Source: Tethya wilhelma
Taxonomy: Eukaryota; Porifera; Demospongiae; Tethyida; Tethyidae
NCBI GenBank assembly: GCA_964030475.1
Contig: CAXIPT010000002.1
Span: 9,816,984-9,880,983 of the forward strand
Reading direction: 5' to 3'
Length of the DNA: 64,000 bases
Shown here: in pieces, positions 1-64,000 of the stretch
How positions within the stretch are numbered: position 1 is the stretch's first letter
How the letters are laid out: every line of letters begins with the position of its first letter
Notes under the pieces: generated by a model
What the model was told of the DNA's origin: nothing
The model's database searches: none
The model's input: the letters and a program-made list of their open reading frames with translations, nothing else
Translations under genes and position numbers: made by a program

Positions 1-305
1 ATACTCATCTCTACTTACTCTGGTTGGTCCCATTGTGAGGAGGTGGGTGGTAGAATGTAGTGACCATGGAAACCCATGTGACCAAGCAGTAGGTCATGTG
101 ACTCAAATCTTTGCAAACAGTAAATNTTCTGCCAGTTTTCTTCGTTAGTACAGTAAGAAAACTGTATGGGGGAGGCTATAAAATGCATTTGAAGGCTTAT
201 CTTCCTTTTCTTGAAAGTATATAAAGCATCAACATTTTGTATTGTGTCTATGGGACAGTCGGCCCATTCCTACTATACGTACTACCGTACGTATGATAAA
301 TCTGC

Positions 306-513
306 CTAGGAAGGTCATATGAAACTGGGACTTGCGCCATTACAATCAGCTTGATGAGAGCTTTCAAATGATATCTATTTTGTTATAGTCCACGCTTTTG
401 TTATCCAATTTTGGGTCAAATCAAAACTATACCAAAATAGATATCATTTGAAAGCTCTCATCAGGCTGATTGCAATGGTACAAATCCTAGCTCCATACGA
501 TCTTCATGGACCA
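306..513. repeat. Foldback MITE, family 1, copy 1
   Basis: Two arms of roughly 75 bp are inverted repeats of each other. One reads out from cctaggaaggtcatatg through gagagctttcaaatgatat; the other holds atatcatttgaaagctctc and ends near catacgatcttcatgga. Related copies lie at 25074-25314 and 58338-58592. No ORF is present. It lies in an intron of the ZNF277-like gene. Confidence 0.75.
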
Positions 514-562
514 AGAAAAGTGGCATTGGAGTTCACCTACATTACCATGACATATGACTTAC

Positions 563-1653
563 CCAAGTTATCTGGCTGACCAACATTAAAACTATGAGCA
601 TCCAACATGTGTTGAAAGAGAACAACTCTGTTGCCTGCAAGAACCTGGCTACAAAACAAACACATACGAGAGAAAGATTTATCCTCTCTTTCTCTTTGCT
701 GTGCTTGCAAGACAGCCTCCTGCAAGAAACAAGGGAAGAAAAAGATTTTTTAAGGCTACTGGAATCATTTTAAGGGAATGCTGACCAATTTCTTTTGCTG
801 CAGTTTGGTTCTGAGCATCTTGTCTTCAGAACTTGCATCGCTGAGCAAATAATAGTCTTCAGAAGGGTCTAAAACAAGAAAGAAAGAACATTTTCAATCA
901 ATTTCTGGATTGCTATATAGTAATAATTTACCATCTGAGCGTGTATTGGTCCTAATTACAGGGACCAATTGTGTTATGGGGACTTGAGAAAACCGGGCTT
1001 TCCAGTACTCCGAGTATCTGTATTTAGTATTTCTCATAATTAACGGCAAATACCATTATTTGACAGGTTAAATATGAATCAACATACCTTCTTAGGCTGC
1101 AAATGTCACACATATTATGGACCACAAGATTATGTTTTACTAATAAATGTTTCAACCATTCATCTTTTGGAGAAAGTTTAGTTTCTTTTTCTGCCACTTG
1201 TTCTCTTTCAGTTTTAGTTCTTCTTTCACAAACTGGCAGCTGTGTAGATGAACCTGCACCTTCAACACAGTTAACTTGTGCCCTTTCATCAAATGATGCA
1301 TCACAGAACAAACATACAATTGGAAGATCTTTGTTTGGGTCAAGAAAACACGACAGGTCCAGTTCAGGAGCGTCAGGAAATCGTAACGGTTCCAAAACAA
1401 CATCATGAGGTTTGGATTTAGGTTCAAGCAGTGGTATATAGATCAGTGGTTCATTTCTTGGTTGCAATGGAAGATTAGGTGATGCTTGTAGTGGCCTTTC
1501 ATCTGTAGAAAATTTAGGAGAAGTATCCTTTGATTTAGAGTCTGCTGACAGAGTTTCAGAGTGTTGCAAACCATCATGGGTGTTTTGAGCTGTCGCAGAT
1601 GACATTGACACTACAGGTGAAGAACACAAGTAGCTAGAACGTCCAGTAGCCAT
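563..1653 (-). CDS. ZNF277: ZNF277-like C2H2 zinc-finger protein, 5' part (runs off the left edge)
   Basis: Four exons are visible: 1088-1653, 932-1017, 786-868 and 563-719, all with GT/AG borders and compatible phases. The ATG at 1653 opens a Ser/Thr-rich leader. A first finger follows (CLFCDASF...HLLVKH), then a YWKARFSQVPITQLVPVIR segment and a second finger (MCLFCSQVL...HMLDAHSFNVGQPDNL). This order and spacing match vertebrate ZNF277, including the segment before the second finger and the AFNIG/LPDN-like end. The family contains atypical C2H2 zinc-finger proteins. The remaining fingers must lie left of position 1; I could not find them in 1-562. An in-frame upstream Met at 1836 is possible but adds unmatched residues. 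Confidence 0.8.
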
Positions 1654-1921
1654 GGGTTCCTGATGGCTGCAATTTATCTGTACAGTTTCTAAATGAAGCA
1701 CACTGAGTAGGAAGGGTTTATCAACAGAAATGCAGCGTGTATAGGGTAGGTGGTATAGCTGCTGTTTTCTCCAATAAACCAGCAAGGTAGGTACATGGAT
1801 AGTAGGGTAGTTAAGTTTAATTGTTGTTTTCTTCAATGCATATTGAAATTATATGTACTCAAATCCCACACTGAATCTGTTTCATGCTTTATTGAACACC
1901 TGCAATGCCATCCTTCCCCAG
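1654..1921. promoter_or_regulatory. Divergent promoter region of ZNF277-like gene and COASY
   Basis: The two start codons point away from each other with 268 bp between them. The shared upstream region must hold both promoters. No clear TATA box or named site is visible. Confidence 0.5.
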
Positions 1922-4900
1922 ATGTATAAAACAGGTGCTCTGATTGTCAACAGTAGCAAGCTCCTCCTACCAGCTCTGGCAGCTGCCTCTAAGGTGGTCA
2001 GTGGTGTTCTTTACATTCCTCTCCACTGTTCTGACGTTGCCAATGGAGACAACAAAACAACATTGGCGGCCGCGGAAAATTCTTCTCAGCTTGTACAAGA
2101 AGATAACCTGCTTTTTGAAACCTCCCGTCAAGTGAAAAGCATCTATTTCCAAGCGTCGAGACAGAATCCTCTTCTTGACGTTCGCATCTTGCTTCCTCCC
2201 CTACCTCCTGTCAAACTGGACATGAAAACCAGTTTACCTCGCTTACAATACGACAACATCGACATCCTTTTGAGTCCACTTTCCACTCTAGAAGAAGTCA
2301 AAACATCGGCCGGTTACAAGCTTCTTTCTCAGCGAATCAATTCCAATCTTGATCCTCGTTTTGAAACCATCAACGTAGCTGCCGACCAGTTGCAAGATAT
2401 CAAAACGCAATCCCAATCCCCAGAATCCAAGCTGCTAGCATGTAATGACGTTGTGCTTGGCGGCACCTTCGACAATATCCACAATGGACACAGACTTCTG
2501 CTAACACACAGTGCACTGCTAGCCAACTCCCGCGTTGTCGTCGGCATTTCAAGCGGCCCTCTACTTTCAGCAAAAATCCTCCCCGAGTTGATCAAGCCGA
2601 CCGAGAAAAGGATTTCCGACGTAAAAGCACTGTTGACGGACGTGAAGCCATGGATTGAATACGATGTGGTGCCTATTACGGATGTCTACGGGCCTACTGC
2701 TTGGGACGACAAACTGGACTGTCTGGTTTTGAGTCCCGATACGATGAGAGGGGGAGAGATGGTGAACAAGGAGAGAGAACGAAAGGTGACCCACGTCTTT
2801 CACAAAATTCACTGGTATTTACTTGACTTGTACGTGTCCTCTTTGTGTGTAGGGTCTCAAATCTCTGAAGCTACACTTGATCGAACTGATCAGTAGAGAT
2901 GACCTTCAAGGTAGTGAAACTGATACCCACAACTTGGCGCAGGAAGAGAAGCTGAGCTCTTCTGACATTCGACGGAACATGCTAGGTCGCTATCAAATAC
3001 CAGCTGTGAGTAGTTACATACCGCTAAGCATGGTTATATTAAGTTATGCTAAGGCTTTTGGTGCATATAATTTATATCTTTTGTGTTCTTGCAATTTCAG
3101 GAGTCCAGTTGCCTAGCAACGTATGACTTGTCAAGAGGGCCTTATTTGATTGGACTGACAGGAGGAATAGCTGCGGGAAAATCGTCCATTATGAAACGCC
3201 TTGTTGAGAAGGGAGCTTATGCAATTGACTGTGATAAGGTGTGTGTGTGTATGGAAATTGTTTCTGATACTTGTAATTAATCATTTACTGTCCATAGCTT
3301 GGCCATGAAGCATACAGACAAGGGATGCCATCTTTTAGCAAGATTATTGAAGAGTTTGGTGAAGGTAGGTCTATCGTTACTACCCTACTTTTGTTGCTGG
3401 ATATTTTCAAGACAGCTGAGTAAATTTGTGGACCATTTTTTAAAGGTATCCTATCAGAAAGTGGTGAGATTGATAGAAAAATTCTTGGACCGCTTGTCTT
3501 CTCGGACAAAGTAAGTTTTTAATCCTCTTTGTTTATCTACTCACTCACAGCTAGTTGACCTGAACTACCTACAATTCAGTGATCTTTTTGTCCTGTATAA
3601 TAGGACAAACTTGAAAAGCTCAATGGTATTGTTTGGCCTGAAATTTGGCGGTTGACCCAGGACAAGATTCAGCTTGCTCACTCTGAAGGTTATCGTGTAT
3701 GTGTTGTAGATGCAGCTGTCATGCTGAAGGCTGGGTGGCACAAAGACGTGCATGAGATATGGGTTGCCATAGCATCAGAAAAAGAGGTTAGTTATAATAC
3801 TTTCAGTATGTATACAAAACAAAGAATTTTAATTAAGCACAAAAGAAATTCTAAAGAATCATAACCAACTATAAAAGTTGAATAGTATACACACATTCTA
3901 ACTGAATAGTTGTACATGTTCATGCATAGTGATACAATAACCAAGTGTTTAAATCATAATTACGTAACAGTAACTGCTTAAAACATAATAATTGTTATTT
4001 ACATAAGTGTATGCTTTACATGGTCAGTCTTTTACTCAGCCTTTTGTAACAGCACTTGTTGTGCCAACTGGATTGGGTCAGTGTTAGCTGTAAGGCTAGT
4101 TTCTTTGACAACAGTTTCTGTAGGTGCTTCATTTTGTTCAGGTGATTGCTTTCCTTCCACTAAACTTTGTATGTCCACAACATATTCCTTTGGCTTGTGA
4201 CCATTCGACTCAGGGTCTTCTTCATCCTTTATTTGCTCATCTTCATTATCTTGAAATTCAGCTAAAGTGTTGTAGCCTTCTGGTGACTGTCTCTCTTGGC
4301 ACTTTTTGTAGCAGTGATGGATTTTCTCATAAACATGGTACATCAGGATCAGTACAAATTCTCCCAATGCTACAGAAGTTGAAATATAAACTGCTGCTTT
4401 CTGGTTTCCCTTTGTTTGGTGCACGTAGCCAGTGACAGCTGCCAACACTCCCAGGTTGATTATGAAGGAGAGCTCCAGTGCTGTGAGGTAGTTGTTCTTG
4501 TAAACCCCTCCTTGAGCGAGATTTAACGTTGCTAGGAGAAAGACAACCAAGATAATGACGAGAATATTCACAGCTGGATCGCCAAAGATGTTGAATATAA
4601 ACACCAAGACCAAAACAACTCTTACTGCGAGCAAAAGTCCAGTCCAGTAGCCATACTTAGGCTTGTATGGACCAAGATAGGCATCGAATATAGGCATGTA
4701 CTTTGGTACCCACTTTAAGCACATCTTGTGTGACCATCTTCTCAGAAACTGCACGGTTGTGAGCGTGAGTGTGTAAGGGATCAATGCCACGAGGAAGAGG
4801 ACCGCTACGAGAAGTAACGCAATGTGTTTTCCTCTCCCAAATTCAACATTTCCATCATATAGCCACAGAGCCCTTCTTCCATCTGGATAGAGAAGTGTGG

Positions 4901-7900
4901 TGAATGATAAAGATGTGATAATCACCCTTAGCAACTTGGTGAAGGATAAGAGAAAAAGCGTTGCCAATACAGGCACAGCATGGTTTCCAAAGATATGAGC
5001 GAGAGTGATATTCTTCCTTGCCCCTGTGATAATTATGATCAAAATAAGCCACATGTAGAGAGGAAAGATGTACTGTAACCAGGTTTTAGCATACGAGTCC
5101 ATTCCATTGTAAAAACATGTCTCGATCCCAAGGTCAAGGTTCACCCACGAAATAAATACTTTGAGGAAGCTGCTGTCTCCCGAAGGAAAGAATATTGTTT
5201 CATTTATTTTGACAATGTTAGCATAAAAGATAAGACCATTAATTGTTCCTATGGAAACTGTGAGCTCTAATAAGAATAGCAATACCACTAGACCTAGTCC
5301 TGCCAGTGCAAATGCTACAGAGAGAGCTAGATACTTGTTCGAACATGATAGACATTTTGATGTCCCAAACACATGACTTAATCCTTCTTTGCACTCTCCA
5401 CAAAGAGTCCCTGTGCGATTGAAGGCACATTGTTTGCTTATGTTTGGTTCATTCATAGTGATATCAATGGGTGTGGTCTTACAATAATCAAAGGGGCAGT
5501 GGTCATGAAGCAGGAGGTGATTTGAATAGTTACTTAACCAGTAAGGTGGTAAGCGTGTAATGTTTCCTGTTGTGATGTCACAGTCTGTCATGTTTCTTTC
5601 TATTAGTTGAGTAGCACAGTTGCAAATTTGATAGGTATAGTCTGAGGCTTGACTTCCTAGTTCAAAACCAACTGGACATGGACGCAGTCTAATCACAAGA
5701 AAGAGTGGAACACTCTTTAGAAAAACCTTGTCTGCAAAGAATGTGATGTTCACAACTTCCTGTCTATCTCTGATAATGTTATTAGTTGATGCATAGTATA
5801 TCCAGTCTTTACATTCTCTGCCTATTCTCCTAGAAGTGGTTGCCAAGGGTTTGATCACAGTAGCCAGAGAAGGTGTGTTTCCTTGGCGCTGTCCAGCACC
5901 AACCATGGACACTGAAATTGCTTCTCCCGGATATTTTGTAACTATATAGGTATTGTTCTCGCAATCTTTGATACCATTTCTACAATAACAGAGGCTTTCA
6001 GCTTTTGAGGAGATCATGGAGTTGGTTTGAGGCTGGCCTGTAAAATTACTCAAGGAGTCAAATACAAAGCTTCCATTACCGACTAATTTAAGGAAAAATG
6101 CTGAAGGAGAAGACGCAATGCAAAAATCAATGTTTCCACCATACACCGCATCACCAGCAAGGACAGCAGTGTTATTAATGAAAGTCATTTTGGTTTTCAC
6201 TTTCGATATAGGTGTGAATGCAGGATCAAATAGTTGGACAGGACAAGTGAAATCCGTAGACAAGTCTTCGTCTGTTATATATATAGCACCTCCTCTATTC
6301 AGTGCAAAGTTGTTCTCAAATGTTATTTGAGTTTGAGGATCCAAGTAAACTACTGAGTCTTTAGTCAGATATAAAGCGCCGCCAAAGATTGCTGTGTTAT
6401 TGATGAAGCTGTTGGTCCCACTGAAGTAGATATTGCTGTCTGTTGCATGTATAGGAGAGTGGAAATTATCTGTAAATATACAGTTTCGTATTGTCACATT
6501 GTTCATGGAAGAAAATTTAAGATTTCCCAATAACTGAATGTTGTCTGCCACAACATCATACTGTGCGTAATCTTTGATTATAGATACTGTGTCATCACTT
6601 GGCTGGTTCTGAGTAATCCTCGAATTCTCAATCACTAGTTCTGCATACTTGCTATTTCTAATTAAGTCTTTAGCCCAAAGGATGAATGGTCCATCAGACG
6701 GATGTAATATGTCAACTAAGTTAGCCGAAATGTTAGAGTTTCTCATAACAACTCTTCGAGTAATTGGTCGTACATTTAGATTAAGTCCCGTTGCAAATTC
6801 TATCAAGATTGCTCCCATCATGTTTCCAACAAAGCTACTGTTTTCAATCCTTAATACTTCGACTGCACCTTCTGTCTTCTCTGTTCTTTTATCATTTCTA
6901 CACTGGTGTGAATCATTTCTGGAATCGTAAACCCCAACAATCAATGTCAAAGCTGAAAATGATCCAATAAGATAAAAATTTCCACCCAAAGACTGCGTCA
7001 AACCATTACCAAAGTTGCTATGGCAGTTCTGAATTAAAACAGATGAATTGACAACTGTTTCATACATTACTAAGTTCATATTTGCTCCAGAAATAGCCGC
7101 TGAGTTGGCTAAGAATGAGCTTCCTTTAAGAAAAACCTTCAGACCATATGATCGTTGTGCCATAAATACACCTAATCCACTTCCAATCAATCTGTGTGTA
7201 GAATCATACACCCCTGTCACAAAATCTACTCCTGTAGCAAATGTACTCTCTTTCACTGTTAGGTTTTGTTGTATAGCATTCTCTTCAGTACATGATTCGA
7301 TATCACCATACAGCAAAAGTGCATTTCCTCCTTCACAGTTTGCTAATTCAGTCTGATTCAAATTCAGATTGCTGCAATGACTCGCAGAGACTATATTGTT
7401 GTCCACAAACTGGGAAAAGAGTATTTGTGTAGTGCCAATGAGGTTGATTCCCAATAATCCATGCCCTGTGCTATTTCTAACGTCCACCAAAGTCAAAGTC
7501 AGTGAGTGAATATTCACAGCAAAGAATGCCACATTTGGCCTATTTTCTATCTTTGTTCTGAACCCAGTCTGAATGAAGAGTGCATCTTGTACCAGTTGAG
7601 GGCTTAGTTTAGCACCACAGTTCAGTATTTCTAAGTTTCCGAATGTCAAGTTTGTCACATTCAAGAAAGCTAGACCAAATGGTTGTTCACACACAATCTG
7701 TACTGTTCTGAATCCAATGCCTGTAAGAGTGAAATCTGTAACATCTCTTATGACCATGTGTCCTTGAAGATCGATTATGTGTGTTCCTTCGGCAAATATC
7801 AAGGAGGTATTTGAATGGAATGTGAGCAAACCTTGAAGCTGACACTTGTACAAGTCTTGGAGGGTGAAACATTCTTCCTGGGTCACATTCAAACATCTTG

Positions 7901-9309
7901 GTCTGATGATGTAAACCTTCCTTTGTGGTACATCAGCTGCTCCTGTTGCGATCAGTGTTGTTGCTATGATGAAAAGGCAAATGAATTCCATTTCTTTTGA
8001 GTTATAGATCTAGGTCTTTGATGACTATTCATCTGCTTTTATACTTTCACTGCATGCAAGTAACAGCTTGCATAATATTATACGTGATTTCATAGCAAGA
8101 ATACTATACATATTCCCCATCCTTTTGCCTAAGACTGACTGCATGAATGTTGACCCTATCACCATCAGACAGTCACCTTTTTTGGCCATAATGAGTCTAT
8201 GGTGGTTATATCATAGATCAGCTGCAGCAGTATGACATTGTGGATTACTATACTTCCTGGGTAAAGATTTAGACCACACAGCTGCACTGACTTGTTAGGT
8301 GATGATGCATGACAATGCTTTCATGATTGAAAAGGTTTCTGTTTCATTTCCTTTAACCAACAGAAACACACACTAAATATCAGTCCCACATGCATGCAGC
8401 AATGCAAGTGCTTATGATGACATGCATGCCAGTTCAAAGCAATCCATTTACCATGCAAATGAATGCAAGTTGTGTACATGTGACTTATACTTGTATTGGT
8501 ATATGACTTGGTTTTGAAGTAGAGCTCACAATATTAAGTCCTGAAACTTGAACACTGTCATGTTATTTTTGTCACTGTCCTACACAATGCACCTACACTA
8601 TAGTTTTGTGGTCGCAAAATTAATGCAAAATAATATTTATTAGATCACTAGCTAAATTTTGACTGATAATTGATGTCTCAAGGTATAGTTTATTTTGCTG
8701 CATGATCAGAGGTACTGTAACACTAACTTTACCTCCCCCCTTCCTGCATGTCTGTTGCTATGCCCTCAGGTGATCAAAAGGGTGATGGAGAGAGACAATC
8801 TCACAGAGGAAGCAGCCAAGAGGAGAATGGCTGCCCAACTCTCCAATGAAGAGTATGTCCGATATGCCAACGTGGTGTTCAGTACCCAGTGGGAACCAAA
8901 GTACACACAAAAACAGGTTCGACCTGATAATATTATTATTATACAGGGTTTATTTTTGTATATATGTAGTTGAAAGTACTGAATTAAGGCTTATGTATAT
9001 TAATGGTGTAAGTTTCAAGTACCATATTATATGCATTGCAGCTTCAGACTATCATTACATATTAATTATATGTGAATATTGCCATAATATTGTTTCATCA
9101 CACTTGCAAACTAGATAATGCAACTGTATAGTGTTGAATCAATAAAAAATAATTGTAGTGAATGCCAATTATTAAGTGAACATCTGTGTTATTCCTGACA
9201 ATGTTTTCACATTCAGGTTGACAATGCATGGAAAGAATTACAAGAAAGATTATTGTCCTCAAAAACAGGCAGCGAAGAAAAACACAAAACAACAAAAAAT
9301 AAATTGTGA
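1922..9309 (+). CDS. COASY: Bifunctional coenzyme A synthase (PPAT + dephospho-CoA kinase)
   Basis: Catalyses the last two steps of CoA synthesis: 4'-phosphopantetheine to dephospho-CoA, then to CoA. Exons: 1922-2785, 2853-3005, 3101-3238, 3298-3364, 3446-3510, 3604-3786, 8770-8916 and 9217-9309, giving 569 residues (human about 564). The adenylyltransferase signature GGTFDNIHNGH is near residues 180-190, and the kinase P-loop GGIAAGKSS is near 360. Exon 6 has VCVVDAAVMLKAGW and exon 7 has STQWEPKYTQKQ, as in animal COASY. The Met at 1922 is preferred because MYKTGALIVNSS aligns with the start of human COASY; an in-frame ATG at 1853 would add 23 residues. Intron 6 (3787-8769) contains a whole antisense gene. 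The donor of exon 7 (GTTCGA) is weak. Confidence 0.93.
4032..7991 (-). CDS. Beta-helix multi-pass membrane protein (1319 aa), single exon, nested in COASY intron 6
   Basis: One uninterrupted ORF with a signal peptide (about residues 1-19). Residues 20-700 are an N-glycosylation-rich region with right-handed beta-helix character. It includes motifs like those of chlamydial Pmp repeats, such as FINNTAIFGGALY and FENNFALNRGGAIY. A Cys cluster follows (GTLCGECKEGLS...KCLSC), then about eight or nine membrane segments and an acidic cytoplasmic tail of about 100 residues. Motifs shared with the shorter genes at 12.9-21.4 kb are CGxC...CxxC, the turn xMNG/TING, W-x-NLD and YDGxxEFGxxH, so they form one family. 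The membrane part looks receptor- or channel-like, but I cannot assign a function. It is antisense to, and wholly inside, one COASY intron. Confidence 0.85.
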   Translation of the reverse strand: MEFICLFIIATTLIATGAADVPQRKVYIIRPRCLNVTQEECFTLQDLYKCQLQGLLTFHSNTSLIFAEGTHIIDLQGHMVIRDVTDFTLTGIGFRTVQIVCEQPFGLAFLNVTNLTFGNLEILNCGAKLSPQLVQDALFIQTGFRTKIENRPNVAFFAVNIHSLTLTLVDVRNSTGHGLLGINLIGTTQILFSQFVDNNIVSASHCSNLNLNQTELANCEGGNALLLYGDIESCTEENAIQQNLTVKESTFATGVDFVTGVYDSTHRLIGSGLGVFMAQRSYGLKVFLKGSSFLANSAAISGANMNLVMYETVVNSSVLIQNCHSNFGNGLTQSLGGNFYLIGSFSALTLIVGVYDSRNDSHQCRNDKRTEKTEGAVEVLRIENSSFVGNMMGAILIEFATGLNLNVRPITRRVVMRNSNISANLVDILHPSDGPFILWAKDLIRNSKYAELVIENSRITQNQPSDDTVSIIKDYAQYDVVADNIQLLGNLKFSSMNNVTIRNCIFTDNFHSPIHATDSNIYFSGTNSFINNTAIFGGALYLTKDSVVYLDPQTQITFENNFALNRGGAIYITDEDLSTDFTCPVQLFDPAFTPISKVKTKMTFINNTAVLAGDAVYGGNIDFCIASSPSAFFLKLVGNGSFVFDSLSNFTGQPQTNSMISSKAESLCYCRNGIKDCENNTYIVTKYPGEAISVSMVGAGQRQGNTPSLATVIKPLATTSRRIGRECKDWIYYASTNNIIRDRQEVVNITFFADKVFLKSVPLFLVIRLRPCPVGFELGSQASDYTYQICNCATQLIERNMTDCDITTGNITRLPPYWLSNYSNHLLLHDHCPFDYCKTTPIDITMNEPNISKQCAFNRTGTLCGECKEGLSHVFGTSKCLSCSNKYLALSVAFALAGLGLVVLLFLLELTVSIGTINGLIFYANIVKINETIFFPSGDSSFLKVFISWVNLDLGIETCFYNGMDSYAKTWLQYIFPLYMWLILIIIITGARKNITLAHIFGNHAVPVLATLFLLSFTKLLRVIITSLSFTTLLYPDGRRALWLYDGNVEFGRGKHIALLLVAVLFLVALIPYTLTLTTVQFLRRWSHKMCLKWVPKYMPIFDAYLGPYKPKYGYWTGLLLAVRVVLVLVFIFNIFGDPAVNILVIILVVFLLATLNLAQGGVYKNNYLTALELSFIINLGVLAAVTGYVHQTKGNQKAAVYISTSVALGEFVLILMYHVYEKIHHCYKKCQERQSPEGYNTLAEFQDNEDEQIKDEEDPESNGHKPKEYVVDIQSLVEGKQSPEQNEAPTETVVKETSLTANTDPIQLAQQVLLQKAE
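7992..8769. other. Remainder of COASY intron 6, 5' flank of the nested gene
   Basis: AT-rich sequence with scattered gcatgc motifs. It contains the upstream region of the nested minus-strand gene and the 3' splice site of COASY exon 7. I see no further gene in it. Confidence 0.5.
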
Positions 9310-9407
9310 CAGGTGATTTTATTACTGTAATAACTAATCATGTAATAGTTTTATTTTACTACACTTATTGATGACACAAAATCCCAAGTGATTCTAAATA
9401 ATGCCCA

Positions 9408-9605
9408 CTATGCTCTTATTGACGGATCCAAATCGGCAAAATAGTCGTGCTTCATTGCATTCTCGGATGAGATGCGACCGCTAGGGAAACAGACGAGATG
9501 ACGTTCCAAGAGATCGATCCCCTTCTCGTTGAGGGGAGGGACGAGGGAACTAAAGGGAGCAGGCGGGTACGCAGGGAACTCCTAAGGAAGAAGGAGATGT
9601 GTGTG

Positions 9606-9648
<43 letters not shown>

Positions 9649-12110
9649 AAGTATACATAATTTACATTTATTGTTTAAATCATAAAAAAATGTCCAACTT
9701 TGAGCATAGCTTAGCTATCTATGACTATTCACAAGCTAGGGAGCCTATCGCTTGGAACGAGACAATATTATTATATTATTAATAATTATTATCTCTTTGA
9801 TAACCCATTCAGTCGCATAAATGTATGCACTACATTTGCACAATCATGTCTATAATTATAATGGGTAAACATACCTACAATGTACATACATATGATACAT
9901 ACATACATCATATTATAAGCAAAGTTGTGTGTGTCCGTGTGTGTGTGTGTGTGTAACGGAAGGTCACCGGAAGTGATGCGACCTCGAGCTAAAATGCTAC
10001 TTTTTCTCTGGACTGTGAAAAATTCAAACTATGAAAAGTGTGCCTAGAGAGCTAGCTTAGATAGTTCAAGCCTAATGTAGAATAGCAGGCGCTACAAGTA
10101 TGACTAAGTTTTCTTGAGATCGCTGACAAGGCTTACCAGTGGCATCCGTATCCGACAAAGAAGCATGATAGAGAAGCCAATCTTTCACAAAAGAAGCGTA
10201 GTGAGGGGAGCGTTTTCGCTTCTAGAAGTCTGCTTCTCTGTCGCTGTACACGAAACACAGCTAGCCAGATAACGAGTTTCTTTGCCAGCTGATTGCAAAA
10301 ATGGCGGAAGTCGGAAAAGGGTCGTCTGTGACGTCACGTACTGAGGTAAATTGCTGAGCTAGCCAAATTGCAGAGCTAGAGAGGAGCAGTACATACAGGC
10401 ATGGTTACCTTTCACTGCCCAGTTGGAGATGCCTGTGCTTGCATGCATCTAGCAGTAAATATCAGTAAGCTTCATACACAAGCAAGGAGCGTGGCGAGCG
10501 AAGCGAGCCACACTCCTTGTATTTTATATACACACCTTGTATTCGGGTAGTTTTGTGATGCCAGGCCAGCTTCTTTCATCTGGTGTTCCAACTGACTTAA
10601 ATATCCTCTTTAGTTGTTCGTCCACATCACTTCCTGGAAACAGTGGCCTACCACCATTGGCCATTTCTAAATATAGAATTGCCAACTAAAAATAGCACTG
10701 AAATTGAACGACATAATTATTGCATCATTACCTGCAAATATGCAACCAGAAGACCACATGTCAATTGATGTGGTGTACACCTGGGCCCCCATTAGGACGT
10801 CAGGGGGTCGATACCATAAAGTGACCACCTGCATGACATTGTGGTATGAAAGAGTTTGCAATAAATCTTGTGAATTTAGGCCTCATAAGTTCATACTTAC
10901 CTCTGCTGAAAAACACCTTACTGGGATTCCAAAGGCTCTAGCTAGTCCGAAATCTGCTAATTTTAACTCTCCTTTCTGTATAAAAGAAAAAGAGGCTGGA
11001 ATCTAAGATTAGGTTAATACTTAGGTAAGGGATTGGAAAAAAAATAAAGGAAAAAAAAAAAGAAGCTTCCCACTCCGGGAATCGAACCCGGGCCGCCTGG
11101 GTGAAAGCCAGGAATCCTAACCACTAGACCAAATGGGATCAGCTGATAGAGTGCGTCTACAATGCTTGTTTTATACATGCGCGTTTACCCTTGTGATCAA
11201 AATGTTCTGTGGTTTTAAATCTCTGTGGAAGATATTGAGATTGTGACAAAATGCCAATCCCTTCAGCAGCTGATAGTAGAATGACTGCAACCAATTGAAA
11301 GAAAGAACAGTGTACAATAGTGAAGACCCAGTAGAGAAGTACATACATTTACAAACTGCTAATTTATCACAGCTGCTAATTGTTCCTGTCATACTGTATA
11401 GCAAGTAAATTTGGCAAGAATTGAATTTAGCAAATTGGCAAATTATTCTTCAAATTGCCAAACAGTTTTATGTGCATGGGAGCACATAATTACAAACAAT
11501 GCAGCATGCGGAATAAAATCGCCAATCATACCAAAATGGGAATTTGTCAAATTTAAGCCTGCTAAATTTACCCGCTATATGGTATCCTCTTTACCTGGAC
11601 TGTTCTCTGACTGATCTTTCCACCACAGCTATCAAAGTACTTCTTCAAGTCCTGGTCACAAAACTCGAACACCATCGTCAATTTCAGGTTACGATGGAGC
11701 ACGTCCATCAGTCGCACAATGTTCTTGTGCTTGAGTTCTTTGAGGAGACAAATCTCTCGTAAGGCGGCACTCGGAACACCCTCGTCATCTTCATCCAGTC
11801 GGACAATTTTCAGCGCCACGATCTCTCCTGTATCACAGTGCTTGGCCTTATACACTGTACCATAGGTACCTGTGTATTCATATACAATGAAATGCACTCA
11901 TTCGGATTCACAAATAAAATATTGCATTTAAGATCTCCCATTCTAACAAGTGGGAATTAAACCACTGAACTTTATCTATCATGTCTATGAACAAAGAAAC
12001 ACTCTGCAAAACGTTTACTACTTGAAAACACGAATTTACACTGTTGTTATTGTATAATCAATGTACTTGATACCTTCTCCGATCTTTTCTACTTTCTCAT
12101 AGCGCTGCAT
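9408..12110 (-). CDS. CDK5: Cyclin-dependent kinase 5
   Basis: Proline-directed Ser/Thr kinase. Exons: 12074-12110, 11595-11869, 11189-11284, 10901-10975, 10732-10828, 10536-10666 and 9408-9581, giving 294 residues (human 292). Visible motifs are the loop GEGTYGTVY, VALK, the cyclin-binding helix PSAALRE (CDK5-type PSSALRE), [27 protein letters not shown] and [12 protein letters not shown]. The activation-loop Ser of CDK5 (RCFSAEVV) is kept rather than the Thr of cell-cycle CDKs, which supports CDK5 over CDK1/2. The gene is divergent from POLR1B with 135 bp between start codons, and its 3' end lies 98 bp from the convergent end of COASY. Intron 3 carries a tRNA-Glu gene on the same strand. 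The last exon ends ...[15 protein letters not shown]. Confidence 0.93.
9599..9648. repeat. (GT)n microsatellite next to a CDK5 splice acceptor
   Basis: A nearly pure GT tract on the plus strand, read as (AC)n in the CDK5 sense. It ends about 15 nt before the acceptor of the last CDK5 exon. Confidence 0.85.
9650..10535. other. CDK5 intron 6: low-information sequence ending in a GC-rich palindrome
   Basis: Most of CDK5 intron 6. It contains a second short GT tract near 9930-9953 and no coding signal. Near 10485-10522 a strong inverted repeat (caaggagcgtggcgagcg / cgagccacactccttg) forms a hairpin, possibly the end of a transposon-derived element. Confidence 0.45.
11067..11138 (-). tRNA. tRNA-Glu (UUC)
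   Basis: 72 nt folding as a cloverleaf. The 7-bp acceptor stem is TCCCATT/AGTGGGA, the D arm is TCTAGTGGTTAGGA (A box) and the anticodon stem-loop is CCTGG-CTTTCAC-CCAGG with anticodon TTC. The T arm holds the B box GGTTCGATTCC. A run of T directly downstream is a Pol III terminator. It lies in CDK5 intron 3, in the sense orientation. Confidence 0.93.
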
Positions 12111-12245
12111 AGCTGCCAGATCGTATAAAGTGGCTTACACCTTGACTGTTTGATGCGCTCCTATTAGAATTAGGCCCTGCTCCGTATTACATAAAATATC
12201 CCGGTTTGTTTACGTCCGTATACTCTCTACCCACGTGTAGTGAAG
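12111..12245. promoter_or_regulatory. Divergent CDK5 / POLR1B promoter
   Basis: Only 135 bp separate the two start codons. The segment must hold both transcription starts and 5' UTRs. Confidence 0.55.
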
Positions 12246-15200
12246 ATGGCAACAAGTACATGTACAGCTGGAAAGCAACCATCCTTGAGTCATTTAACCT
12301 CACCAAAGTATGGCAACGTGCCTGAGAAACAGAGAAAGGTATGATGAATGCGTAAAATTGTCTATTTGAGTCATGCATTTGGGCTGTAGACCTCTATGGC
12401 CTGACACGACTACCGCGGGCTAGTTTGTCATTGCGAATCATGTAAAAAAAACTGCTTAGGGATACAAATTCTCTATACTTAATACAGGTTCTGCAAGACT
12501 TGGTACGCCATCACATTGAATCTTTCAACTTCATGCTTGAGGAAGGAATCAGTTATGCAATACAGGTATACGTTGAGTTGAACTTATATAACTGATGATT
12601 GTCATCTACATCATCATACGGTAATATGTGATTAGCGTAATTTCTATATTCTCATCTGTTTAACATTTTTACCCTTGGCCATGAAAACTTAAAAGTTTGC
12701 TGGTTTAAGATACATGTGTATATCTAAGTACTTAATGTTTAATATTCTAATCAAGTTTGCTGGTTTATGATACATGTGTATATTATAAGTACTTAATGTT
12801 TAATACTCTAATCAAATCAAACTGGTAGCTTTTTTCGTGTTCAAGCTTGTCAGCTAAGTGTTAATTGTCATTAATAGACTTCAGTTTCTGTTCTTGAAGT
12901 AGAGGAGATGATTCTATATACTGCTTTGTTCGATACGAAAGAAAATCTTCATTGTCTTCGTTCTTTCGCCTCATAATTTTCTTGAAACAGTGTATAATTT
13001 TGGCATTATATTTCTTTGGTATAATGTGGTACAATGCAAAAAATATCCCATAAATTGGTGGTAGAGCTATTAGTACGGTCATCTTATTAACTATTGATAT
13101 CTCTCCTGGCTCAAATGTTTGAAATGCTGTATGCAAAGGCTCCCAAAGAAATGTCATTCCACTCAGTAGCAAAAAGAGTGTATCAATTATAGTGTGAAGA
13201 GTTGACTTATAAGGGCGGGCAAGAGCAACAATTGCAGCAGTGAAGAAAAATGTGATTGCTACTATTGGATAGTATGCTGGAGCTTGAAGTACTCCATACA
13301 TTATAAGAACTATAAATCGGAGAAAAAGATAAAGGGGTACAAAATATCTGCAATCATAAGGTTTGAGTTTGTAAGATCCTTGATATGTTTCAGCAAATGT
13401 TCGAAAGAGTTCTCGTTGAGGCCAGCAATGATTAAGGCACCTATGAAAGCACTTGCAAGGGTAAAGAGCTAACAGAACTAGTGGGATAATGTTAAATACA
13501 GTTACCATGGCAATTGCTAGTAGAGCATATGGTAGGTGTTCCTTTCCAAAGTACTCATAAGTTCCATCGTAGTAAAGATAGAGCTTTGGGTACTTGTTTC
13601 CTGTGACATCATAAAGTACGTTTGGTGCTAGAAAATCAGATGAAATATAGAGAATCTTTACATAAGAAAGGAGAAGAAATGTAGCAAAGGCCCCAATGAG
13701 GGACTTACTGATATCCCACTCTCTGCGAATGCTAGCGAAACACCAGTAAAATGGTTTCCACATTCGAATGACAATACTGTAGCGATCATGAAGTTTAACA
13801 CATATGTAAGTTACTATGATCAGCATCAGTGGATAGACAGCCACTAGGTAATCCATTGCAAGCACCTGAAGAGTGGTCATCTTAGGATGTAAGCAGAATG
13901 AGTGTGTTAGCACTCCGCGAAATATATCAAGATTCCACAATCCATAGAAAGTTGTCAATATTTGGAAGTTAGTTTCAGTATGTGGAGATGCGTTGTTTTT
14001 ATAGGTGACATAGAATCGCAGCAGTGAAGGACAAGCTACTATCTGACTAGCCAATATGTACCCATTCATTGCTCCTGAGGCGATTGTTATCCTGAATAAG
14101 ATTACGATGATGTAGAAGACAGTGAGAGGAAGAAATGTCAGTGCCAGGTACTTCAACCAGTTGTACTTGTAATTCTTGCACTTCACACATGCTAGGCTGT
14201 ATGAGTAGATAGGAGGACTATATTCTGGTTCACAGTTGCCACACATCTGACCAGTTCTGTGAAACTTGTGGCACATGTCATAGTTCAAATGGGACACATT
14301 ATTGGAATTACTAATTTGCTTGTGCATATAAGCTTCATCGCTGTAGCTGAATTTTGAGAAGTAGTTAAAGGTACAGTGCCCAACCAACACCTTGTGTTTG
14401 TCATCATTGTAGGTCATACAGTGGTAGATCAGCACAGAGACATTGTGAGTAGATTTGCTGCAGAAGATGAATTCGCTTAGTTTCTCCCTACATTCACAAG
14501 TCCCATTTCTTTTGGTCCACGGAGGACATGTGGAGTTGTCTTTTAGCAGGGCATTGCTTGTCCCAATCAAGGAATAAAACACTACTAATAGAAACAGAAG
14601 GATCATTTTGCTAGTTTAGCTGTCTAGCAGTATACGTATACGTTCAGTTATAGTTGACTATAAAGATTTATCTAGAAAATAGATCTATACATAAATTGTA
14701 ATCACTGTTATATATACTTGATCTGTGCGAAACCATATTATTACAATAGGGGATACTTTCAAGTTTGCCACGGTGTAGTTCTTCCCCTAAATTCTTTTGA
14801 ATATTAAATAAACAAATTCAAGGTGAGCAATAATAAATGAATGAATGAATATTATATGTAATTTGATCCAAACAGCTAGGTTGACAACTCTATATAACAA
14901 TCTGTTTAAACTCCCCATATCCCTTCTTATTAAGTTGATTAGAAGGAAGGCCTGTCTGGCTCTCTTAGTATGCATGTAGCTTGTCATGTGTATTGAGATG
15001 TTTTTCTTGTTAGGTTCTTCTAGAACTTAAATTGTATACAGGCTCTGGTATTTTCCATTTCTGTTTTAATTCCTTTTCTTCCAGTGTGTGTTTATAAACT
15101 GAAATGCATACATGTAAACGATTGCTCCAGACCATCTCTTTCTATTTTTTTTTTTTGTCCTTGCCTATTCCCCACCCCACTAACTCTACGAGAAACTTGA

Positions 15201-18200
15201 AAGGTCTGGGCATCAGATCAAGACTAAGTCAAATTATTCATGTGTATTACAATTCCAGCTGCATGGTAATAAAATTAATAGCTATCTACATTATAATTTT
15301 TGGGAAAGTATTTTATAGTGTTTAATACTTAAGCTTGTACTAGCTGGTAGCCATTTCAATTTCAAGTTACAGTTCTTGAGTTTACAAAAAAAAAAAGTGC
15401 TCGACAGTAATAAAGGGATCATAATTACAATCCCATCCAATTAACTTGAGTTTCTAGAAGACCTATACCATAGCTGTGAGGATTCTGTTTGAGTTGTCTA
15501 ACCTGTTTATTGATCAAAGCCATGCATGGATGCATTCATGCATGAAGCTAGGGTATTTTCCTAAAGGAGTGGAGGTGAGGAGTGGGTGCATGGAACTATT
15601 TTGGCCACATATATACCTTATTTACCATGGCATTATATAGTTGTTATTGGCATGCTAACATGTTTATTGAAGTCTGATTTGTATGAAAGCTCAGACACTA
15701 CTTGGAAACTTGTGTGAAACATTAAATTAATAATTTGAGTTAGTGCATATTAAACAACAATTTATATTGGTTGATGGGAATCTTCGGATCCCCCTATATC
15801 TAGCTAAAGAAAACGCTGCCATATGATTCTTTCTATCCAGCTAGACTCATAATTGGCAAGCTAGTCAAAAAACTTAGTAGGTGTGAACAACCTCAATGTA
15901 AACATTACCAGGTGCAGTCTAGTAGTGGCTGCTCATAGAAGCCAAGTGTAGCTAAGTTTCCACTTGCATAAATTGATTTCTTCTCACTAATCAGATTTTA
16001 TTTAGTACTAAATTTTCTGTACTGATCAAGAGCAACCTCTGCTAGACCCATTTTTCACTGTGTTACTCATTGGAAAGGATCATTAAAGCGAAAAATGGGT
16101 CTAGCTCTGCGTAGACTAATATATTATAATATTATACTATAATGAGTATTTGCAATAATTTTATACATGTATATATATGCTAAGAAATTTTTAATATCAC
16201 CTAACATACATGACATAATTATGATGTGTATATAATATTGATTAACATTTTATACTCCATAGCTGTTTTCATTTTCTAAATTGTTAATTGCAAGTAATTT
16301 CTGTTCTTGAAGTAGAGGAGATGATTCTATATACTTCTTTGTTCGATATGAAAGAAAATCGTCATTTTCTTCATTCTTTCGCCTCATCATTTTTTTAAAA
16401 CAATTGACGATTTTGGTGTGATATTTCTTTGGTATAAGATGGTATGATACAATTAGTGTCCCATAAAGTGGGGGTATAAATATAATCCCAATTATGTAAT
16501 TCATCAATGGTTTGTCTCTTGGCTCAAGTGTTTGGATTGCTGTATACACAGGCTCCCAAAGAAATGCCGTTCCAGTTAATAGTAGAAAGAATACATCAAT
16601 TATAGTGTAAAGAGTTGACTTATAAGGGCGGGCAAGAGCAACAATTGCAGCAGTGAAGAAAAATGTTATTGCTAGTATTGGAAAGTATGCTGGAGCATCA
16701 AGTACTGCACATAGTATGAGAACAATAAATCGAAGAAAAAGATAAAGGGGTACAAAGTATCTGCAATCATAAGGTTTGAGTTTGTAAGATCCTTGATACG
16801 TTTCAGCAAATGTTCGAAAGAGTTCTCGTTGAGGCCAGCAATGGTTAAGGCACCTCTGAAAACACTTGCAAGGGTATAATGCTAGAAGAACTAGTGGAAT
16901 AATGTTGAAGACAGTCACCATAACAATTGCTAGTAGAGCATATGGTAGGTGTTCCTTTCCAAAGTACTCATAAGTTCCATCGTAGTAAAGATAGAGCTTT
17001 GGGTACTTGTTTCCCCTGACATCATAAAGTATGTTCGGTGCTAAGAAATCAGATGAAATATAGAGAATCTTTACATAGGAAAGGAGAAGAAATGTAGCAA
17101 AGGCCCCAATGAGTGATTTGCTAATCTCCCACTCTCTACGAATGCGAGCAAAGCACCAATAAAATGGTTTCCACATTCGAACAACGATACTGTAGTGATC
17201 ATGAAGTTTAACACACACGTAAGTTACCACGATCAGCATCAGTGGGTAGACAGCCACTAGGTAATCCATTGCAAGCACCTGAAGAGTGGTCATCTTAGGG
17301 TGCAAGCAGAATGAGTGCGTTGGCACTCCACGAAGTACATCAAGATTCCATAATCCATAGAAGATTGTTAGTATTTTGAAGTCAGATCTATACCTGTTAC
17401 TAGCAACAACAAAAAATCTCATCTGTGAAGGACAAGCTACTATCTGACTAGCCAAAATGTACCCATTCATTGCTCCTGAGGCGATTGTTATCCTGAATAA
17501 GACTACAATGATGTAGAAGACAGTGAGAGGAAAAAATGTCAGTGCCAGGTACTTCAACCAGTTGTACTTGTGATTGTTACATCGCACGCATGCTAGGCTG
17601 TAGGAGTAGATTGGAGGACTGTAATCTAATTCACAGCTGCCACACATTTGACCAGTCCTGTGAAATTTATGGCACATAATATAGTTCATTTCTGACAAAT
17701 TGTTGAAATTGCCGATCTCCTTGTGCATATATGTTTCATCACTGTAGCTGGGTCTGGCATAGTAGTTAAAAGTACAGTGCCCAACCAACATTTTGTGCTT
17801 GTCATCATTGTAGGTCATACAGTGGTAGATCAGCACAGAGACATTGTGGGTAGATTTACTGCAGTAGATGAATTCGCTCAGTTTCTCCCTACACTCACAA
17901 ATTCCATTTATCTCATTTCTTTTTGTCCATGGAGGACATGTTGTGTTCTCTTCCAGCAGCCCATTGCTCGTCTCAACTGTGGAATAAGACGCTGCTATTT
18001 TGAATTGCAAAGTGAGCAGACTGAGTGCTGATAGAAACAGAAAAATCATTTTGCAAATGGTCATCAATTGTAGCCGTGGGCCAGTGTTATATCAGTCAGC
18101 AGATTGTATCTTGATGAAACTCATTTGTAATGACTGTTGTATTTGATCTACTGCATGCGATACCATAGCGAATATTGGTTACAGCTATATATGGGATGCT

Positions 18201-21200
18201 TTCAAGCGTATGCAATTCTTCCCCCAAATTCTTTGGCCAATTAATATAATGCATAATATATACAATGTAAATTGAAACTCAAATTTGAAAGTCATGAAAT
18301 TTGATCTAAACAGGTTAAGAATCCCCACATGCCTTGTACAAACTTCAGTTGGTTGGAAATATCTGGAGGCTAGCTCTTTTCATACTTGCTTATATTCTAT
18401 GTAATAGTTGTACTATGGTTTTTCAGGGTGTGTGGGATTTGTAACCTGAGGGCTGTAGCTATAATGGAATTGACGAGGGCGAAGCCCGCGGGATTCCATT
18501 TTAGCTACAGCACGAAGGTTACAACCCATACACTCTGAAAAACCATATAGTACAGCTGGCTTGTACCATGGTATAGCTTGTTCAGATGTACTTATACAAA
18601 CAAGAGGGTGTATTGGCTCATACACCCTAGGTTGTGTATGACTTCAAAGGTTTGGATAGGGTATATGAGTATTGTATCAGCTGCTTTTCCTTTGATGTGT
18701 AGCTTAACCATAGTACAAGTGGCTATACATCATGCATGTCTATATTGCTGATCACATGCATTGTGAGATGTTTTTGTTAAAACTTCTCTAACTTGTAGCT
18801 CTGGTATTTTCCATTTTCTGTTTTCCTCTAGTGTTTGTAAACTGAAATACGTACAAACAAACCATGCAAAAGATTGTTTGTTTTTCTCTTTTCATAACAA
18901 TAACAGTAGTCATTATGACATGTATAGCTTGCACAAAAACACAGTGAAAATTTCTACTTGTAAATATTATATTATGATACTAAACTTTAAGTTTGCTCAA
19001 CTCAACTTATAGATATGCATTTAACTTTTTGAAACTTTTTTTAAATAAAATTTTCACAGATCACTAGTGATCAACCAAAACAGATAAGTATAAAATTATG
19101 TATACTAAAATTTCTAGCTATACAATAATTATATGTATGCATGATTCTCCTGTTAAGTTCCAAAACATCGACAGAGTTAAAGTTTGTTTTATTTAGTGGT
19201 TTGGTGAACAGCCAGAAACTCATGCATGCATGAAGTCTTACGAAAATATTATGATATTATGTTGACAGTCTATGCATATATGATCCGCTTATACCTATTT
19301 TGTATTTCAGTTTAATTACTGATCATCTTCCTCACTGATAATTAAGGAGCATTTAGTAACATAGTGGTTTGTTCAGAAAAAACAAATGGTTGTTCTTCTT
19401 CACGTTGTCGCCTTAGAAAGACATATGCACGCTTGCAGCATTTCACCATCTTGTTTAGATACTTTTTTGGCAGAAAGTAGTAAAGGAGATACAGTATCCC
19501 ATACAGTGGTATGAAAAAAATTAACCACTGCACTTTATTGGCATTGTGTCGGTCTCGTGGTTCGAGCATTAGTATGGCAAAATGAATGGGATCCCATAGA
19601 AACCAAATTCCGAGTATAAGTGCAAAGGTCGTATCCATGGCATTGTAGAAAGCAGACTTATAAGGCCGAACGGTGGCAATGATGAGTGCTGTGATTAGAA
19701 ATAACATGGCAGCTAAAGGATAGAAAGCAGGCCCTGGGTTCATTGCATATATGATGAGTATCAGAAACCTCAGGAACAGGTACACAGCTGCAAAGTATCT
19801 GCAATCGTAAGGCTTGAGTTTGTAGCATCCGTGAAAAGTTTCAGCAAACGTACGAAAGAGTTCTCTTTGAGGCCAGCAATGGTTGAGGCACCTCTGAAAA
19901 CACTTACAAGGATAAAGAGCTAACAGAACCAGTGGAATAATGTTAAAGACAGTCACCATGACGATTGCTAAGAAAGCATAGGGAAGATGATCCTTGCCAA
20001 AATATTCGTACGAGCCGTCATAGTAGAGAAAAGGAAGTCCACGAAGTTTACCGTGGACATCATGGAGCGTGTTGGGTGTTAGGAGGTTGCATGAAACAAA
20101 CAAGATTTTCACGTAAGAAAGGAGAATAAATGTAGCAAAGGCTCCGATAAGCGATTTACTAATCTCCCACTCTCTACGAATATGAGCAAAACACCAATAA
20201 AAGGGTTTCCACATTCGAATGACAATACTGTAGCGATCGTGAAGTTTGACACACACATAGGTTATCACAATCAGCATCAGTGGGTAGACAGCCACTAGGT
20301 AATCCATTGCAAGTACCTGAAGAGTGGTCATCTTAGGATGCTGTTAGGAGGTTGCATGAAACAAACAAGATTTTTACGTAAGAAAGGAGAAGAAATGTAG
20401 CAAAAGCTCCAATAAGCGATTTACTAATCTCCCACTCTCTACGAATGCGAGCAAAACACCAATAAAAGCGTTTCCACATTCGAACGACAATACTGTAGCG
20501 ATCGTGAAGTTTGACACACACATAGGTTACCACAATCAGCATCAGTGGGTAAACAGCCACTACGTAATCCATTGCAAGCACCTGGAGAGTGGTCATCTTA
20601 GGATGTAAACAGAATGGCGTGTATATGTCGCGAAAGAAATCGAGATTCCATAAACCATTCAGAGTGGAGTATAACATAAAGAATACAGAACGGACTCCAG
20701 CTCTTATGCTGAGTATGTACACTTCTGACGGACACATAGCAACTTGGCTTGCCAAGACATAACCGTTCATTGATCCTGCAGTGATTGTTATCCTGAAAAG
20801 GACCACTATGATGTAGAAGACAGTGAGAGGAAGAAATGCTACTGCGATGTACTTCAACCAGTTGTACTTGTAGTCTGTGCACTTTACACAGCTTACGTTG
20901 TACGAGTATATGGGAGGAGCATAGTTTTCTTCGCAGCTGCCACACATTTGCCCTGTTCTGTGCAGATACCTGAATTCGTTTGGGAATTCGTAATATTTGT
21001 GACACATGTCCATGTTTAATTGCATGCCATTAGTAGTGTTGACAGGCTTATACAAAAGCTTATTGTCCTTATGCAAAGCATTTCCTGCATAGTTAAAGTA
21101 ACAGTTTCCAACAAGTGCTTTTTTGTCTTTCTTACTGTAAGTCATGCAGTGAAAGATGAGTACTGATGTCTCCAAGGTAACGGGGTTGCACTTCACTACA

Positions 21201-21879
21201 CCTTGAAGGCTGTCTCCACATTCACACGATCCATTTCTCTCAACTGCCCACAGAGAACAGTTGCTACTCTGCAGCAAGTCAGATTCCATGCTTATAGAGA
21301 CAGCTGCCAAGCAGCAGAGTATCATGAACTGAAACAACTGTCTTGTTGTCATTTCTTACTTTTATTTGTATCACTCTAGAAATGTTAAACGCCTGAACTT
21401 CAAGATTGTAATAACTGCACAATAAAAGTTTCTACCACAGTCTGCTGAAAGGAAAGCTATATTTGCAATATTATCATGAAACTTGCAATTATCTAAAAAT
21501 TTACAAGATAAGTGCTTGGCAACAGAGTATACTGAAGAAACACTTTATGTTACTTTGGAAACGTTGGACAACTAAATATCAGCTAGTTTCGAGTTTCCAC
21601 GGTAGTATCACCGATGGTGACTGTTTTCCTTTTTAGCTGCTGGACTGTTGCAGATATTTTCATTAAAATTTTTAGTATCAATCAATAACAAGGGATTTTT
21701 TTCTTGTTCATGAATATTCGTATAAAGTGGCCAGTCTAGTCTTTGTCTGGTTGTCATGGTAATATTTTTATATTTGTAGCATAAGATTGTGTGAAGGTGT
21801 GAATCAGGTGATTGGGGGAATTTAATGATCATTCACACTTACATAAACATGTTCGTTGTGCATACATGCTACACACACT

Positions 21880-21912
<33 letters not shown>

Positions 21913-24261
21913 NNNNNNNNNNNNNNNNNNNNNNNNNNNNNNNNNNNNNNNNNNNNNNNNNNNNNNNNNNNNNNNNNNNNNNNNNNNNNNNNNNNNNNNN
22001 NNNNNNNNNNNNNNNNNNNNNNNNNNNNNNNNNNNNNNNNNNNNNNNNNNNNNNNNNNNNNNNNNNNNNNNNNNNNNNNNNNNNNNNNNNNNNNNNNNNN
22101 NNNNNNNNNNNNNNNNNNNNNNNNNNNNNNNNNNNNNNNNNNNNNNNNNNNNNNNNNNNNNNNNNNNNNNNNNNNNNNNNNNNNNNNNNNNNNNNNNNNN
22201 NNNNNNNNNNNNNNNNNNNNNNNNNNNNNNNNNNNNNNNNNNNNNNNNNNNNNNNNNNNNNNNNNNNNNNNNNNNNNNNNNNNNNNNNNNNNNNNNNNNN
22301 NNNNNNNNNNNNNNNNNNNNNNNNNNNNNNNNNNNNNNNNNNNNNNNNNNNNNNNNNNNNNNNNNNNNNNNNNNNNNNNNNNNNNNNNNNNNNNNNNNNN
22401 NNNNNNNNNNNNNNNNNNNNNNNNNNNNNNNNNNNNNNNNNNNNNNNNNNNNNNNNNNNNNNNNNNNNNNNNNNNNNNNNNNNNNNNNNNNNNNNNNNNN
22501 NNNNNNNNNNNNNNNNNNNNNNNNNNNNNNNNNNNNNNNNNNNNNNNNNNNNNNNNNNNNNNNNNNNNNNNNNNNNNNNNNNNNNNNNNNNNNNNNNNNN
22601 NNNNNNNNNNNNNNNNNNNNNNNNNNNNNNNNNNNNNNNNNNNNNNNNNNNNNNNNNNNNNNNNNNNNNNNNNNNNNNNNNNNNNNNNNNNNNNNNNNNN
22701 NNNNNNNNNNNNNNNNNNNNNNNNNNNNNNNNNNNNNNNNNNNNNNNNNNNNNNNNNNNNNNNNNNNNNNNNNNNNNNNNNNNNNNNNNNNNNNNNNNNN
22801 NNGGGGGGGGGGGGGGGGGGGGGGCTTAACTGGTAACATTAAAGGGCTTCATAGTCTCCACTGCCCGTGTTCAATAACCACAAGACCTGGGAACAACACA
22901 TGTTGTATGTACACATTTGCTGACTGTCAATGTAGCAGGAATAATTAAGGCCTGGGAAGGAGATTCTCAAGAAATCTGATTAAATGTGTTGTGTTTGTTC
23001 CTTCTATTCACAGCCTATTGGAATTATTCGTCCGTCTTGGAAGAAACGCGGACCACTCTATACTGAGTATGGAATCAGTATTCGCTGTGTGCGTAAGGAT
23101 CAAACATCTTCCGTGAGTTTTCAAGAAGTCATGTGACTATGTTTAACATCACCTTATGATGTAATGATGATGTATTTGTTAAAAATAGAACCTGACTCTT
23201 CACTATCTGAGTGATGGTAGCTGTATGCTACAGTTCTCTAAAAACAAACAGCTGTTCTTCGTTCCTGTTGTCTACATCCTCAAGGTGAGGTGGTCATGTG
23301 ACCTATTTAGCCACACCCCCTCTTTAATTTTAACTTTTTTTTTTCACAAGTAGGCGCTCATTCAAACCACTGACGTTCATATCTATAATGAGCTTATCAA
23401 AGGAAGTGAAGATGATACTTTTCTAAAAGGGTACGTGAGCTGATTTTTTTGTTTTTTTTACTCTTTCTTAAAGTTTTCTGTTATAAGATATTGGATATTA
23501 GGATCAGGGTTTGGATCAGAGTTAGAATTGGAATATAAGGATTGGGTGTTAGGATCAGAATATTATGATTGGGTATTAGGATCAGGGTTTGGATCAAAAT
23601 ATTAGGATCAGGTGTTAGGATTGGAGTTCGGATCAGGTGTTAGTATCAGAGTTAGGATCGGAATATTGGAATCGGGTGTTAGGATCGGAATATTAGGATC
23701 AGAATTAGAATTGAGGATGAGGATATTAGTTTTTTGTTTCTTTTTTTCTTTTCTTTTCTGCATGAATATCTTATTTAAAAAGAGCTTCTACACTCATGTA
23801 CATAGCTGTGTGTCAGCCATGTTGAGGTCTCTTCTTGTCAACGATCTCACGACACAAAGGGCCGTTCTTAAGTTTGTCGGAGAGCGTTTTCGTCTAAGAT
23901 CGGAGCTACCTGATTGGACGTCTGATGAAGATATCACTAAACATCTTTTGAGGTAAGAGGGAGTGTTCATTGTATGTAGATGCATATCGATTAGTGTTGT
24001 TATTGTTGTTTGTATGTTTGTTTGTTTGTTTGTTTGTTTGTTTATGCAGGGAACTTGTTTTGGTACATTTGAAACGAAATGTAGACAAGTTTAACATGTT
24101 AATGTAAGTCATTTGTTTGTGTGCGTGTGTGCCTGTGGGTGCATGAGGGAGCTTAGGGTGGAGGGTTGTCAGGGGCAACGAATGTGCCAATGATGACACT
24201 TTGAGACGGGCGGACTGATGTATCAGCAAGTGCTGACTGTCTCTGTAGTGTGTAGCTGAGG

Positions 24262-24309
<48 letters not shown>

Positions 24310-27300
24310 GTTTTCAGAACACTATCATAATAGTTACACACAATAAGAAACTATCCATGCAGTTATAAAAGTACTCAACTAGCTAGCAAACAGGTACATT
24401 GTTCATATGTCCTCTCTCTAGTTTCATGACTCGTAAGCTGTTTGCTCTTGCCTCTGGGAAATGTGCGCCAGAGTCAGCCGACTCACCTAGCAACCAAGAG
24501 GTCCTATTGGGAGGACATCTCTACCTAATGGCACTCAAAGTAAGCAAGGCACTGACTAACTAAATATTGACATTTATACAGCTGCATGGAGAGTGAAATA
24601 AACTGTAGTATAATATATTATGTGTTCAAATTTCTAAGTGGCATGGAACTCTCGGAACTAAACTTCTACTACATCTGTAGGAGAAACTTGAAGGCTACTT
24701 ACGTTTCATCAAAGCTGAGTTAGAGAAGAATACAAGGCTGAATGCAGCAAGATTTGAAGATCTTGGTAAGTTTATTCATCCATTTGTTTAGCCCAGTTTC
24801 TCTAAACTGTGCTGTGAGCGATTCTCCTTACTTCCTTAATTATTTGCAGCTGCTCTAATGAACCGAATCATAAGCCACTGTCCTGACGTGGGGCAGCAAA
24901 TGGAGTACCTGCTAGCTACTGGGAATCTTCGTTCCAGAACTGGTCTTGGACTAATGCAGGTCTCGGATGGAAAATTTTAGTGTTTCCACAGTTATCAACA
25001 TGAAAAGAGCTTTTGTTCAGTATAATGAGTAACAGCCATTTTCCTTCTCCATTTTTCTTTTCTATAACAGCAATGGAAGGTCGTATGAAGCTAGGACTTG
25101 CATCATTGTGATTGACTTGAAGAGAGCTTTCAAACCATATCTATTTTGTTAGATTTTAAGATGGAAGCCAAAATGGGCATTTTTGATAAAATCCACTTTT
25201 TTTTTTCCAGATTTTTGGTCAAAATCCAACCTATGGTAAACTATATATCATTTAAAAGCTCTCTTTGTGCTGATCACAATGGTGCAAATCCCAGCTTCAT
25301 ACAACCTTCCTAGACTGAGATTCAAGAGATTGATGTCCAACACTAAAAGGTCGCATGAAATTATAATATTATAGGACTTGTATATATTTATATGCCATTG
25401 CAATCAGAGATGCCTATTTACATGAACTCTCTTGTTCGTTTGTTTGTTTGTTTGTATGTTTGTTTGTTTGTTTGTTTTTCTAGCAATCTGGTTTCACTGT
25501 TGTGGCAGATAAGCTCAATTTTTACCGCTATCTCTCTCACTTTCGTGCTGTGCACCGTGGTGCCTTCTTTTCTGAGATGAGAACAACTTCTGTGAGAAAA
25601 CTTCTTCCAGAATCATGGGGTGAGGAGGAAGTCACATGACTGCTAGTTCTAAGTCACATGATTATCATGGGATGTGTCACATGATATGTCACATGCTATA
25701 GGATTCTTGTGTCCAGTCCACACACCTGATGGAGCACCATGTGGTCTACTCAATCATTTGGCAGCTGCTTGTCAAGTATGCTAACACACACATACATACA
25801 CACACACACACATACAGGCCTCCTTCATGTTCTGTTCAGCTACATACAGCTGCTCCATATATAGCATATTGCCATGACAATCTTTACCAACCATAACTTA
25901 TCAATCTGGACAGCACTAGCTACAGCCTAGCTGACAAGAAGCTGGCCTCTCATTTCAAAATTTCTAACAAGGGGTCACATACTGATAATTATGATGTCAT
26001 TATTTGTTGCCATAGGTTACCACTACCACACCTAATGTGACACATCTTCCTCGTCTCTTGACTAATCTCGGGATGACCCCCCTGGGCTCACCACGTCCCT
26101 CTGACTCCACCCACTTGCCGATAATATTGGATGGATGTGTCATCGGTGAAATCAGTGCCCAAGAAATAAAAGGATTGGCTTTGAAGCTAAGAACACTGAA
26201 AACAACTGGAAAGGAGAAGGTTGCTAAACACTACCATCTTGTTTCTTGCATCTTCTGAATCATGTTCATAGCTAGCTCAAAGTATAGCCTCTTTCCAGAC
26301 CGTCTCCCTTTTTAAAAATATTAATAATAATAATTATTATTAAGCAAATTTAAGCAGAAAGAAAAGTTCTTTAACAAGATAGAATTCAGCTCTGGTCAGG
26401 TAGCTATATAGGCTGTTTTATCCCTCAGTATAATTCCCAGTGATTGATTGAAACTCATGTAGTAGTATACTTGGTTTTTATCTTTATCACACATTTATAC
26501 ACACATGATTTCATTAATTATTCAAGGTTCCTTCCACTCTGGAGATTGGTTTGGTGCCGTCTCTGAAGCAGGGACAATATCCCGGTCTTTATCTCTTTGC
26601 ATCTCCGGCACGGATGATGCGACCCGTGCGAAACCTCTCCACCAATACCACCGAACTTATTGGAACGTTGGAACAAGTGAGTGTGTACCACTGATCTTCT
26701 TGTGTCCTCCTTCTTGACCTTTTGACCTTTGATCCCCTCCCTTTTGCTAGGTGTACATGGACATAGCTGTGATCCCTGAAGAAGCCCACCCTGGGGTAAG
26801 TTCGGTAACTCTCAATTTGTTCATTGGCAGATTAATTTTATTAAGATTTTAGATTAATTGGCAGATTAATTTATTACAAATGCTTTTAAATATAGATGGT
26901 ATAGCTGTGTCGTCCAGTGTAAATATATTAGCTATCATACTTCTAACTGCACTAAAGTCCATCTGGTTTGAGAATGCTGGTAGAAAAAATTGAATAACTT
27001 TCTAAATGTCCAACCGATTTCAAAATTTCAAGCACCATTTTTGGAAAGCGCTCGTTCTCCCCGTTCTTTTGGTTGCTTTTCGATCCAGCTTCCTACACCT
27101 ACCTTACCAGTTAAAAGTTAGCTATTTTGTCCCGTAAGAAAAGTATTGCATGAATCTCATGATTTCACTTCCGGCGGCATTCTCAAACTCAGATCAACTT
27201 TAATATAGCCGAAACATAATCCTTATCCCAATGCCCCTCCCTCCTTGTAAAAGTACAAGTAAACCTAGGGACAAGAATATTATAGCCAAATAAATACATG

Positions 27301-30300
27301 TATAATTTTAATATCAACTGGTTGGCCTTCCAGAAAAAACAAAGTTTTTTTTGAATTATTTAGCAGACCATTTGATTGGCCTTCCAAAAAAAAAAAGTTA
27401 TTCAACCACAATTCCATGAGGTGCTATAGGATATATAGCCATTGACTGTTGACATCTGGCAGTATTTATAAGAACAACTGTTGTACAAAATGCTTGTGGG
27501 TTTTGCTAGGAATGCAATTATGGCGTGCATATGTACATTACATCATGTCTATTGACTTTCCTCAAAATCTATACTCTTCTTCGCTTATCTCTACACTCTT
27601 CTGATGTGCCCTTTCTTATAAATGTGGTAAAACTTTTTGGGAGTTATCATTATTAAACTATTTGGCCTTTCAAAAAAAAATGATTAACTTTTAAGTACAG
27701 TGTGGAAAAAAAAGCAATTTATGCAGACCATTTGGTTGGCCTTCCAAAAAAAGTTATTTGATTAAACAAAAATCCACAAGAGGTATTGACAATACCCTTT
27801 TGTTTATCTGGCAGTATTTATAAGGACACTTGTTGCTCAAAATGCTTGTGGGTTTGCAAGGAATGCAATTATGGTCGTAATGTTATTATATATGGGAACA
27901 TAGCCACCACTACACATCCTGTCTGTTACTATTTTTAGTTCCTGCTGGAATTTTAATTAATGTCTATGATTTTCTTTATAATTATCTCTTTAGCATACAA
28001 CTCACTTGGAGCTGAGTGAGGGTAGTATGTTGAGTGCCATTGCTAGTCTTACTCCCTTCTCCGATTTCAACCAGAGTCCAAGAAACATGTACCAATGTCA
28101 GGTGAGTATCATGTGACCTTGCACAATTCTCATGTGATAGTCATGTGACTATGCTATTAATAGATGGGGAAGCAGACGATGGGTACTCCACTCCAATCGT
28201 TTACTTACAGAATGGACGGCAAACTTTATCGTTTACAGGTTTATTTGTTTGTTTGTTTGTTTGTTTGTTTTGTTTATCTTTGTGCTCTCTTTTAAGCAAA
28301 TGTATACACAAGCGTACCTTATCTTTTCCAGACTCCTCAATCTCCTATTGTCCGTCCGGCTGTCTACGATCAGTATGGTGTAGACGAATACCCTTTGGGA
28401 ACAAATGCTATTGTAGCTGTTATTTCTTATACGGTAAATATTTTTTTCTCCATTCATCTTTGCATGCAAATAATATTATAATGTGGAATTTTACCTCAAT
28501 ACACAGGGGTATGATATGGAAGATGCCATGATACTGAATAAAGGTTCTGTTGAAAGAGGTCTGGCTCACGCCTGTGTCTACAAGAATGATGTATGCTTGT
28601 GCTGACATGGATTTTGCTAAAATTTTTGCCATTTAATTAAGCCTTCTCTCGCTTTTTCTTGCAGCTGATTGATCTGACAAAGAAGAGCAGTGATAGCAGA
28701 GGACGCTCTACACTGCAGTTTGGTTAGTAAGAAATTCATTCTTGGTGCATAACTCTTCCCCTTTCTCTATTATATGACTAACCAGAACCGTTCAGAACTA
28801 CAGTGTTTTTAGCTACCTAGACCTAAGTTTGTGCAATCGTATACCATGGGAACTAGGCTCCTTTTTTTACTACTGATGTCTAGTGGCTTGCTTTCACTGT
28901 ATATATAGGTATTTTACCTGACGATAAGCTAGCAACTGCCAGTGGTTTGGATTCCGATGGATTTCCTCCCGTGGGAACTTTCTTGCAGGAAGGTGATCCT
29001 TATTATAGGTATGAGAGCTATTTTTAGTAGCTTTGTAGTGATGTAATTGTTTTGTCATTGAATTATTACTTTTTTGTCAAGTTATTACGATCGTGACTCT
29101 GGTTCTGCAAAAATGGTCAAGTATAGTAGCTTGGAACCGGCATACGTAGATCAGGTTAGTGGAAATTGTATGAACAGAGTACGGGAATCAGACTTTAGCA
29201 TTGCTGCACATGATATTTTCACATGCAGGTCAAGATACTTGGAAGCGAAAGTGGTGATGCTCCTTTGCAGAAAGCATACATCAAATTGAGAATAAACGTA
29301 ATACCAAACCTAGGAAGCAACCAGTCTCATTCCCAAATTTCATACTTCCTTCATGTTTCATTCCCATTTTCAGAGAAACCCAATCATTGGAGACAAATTT
29401 GCCAGTAGAGCTGGCCAAAAGGGTATCTGTAGTCAGAAATGGCCGTCTGAGAACATGCCGTTCACAGAATCAGGAATGGTCCCTGACATCATATTCAATC
29501 CTCATGGCTTCCCCTCCAGAATGACAATTGGTGGGTGTGTCTACATGCATCAGTGACCATACAAATGCTGTTCTAATTGCAAACAGTTGTTTCTATTGTA
29601 TGATCAGCGTTTGTCACTGCCTACAATGTTGTTCTAGCTTTGTTCTTTTGCTCCTCCTAGCTTGTAACATTCACCTCCCAAACGTTATAAACAAAGTCTT
29701 CTTCACCTTAAACACATTCCTATTCTTCATACTCCCATTCCCCATTCCACAGGTATGATGATAGAGATGATGGCAGGCAAGTCGGCTGCTCTACATGGCC
29801 TCTGTCACGACTGTACTCCTTTCACCTTTTCTGAAGAGAATTCTGCCATCAATCATTTTGGGGAACTTCTTGTCAAAGGTTTAAGAACCACAAGAATGCT
29901 AGAACCTAGTCTAGACTCAAAAGTTTTCCATTTTTCGCCATGTAAACTATAGGGAAGGATTCTTAATGTAACTTGACTAACTAAAACCATAAATAATTGT
30001 CATAGAACTATCCACTATGCATACACTTGTCCAGCTGGCTATAATTACTATGGCAACGAGCGTATGTATAGTGGAATCAACGGTAGAGAGTTCGAAGCTG
30101 ATATCTTCTTTGGAGTGGTCTACTACCAACGATTGAGGCACATGGTCTCGGACAAGTTCCAAGTTCGAACGACAGGTCCTATTGACATCCTCACACATCA
30201 ACCAGTGAAAGGACGCAAAAGATCCGGGGGTATTCGCTTCGGAGAGATGGAGAGGGATTCATTGTTAGCTCACGGAAGCTCCTTCTTGTTGCAAGATCGA

Positions 30301-30737
30301 CTATTAAACTGCTCCGATCGCTCTTTTGTAAGCAAAAATGTTTTATAATATAAACCAGCTAGGCCAGCCCTCTTTGCTTAATTATTACTAAATGTTGGGG
30401 AGGCCTGGTTTATGAAGCTAAGAGTTGATATGTAGCATTGCAAAATGAGAGTCTGAAACTAAAAATGACATTGTTAATGCTATTCTTCATCCCCAAAATA
30501 ATGTTACTGTTTCCCGTACAGAGTCATATTTGTAGAAAGTGTGGAAGCATCATTTCTCCTATCCTCAACAAAGCTCCACCCTCTGACTCTGCCCTCTCTC
30601 ACGTCCAGCCCGAGTGGCGCTGCCAGCTGTGTGAGGATGGGGGTCAGATTGACGTGATATCGGTACCTTACGTGTTCCGATATTTGATCGCCGAGTTGGC
30701 AGCCATGAACATTAGAGTAGATCTTGGAACATCTTGA
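12246..30737 (+). CDS. POLR1B: RNA polymerase I second-largest subunit (internal exons lost in assembly gap)
   Basis: Forms the catalytic core of Pol I with POLR1A and transcribes pre-rRNA in the nucleolus. Exons 1-2 are 12246-12338 and 12488-12565 ([24 protein letters not shown]). After the gap come 25 exons: 23014-23112, 23189-23284, 23354-23430, 23806-23952, 24050-24103, 24422-24539, 24681-24765, 24850-24959, 25484-25619, 25702-25775, 26016-26219, 26527-26676, 26751-26795, 27994-28101, 28164-28238, 28332-28433, 28507-28590, 28665-28722, 28909-29008, 29082-29154, 29229-29297, 29374-29530, 29753-29878, 30035-30327 and 30522-30737. Signatures are [49 protein letters not shown] and a C-terminal zinc motif CRKCG...CQLC. 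951 residues follow the gap; about 145 residues aligned to human are missing and probably lie in the N run. Intron 2 holds three antisense genes. Confidence 0.93.
12691..12815 (+). repeat. Two-copy tandem duplication of about 63 bp
   Basis: The unit begins aagtttgctggttta and ends taatcaa. It occurs twice head to tail with a few mismatches, in POLR1B intron 2. Confidence 0.7.
12861..14606 (-). CDS. Multi-pass membrane protein, short-form paralog 1 (581 aa), nested in POLR1B intron 2
   Basis: Single-exon ORF. It has a signal peptide (residues 1-19) and a Cys-rich extracellular region of about 130 residues ([34 protein letters not shown]). About eight membrane segments follow, with family motifs [27 protein letters not shown] and [15 protein letters not shown]. 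The cytoplasmic tail ends [13 protein letters not shown], which contains an acidic dileucine sorting signal (ExxxLL). It lacks the beta-helix ectodomain of the gene nested in COASY but shares its membrane core. Function unknown; a receptor or channel role is only a guess. It is antisense to POLR1B. Confidence 0.85.
   Translation of the reverse strand: MILLFLLVVFYSLIGTSNALLKDNSTCPPWTKRNGTCECREKLSEFIFCSKSTHNVSVLIYHCMTYNDDKHKVLVGHCTFNYFSKFSYSDEAYMHKQISNSNNVSHLNYDMCHKFHRTGQMCGNCEPEYSPPIYSYSLACVKCKNYKYNWLKYLALTFLPLTVFYIIVILFRITIASGAMNGYILASQIVACPSLLRFYVTYKNNASPHTETNFQILTTFYGLWNLDIFRGVLTHSFCLHPKMTTLQVLAMDYLVAVYPLMLIIVTYICVKLHDRYSIVIRMWKPFYWCFASIRREWDISKSLIGAFATFLLLSYVKILYISSDFLAPNVLYDVTGNKYPKLYLYYDGTYEYFGKEHLPYALLAIAMVTVFNIIPLVLLALYPCKCFHRCLNHCWPQRELFRTFAETYQGSYKLKPYDCRYFVPLYLFLRFIVLIMYGVLQAPAYYPIVAITFFFTAAIVALARPYKSTLHTIIDTLFLLLSGMTFLWEPLHTAFQTFEPGEISIVNKMTVLIALPPIYGIFFALYHIIPKKYNAKIIHCFKKIMRRKNEDNEDFLSYRTKQYIESSPLLQEQKLKSINDN
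14607..16249. other. Spacer between nested paralogs 1 and 2
   Basis: AT-rich POLR1B intron 2 sequence. The first 200 bp are the probable promoter of paralog 1. I searched for missing POLR1B exons here and found none. Confidence 0.4.
16250..18067 (-). CDS. Multi-pass membrane protein, short-form paralog 2 (605 aa), nested in POLR1B intron 2
   Basis: Single-exon ORF, clearly a duplicate of the gene at 12861-14606. It shares the Cys region ([33 protein letters not shown]), the membrane core and the tail [13 protein letters not shown]. Three in-frame Met codons lie near the start (18067, 18064 and [10 protein letters not shown] at 18049). The last gives the most typical signal peptide. Differences cluster in the ectodomain loop after the second membrane segment and in the last two membrane segments. 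Function unknown. Confidence 0.85.
   Translation of the reverse strand: MMTICKMIFLFLSALSLLTLQFKIAASYSTVETSNGLLEENTTCPPWTKRNEINGICECREKLSEFIYCSKSTHNVSVLIYHCMTYNDDKHKMLVGHCTFNYYARPSYSDETYMHKEIGNFNNLSEMNYIMCHKFHRTGQMCGSCELDYSPPIYSYSLACVRCNNHKYNWLKYLALTFFPLTVFYIIVVLFRITIASGAMNGYILASQIVACPSQMRFFVVASNRYRSDFKILTIFYGLWNLDVLRGVPTHSFCLHPKMTTLQVLAMDYLVAVYPLMLIVVTYVCVKLHDHYSIVVRMWKPFYWCFARIRREWEISKSLIGAFATFLLLSYVKILYISSDFLAPNILYDVRGNKYPKLYLYYDGTYEYFGKEHLPYALLAIVMVTVFNIIPLVLLALYPCKCFQRCLNHCWPQRELFRTFAETYQGSYKLKPYDCRYFVPLYLFLRFIVLILCAVLDAPAYFPILAITFFFTAAIVALARPYKSTLYTIIDVFFLLLTGTAFLWEPVYTAIQTLEPRDKPLMNYIIGIIFIPPLYGTLIVSYHLIPKKYHTKIVNCFKKMMRRKNEENDDFLSYRTKKYIESSPLLQEQKLLAINNLENENSYGV
18401..18722 (+). repeat. 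Dispersed foldback repeat, copy 1
   Basis: The region 18411-18560 is itself a hairpin: tactatggtttttcagggtg at one end and its inverted counterpart near 18530-18555, around a GC-rich centre. The unit, minus one hairpin arm, recurs in reverse orientation at 62284-62550. Confidence 0.75.
18723..19341. other. Spacer between nested paralogs 2 and 3
   Basis: AT-rich sequence in POLR1B intron 2. No ORF, RNA gene or recognisable repeat seen. Confidence 0.4.
19342..21352 (-). pseudogene. Multi-pass membrane protein, short-form paralog 3, broken by an internal duplication
   Basis: The reading frame opens at 21352 with a signal peptide and the family Cys region ([33 protein letters not shown]). It proceeds to [12 protein letters not shown] and then meets a stop near 20333. 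The following frame restarts at [14 protein letters not shown] and runs to the C-terminus at 19342 (tail [19 protein letters not shown]). The cause is a 265-bp tandem duplication, which shifts the frame by one. Counting one copy only, the locus is 582 codons including the stop, the same length as paralog 1. It may therefore be a real lesion or an assembly/haplotype artefact. The dileucine tail of the other two paralogs is not kept. Confidence 0.75.
20081..20605. repeat. 265-bp tandem duplication inside paralog 3
   Basis: Copies 20081-20340 and 20346-20605 align over their length with about 13 mismatches by eye (near 5%). The offset of 265 bp is not a multiple of three. Confidence 0.85.
21353..21877. 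other. 5' flank of paralog 3 up to the microsatellite
   Basis: AT-rich POLR1B intron sequence without a recognisable exon or repeat. It should contain the promoter of paralog 3 on the minus strand. Confidence 0.4.
21878..22824. other. Assembly gap (N run 21913-22802) flanked by (AC)n and poly-G
   Basis: A run of 890 N bounded on the left by a CA microsatellite and on the right by 22 G. The poly-G is probably a sequencing artefact. POLR1B residues between [19 protein letters not shown] and [10 protein letters not shown] are absent elsewhere in the window, so their exons probably lie here. Confidence 0.9.
23465..23730 (+). repeat. Degenerate minisatellite in a POLR1B intron
   Basis: Irregular repeats of a motif like ttaggatcagRgtt / ggaatatNaggatYggg. 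It lies wholly within the intron between the exons 23354-23430 and 23806-23952. Confidence 0.7.
25074..25314. repeat. Foldback MITE, family 1, copy 2
   Basis: Arms start ggaaggtcgtatgaagct and end agcttcatacaaccttcc. Homologous to 306-513 and 58338-58592. Lies in a POLR1B intron. Confidence 0.75.
26954..27202. repeat. MITE, family 2, copy 1
   Basis: Terminal inverted repeats of about 22 bp (catctggtttgagaatgc at the left, gcattctcaaactcagat at the right) bound about 240 bp without coding capacity. A second copy in opposite orientation lies at 51941-52164. Lies in a POLR1B intron. Confidence 0.75.
27345..27880 (+). repeat. Diverged direct duplication in a POLR1B intron
   Basis: Segments at about 27360-27530 and 27720-27875 share blocks such as gcagaccatttg, ctggcagtatttataag, aatgcttgtgggttt and aggaatgcaattatgg, with many changes between them. 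Confidence 0.65.
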
Positions 30738-30971
30738 TTTCATGCAAGCATGAAAGCCATGCAAATTTGTGATCATCAATTGCAAACATTCATTCTATAA
30801 TCATTGCATGTATTATAATTGTTTAAATTTCTCTTATTATTGATGTTGAAAGTGTCAGCTCATAATATATTATAGTGATATTCTTGGTTGGTTTTATGGA
30901 CAGAAGTAAAATTGCAAGAGATGTTGAGGGTTGCTACAAAAGTTGTCACAAGCTAAATAGCTCATTAAATT
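30738..30971. other. Convergent 3' ends of POLR1B and BBIP1
   Basis: 234 bp between the two stop codons. It holds the 3' UTRs of both genes and nothing else recognisable. Confidence 0.5.
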
Positions 30972-31481
30972 TTACACATCTTCCTCTAGTGCTTGCTGCT
31001 GTGTTTCTGAAATGTCTTCAACTGTTTCACTGGCTTCTTGTGATTTGAGTATCTCTTGTGCCTCTTTCTGCATCTTTTCAAGCTTCTCTAATGTCACTGA
31101 CTTCAATGGAATAATCTTTGGTTTGCAAAGGACCTGAAAAAATCAGATTAACCAGTACATGTACTACTAAGTCTTGCATTAATTGTAGCGATTCAACTAT
31201 ATAATATTATTATATCCATGCATGGTAACTATATACATCAGATAATATCTATAGTGACTAGTTAAACATACACACCATCTGTGTTGCCTCCTGAGAATAG
31301 AGCATCCCAGTCTTGGGAATGACTTCTTTGAAGGAAGGGGGGCTCTTTGACTTGATAATTTCATGGAAGGACAAAGAAAACAGACAGTGTGTGCTTTATA
31401 GACGTCTAGTAGGTGAATTTCTCCATCTAATCATGCCTTTTATCTTTCTGAGCTAGCTTATTATATTTAAAAACTCACCAT
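30972..31481 (-). CDS. BBIP1: BBSome-interacting protein 1 (BBIP10)
   Basis: Smallest BBSome subunit, needed for assembly of the complex that moves membrane proteins in cilia. Three coding exons: 31479-31481 (only the ATG), 31276-31350 and 30972-31133, giving 79 residues. The core [15 protein letters not shown]...[22 protein letters not shown] matches the human protein closely, including the [18 protein letters not shown] block. The tail is Glu/Gln-rich. The start is inferred: an ATG directly before a good donor (ATG|GTGAGT) gives [11 protein letters not shown], similar to the short human isoform. It is divergent from the EPHX4-like gene by 122 bp. Confidence 0.85.
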
Positions 31482-31603
31482 TCTCGTGATAGTAACCTTG
31501 GATGTTGGCGAGGATGTTGGCAAACTGAGTCTGGCTAGGTGCTCATCAAATAGAACAAGTTGCCCACCCACTTCAATTTGCAAAGGTCACAGAAAAAAGC
31601 AGC
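31482..31603. promoter_or_regulatory. Divergent BBIP1 / EPHX4-like promoter
   Basis: 122 bp between the two start codons; both promoters and 5' UTRs must fit here or overlap. Confidence 0.5.
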
Positions 31604-32747
31604 ATGGATACTTTTGGAAAAGTAAAGTTTCTAGTGGTAGCCTACTTCTTTATGGTAGTATGGACCGTCTTGTCCTCTGTGAAACTACTCTGGGCCATCA
31701 TCAAGCATCCTTTTCTCGCTTTCAAGAAAAGTAAGAGGCTTGTCCCACCTGCCTGCATGACCGACCCCTCTCTGGGCAAGCACGAATATGTCACAGCAAA
31801 TGGCGTCAAGTTTCACTGTGTCACTTCTGGAGATGATTCAAAGCCACTTTTACTACTTCTTCATGGCTTTCCAGAGGTATGTACAGCACAGTACTGACAG
31901 TCTGTAACTTTAAATGCATTGGTGCATCAATGTCTTTTTTTTCCTTTTTTTCCCCTGTTCACTCACACACACATATCAGTTCTGGTTTTCATGGCGTCAC
32001 CAGATTCGTGAGTTCAGCAAGGATTACCATGTTGTAGCTGTCGACCTTCGTGGCTATGGGGAAACAACCAAGCCTCCTAACGTTAGTGATTACACCCTTC
32101 ATATTCTGTGCCAGGACATCGCTGAGCTTGTCCCTGCACTTGGTTACGCTAATTGCATCCTTGTTGGTCACGATTGGGGCGCAGTCATAGCATGGCAGGT
32201 GGCGACAAAACACCCGGACCTTGTCGAGAAGCTGATCGTGCTGAATTGTCCACACGGAAGAGTTTTTCGAAAGTTGCTTGTTGGAACATGGTCTCAGTTT
32301 ATGAAATCGTGGTACATACTCCTGTTTCAGGTTCCAATACTTCCAGAATTCATGTTCTCCATGCGAGACTTTGCTTACTTTAACATTGTCTTTCGTGGGA
32401 GAAAAGCAGGCGTGAGAAATCACAATGCGTTCCCGCCCGACGCGGTCGAAGCTTACAAATACGTCTTTTCCCAGCCTGGTGCTTTAACACCACCCATTAA
32501 CTATATCCGGAATGTTTTAAGCCTCGTGTGTGACAAAGATGATACCCAAGGAAAGATTGTCGACACTCCAGCTCTCTTGATTTGGGGGGAAGACGACTTG
32601 TTTTTGGACTCCTCTTCACTGGAGGAGCATCGAAGTTTTGTGCCGAAACTTTCGATAAAACGTATCCCAAACTGTAGCCACTGGGTCCAACAGGACCAGC
32701 CTGACACCGTGAACCAGTATATGCGAGAGTTCCTCAAGAATGAGTAG
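31604..32747 (+). CDS. EPHX4: Membrane-anchored epoxide hydrolase-like alpha/beta hydrolase
   Basis: Two exons, 31604-31876 and 31980-32747, giving 346 residues. An N-terminal membrane anchor (VVAYFFMVVWTVLSSVKLLW) precedes the hydrolase fold. The oxyanion motif HGFPEFW spans the splice junction. The nucleophile Asp is in GHDWGA (residue about 156), the acid in GEDDLFL and the catalytic His in CSHWVQQDQP. Overall similarity is to EPHX4/EPHX3 rather than to soluble EPHX2, so an ER-membrane enzyme acting on lipid epoxides is likely. The YIYVFSQPGAL...PINYIRN-like block is typical of this group. Paralogy within EPHX3/4 is not settled. Confidence 0.88.
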
Positions 32748-33367
32748 GTGAATTTTGAAGACCACATGGCTGAAGAGTTGAAGTACATTTAGTTAAAACA
32801 TCTTTTCTTACCATGCATTCACAATACATTAATTGTTGCACACGTTCCTACATCTGTTGACCTTTGTCGTGCATTGTATATGATCACTAGGGAATAGTAA
32901 TCATTCTGTGATAGGACAATGGCTATTGTATTGTATTTTTGACCTTAATTTGATTTGTGTATTATGTTCTAAAACCACGCACACGATAGTGTAGTATGCT
33001 GCTTTTATCGTTTGTTATTACTGCTGTGAAATGATTTTAATAATCGTTTTATGATCCATTAAGTTTTGTTGCTCTTTTTGCTCCCCTGTGCCACTCTATT
33101 GATTCGTTAACCCCCCACACGAGGAAATTTGATGCACGGCTAAACTACTCACCATCCATAACCTTAATGCATGCACACATGTGTCATGATCAACAAACAT
33201 GCATGCATGACAAACAATTGCACACATGCACACTACATACAATATAATTATGGTACGATATTATAGAATTGATGCATTTAATATTGCTGCTTGTGTTAGC
33301 GTATAGAACCAGATCTAGAGCCAGGACTAAGTAAGATAAAGAAGATTTCTGGTATAGCGGTTCAAAT
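32748..33367. other. Intergenic region before the IP3R-N/FH3 gene
   Basis: AT-rich, with a gcatgc/acacatg-rich stretch near 33165-33240. No gene seen. The last 100 bp should hold the promoter of the next gene. Confidence 0.45.
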
Positions 33368-36300
33368 ATGGAGTCCAGTTTATGTTTTGGTGACAAAGTA
33401 ATGCTCGCTGTCAAAAACAGTGAAGAAACTGTCCAATTTTCACAAAATGATGACCAGCAAATGGAAAGATTAGATTGTAAGTCACTGCTGTGCTATGCTA
33501 ATATTGACTACTTATCGACTTAGCATATTATTCTATGGTTGATTATTCTATGGTAAACTATAGAGTCAGAGATCAATGTATTATCTTCAAACTTAACTTT
33601 AAATGCTTCCTTTTAGCTCTGACACTACAAGTAATGGCAGTGAAGACATTTGAAGCACAGAACAAGTTTCTTGAGTTGAAGGGGAACCAAGAGAACAGGT
33701 TCGAATTCCTAAACGTACACACACACATGCAGCTGACTCACATATCAATTGACCATGCATGCTTATACTACAAAATCTTTAGCCCAGCATCAGAAAAGGA
33801 TCCTTTACTTCATCTGGCAAAAGTGAGTGGTTATAACTCAGTGACTAGTATATAAATGAATGCTAAGTAGCTACCACTGTCACCATGGCAATACTGGTCT
33901 GTATTACATATGCAGATCGCAGCACAGCTTGAAGAGATGGACAACATTGCTCAACAGGAGAGAAAGAATGGCACAGATATCTACTATGGTGACAAGATAC
34001 AGGTCAGTCACAATGATCAGGTAGTTATGAATTCACATGCTGGAAATAAGGATCTCTAAAGTCAAGTTAGGTTACGTTATTTGGTCAGATGATAACCCAT
34101 GCATATACATGTGATTTCTTTTGGCCATAGCTACAAGATATTGAGTCAAAGATGTACATGGCTATAGGGAATGGTGAATCGTCTCTAAGTCAAGAAGTCC
34201 AGCTGAAGGCCAGTGGTGATGCAGAGGTATATACACACTGTACATGTATTACTGACCTGTAATAGGCATGCATAGTGATTATAGCCTAATAGGTAATGCT
34301 TTGTACATGTGTTCTGTTGCATGAATAGGTGTCTTTTGTGAACATTGGAAATGGGTCTAACTGTGTATTTGAAATCGTTTCTCTTGATGACAGTCTGACG
34401 TTTTTAGACAAGGTATGTATAATTATAAGATAAAACCATGCATAATTTATGCTCAGGTTTGAATTATTCTAACCATTAAGCCTTCACTTGTAATGTTTAC
34501 TATACTAGGTATGCTATGGACAAGAAGTGCTTCTTCGTAGTGATGCTAAAATCGAACTTCTGGCAACATTGTAAGCATTAGTTATGTACATACGTACATG
34601 CAGTGCTGTAAAAACTTAACTGCATGCATACTATATAGTTTTATTCCCTTATTCTTAGCTCTCCAGATGCAAACGAACCAGTTGCTCCACCATATCAGCC
34701 TGATAATGAAGAAGACACTCCTTCTCCAACTCTGTCATCCTCGCAATCAACTTCATCTTTGCCAGCTGAAGAAGTGCCATCTACTGCCACAATGTTTGAA
34801 GATAGTGAATCAAGCTTAGCAGCTGCTAGCACCTCATCTCAAAGATACGTAAGCTATAAACTTATGATTGTATAAACTAAAAGCTGGCATGGCTTGTTTG
34901 ATTTGCCTATTTTCTCTAAACTGGCAGAGATCAGATGAAGCTCATGACTTTGTTGAGCAGCTGCTTGGACATGTTAATCCAAAGCTGAAGGCAAAATGGC
35001 TGAGAAAGAAGTACTACAGACACCTTCAACCTATTTCATCACTTCTTACTAATCTACAGCTGAAGCTCTCGGAGGATGAATGGGTGTCCAGCTTTGTTAG
35101 CTCACACAATAAAGGTCATGTGGCTCTTTGTGAGTTGATCAAGGATCTTGCTGATTTTCCTGTAATTGTAAGAAAAGGGAGCAAAATGAAACGACAACTA
35201 CTCAAAAGAGATCCTGTGAGTCCATAATGTTTCATCTTTCATTGAAGTACAGATATATTGATGCGATCTCTATGGTTACTATTTGATCTGTTAACTAGAT
35301 TGATCTTGAATCTGCCCTGATTTGTTTTCTTCTACTTGTCATAAGTAAAGTAAGTAACTGTTAGATCAAGTTAAATAATAACTTTCTTAGTGGATGGTCA
35401 TCATGATATTTTTTTTATAGGATGGATTAGATGCAGTTTGTAGCAGCGATTTCTCTCTGCATGTGTTGGTCCACTGCTTATACAGTCCTCAAATTCAAAG
35501 CAATCCAGTAGTGCACATCCTTGATGTACGTACCATGGCATGTATGCATTCTCTTCAATGCATGCATTCTGTCACCTGACTTTAAGTTTAATATGTGTAT
35601 TATAATATTTGATTTTCAGATATTGTGTGCAGTAATGTCAGTGTCAGCTGCTGATCATAGAAATGTGGTGGAAGTGTTTGATCAGTTCAGAATAGAAAAG
35701 AAATCAAGGACCAAATTTGACGTGATAATATCATCATTGAAAAGCGAAACTGTATCATGCAACTACAAGGTATAATATAGTAATTTTATTATAGTGCGAA
35801 ATTACCTGATATATAAGCCTTTGATAAATTGATACACCCTTATACCCCCCACCCTCAAAATGACTATGCAAATTTAAGAATCTCCTTGCAGCTCTTGCAT
35901 AAACAAAACTTTAAGCACAAAAAATTTGTGATGGTTAACTCAGGGTGTCATGGGTTAGCCCTCTCTTGTTCTCATTTAGCCTTGTTCCCAGGCTTTCCCT
36001 GGTGTATATTTTATATTTTGCGAGTTGCAAAGTTAGGTATACGATGCTAGTTCTCATCATCTTGTTGCTTCAAACAGATTGCTGTTGTGAGGTTCATCAA
36101 CTGTGTGATGGAAACAGCTCCAGAACCAAACAAACGAATCTTGTATCAGCACGAATTCACAGAAGCTGGGTTTAATCCCGATGAATTCAAACTTGACAAA
36201 GTAAGCTATAGTGCCAAATGTATGATGAATGCATTAGCATAAAGTTCACTAATGCTATCATATCTTGCTTAGTTTATGCATACTTCAGAAGATGAAGCTA

Positions 36301-39300
36301 CGAGTCGACAGTTGGTACTTGAATTGGACAAGTGGCGAAATAATTTCATAAATGTTCATCAGTTCATCGAGGAACGAGAAATGTTCAGAAAAAGAGCCAA
36401 TGAAACTTCAGCAATGGTAAAATTAATTTATACATAATTATGTGTGATATACTGAAACAATCTTTGTCATAAGAGTAACAATTTGTATATAGTATGTGCA
36501 TGTGTGTGTCTGTGATTTCATGTCACTGTACATGCATGCAGCTGGAACAAGCTGAAAGACAGCTGGATGATTTTCAATCTCACCAAGAAACCCTTCAAAA
36601 ACATGTAGCCAAGGTAATTCTACCTTTACAGTAACTTTTTACAAATAATTGCTAACTGTAATGTTTGCTGTTTCATTTTCATGTGCCGTCGATCCATAGC
36701 TGACCGAAAAGATGGACTTTGAGAGCTTCAAGAACGAAATGTTTCACCTTCGAAACAAGTCCATTGAAGAAAAGGTAAAATATAAAATTAATTTACTAAG
36801 TGTGGCACTTTACAGTCCATAGCAATTAGTTTAATTCCTGTGTGCATTATAAATTCATAGTTGAAGGAGACACAGAGGAATCTTCAGGAAACTAAATATC
36901 ATCTTCAATCTACTCGTGAAGAGTTAGAGCAGGTACAGCTATAGTATAACTAAATTCGTTGCATGATTATAAAGTACCATGTAGCACAAAATATTGGCGG
37001 AAGTAAAATTTGGCAGATTGTCAAAAATTTCACAATTGGCGGATTTTATTTTGGTGGTAGCACAGGCGGTACGCAGCAATACACTGACATATTCCATATG
37101 TGCCGTGCAAAAATGACTATTTCGTGCATTTAATATTTGACAATCCTTACCTAACTTCCAATCCGCAATATTATAATTCACCAAATTTTGTTCTATACGG
37201 TATTATGTGCATGGTTCACAAACCGCATTTACCACAGGGCAAATCTGAAACCATTGAATCCAAAAAGATCCTATCATCAGATTCAAGAACCTCCGGATCC
37301 AGTCCAGTTCCATCTCATCCCGATACAAGCTCACCTCCTTTAGATGATCAGAAGTCATTGTCAAACCACTCACTGCAGAGTCCCATGGAAGAAAGCCCAT
37401 TATTGAAACATTTCTCAACATTCATGACTTCTACAGCTACTCAACTCACACCAGCAACCCGTATAACTTCATTTTCTCAAACAGATTTGAATGCGAGACC
37501 ACCAGATTTAGATGAATTTGATCCAAACCTGTCTATGATTTCTACAGCTGCTCAACTCACACCAGCAGCACGTAAAAGTTCATTTTCTCAAACAGATTTG
37601 AGTGCAAGAGTACCAAATTTAGATGAATCAGATCTACGCCTACCTATAGCAACTCAACTGACACCAAGAGCACGTAGAAACTCATCTTCTCAAACAGATT
37701 TGTGTGCAAGACTACCAGATTTAGATGAATCTGACTTACGCCTGTCTATAGCTTCTCAACTGACACCAGTAACACGTAGAAATTCATCTTCTCAAACTGA
37801 TTTGAGTGCAAAATTGCCTGATTTGGATGAATCTGATCTACACCGCAAAAGCACTCAAAATTTTACACCCAAACGTAGTACCCAGATGAAACTAACTTCT
37901 GTAGAGACTCAGACAACCCCTTCAATGCCCAAGTTAGTTACTTCTTCTTTACAAGTTGTCATGGAAGATGTAGAAATGAATGAAAATTTTCCTCCTCCCC
38001 CAAACTACATACCCAGTTATCCTGCTTCACCTAATCTTAAAGACATACCCAGTTCTCCCACCTCTCCTATCTCCAAAGACATAACCAATTCTCCCACCTC
38101 ACCTCTCTCCAAAGACATACCCAGTTCTCCCACCTTACCTGGTCACAAAGACATGCACATAACCAGCTCTCCAAACCTACTCACTCCTAAAGACATACCC
38201 AGTTCTCCCAATTCACCTTGTAACAAAGACATACCCAGTTCTCTCAGCATACCTACTCCTAATGACATACCCAGTTCTCCCAATCCACCATCTTCTCCCA
38301 ATTCACTTCACCCTCAAGACATACCCAGTTCACCTCATCCAAAACATCTCACTCCAACAGTGAGTGCTCCTTCAATCTGGCTTCAATCACCCAAAACTAC
38401 TCCTCATGCCTCCAATTTATGTAAGTAAATCTTAATTGAGCTGAAGTGTCTTCAGTTTACGTTAGATCTATTTTTTTATAGCAATTCCTAATTCTGATGA
38501 CGACTCCACACCATTTCCTCAAGTGAAAATCACAACTGATGAAGAGGATACCTTGACTGAGCCATCTATAGAAAATGATACCACACTGTTTACTCAGCAA
38601 GGTAGAGTGTAATATAGTATGATATTATTGTCAAGTTTAATAGTTATACCCCTAGGATCATGCATAAATTATTATTATTCTCTGAAATTGCATTATTTTC
38701 ACTACCTAGCTTGTGCATGATGCCTGAGAGTGATAAAAATATGGTCTCATGTTCTATATATTCATGATAATACACTGCAGGATTAGAACAGCGTCGAAAT
38801 ACTGTTATTGGCTACACTGAACAATCTTCTTTGGCTCCACCTCTTAGGAGAACTCACCGAATCTACTCACTACCTGAGGTGAGATCAAAGGAAAATAATA
38901 TTGCTTGCTCACAATTAATGTTCATATTCTTGCTCAAACCATTTTAATTTGCTCATATGCACGTACAAGCATTTATTGTCATCAAACAAGCCACATACTC
39001 ACATGTTATTGTTGCGTGGCCAGATTTTTATAAAAATTTCTTTGCTCACTTATTGTAGTTCCCTAAATAATGATATAATTATATATACAGTCATGCCATA
39101 TGATTGATGTGAGTGGGACTAAGTTGATTATGGTCAAGCCTATGCACTTTAGCAATTAAATAGGACAAATTCCATTTCCTGAGAATTGCCTATCTTCCTC
39201 ATTGTCAAACTTGATAACTATTTACCATAAAAAATAATGGATTAGAAAATTTATGGTGTGTTATATTTAGTATTAGCCTGCCTTTTCTTTCTAAATTTCA

Positions 39301-39625
39301 GCTTAACATTAATCCTGATGAAGTGGAGAGGGTTATGAATCAAATTGCTGTGATTGATGCCTACATAAAGGGAGTAAGTCACTCAAGTCATACATTATAT
39401 CTACATACATCATATGTGGGTCTGTATGGGGTTACTGAAACTACTATACTATATCTATATATACTGAAAATAAAGTCTCAGTGCAAGCATGAATAATGAT
39501 GTAACGAGTTGGCTCTACAGCCTCGTGGAGCACACGGAGAAACGTCGGGAGACACTGGAAATGTAGTTGATTTGTCTAACAAACACCGTCTAGGATATTC
39601 TGTGGTGGAGCTCATACAACCATGA
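33368..39625 (+). CDS. IP3-receptor N-domain / formin FH3 fusion protein without FH2 (1135 aa)
   Basis: Exons: 33368-33476, 33617-33698, 33783-33822, 33916-34002, 34131-34226, 34329-34412, 34509-34570, 34659-34848, 34928-35215, 35299-35349, 35421-35525, 35620-35769, 36078-36200, 36273-36416, 36542-36613, 36700-36774, 36861-36932, 37238-38420, 38482-38601, 38781-38878, 39302-39373 and 39521-39625; the sum is a multiple of three. Residues 1-187 resemble the N-terminal beta-trefoil of IP3 receptors (LCFGDKVML, EAQNKFLELKG, LLHLAKIAAQLE, YYGDKIQLQDIESKMYMAI, YGQEVLL). Residues 251-537 match the formin GBD/FH3 armadillo region (WVSSFVSSHNKGHVALCELI, ILDILCAVMSVS, FINCVMETAPEP). A coiled coil follows to about residue 610, then Ser/Pro repeats. 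No FH1 polyproline run or FH2 domain is present before the stop. A Rho-GTPase- or calcium-signalling role is inference only. Confidence 0.82.
36945..37205. repeat. Imperfect foldback element in an intron of the fusion gene
   Basis: Ends accatgtagcacaaaatattggcgga and the inverted tccgcaatattat...ttttgttctatacggta pair imperfectly over about 250 bp. It lies between the exons 36861-36932 and 37238-38420. Confidence 0.5.
37430..37846 (+). repeat. Coding tandem repeat: four units of about 35 residues with an SQTD motif
   Basis: Units run ATQLTPxxRxxSxSQTDLxA-RxPDLDExDLxLSI. The four copies are about 105-111 bp each and lie within exon 18 of the fusion gene. Confidence 0.85.
38037..38340 (+). repeat. 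Coding tandem repeat KDIPSSPxxP
   Basis: About nine copies of a 10-14-residue unit, KDIPSSPTSP-like, near the 3' end of exon 18. Low complexity, Ser/Pro-rich. Confidence 0.8.
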
Positions 39626-40144
39626 TTGACGGAGTCAATGCATTGTGGGGACTGAGTAAAATCAGTATGCAAGCTTGTACAAAGAAACTTTTAGTTAAAC
39701 AAACTATATAGTGGTATTTATGCCGGTGGTTATCAGTGTACAATCCGACATTCCGTGACCGTTAATAATTTTTATATTAAAGTTGTAAAAACTGGAAGTT
39801 CACAATAATTTAGTCTTCTACTTACTTCTAGGCATGACAGCCATGAAATATACGCACTGATTCCTTGACAGACGTTGGGGGCGTACGAAGTTATTGTGAT
39901 TTCTATCGCCTAGGGTAGTTTACTAATAACATATTTTGCTAATGACTAAATAAGATTCGGAGTTTGCAAACTACGAAAACTTATTGCGCATTTACGGATA
40001 TCCGGTTCGCGGGAATTCGACGGGCGTGGGCGTGCGCGCATGCGATGCTTGTTGGTGTGCGTTAATTAGAATAACAAGCGCTTTAACTTTTGGCGGGAAC
40101 TCAGCTGACCAGGCAGCAGCTCAGCCAGCAGGCTTGGACACAAA
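39626..40144. promoter_or_regulatory. Intergenic region with GC-rich promoter of the next gene
   Basis: The first 350 bp are AT-rich 3' UTR of the fusion gene. Around 40000-40050 the base composition becomes GC-rich (gggcgtgggcgtgcgcgcatg), which suggests a core promoter about 100 bp before the next ATG. Confidence 0.4.
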
Positions 40145-40421
40145 ATGATCAGGCGCAGACGTTCAGGCATCAGCATCTTAGCCTCTGCCAATGAATCCAA
40201 TGTGGATAGAGTCAGAAAGTCGAGAGAAGATGGAATTATGAAAAGCAAGACCAACAAGCTCAAAATGGTAGCCAGTAGTACGTAAACAAGACTACATGGT
40301 GTTTGATAAATTATTTCAGATGAGATAGTGTTTGAAAAATAAACTGCAGTACAGTTAGGTGTCTTATTATCATGTCTATTTAGCACTTCCTTTCAATCCC
40401 TGCACGTGTATATTTATCCTT

Positions 40422-40501
<80 letters not shown>

Positions 40502-41132
40502 AGAGCCCATTCCCTGAGGTGAGAGGAGTTCCTCTAAAAGAGAATCGTAGATCCCGTCGTTTCTCTGAAGTCAAGAAAAGCCTTCTCTTTGAAGCAGAAG
40601 AAGCTTCTTCTGCTCTGAACAGTCCTGCCGCTAATCACTCTCAATCTTCGTCATCAGTATCCTCCGAGAGGGGAACTGATGTGGGGCACGAGGAACAAGG
40701 GGGCATGGGGGCTAGTCAAACTGGACTGACAGGTTTGATAAGGCCGAGTGATGTTGCTGAACTAGAGAAACAGCTAACACCAAGATCAAAAGGAAGATTC
40801 GAGGAGAGTGAAATGAATGGTATGTCCCTTTTATAAACCTTAGTATTACTGGATCGAGGATAACTATAAGATATACATAGCTTTTACTGTAATGTAAGGA
40901 TTGGTGTGTTTAACATCTGTACATTGTAGTTGACAAATGTACAAAATTACCGTAAATTGGGAAATTTTCTCCTTGAAGTTTTTTTTGCCTCTAATGTGAG
41001 TGGCAATGGTTACACGCGAGAAAATTTTTGGAGAAAAATATGTGACTGAATCGGTTAAAATGATGAAAATAAAGCAAGCAAAAATTTCCCAATGTATGGA
41101 TGTGGTATTTTGACATGACGTGCAAGCATTAA

Positions 41133-41182
<50 letters not shown>

Positions 41183-42934
41183 CACACAGTTCAGAGTCCA
41201 GAGCAGCAGACAGTGGCCATTCGCTCTATGTGGGACAATGTTGTCTCTTGGATGAAGAAGGCAGTTGATATGGTCAGTTATGAAGAGCCTCTGGATGCTG
41301 AGCCAGTTGTAGAAGAGGAGCTGCCTTCCCTGAGCAAGGTATGCAGTGCTCTCAAAGATTCATTTACTGTAGAAGTAGAATTTTAAGTTTTCCTACGTAC
41401 CATTTTATCAATCTTTCATCTTCTCCCTCACAGAAGCGACCCTTAGCTGATGCTAATGTCACCTTACCTGATCCAAAGCTGCCTAGAGTGAGTGAAAAGC
41501 CACGAGGGATCCTTGCTGCTGGTGATGGTGGTAGGAGGAGAGAGAGCATTGGTAGGAGACAGCGAAAGAGAGATGGTAGAAGGATGTCGTCTTTTGAAGG
41601 ACTGAGAGCAACAGCCAAGAAGAATGTTGAGTAAGTGAATAATTTATACTACGATAGTTAAACAAGGGTGCTAGCAACAACCAGTTCAATAGCTGTGTCA
41701 GAAGTAGCGAAGTGATGGATCTCTCGCTTTCTCTCTCTCTCTCTCTCTGAGTGTGAATGGTAGAGAGAATCTTTAATATTGTTTTTTTGCATTATTTTTT
41801 GACCAGATCTGATGGGTTAGTTGAGCTCTTAGACCTCGAACCGATCTCTGAAAAGGAAGAAGAGGCATCTGTCAAAAAGGCCACACCCATTCCTCCACCC
41901 ACTTCTGCAACTTCCACCTCCAATCAACCCAAGCCTAATAACGAATCGACCCCTTCCATCAAATCACCAACGAGCTCTCTTGCAAAGAAACTCGGCAATT
42001 TCTTATCAATGAAATCACCCTCCCAGCAAGGAAGCCCTCAAAAACAGGAGACAAAACCCGCTTCAAAGAAAAGAAGGTCTTTGCTGTCAAAATCGAAAGG
42101 ATCTAGTCTTGATTCTGCAATGGAAGACAGTCAAGATGGCAAAGAGACTTCAAATTCTCCTATGAAATCCAAACAGCCCAGATCATCAAAAGTGCCACTT
42201 TTAGAGCGATCAAAATCTGAACTTTTCATCACATCTTCAGTAGCTTCTGGTTCTAATCCTCCGGTGAAATCAAAGAGAAGAAAATCCCTTTCAAAAATGA
42301 AGACATCCAGTTTAGATTTAGGCCACGAACCCTCAAAATCTGGGGGTAAAGATTTGAAAAAATCATCCTCGAACCCCGAAGGAGTCGATGAGCCTGATTC
42401 AGCAATACCTCCCATTTCTTCGACACAATCGTTCAAAAAAACTCCTGTCAGATTTTCTGCCACAAATTCGTTCATGAAATCGCTTCAAGCACACCAACCG
42501 AAAAACGAAGGATTGAACTCTCTTCTGGATGGGTCGCCAATGACGACTAGTGCTGGCAGTAAGAGTGGTTTCAGTTTCAAGAAGAGAATCAAACGGCCTC
42601 TGCTGAGAGAGTACTATGGCAACAGTGTTAATAGTCCCAACCTCACCGAAGTGCCTAGTGCTTCGATCACCATCAGGAGGAGCCCGCGACTGGCAGGTGA
42701 GAGGTTTGAGATAAATGTGTGTACGTTTTCAACAAAGTTTTTTTATGACTAAAATATTTAAAAAAAACTATAATAATAAGGTTAGAGTTTTGAGATAAAG
42801 TTTTTGAAAAGTTTTTGATGGGGGAAATATTTTTTAGGATCACTGTAATAATATAGCTAATATATAGCTCATCTGGTCACATAGGAATTTAAGTATTTGT
42901 TGTTTTGGTGGAAATTTAACTATGTCGTTTATTN

Positions 42935-42966
<32 letters not shown>

Positions 42967-45150
42967 GCACACACAGGAAGCCATGCCAATCTACAAGAGT
43001 CTAGAGAAGAAGATAGAAGTGTTGAACGAGTTTGTCCAAGTGTGCAGCGAGATGAAGAAAGCGTGCAGTACTTCCCCCCTCTCTGAACAGCCTCTGGAAG
43101 GGGGCATCCATTACTCTGATCTCCACAAGACACTGGCTCTGATAAAGTAAGAAGATGGCCAACAAAATACTTCAGTCTCATTCTCTGATCTCCTGTTTGC
43201 TACTGTTGACGATTATTTTTTTCTTATTGAGCAATAACAACACCAGAGAGCCTGAGAACAAGGCTAAATGTAGTTTTAAGACAAGCTTTGTGCAAACTTG
43301 TGTAGCAAAGATTTGATAAATTATAGCTAGTGTGCAATTTTATACAGAATCTTTGTATGGCATTCACTTCCTGCAGGGAGGATTTTGAAAGCAAGCATCG
43401 TCATTGGGATAGCATTATCTCCACCAATGCTGAGTGAGAAACTTAAAAACATAAATTCTACATACATCTATTGTTTTTGATTTTTTTTTTCTTCTTCTTT
43501 TTTTCTTTTTCTTCTTCTGCTCATTCTCCAGATCGTGGGTGGAGTTGGGTCTTCCCGTTCCCTTCAAGCTGCTGACAACAGCTCGTCTTCATCTCTGTGG
43601 CCTTGTGAAGAGATTTGTTAACCTCACTTTACAAGAGGCCTCCAAGATTAACGGCATCCTACTCACCAACAAGAGCCCACGAACCAACCAGGTACCGGAT
43701 TTCTAAAATTATCCCTATTGCCAATATACTGACTTCTAACTTTGTGGAGAAAATGTTCATGATACAGTACAGTACATGGTCCAATCACAAAATTCAAAAA
43801 AAACCAGTACTGTCAAGTTTGTTTTTAGCATACTAGCTAGTAGTAGTTATCCAGCTTTATCCCTCTTTCTACCCCAATCCACATGATTGAGTGTAGAAAA
43901 AGGCCCAGCTCCCAGCTAGTACTGTAGATATAAATAGTCTATGAGGTTGCTTGTGTGGTTGTTGTGGTTGTTGCTTGTTTATTAGGCTAAAGAAAAACTC
44001 AGGGATTGTCTCAACTTCTTGGTAAAGACACACAGCTACTTCACTCAACCAGAACACACCAAAGAAGCAACCTCAAAAGATGATGGCTCCAAGATGGAGG
44101 AGGACTCTAATAGCCAGCCTGAAGACAGCCAGAGGTCTTGTCTGTTGCAGTTCATGGTGAAAGTTTCGGTTGCCTACATTCGTATTTCGTTGGAACAGTT
44201 TAGTGGATTCATCTCTAAGCTTGGAAGACAGGTTTGGATGAAACCAGTTACTGTACGTGTCCATATCTATCTCTCAGTCTATTATTCATTGCATATGTAC
44301 ACACTATAACCATGTTTTTGTTTGTTTGGTTGGTTATTTGTTTGTTTGTTTGTTTGTTTGTGCAAGCATTGCCAATTTTTTAAAGTGGCAATTTAGAACA
44401 AATTCACTGAAATTTGAATCCTTTCTTCTATGGGCTAATATTTATTTGTCATTAATTTTCTTTACATTTTATATTCAGGATGTTTGTGAAACTTTCGAAG
44501 GCATCTTGAAGATCATCAGTCTTGTGAAAACAATTCTGATAGAACTTCACGATAGAAAGACGGTGCTCAACTCTGGCATTGTAACCCTGCTCTCCGACGC
44601 TGAAGACCTTGGGACGGCCATTTACGACTCCTGTGTCAAATTGATCAGGCATATTGTAAGCAAGGCCGAGACATTTTTCTCAAACCTCACACCACAGCAT
44701 AAAGAGCAGGAATCAAAAGAGGTAAGGAAGATATCTGTTCTTGCTTTGTAGCTACACCAATTGAAGTAAACTGGGAAATCCTGTGTTTAATTTGATCCTT
44801 TTGCATCATAAAATGAATTAAGAAAGACCGTGGTGTATATCTGATGTGAATTTCAAAACATTCTTTTATGAGCACCGTCTTTTAGCAAGACAAATGTAGA
44901 TTCTCTTTTCGATTTTTTTTTATCTGTTGCTAGTATGTTATGTCAGCTTGCTTGGTCAGTAAAAGTTGTTTGCAAAAGAAAACCTTATTTTTGTTCCACT
45001 ATCTCTTACTAGATTGTGCTCTGGATGATGTTTGGATGCAAGTATGTCAATCAGACATTAGAGGCACTAGGTTCTGAGCAGGCTGATGAAAAGGGAGTCA
45101 TAGCTCTGTTGGATGAGCTGCAAGAAATGGAGAACTTGTTGCCTGACTAA
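40145..45150 (+). CDS. Unrecognised basic Ser/Lys-rich protein with helical C-terminus (901 aa)
   Basis: Exons: 40145-40267, 40504-40819, 41190-41338, 41434-41630, 41807-42696, 42981-43146, 43377-43433, 43532-43691, 43986-44252, 44479-44721 and 45013-45150; total 2706 nt. The N-terminus MIRRRRSGISILASANES and a cluster RRRESIGRRQRKRDGRRMSS are strongly basic. Residues 262-560 are disordered and rich in SxxK and RRS motifs, suggesting a phosphorylated nuclear protein. The C-terminal 340 residues look alpha-helical (YKSLEKKIEVLNEFV, ETFEGILKIISLVKTILIEL). The spacing of basic RRxS clusters recalls kinetochore DSN1, but I cannot confirm that. The acceptor of exon 42981 (gaag|cc) is chosen to keep frame; the stronger cag at 42976 would shift it. 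Part of the last exon is duplicated downstream. Confidence 0.7.
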
Positions 45151-47003
45151 GATTTGCGATAATTATACGATTATAATTATTGCAAGCCAATGACATTGTG
45201 TGAATAATTTATGAATAATCTCATCCATGTTTAGTGCAGTATCTCTTTTATTACTGTTCAACATTTTTGTATATTATATTTAACTATAACTGTATTATCA
45301 TCAAATTTTGACAGTGATTTATGTATAATAATGCATTATTCAAGTTGGATAAAAAATTTAGAATGAGAGAGAAAGAAAAAAAAAAAAAGTGAGGTTCTAC
45401 CGAGATTCGAACTCGGATCTTGGGATTCAGAGTCCCAGGTGCTAACCGTTACACCATAGAACCAGATGTCGGGTATAATCACACTTTCTAAATTTATAGC
45501 TAGGCTACGTTGGTCTATACACTTACAGTACGAGAAACGTGTGCTGTGCTTCACCTAGAAAGGTGACTGGACGCTTGCGAAAATGCCTCTTCCAAGATGC
45601 TTCTTTGATGTCTCCATTAATGGAGTACCTGGTGAGTCTGTAGAGTATACAAAAGACAAATTAGGCCTTACCATTTGTACGTGCCTTTTTGCTTTATATA
45701 ATTTATTGCCACTGTGTTATAAATTTGAAACCTGTGTCATACTTTTTCTTACTCCTCTTTTTCTCAGCTGGTCGTATAGTGTTTGAGCTGTTCACTGATG
45801 TCTGTCCCAAAACTGCTGAGAACTTTCGTTGTCTGTGCACTGGTGAAAGTGGAGAGGGAAAAACAACCTTCAAACCTCTTCACTACAAAGGTGTGAGTGA
45901 GGGAGTAATGGCTGACTTTTTTCCCCTTCAATTTATTATCAGCTTGATTCAAGCCTCCTTAGTTACGCTCAATGGATAGTATTTGTAGCACCTGCATACA
46001 TGTGTATATAGATATACTTTTTCATAAGGTTCCTCGGCTATTCCATATAATGCACACTTACTCAATTCAGGTCACTAATACACAATATCATGTTTTTTTT
46101 TCCTTCACATTCACCTTATTCTATTTAAGGCACACCCATCCACCGTATCGTGAAAGGGTTCATAGTTCAAGGTGGTGACTTCAGCAACGGGGACGGTACG
46201 GGGGGCGAGTCAATCTATGGGGGGATGTTCAAGGATGAGGGATTTCACTACAAGCATGACAAGCCATTCCTGCTCTCGATGGCCAACAAGGGACAACATA
46301 CCAATGGATCGCAGTTCTTCATGTGTGTGATTCGGAAAGTGATTGATGCCCCTTTGTGATATTCGTAGCTAGCATGCTTGTAGCCTCGTTTCCAGGCTCC
46401 TCCCATTTCTAGTAAATGAGGGCGTGGTCTGGTACAAGTGCACGAGCATGCTTGATGTGTTGTGGATTATGGTATATCTAGATGCATACAACAGTGAGTG
46501 GATGACTGCAAATTTTTTGTGCCATCTTTTTTCTGTTTTGAAAATGCAGAACTACTCGACCAGCTCCTCATCTTGATGGGTAAGTCCCTTTCATTATTCT
46601 TCAATTCAAACTCACGTATTATTCATATCTAAGTCATTTATCATTACATCATCATGCAGGCTACACGTGGTGTTTGGTCATGTGATCCAAGGGAAGCAGT
46701 ACGTGACGGAGATGGAGAACCAGAAAGTGGACTCAAACCATCGTCCTTATGCTGATGTCAGGATCACCAACTGTGGAGAGCTGGTCCTGCTGAAAGGTTG
46801 GCTACATTATGTATGTTTGTATGTGTGGCTTAGCCTCGTTCCCAGGCTATTTCCCTTATTTTTAAAGAAAATTCTTGCGAGGGAAGAACCTGGGAATGAG
46901 GCTAAGTGTGACTATGAGCTAAGAGTAGTCATGTGTGATTGTGAGTTGCATAGCAAGTGTGTGAGTCTGGACATCCATACGTACAAAGGTCTATGCATTA
47001 GAT
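45086..47003 (+). repeat. Tandem segmental duplication, unit A
   Basis: Starts within the last exon of the preceding gene (atgaaaagggagtcatagct). It carries the tRNA-Gln and the first five exons of the cyclophilin gene. Nearly identical to unit B, with small indels in introns. Confidence 0.9.
45392..45463 (-). tRNA. tRNA-Gln (CUG), copy A
   Basis: 72-nt cloverleaf. The acceptor stem is GGTTCTA/TAGAACC and the D arm holds GTAACGGTTAGCAC. The anticodon arm GGGA-CTCTGAA-TCCC has anticodon CTG, and the T arm is CCGAGTTCGAATCTCGG. A poly-T terminator follows directly. Confidence 0.93.
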
Positions 47004-47068
47004 ATGAAAAGGGAGTCATAGCTCTGTTGGATGAGCTGCAAGAAATGGAGAACTTGTTGCCTGACTAA
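45583..47068 (+). CDS. Truncated duplicate of the PPIG-like cyclophilin gene (cyclophilin domain only)
   Basis: Exons 45583-45631, 45768-45890, 46130-46322, 46550-46579 and 46660-46796 encode a full cyclophilin domain. It differs from the complete copy by one residue (Ala33 versus Thr33). Active-site residues [14 protein letters not shown] and NGSQFF are present. As in PPIG, the Trp that contacts cyclosporin in PPIA is replaced (PHLDGLHVVFG). No RS-tail exons follow within unit A. If the last intron is retained, the frame runs on to a stop at 47066-47068 inside the duplicated last exon of the upstream gene. Otherwise the donor at 46797 could splice to 49196, beyond unit B, giving a full-length protein from an alternative promoter. 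Confidence 0.7.
47004..47068 (+). pseudogene. Orphan copy of a last exon
   Basis: Encodes [20 protein letters not shown] plus stop, identical to the end of the 901-residue protein. It is detached from the rest of that gene by the duplication. Confidence 0.8.
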
Positions 47069-47316
47069 GATTTGCGATAATTATACGATTATAATTATTG
47101 CAAGCCAATGACATTGTGTGAATAATTTATGAATAATCTTATCCATGTTTAGTGCAGTATCTCTTTTATTACTGTTCAACATTTTTGTATTATTATATTT
47201 AACTATAACTGCACGTATTATCATCAAATTTTGACAGTGATTTATATATAATAATGCATTATTCTCAAGTTGGATAAAAAATTTAGAATGAGAGAGAAAG
47301 AAAAAAAAAAAAAGTG

Positions 47317-47388
47317 AGGTTCTACCGAGATTCGAACTCGGATCTTGGGATTCAGAGTCCCAGGTGCTAACCGTTACACCATAGAACC
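47317..47388 (-). tRNA. tRNA-Gln (CUG), copy B
   Basis: Identical over its 72 nt to copy A at 45392-45463, including the poly-T terminator. Both copies keep intact A and B boxes. Confidence 0.93.
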
Positions 47389-47507
47389 AGATGTCGGGTA
47401 TAATCACACTTTCTAAATTTATAGCTAGGCTACGTTGGTCTAAACACTTGCAGTACCTGAAACGTGTGCTGTGCTTCACCTAGAAAGGTGACTGGACGCT
47501 TGCGAAA

Positions 47508-50500
47508 ATGCCTCTTCCAAGATGCTTCTTTGATGTCTCCATTAATGGAGTACCTGGTGAGTCTGTAGAGTATACAAAAGACAAATTAGGCCTTACCATT
47601 TGTACGTGCCTTTTTGCTTTAATATATAATTTATTGCCACTGTGTTATAAATTTGAAGCATGTGTCATACTTTTTCTTACTCCTCTTTTTCTCAGCTGGT
47701 CGTATAGTGTTTGAGCTGTTCACTGATGTCTGTCCCAAAACTACTGAGAACTTTCGTTGTCTGTGCACTGGTGAAAGTGGAGAGGGAAAAACAACCTTCA
47801 AACCTCTTCACTACAAAGGTGTGAGTGAGGGCCAGAGTAATGGCTGACTTTTTCCCCTTCAATTTATTATCAGCTTGATTCAAGCCTCCTTAGATAATTT
47901 TAGTGTTCAATGGATAGTATTTGTAGCACCTGTATACATGTGTATGTACATGTAGATACTTTTAATTCGATAAGGTTCCTCAGCTATTCCATATGATGCA
48001 CACTCACTCAATTCGGGTCACTAATACACATGCATGTTCATGTTTTCTTTACATTCACCTTATTCTATTTAAGGCACACCCATCCACCGTATCGTGAAAG
48101 GGTTCATAGTTCAAGGTGGTGACTTCAGCAACGGGGACGGGACGGGAGGCGAGTCAATCTACGGGGGGATGTTCAAAGACGAGGGATTTCACTACAAGCA
48201 TGACAAGCCATTCCTGCTCTCGATGGCCAACAAGGGACAGCATACCAATGGATCGCAGTTCTTCATGTGTGTGATTCGGATTGTGATTGATGCCCCATTG
48301 TGATATTCGTAGCTAGCATGCTTGTAGCCTCGTTTCCAGGCTCCTCCCATTTCTAGTAAAAGAGGGCGTGGTCTGGTACGAGTGCACGAGCATGCTTGAT
48401 GTGTTGTGGATTATGGTATAACTAGATGTATACAACAGTGAGTGGATGACTGCAAATTTTTTGTGCCATCTTTTTCTGTTTTGAAAATGCAGAACTACTC
48501 GACCTGCTCCTCATCTTGATGGGTAAGTCCCTTTCATTATTCTTCGATTCAAATCGTGCATTATTCATTATGTAAATCATTTATCATTACATCATCATTA
48601 CATCATCATGCAGGTTACACGTGGTGTTTGGTCATGTGATCCAAGGGAAGCAGTACGTGACGGAAATGGAGAACCAGAAAGTGGACTCCAACCATCGTCC
48701 TTATGCTGATGTCAGGATCACCAACTGTGGAGAGCTAGTCCTGCTGAAAGGTTGGCTACATTATGTATGTTTGTATGTGTGGCTTAGCCTCGTTCCCAGG
48801 CTATTTCCCCTTTTTTTGAAGAAATTGCTCGCAAGGGAAGAACCTGGGAATGAGGGTAGGTGTGACTATGAGCTAAGAGTATTTTTGTGTAGGCTGAGAA
48901 AGGCTCCTGGGCCGAAACTTCCCAAGATTTTAATATCTTCATGCTATGTGTCAAGTTTCATTATTACAAGAGTATAGTCTTGTGTCACTCTTGAGCTAGT
49001 GTGTGAGTCTGGACATCCATACGTACAAAGGTCTATGCATTAGAGCATCTCTGCATGCATGTACATGTACAGTTAGTATGCAGCTTGAAAATGTCATCTT
49101 GAAACACAAAATGTCCACATAATGTCCAATCACAAATTTTTTTGCTGAAATGAATGACTGTGTAAATATTCAAGCTAGCTTGCATGTACCTGCAGGCCGT
49201 AAATCAAAATCCAAGAAGATCCAAGCTTCATCCAGTGAATCGGAGGACTCCAGTGAAAGCTCCAGTGAAGATGAGGGAGAGAGTTCCTCCGAGAGTGAAC
49301 CCACGTCCCAGGAGAGCAGCGAGGAGGAGGAGGAGGAAAGAAAGAAGAAAAAGAGACGTAGGAAATCTCGGGAGGAAGACTCGAAGAAAAAGAGGCGAAG
49401 GAGAAAGGAGCAACGATCGAAGAAGAAGAAGAAAGTTAGCCGACGAAAGAAAAAGGATAAAAAGGTTTCTTCTTCCTCTAGGTCAAAGAAGAAACGCAAA
49501 CAAGAAACAGAAAGGTAAAACAATGTTACACTTTGTGAATTATGCATGTACAGTACTTGTACAATATTGCTTATAAATTTTCTTGTCATAATTTTTATTC
49601 TCTCATGTTTAAATTTCAACTGCTACATGTATAGCTCTGATTCAGAAGACTCTGAGTCCCATTCCGGTGATTCTGATTCAGAATTGGAACCAGCCCCTGG
49701 TGCGGAGCCCACAGAGGAACCGGTTACGTCAACCATTGCAGAAGCGGAGGAGCTGCCTCCTGAGATCAATACAACATCCAAGTCATGGCTGTTCAGGTCG
49801 AGTCGCACCCCTAGTCCTCGAGCTGGAGAGAAGACAAGCAAGAAAAAGTAATGAGGGTAGCTCATTATAGCTACATAGCTATACGATAAAAGTGGAACTT
49901 GTGCCAAGCATTTGATGTGACCATAAATTTTTATAGTTGTACAACTGTCCCCAAATATTAAGTTTGGTGATTTTTGTGCTGATGTTGAAATTGCCAAATT
50001 ACACAATTACGTTAGCAATTAATTTAGGTGTTTATTTGTTTTGTTTTATTTGTTTGTTTGTTTGTTTTGTTTGTAGGCCTGACTCTTCGAAGGTTGCTGA
50101 GGACAAGACTACAAGAGTTAGTTCTGCACATGCTCACTATCACCTTGTGCCATCTATGTGTAGTATTTGACTTTGACGACCATTACCAAATGCAATCCTT
50201 CAACAGATCTCTCAATCTGGTCGGAAACTCAAAGGTCGTGGGTTCATGGTAAGTGAATTAACCCTTTCGTGACTGCATTCACGTGTACGTTTTGTCACTT
50301 TCCAGAGGTACCGGACTCCACCAAGGTTTGGTGGGCGGAGCTATGATGACCCCTTGGACTCTCGTGAGAGGTTTGGACGCAGGAGATCCCGTTCCCGTTC
50401 CCCTTCCCCTCGGCAATATAGAGGTCGGGCAAGACGTGACCATTCTCGATCGAGAAGTCGCGAGAGGGCCTTTAGACGTAGGGAACGTGACCGATCCCCT

Positions 50501-51070
50501 CAAGACGACCGCAGGGGGAGGCGCCGGTCTCGTAGTCCCTTAGGAGAAACACATCGTGATAGACTAACGAATAGGGATAGCCCCGTGCAATCGAGGGATG
50601 ATAAAGAATCCCATTTCAGAAGAGAAAGTTCCGAAAACGAATCAAGAAGAAGAAGGAGAGGACGCTCTGACGAATCGGACAACGAAAGGAGGAGGTACAG
50701 ATCTCCGAGAAGATCTTCCGAAAGAGATCGAGAGAGGTACGATCGCAGACGCCACAGGGACAGCCCCTCCCCTCCTCCATCCTCACGAAGAGAGAGAGAT
50801 GAACCGTCTTCTCGTAGCAGAAGAAGACGAAGGTCGTCAAGTTCTTCTTTGGAAGCTAGACGAAGAAGACGTGGAAGGAGTCGTGAAAGAGAGAGCTCGA
50901 GAGAGAAGGAACGTACAAGCAAGTGGGCACGCCATCGGGACAGCGTCGAGAGTTCCTCCGACGATGATTCCGTGGGATCGGAGAGGAGAGGGGATCACCA
51001 AAGACGGGGTATTGAGGACGAGGGGGAGGACGTGTTTGGAATCAAAAAACTCTCCGACGAAATGCTCTAA
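47508..51070 (+). CDS. PPIG: Nuclear RS-rich cyclophilin, complete copy (PPIG-like, 636 aa)
   Basis: Peptidyl-prolyl isomerase with an RS tail, expected in nuclear speckles and linked to splicing and Pol II CTD factors. Exons: 47508-47556, 47696-47818, 48074-48266, 48493-48522, 48614-48750, 49196-49514, 49635-49847, 50077-50116, 50207-50248 and 50306-51070. Residues 1-177 are the cyclophilin domain ([55 protein letters not shown]). Next come an acidic Ser/Glu tract, a Lys/Arg-rich tract, [17 protein letters not shown] (the RKxKGRG..RYRTP block of PPIG/NKTR) and about 230 residues of RS/RD/RE repeats. Human PPIG is 754 residues. NKTR is an alternative, but it is much longer. Confidence 0.88.
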
Positions 51071-51318
51071 CTTGGGACAAATTTGTTTGGTACTGATGAT
51101 GTAATTTGACTGCATTTTCTGTTTCTAAAACGTATTTCAATTGACCTCTTTGTGGTCGCGTGAGCCTATCTTAATTTCCATATTCATGAGCAAGTTGTGC
51201 ATGACGTCAACATTAGCATAGCGCGCATGCCTTCTCTTCAGGGAAGATCATAAAGACCTAATTTGAGTGAACAAACAAACGTGAATGAACCCGTTGTACG
51301 TGAAGTCATGTGGGAGAT
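51071..51318. promoter_or_regulatory. Intergenic region between PPIG-like and LRRK-like genes
   Basis: 248 bp between a stop and the next same-strand ATG. It must hold the 3' end of one gene and the promoter of the next. A GC-rich patch at 51205-51235 (gacgtcaac...gcgcgcatg) is the likeliest promoter. Confidence 0.35.
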
Positions 51319-52194
51319 ATGGCCGCGAGCTATGGAGCTAGAGATACCGAGTACCTGGGCAAGCTGCTCAACACTCAACCGTATGCAAGCCAACGCCAGG
51401 ACTTGAAAGATCACTTGGACAAGTTTCGAGTAGACATTGTGCCTCGTTTGATCAACACACCCATCAAACGCTACAGCGGGCAAACCACAGTGCATCTAGC
51501 CGCCAAAAACGGTCTTTGGGAGTGCCTTGAGCTTCTGCTTAAAAATGGAGGTAAAAACAACCATGGGTATTTATATACAACCAAATTATGATCCCTACAA
51601 ACTTATTATGAACAGCATGATCAAGTATCTAGCCATAATGTTAACGTTTCAGAGTCAAAGCAGCTCTGATCAGCTGTAACTTGTGTTTGAGGTGTAGATT
51701 TACTGAAGATCTGTTTTCTAACATGACATATAGATGTAAAACCTGATAGAGTCTACAGTAGCTTGGGCAGATAATTTTGTTTATCTGTCGGCTTGCCAGC
51801 AGCAATTTACATATCAAGCGATGTGACTATAGTCTCCTATACTCATTGCTTGTTTATGTTTGACTCTAGGTATTAGTTTCATTTACGTATAAACATACAC
51901 AAGCAAGAAAAAGATTAATGATTGGCAAAATACAATGTAGAAACTAAGACATCTGGTTTGAGAATGCCGCTGGAAATGAACCAATCAACGCTTTTTATAT
52001 GAGACAAAATAGCTAACTTTGACTGGTTAGGCGTAGGAAGCTGAAAAAGCAAACAAAAGAACAGAGAAAACGAGCGCTTTCCAATGGTGCTTGAAATTTT
52101 GAAATCGGTTGGATATTTGGAAAGTTATTTTTTCTACCAGCATTCTCAAACCAGGTGGACTTTAGTGGACATTTCTGACTGACTCAGCATTTTG

Positions 52195-52225
<31 letters not shown>

Positions 52226-53441
52226 GTATTGTGGTCCACTGTAGTGGTTGGTCCTTATACTATGTTAGCCTCGTTCCCAGGCTCCTCCTTCGCGGATATG
52301 TTGCTGGCAAGCAAGCTAATGTGTTTACTGAGTGTGTGCAATAAAGGCTGTACAATTCATTGTGTGTAGGTGTATAATTTTGTGCTCGAATAATTTATTT
52401 GTAATTGTCAATTTCATTTTCTCTGTTCAAAATCTCCTACAGGTAATCCTAACATTCAATCTTTGCAGACTGATCTCTGCCAGGTAGGTTAGAGTAGATT
52501 TACATTTACATAACTATGTGTCCAGGACAATTCTGTAGCCAGAGAACTTGGGACATATTCACATTGCAGTCTCCCTGAAGTTAGCTCTTAATCTCCATGG
52601 TAACAATAAAACTCTGAAGCCCTTTTGAGAGGAAGACTTGTCCAGAAACAATCAGTGCAGTAATTACAATGTGCACAGAAGGTTTCTAGATGTGCCTGAG
52701 CAAGCCAAAATTGAGATGGTTTGCTTCTTCTCCGAATACAAGGCCTTGAGCTGGCTTACAAGATAGAGCTTGTCTTTGACTCAAGATTAGTTTAAGAATG
52801 GTTTCTTTGAAAAGGAATGAAGGGAAATTTGCTGTAAATTGGACAGGTATTTTCAGGTTCCTTTCATTATGTTTGACACATCCTTGGCAACTAGCTTGGA
52901 ATATTTTGTACCATAAAACTATACTGTACATGCCCAAAAACTGTATAATTTTATATAGAATGTATAATATAGTAGTATTGTGTCAAAGTTTAATTTTGTG
53001 AATGATATTGAAAGTGAACATCTAGTGCTCTCAAAGAACGGATGTAATCCGTACATCCTGTTTGAACATGACACCTAACTAGTCACAACTCTCGGTGGTT
53101 AGTGTTGTCACTCTCATCAGTCACGCTTTTGATTAGGAAATGTTACATTGTTGGAAAGATTTTCTTAGACACTTCATGGCCATTCATCCTGATGTATCGT
53201 AGTGGATGACTTGCTTGCTTGTTGACTATCGTATAGCGGGAAAGTTTCGTGGAGTTTAACTTCCGCAAATTTTCGTAGATCATGATCCATCCATGAAAGC
53301 TTTTATCTGAGAAATTCTCCGTAATGTATATACATATGGGCTTGCACAGCTCATAAAACGCAAAAATGTTTTACAAGAGACATCTGTGAAAGTTTGACAC
53401 ACCGCAAAACTTTCCCGCTATACTGTATAAGTTAACCTTTA

Positions 53442-53475
<34 letters not shown>

Positions 53476-54458
53476 CACATGCACACACACACACACACAG
53501 ACACCCCTTCACATAGCCGCCAGAAAAGGGTACGCCAAGTGCCTCCAGATCCTCCTGGACTATGGAGCAAGGATGGACATCCAGACGACCCATAGAGAGA
53601 AACCTCTTCAGCTAGTCCAGGGAAAGAGAGCGTGTGAGAAGGTCTTTGAGCACGCCATCGCCAAGTTTCAGATCCCACGTCGGAGCCAACAGCAGGAGGC
53701 ACTTGTGGTTGGTGAGTCTGTGTGAGTGGGTGGAGCTTCTGTGAGTGTATGAGTGAGTGTGTGAATGTGTGAGTGCAATCAGAGCAGTATTTTATTTCTT
53801 TCCAAAAAGTAAAAAAAATAGCTGTTTGTTCAAAGTTCGCATTTTGAAGATGGTACCCTTTTCATATGACCATGTAGTCACTTATCAATCAGGCAAAACC
53901 TGTTTGAATAAGTTTGCTATCAGAATCAATGTGAGATGGTCTAGAGGCCCAAATGGCTGGCCAGTTGAGGGCAGGATAGAAGAATGACACTCTGAATGTG
54001 TGCGTGTGTGAATGTTTGTGTATAGGTCAAAATTCACATTTGGAGAATAATACCGCAAAACTGTTTGAATATGTTCACAAAATTGAGAAGCGAATTGAAA
54101 GCCTTATCCCTTGTAGCACTATCTCTCTCACTCATCACTCTCTGTGGGGGGGTTACCATGGCATACTTGTCTTTTCCCCTAGGTCTCCATGACTCTGTGG
54201 TGTCTGGCAACCACGATAGGTTCTACACCCTCTACGCTGAACTTCAACCTGACCATCGAGACTTGGCTACAAGATGGACTGACCTTTTTGAGCGAACACT
54301 CCTTTACACGTAAGCAATGTTTATTCTGACTAGTGATTTTTTGTTAGTATTCATTTTGATGTGGTACAAAGTTGTTGAATCTTACATTGCATGTATATGT
54401 TGTAGTGCCAATATCGAATTCTACCAAGAAATTTGACTCACAATCACACAACACCTAT

Positions 54459-54501
<43 letters not shown>

Positions 54502-57500
54502 GAGCTGCTGACACAGAATCTCTGGGAATCGTCAAATATCTTCTCTCGCGCTCACTAAACCAGCCTCTCCATAACCTCAATACCTACGACACACCTCTTC
54601 TTGTTGCTTGCCGGAAGAGCAACCACAAGTTGGCCGAGATGCTTCTAAACCACTCCCCTTTTCTCCTCTTCAGCCAAGAAGCACGTAGCAATCGTTCAGC
54701 GCTTCATTTCGCAAGCTCAGCAGGAGATGTAAAAATGGTCGTTATAATTCTTGATCACATCAAGTTCCTACTTCGTCAAGGTGATTATAACGAGGAGAAT
54801 AAACTGTCGCTCGATTTTATCGACGATCTGGGCCGGACTCCGCTCTTCAACGCCTGTTACTATGGTCACACGGAGATAGTCCAGAAACTGATGGACTTTT
54901 ATCACCAGCATCCCAACACCATTTCGCTCGATGTCAACATAGCTGTCAAGAATAGCCAACGCACACCCCTACACGTGTCTGTAAAGCGTGGAAGTTGTGA
55001 TATTGTCCGTATTTTGCTCTCTTCCAAAGAAGTAGACCTTAACTTGAAAGCGAAACCGTCGAAAGACACGCACAAACATCTGATACGTGTCATCCAGAAG
55101 AAGCTCCACGGTCGAGTGATGCCTTCCTACACTATCACAGAAGAAGATTATATCGAACCGGACATCTCGAGAAGAAAGGTGTCCAACCAAAGCGATCATC
55201 TCTTGTCGCCCGATTCCCCAACTTTCATTTCGATGACCCCTATCAGCGGGTCCTCCACGTCTTGGTCAAACATTCCGAGTACAGGCTCCATGACACCGGA
55301 ATCGGACGAGGCAGTCTCTCCTCTTCACCAACAACAGACACCCAAGAAGAAAATGAGCTTTGACGATCGCCGGTTCACAGGCGCTTCGAGTCCTTCTCCT
55401 GGTCTGACTTCTCCAACTGATCGCAGCGCCTTCACGATGCCTAAACAGGTCCCGCCTTTTAGGAAAAGTTCTTCAGAAGAGCAGCCACCTTTTGAGGAGG
55501 TTGACTCGAACATGAAGAAGCGTTCGCAAACAGATCTCGTGCTGGAAGACAACAGCGATACCACAATTGCAGTCTACGAAACTTCCTCGAAACGTATGGA
55601 AATCTTAGTTAAGGGTGCATACTCCGGACATACTGTTTTTGACAACATTTTCATGACTGCTTTGGCAGAGGCTTGTGTCTACGATCGACAGAATCTGATC
55701 ACGGTGCTTTTGAAACACGGAGCGAGAGATGAAACTGGTTTTGCCTGTCGGGTAGCTCATTTCGCTCAGCGTCCTGCTCTGGTTCAGCTCATCCTAGCTC
55801 ACCATTGTGTTCTTGGAGAGCGTAAATCGGTAGTAAAACAATCACAACAACAGCAAAGGAATGAGTTTCTCAAACTGGAATGGAGCAGTTTGAAGCTGGC
55901 CTCTTGTGAGAGCTCACTTTTCACACATCCTTCCTCCTACTACCCCTCTCGGGAAACCATTGACCAAGATTTTGACACAGGTTACTTTACGAAACCTCGT
56001 AACCCACGTAAACTCCAGTGTCCTCCTACAGTCTATGAACAAACAGTGAAAAATGTCTCGGTAGTGAACCTCGACAATAATCATTTCACAGAAGTACCCC
56101 TCTCTCTCTTCCAGCTCGAAAATGTCACCGAGATAAATCTTGTGTCTAATCAGATCTCGAGACTTCCCGAATCCCATGATCCCCATGATGACTTCTGCGG
56201 CTGGCAATGTGCCGAGCTGGAAGACCTCAATCTTAGTCGCAATGCTATCGTGACTATACCTTCCTGTGTGTGGGTGCTACCCAGTTTAAAGCGGTTGTGT
56301 CTGTCGCACAACAAGCTCGAGTTTCTCTTACCTGAAGAAGGAAGAGAGGTACAAGAAGAGTTGCTAACGGATAAGTTAGTTCACATGGACTTTTCGGATA
56401 ACTCTCTGGCAAGCCTTCCCCAGTTTATCTTCAAATTTCCTCAGCTGAGATCCATCTCTCTGCAACACAATTCTCTTCGGACGCTACCTGAGACTTTGTG
56501 GTTGTGTAAATCTCTCCAGGATCTCAACTTGGCTCACAACAAGCTACAATCGTTGCCGTGGTGCGAGCCTGAGAGTACAATGATGGAATCTCAGAACCAA
56601 CCTGGCAACGATCAAACTAAACCAATCAGAAACTTTGACATAATCCTAGCTGGTCATGCGAACGTTCGGCTTCGAAGAAATGCTTCTATATTTGACCGCC
56701 AGCATTCTACGTTTCATATCGCAGCTTTGGGAGGCACTCACGACGTAGCGTCAAATATCCCTTTAAACGCCCTCGAGGGCTGTGACTATTCAGCCATGAC
56801 AAAGCTGAATCTCTCGCACAATAATCTCGAGTTGTTCCCCGAGGCTTTGCCGTGTCTTGCTCCCAATTTGACCGAAATTGACGTATCGTATAATCCTTTG
56901 AGGGAAGTCGACGTTCAGTTCATACCTCCTTATGTGAGAAAGTTTATGGCCGATCACTGCAAGATTGAGAGATTCGGGAACACGATAGTCGAAAATATGC
57001 ACATGCAAGTTGTGAAAAATTGCCGACATCCGAAAACATTCGCAACCCCATGTCAACACCGCAGTCATTACAGACTGCCGGCTTTGACAAAACTCTCGCT
57101 AGTTTCAAACAAGCTTAGATATTTTCAAATTCTTTGTCATCCTCCTCTTACGAACAAAGGAGAAGATGTGGGAAAGAAAGAGGTCGTGTTTGATCAACAT
57201 GCTGGGTCACTAAATCTTCTCTACCCTGCGCTCGAGACGCTGGATCTGACGGGAAACAATCTTCAAGGTCTCTTTAACCCGAACATCGGACACCAGTCGC
57301 ACCTCAAGTCAATCAAGTTGGACAACAATTATGAGCTTGAAAAATTGCCAATGGAGTTTGCACATTTGAAAAATTCTCGGCAATTGACAGAGCTTTCGAG
57401 AAAAAATCTTCAAAAGTTAGTGGATCCTCCAAAGGACTATCAAGAAGTGAAGGTTAACCACCTTCTTGCCTATATGAGATCAAGGCTAAAGAAGTGAGTT

Positions 57501-60500
57501 ACATGCAGTGTGTGATCTTGTACAAAATTATTGAGGCTCTTCTAGCTTGTGGATAACTTTTTGCCAGTTTCTATAACATGTATTAGCCAGCTACTCATAC
57601 AACTCTTGTGTAAAGTACATGTATTGTAATTTTTACAATCGTACACTCACAGATCTGTCTACCATCGAACCATCAAACTCTTTTTCATCGGAGATGGAGA
57701 ACGAGGCAAGACCACTCTCCTTCGCAGGCTCAATGCCAACGACAGATCCAAAGTTCTGGAACGGACCACTGGTATCGAAATCGAGGAATGGACCTACCAA
57801 CCGAAGAAGGGACATAGGGAACCGGTTAAGTTTCTGGCGTGGGATTTTGCAGGACAGGGTGTCTATCATACGACACATCAGTGTTTCTACTCACGAAGGT
57901 CACTCTACTTGGCACTGTTTAAACTGGTGGACGATCACACTGGAATCGGTGAACTGGAACGGTGGTTGAGGAATGTGAAGGTAAGTTGGAATGGGAATGG
58001 AAAATTTTGGTTGCAATGGGAATGAAGAATTGGTGTTTTGGAAATTTATCAATTTAATGTTGGAATCTTGGGAAGGTTTTTTTTTATTCTTAAAAAAAAC
58101 TTGTGTTTGCAGCTTCGAGCTCCTGGTTCCCCAGTAATTATTGTCGGGACATTTTTGGATGCTGTCAAAGAAGAGAAAGCCAAAGAATTAGAAGAAGCAG
58201 CTGTTCAAAAGTACCGTGATACCTCCATTTATCCCAAGGTAAATTAAGTTTTCTTTGTATATCTATGCAGAACGTATTTTACCAGTATCACACAATGTCT
58301 TGAAGCACGTTATACTGTAGTTTTGAGAAATTTCTCAGCCTAGGAAGGTCGTATGAAGCTGGGACTTGCACCATTGTAATCACGTTAATGAGAGCTTTCA
58401 AATGATATCCATTTTGGTAGATTTTCAGACGAAAGTTAATTGACCATTTTTGATAAAATATAGTCCACGAACAATTTTATTTTCGATTTTCAGTCAAAAT
58501 CAAACCTATATGAAAATTGATATCATTTTAAAGATCTCATCAAGCCGATTACAATGGTGCAAATCCCAGCTTTGTACGACCTTTATAGACAGAGGTATAG
58601 GTTGCAATATGATTGGGTATATAGCTGTGTGCCACAAATATTGTAGCTTCTAATATATACCGTAAATCGTGAAATTTTTGTGTTAAAAATTATTCGTACG
58701 TTAAATTTTTGTGTTGAATAATTTTCGTAGCATCGCCGCGTTACGCAGCCCCACCCACTATTTGGCAATTTTTCGTGTGTTTAATTTTCGTAGTCCGCAG
58801 CAACTACGAAAATTTAGCGACTACGAAATTTTCACGATTTACAGTATTTCTCATTTTGTGTCTAAAGATCATCACAGCCATCAGTATCAGCTCAACAAAG
58901 CGGTCCCTCTTCAACGATCCAGTTGAGCGGCTCAGAGAACTGATCTACGATGTTGCGTGTCATCTGCAACTTACTGTTGATGGATGTTCACGTAAGTTCA
59001 GTTGGAATTGACAAATAACAGACACATATATCTGGAATTAAAGTTTCATACTGGTTAAAGAAAAATTTAGACTAAACTAATTGTTTAGGCTCTAACTTGG
59101 TACTGTGAAGCTAGCCTATGTGGAAGTGTTTAGGTAACATGTATTGTAGTTAATTTTAGGTTTTACACACACACACACCCACACACACACACACACTCAC
59201 ACACACACACAGTGGAGTACAAACCTGATATGGAAGAATCCGATCCCAAGGCACTCTTCACCCAACTCATCCCTCAGACCTTCCTAAACCTCCAAGATGC
59301 TGTAAGAGAGAAAGCCAGTTACCTCAAGGCTAGGAATAAACCTCCCATCATGATTGAAGAAGATTTTTGTAAGACCTTCAAAAAAATCTTTGAGGATGAA
59401 GAAGAACTGAACGAAGCTGTGTTTTGTCTCAACCTTCAAGGTAAATTAGTTAGTGTAACACTGTGTCTGTGTATTTAGTATCAATATCTTTTCTCAGACT
59501 GACCTCATGTGATGGTCTGGTATAGGCCTTTTGTTAGTACAATAGAATATGTTTGTTTAGAATTATGTCACTTTTGAATCATTTTTTCTCAACATTTGGT
59601 TCAAATTGTGTCACTTTTGAATCATTTTTTCTCAACATTTGGTTCAAATTGTGTCACTTTTGAATCATTTTTTCTCAACATTTGGTTCAAATTGTGTCAC
59701 TTTTGAATCATTTTTCTCAACATTTGGTTCAAATTGTGTCACTTTTGAATCATTTTGTCTCACGCAGGAACATTGCTACACTTTGAAGATCATGGTTTGA
59801 GGAACTTCTACTTTCTTGACCCTCAGTGGCTAGCCAAGCTAATGGCAGAGGTCATTAAACCAGCTGCCATTGAAGAAGGCTCCCCGATTCAAAATGGTGT
59901 GTTTGTAGTTTTTAAAAAGTGTGAAAGTTTTTGTCTGCAAAATTGTCTATAATGTATGGCCATCATACAGCTAGCTTATCGCAAAAGTTAAAATGCATCA
60001 AATCTTTTGATGAGTGACGTACATTCGTGAAAGTTGGGCACTGCAAAGCTTTCATGCTATATATACTGTAATACAGTTCATGATTACAATATTGTATGGT
60101 AGGCTATTCAAGTAATTGTAGCTAGTACAAAGTATGAATATTTATCTTGAAACCATCAAGTATTATCCTAGCCTTTCAGACTGTAATGATTTCCTCCCTC
60201 CACAGGAAAAGCTGATGTGAACACCCTCTTCTCAGAGCGAGACGATCCCAAGTCGTACAAGGACATGTACATCAGTCTCCTCCAGAAGTTTGACGTGGCG
60301 CTCCTCATCAACCAGGACCAGGTCATTATCCCCTCCCTCATGCGGGAGTCTGCTCACTACCCAAAGACAATTGAGGTCCTCTCCGATATCGAGTCCTCCA
60401 TCAACTTGGAGCACTACCCTCCTCCGCTGAGGCGGTTCTGTTTCTCCAATTATATACCCGATGGATTTTGGCCGAGACTCATCTGTAGGATTGCTAACGA

Positions 60501-60549
60501 TCAGCAGATTGGGAAGGTGGGTGTGGTTAGAGGGTGTGGTTAAAACTGN

Positions 60550-60639
<90 letters not shown>

Positions 60640-63600
60640 CTCCCTCTCTCTGCCTCTCCCTCACTCTCTCACAGATTCTTCTTCGTATCATTGGAGGTGA
60701 CCAGCCTCTCTACGGTTCAATAGGTCGTCACTCCTCACCTCAAGACAAAGACATCCTTGATTGGATCCCTTGGAAAACGGGCATAGCTTTCGCACACAAG
60801 GGTAGAACCCTGCTCGTTTTGAAACAAGAATCCAACGTCCCCTACGAGGTCTTCCAATCGGTCTACGTGCAAACGAAAAAGCTCAAACTGATCGAAGCAA
60901 TGTATAGAATCGAGATCCACATTCACACCGACGACTGGATCAAGCTAGTCATCACAGATCGGGCAGACGAGGACCAAATGGAGCAGCCGCTCAACCCGCG
61001 GTACATCACCGGCCTCGCTACTAGGCTTTTGATGATGATTCTCCAGCATGTTGAGTCAGTTGCGACCGTATACTTCCCGGGCATGCTTACATCGCATCAC
61101 TCCTTCAAGTTGGACTTCCCGACGTACCTGCCGTGTTGGAAGTGCTACGCTGAGATTGGGATGGAAGGACTTGAAGGTCGGAGTCACTTGCCGGGGGTTT
61201 TCATGAGCAAGAATGATTTTCCTGTTTTCTGTTTTGACGTGAATGATAAGATTGTGTCGGCACTTCGCAAGGATAGCTTGGAGTGTTCTATACACGGCAC
61301 TGTCAAGGTTCACCGTATTGCACCCGACCTGGTAAGACTATGATGTAATTGTGATGTAATGATATAAGACTATGATGTAACTTTGATGTAATGATATAAG
61401 ACTATGATGTAATTGTGATGTAATGATATAAGACTATGCTGTATTGAAGTAAAACTGGTGCTCTGATAATGTTTGTTAAAGTTATGATGTAATAATGATG
61501 TAATGTATTCAGGTATTCTGGGACCTAGCCACTCTCTACGAGGAAGAACAGGATAGCCAACTGGAGATCTTTGAGAGCGAAATCCTGGGCAAAGGAGGGT
61601 TTGGCTTTGTTTGTAAAGGCTAGCTAATCCCAGAAGTAAGTTGAAAGAACTCACACATTTGTACGTATACAGTATATGTATGTATAATACCCAGGCTGTC
61701 TTTACTCCATTTAATGCCCACCACCTATAAACACACATAATTATACTCACACACTTGCAGTACGGTAAACCACGAAACGTAGCCATAAAGTTCTTTCTCA
61801 ATGGAATAGACAACCTTATCGATCACTGCACCATACACGAGCTTCTCGAAAAGTCGAACAAACCGAAACACTTGCTGTTTGGCTACCGTGAGATACGAAA
61901 AGAGGTCTCCTTCCTGACTACCCTTAGCAACCCTTTCTTGACCGACCTCTGTGGTGTGAGGACAACTCCTTACCTGTGTCTCCTCCTGGAGCTGGCGCCC
62001 AAGAAGAGTTTGAAAAGTCTCTTGAAGGAGTACAAAGAACAGCAGGTGATGTTGGAGCCACTCACACTCAAGAACACAGCAAAACAAGTGAGTTACATTT
62101 GTAATTGGGTACATTTTTTCAGCAGCTAGGGAGGGACCTGGGAAGCACGTGAAAAGTTCATTGGAAAAAAAATCGTGAGATCTAGCTGTGATTCGAAACC
62201 ATTTCTTTCGAATTAATTCTAGTTGAATGCTCTTACCACTGAGCTACAGTTTAGAGCTCACTGCCATTGGAGTATACAATTGAACTTGTACCATGGTTAA
62301 GCTACACATCAAAGGAAAAGCAGCTGATACAATACTCATATACCCTATCCAAACCTTTGAAGTCATACACAACCTAGGGTGTATGAGCCAATACACCCTC
62401 TTGTTTGTATAAGTACATCTGAACAAGCTATACCATGGTACAAGCCAGCTGTACTATGGTTTCTTCGCCCTCGTGAATTCCATTATAGCTACAGCCCTCA
62501 GGTTACAAATCCCATACACCCTGAAAAACCATAGTACAACTATTACATGGCATGATCATCCAGCTGCTACTATTAATTTTTGTTTGCCAAGTACGCAGTG
62601 CACCTCCAAAATTTCTTGGTTCAAAGCTTTTGGGAATTTTGTGATTAGATATAGTCATAGCTATACTACAATGGAAAATTTTCCCTCCAAATTTTAGGAA
62701 AATCGTACAGATGAGTGCCTGTTATTGTAAGATAGTGGGTTATTCAAGAAAGAATTATCAAGTGTAAATAAACAGCCTTCATTGCAAAGACATGCTGGTT
62801 GTTTTCAAACTTTTTAGCCACAAAACTTGATTTCTTTTGTCATTTATACACTCATTGTTTTCCTTGGAGTTTTTATGCTGGCCCTAGCTATAGCTAGCTA
62901 GCACACTTGCACGCACTTGCTCTTGCAAGTCACAAAAGTGTGGTTTTTTGTGTGCTTGTACCAGAAATTTTCTAACAGAAAAATGGCTTTGTTTTCACAG
63001 AAATGTTTCTTCGAAATATAGAAGTATAGCTACATGTATACATAGGTTCACCAAACATTGAAGCTAGAAGATCCATTTTTCCTACTTCACATAGTGTACT
63101 ATAAATGCGAGTGACACACAAGTACTGAGCACACCAGTGTTATAAACATGGTAGTGATCTGTACACTCTGTCTTTCCCCCGCTCAGATTGCGACGGGACT
63201 AGAGTACCTCCACGATCACCAGGTGGTCCACCTCGACATGAAATCCCCGAACGTTCTCGTATGGCACTTCCCCTCTCCCTCGGACAATCGCTCCATCAGG
63301 ATAAGACAAGCGGGCAACGTTTGGATCAAAATAGCTGACTACGGGATCAGTAAAGTCTTGACGGGGCTCACGTTGAGGGTGGGGAACAATCCACCCGGTA
63401 CTGCTGGGTTTTTGGCACCGGAGATGTTTGATAAAGCTGGTCAAGAGATTTCGGCTGAAAAGGTAAGAAAAATGCTAGAAGTTTTAGATTCTTTATCGTA
63501 CCATCTATCTGTAAACATCTTATTTAAAAATTTGTAATTAATTGCAATGAAATATCGAACTCCAGGTGGATGTGTTTGCATACGGTATGACACTCTATGA

Positions 63601-64000
63601 GATACTCAGCTTGCGAGCTCCATTCGATAACGTCCAACCACCAATTAGACGGCACCAGGAGATTCTAGACCAAGAGCGGCCATCTTTACAAGCAAGAGAA
63701 ACTCGTTCTCTGCTTCTCTTTCAAGAGCTCATGTCTCTCTGTTGGAATCACGAACCAGATGAGCGACCTCGAATGAAGCAAGTGTGCGAGTGGATTGAGA
63801 GTCCCGAGTTTGAGCGTTTGAGGGCCGAGGTTTCACTAAATGACGTGAAATCTATCTCCTGTGCGTGTGTGTGCCGAATTTTGCCCGAAAACGAAAATGA
63901 AGAAGTTAGCACAAACCATTCTGTTTCACAAAGTGAGAAAAAGTTTGCTGCACCAATGTTTAAGATCTCTGAAGAATCTGACCTGCAAGATGATGACCTG
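51319..64000 (+). CDS. LRRK1: LRRK1-like Roco kinase: ANK-LRR-ROC-COR-kinase (runs off the right edge)
   Basis: Exons: 51319-51550, 52443-52483, 53501-53711, 54183-54309, 54503-57493, 57653-57980, 58113-58238, 58868-58991, 59213-59440, 59768-59896, 60206-60516, 60675-61331, 61513-61635, 61761-62087, 63187-63462 and 63566-64000 (open). Ankyrin repeats ([20 protein letters not shown]) come first, then leucine-rich repeats. The ROC GTPase starts near residue 1201 (P-loop GDGERGKTT, switch WDFAGQ, TFLDA) and is followed by COR. The kinase has VAIKF, catalytic loop HLDMKSPN and DYGIS, the LRRK variant of DFG. ANK plus LRR order and DYGIS favour LRRK1 over LRRK2. The exon 61513-61635 has an in-frame TAG at 61621-61623, just after the glycine loop [11 protein letters not shown]. 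It may be a real stop, a sequence error, or skipped by a donor at 61609. Confidence 0.85.
51941..52164. repeat. MITE, family 2, copy 2
   Basis: Ends catctggtttgagaatgccg and cagcattctcaaaccaggtg. It is the reverse-orientation relative of 26954-27202. Lies in LRRK intron 1; the rest of that intron (51551-52442) contains a short GT tract near 52200. Confidence 0.75.
53227..53428. repeat. Foldback element, family 3
   Basis: Terminal inverted repeats tatagcgggaaagtttcg and gcaaaactttcccgctata bound about 200 bp in LRRK intron 2. The rest of that intron (52484-53500) shows no gene. Confidence 0.7.
58338..58592. repeat. Foldback MITE, family 1, copy 3
   Basis: Begins cctaggaaggtcgtatgaag and ends with an inverted arm (agctttgtacgacctttata). 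It lies in the LRRK intron between the exons 58113-58238 and 58868-58991. Confidence 0.75.
58658..58855. repeat. Foldback element related to family 3
   Basis: Ends taccgtaaatcgtgaaattt and aaattttcacgatttacagt are inverted repeats; internal cgtagc/gctacg blocks also pair. It abuts the acceptor of LRRK exon 58868. Confidence 0.7.
59562..59767 (+). repeat. 43-bp tandem repeat, five units, ending at a splice acceptor
   Basis: Unit attgtgtcacttttgaatca plus ttttttctcaacatttggttcaa, starting near 59562, 59605, 59648, 59691 and 59733. The last, truncated unit turns into the acceptor tctcacgcag of LRRK exon 59768. Confidence 0.85.
60550..60674 (+). repeat. (CT)n microsatellite forming a polypyrimidine tract
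   Basis: More than 80 bp of CT followed by CT-rich sequence, leading directly into the cag acceptor of LRRK exon 60675. A single N lies at 60549. Confidence 0.85.
61342..61450 (+). repeat. 33-bp tandem repeat in an LRRK intron
   Basis: About three units of atgatataagactatgatgt-aattgtgatgta with few mismatches, between the exons 60675-61331 and 61513-61635. Confidence 0.8.
62184..62252 (-). pseudogene. tRNA-like relic, possibly a SINE head
   Basis: On the minus strand, GTAGCTCAGTGGTAAGAGCA matches a tRNA A-box/D-arm and GGTTTCGAATC resembles a B box, at about the right spacing. The acceptor and anticodon stems pair poorly, so a functional tRNA is unlikely. It lies in an LRRK intron. Confidence 0.4.
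62284..62550 (-). repeat. Dispersed repeat, copy 2 (reverse of 18401-18722)
   Basis: Shares long blocks with 18401-18722 in reverse orientation, for example agctacacatcaaaggaaaa and cataccctatccaaacc-like sequence. One hairpin arm of the other copy is missing. The remaining intron to 63186 shows no gene. Confidence 0.75.

Follow-up and report, generated by a model that had tools for sequence, protein, structure and literature searches.

A predicted sponge gene that places an IP3/ryanodine-receptor-type trefoil in front of a formin DID-DD region

The N-terminal trefoil of the Ca2+-release channels is not known to us outside the N-terminus of IP3 and ryanodine receptors (IP3R and RyR). A locus of the sponge Tethya wilhelma raises the question of whether this domain can also stand in front of the DID-DD region of a formin within one protein, and of what such a protein might do. 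The window analyzed here, i.e., a stretch of 64 kb, contains at 33368-39373 on the plus strand a gene that, on Pfam evidence, begins with an N-terminal trefoil of the IP3/ryanodine-receptor type, continues with a linker, and then enters a formin DID-DD region. From its sequence, the locus is predicted to encode these three parts and, after them, a probable coiled coil; a G domain, an IP3-binding core, and an FH2 domain were not detected.

The initial annotation of this DNA did not know of any described protein with this domain order, and our literature search, which covered open-licence papers, likewise found none. A large protein collection, queried with residues 1-620, with the FH3 part, and with an alignment of the gene and its two paralogues, returned no match; it returned no ordinary formin or IP3R either, so that it seemingly holds few animal proteins and the absence is uninformative. 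The genome_contigs and viral_contigs collections gave 41 and 89 pattern matches, respectively, with no relatives among them.

Gene model and domain content

Splicing of the region 33368-39625 at GT-AG introns yields an open frame of 1118 residues without exon 35299-35349 and of 1135 residues with the 17 codons of this exon, which has counterparts in the two paralogues, named P1 and P2. Its inclusion raises the Drf_GBD score of the same piece from 7.8 to 23.9 bits, and removal of intron 33699-33782, which gains support from the IP3R-like gene on C3, where a phase-2 intron lies four alignment columns off, raises the PF08709 score from 33.7 to 37.4 bits on comparable pieces. Seventeen exons of the gene are stop-free, and all the features are collected in Table 1. 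The frame and the count of 1135 residues given in the initial annotation were reproduced, while the exon that closes this frame, 39521-39625, lies mostly inside a kinase relic, which leaves the 3' end of the gene uncertain.

Table 1. Predicted exons of the gene and the relic at its 3' end, in window coordinates
Feature	Position	Strand	Content and basis
Exon 1	33368-33476	+	Start codon, first trefoil strand (SLCFGDKVML); splice model, hhalign against IP3R-like paralogue
Exon 2	33617-33698	+	Trefoil; splice model, PF08709
Exon 3	33783-33822	+	Trefoil; PF08709; preceding intron 33699-33782
Exon 4	33916-34002	+	Trefoil; 87 bases, same length as counterpart in the C3 IP3R-like gene
Exon 5	34131-34226	+	Trefoil; splice model, PF08709, intron comparison
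Exon 6	34329-34412	+	Trefoil; holds segment aligned to the IP3R HS loop
Exon 7	34509-34570	+	End of trefoil; PF08709, intron comparison
Exon 8	34659-34848	+	Linker, acidic, Ser/Pro-rich; P1 and P2 linkers there differ in sequence
Exon 9	34928-35215	+	Start of DID; identity 46% to P2, 47% to C1, 35% to P1
Exon 10	35299-35349	+	DID, 17 residues; counterparts of the same size in P1, P2, and C1
Exon 11	35421-35525	+	DID
Exon 12	35620-35769	+	DID / FH3; PF06367
Exon 13	36078-36200	+	DID / FH3; PF06367
Exon 14	36273-36416	+	Dimerization domain (DD); PF06367 match reaches through; exon common to P1, P2, and C1
Exons 15-17	36542-36613, 36700-36774, 36861-36932	+	Probable coiled coil; splice model, intron comparison, coiled-coil proteins weakly matched in PDB (paralogue profile)
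Exon 18	37238-38420	+	Low-complexity tail, 102-base and 36-base repeats; splice model
Possible further tail exons	38482-38601, 38781-38878, 39302-39373	+	Splice model only, open; no relative backs them
Decayed C-terminal creatine/arginine-kinase-like segment	39464-39619	+	Genome protein match, Pfam PF00217

Regarding the first half, PF08709 matches at 37.4 bits in the N-terminal piece and at 32.7 bits in a 620-residue protein, both above the Pfam cut-off of 23 bits. Among PDB sequences, the trefoil finds ITPR3 (E 1.6e-4) as well as ITPR1, and a trefoil profile built from the three paralogues finds ITPR1 best (E 0.0011). The same three-paralogue profile aligns with the IP3R-like genes of the sponge genome at 98.1% probability (E 1.3e-13, 159 columns) in an hhalign comparison that had no parallel control. 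The IP3R N-terminal domain that had been read by eye in exons 1-7 is borne out by these matches. On C3 (C3:4.704-4.739 Mb), two of the IP3R-like genes lie about 25 kb apart and are 96% identical over the N-terminal domain, and the sole PF01365 match beside this pair reads through two stops.

The place of the gating tyrosine of the HS loop, which we take, partly with reference to IP3R1, to be that of Tyr167, is occupied by Asp in this gene (in a gap-free alignment) and by Lys in P2, and in P1 one alignment gives Phe and another Arg; Tyr is kept there in all three IP3R-like genes of the genome that were looked at. A channel-gating role of the trefoil is therefore unlikely. The domain could still recognize IP3-receptor surfaces, so as to join or cap the N-terminal ring of the receptor and tie Ca2+ stores to formins or actin. 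Such a role would suit a trefoil that is IP3R-like by profile and by common introns, and two precedents can be cited for it: the IP3R suppressor domain uses its HS loop, in which Tyr167 is important, to touch the neighboring subunit, as part of PMC6385359 describes, and the N-terminal regions of ryanodine receptors assemble on their own, as part of PMC3969220 reports. We nevertheless regard it as quite unlikely, given the replaced tyrosine and the divergence of the trefoil, which in this gene is 30% identical to that of P2 and 24% identical to that of P1.

As for the second half, PF06367 (FH3) matches at 35.3 bits, above its cut-off of 27 bits, over profile positions 1-170 of 193, which are taken to include the DD. 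PF06371 (Drf_GBD) reaches 24.3 bits in the 620-residue protein, under its cut-off of 30.1 bits, with a match limited to profile positions 58-187, i.e., the DID part. Hence, two of the three families named in the initial annotation are found above their cut-offs and the third is not. Against PDB sequences, the DID-DD region finds FMNL2 (E 2e-14) and also FMNL1, and the joint profile of the three paralogues finds FMNL2 (E 1.3e-26) and the ITPR1 suppressor domain (E 1.6e-4), each at the right half, along with DIAPH1 and INF2. The PF06367 score together with FMNL2, DIAPH1, and INF2 places the region in the DID family, in keeping with the formin FH3 region annotated after the linker, and a DD appears to be present, from which dimerization may be expected. 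An attempt to read the DAD-binding residues of mDia1 from the alignment was dropped, the alignments by eye and by HMMER being one position apart.

The Rho-binding G part of Drf_GBD (profile positions 1-57) has no Pfam match in the gene, while the complete formin on C1 matches positions 2-186. In addition, MIR, RIH, and ion-channel domains are absent from the Pfam matches of the gene's pieces up to E 10. Because the G part and the IP3-binding core are both unmatched, the earlier proposal that the protein couples Rho-GTPase or Ca2+-store (IP3) signals finds no support, and Asp at the gating tyrosine also speaks against the latter.

An FH2 domain was matched by Pfam in no piece of the gene, and a search of the whole genome (124.6 Mb, 204 contigs) placed all its 26 FH2 matches outside the 64 kb. 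Moreover, ten peptides that the C1 formin encodes in its FH2-region exons gave no convincing match in the window, the best (E 0.038) being a Lys/Glu-rich stretch. The lack of FH2 noted initially stands, and the accompanying suggestion of a function other than actin nucleation fits it.

The long tail exon matched no Pfam family. It contains in-frame tandem repeats at 37424-37841 and 38007-38282, consisting of 102-base units with SQTDL, two of which carry RRNS, and of 36-base units with KDIPSSP; by sequence, the two RRNS sites resemble basic-kinase targets. The neighbors on the same strand are an alpha/beta hydrolase gene upstream (31914-32747; PF00561, 91.4 bits) and, downstream, what is apparently the next gene (40145-42752), basic and Ser-rich, whose 331-residue ORF has no Pfam match.

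Related genes and the origin of the two halves

Own locus aside, the first 603 residues of the gene match the genome at C2:3403227-3403526, C1:7313003-7314028, and C2:3397418-3398675, and more weakly on C62, each time through its FH3 half; the other hits, all weak (E 0.018 to 0.85), involve the coiled-coil part. Trefoil exons lie upstream of both FH3 copies on C2, those of P1 having been located by eye. The two genes are P1 (C2:3393233-3399754, 697 residues with its own stop) and P2 (C2:3400582-3405180, 671 residues in the spliced part), and in both the trefoil is followed by a linker, the DID, the DD, and a coiled coil. Their FH3 scores are above the cut-off (38.4 bits in P1, 30.3 bits in P2), and their trefoils, found in the expected place, stay under the 23 bits of PF08709 (18.1 bits, E 0.0015, and 18.7 bits, E 0.0011, respectively). 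Because two related genes of the same genome carry the same join, this looks like a real and undescribed protein family. The trefoil exons of P1 are apparently tandem-duplicated (by eye), at about 5960-6900 and 6950-7900 of the extracted stretch L047 (C2:3.394-3.396 Mb), the second set being partial at its start.

The paralogues also bear on whether the gene model has merged two neighbors, one coding for a trefoil protein and the other for a DID-DD protein. Intron 34849-34927, which lies between the halves, does contain an ATG in frame with exon 9, and a block duplication of two neighbors could likewise have preserved the order in P1 and P2. However, this intron measures only 79 bases and its phases match, no stop separates the halves, and both paralogues show the same order with matching phases and with linker exons in between. 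A merger is thus highly improbable, and the trefoil and the DID-DD region, in the order first annotated, probably belong to one gene. A bacterial promoter scan of the same intron was empty, which is uninformative for an animal host.

The C1 gene (C1:7.312-7.320 Mb) is a complete formin, with GBD at 74.9 bits (profile positions 2-186), FH3 at 38.1 bits, and FH2 at 230 bits. Its FH2 starts with P-M-L-N-W followed by TIF and, by eye, has F as the second lasso aromatic and a proline at -4, common to FMNL and to the formins related to Multiple Wing Hairs (MWH), called MWHF; such marks (lasso F, proline at -4) characterize these two groups according to part of PMC5047451. A tree of nine DID-DD sequences, with this gene, P1, P2, the C1 formin, FMNL (C62 and human), and diaphanous but containing no MWH or MWHF, separates the first four from FMNL and diaphanous with 98% ultrafast bootstrap, and the branching inside the group is weak (51-58%). 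By elimination, the C1 gene is likely the local MWHF. In the DID-DD region, this gene is 38% identical to C1 (182 columns), 32% to P1, and 28% to P2.

One stretch of FH2 exons occurs twice in the C1 formin, near-identical by eye (about 3620-4965 and 5057-6403 of stretch L046, C1:7.315-7.318 Mb), as either a real duplication or an assembly artefact. The C62 formin was rejected as the nearest relative, being FMNL-like, with 54% identity to human FMNL2, 53% to FMNL1, and 22% to this gene; it is without one of the common introns, its FH3 stretch lying in a single open frame.

Intron positions were compared on an alignment built blind to introns. In the DID-DD stretch, all seven introns of the C1 formin fall at the same column and in the same phase in this gene; six of these columns, all in phase 0, are common to this gene, P1, P2, and C1, and the seventh is held by this gene and C1. 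The eighth intron of this gene is found in P1 and P2, so that each of its eight introns in the compared stretch is matched by at least one relative.

In the trefoil, four of the seven introns of this gene agree exactly in column and phase with another gene, three of them with an IP3R-like gene. One intron keeps its column and phase across the whole set of five genes (the gene on C10 contributing three exons only) and another in four of the five, and two further introns of this gene are exact in one or two other genes. A third position is occupied in four of the five, with this gene one column off, and the remaining two introns, which lie near the start (one in phase 1, the other in phase 2), are 4 to 11 columns from same-phase introns in C3a and P2; for P1, the alignment puts the phase-1 intron at a distance of 58 columns. 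This agreement is judged to support the gene model as well as both origins, formin and IP3R-like, and the evidence of sequence traces the DID-DD half to a formin like the one retained on C1.

The 3' end and the fate of FH2

In a comparison with creatine-kinase proteins encoded in this genome, among them the intact two-domain gene on C3, the segment 39464-39619 is 45% identical over 55 aligned columns, with two stops read through, and it scores 33.9 bits with PF00217 when the stops are set to X. The initial annotation had overlooked this relic, which lies under its last exon. It could be that the relic was recruited as the true last exon, the 1135-residue protein then being correct, as the frame, the acceptor site, and the stop of exon 39521-39625 all work. 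Yet the similarity reaches into the preceding intron across two stops and, by eye, apparently resumes past the stop of the exon in another frame (MIDGVNALWGL), perhaps to about 39660, and neither the end of P1 nor the spliced part of P2 has a counterpart, so that we hold this recruitment to be unlikely. A real kinase domain was ruled out, the aligned columns numbering 55 only, with two stops inside and the apparent frame change behind. Since the similarity crosses two stops into the intron and continues in another frame, exon 39521-39625 is read as kinase relic sequence, whether taken up by the gene or not.

Regarding FH2, P1 has none before its closing stop. About 3.4 kb downstream of the last spliced exon of P2 there are FH2 exons. 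Six of them are matched at E values of 1e-18 to 0.08; they lie on the minus strand, framed by a pair of 101-base inverted repeats that are identical to each other (6118-6218 and 7551-7651 of the extracted stretch L049, C2:3.408-3.410 Mb). The last two FH2-region exons are on the plus strand, and the first two were not found. The inverted run may stem from a recent inversion, a haplotype difference, or an assembly fault. With these exons downstream, either the P2 line once had an FH2 that is now disrupted, or the remains of a neighbor lie there.

The FH2 remains and inverted middle exons behind P2, together with the kinase relic at the 3' end of this gene, could be the signs of a decaying formin copy that has lost FH2 and is heading to a pseudogene. 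Such decay appears distinctly improbable in view of the 17 stop-free exons, of P1, which also closes with a stop and without FH2, and of the first DID exon, which is still 46-47% identical to P2 and C1 (35% to P1).

Possible role and comparison with known systems

The closest precedent, which the initial annotation did not mention, is MWH. According to the parts of PMC5047451 that deal with it, MWH consists of DID-DD and lacks G, FH1, and FH2; it is reported from arthropods and some nematodes, and its DID-DD goes back to the MWHF/FMNL formin branch. Part of PMC4346269 reports that the GBD-FH3 fragment of MWH binds a CC-FH1-FH2 fragment of Dia directly and that mwh antagonizes dia; the Dia fragment was without DD, and the authors left it possible that the two act independently.

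Since fly MWH has the same formin remainder and opposes dia, the sponge gene may, by analogy, encode an MWH-like formin antagonist or scaffold in which a channel trefoil replaces the G domain, and we give this reading about an even chance. Through the DD and the coiled coil the protein would dimerize, and its DID-DD would attach to a functional formin, or to a partner of that formin, and restrain or position it while building no actin itself. The trefoil, at the former place of the Rho-binding G domain, would be a docking module directed to a partner of IP3 receptors or of the ER surface, this docking role being a guess, and the Ser/Thr-Pro-rich repeat tail would form a disordered part controlled by phosphorylation.

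A wider scenario is doubtful, though worth stating: the Rho-sensing G domain of an MWHF-kind formin may have been swapped for an IP3R trefoil, and FH2 may then have been lost (in two of the three copies, the third being apparently broken), giving formin antagonists or scaffolds whose docking sites are Ca2+-release channels or the ER, in parallel to and independently of arthropod MWH. If FH2 was lost here independently of the arthropod case, formin antagonists lacking FH2 evolved at least twice, and the control of actin by such proteins may have a longer history and a broader reach than the fly example implies. Moreover, a trefoil on a formin-derived protein would be usable as a free module, and it offers a way to ask what this domain binds outside the channel.

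In comparison with known systems, the gene shares with IP3 and ryanodine receptors the N-terminal suppressor domain PF08709 (by Pfam, PDB, profile comparison, and common introns) and differs from them in that MIR, RIH, and ion-channel domains are unmatched and the gating tyrosine is replaced. FMNL and diaphanous formins belong to the same DID-DD family and provide the best PDB matches, but this gene is outside both in the tree (98%) and has neither G nor FH2. To MWH-related formins, of which the C1 gene is likely the local one, it is tied by DID-DD sequence (38%) and by all seven C1 introns, whereas the C1 gene has the G domain and FH2 that are missing here. Finally, with arthropod MWH and the MWH-related proteins of nematodes, as part of PMC5047451 presents them, it has in common a DID-DD region without G, FH1, and FH2, and it differs from MWH in the IP3R-type trefoil placed before the DID and in the long Ser/Pro-rich repeats that follow the coiled coil.
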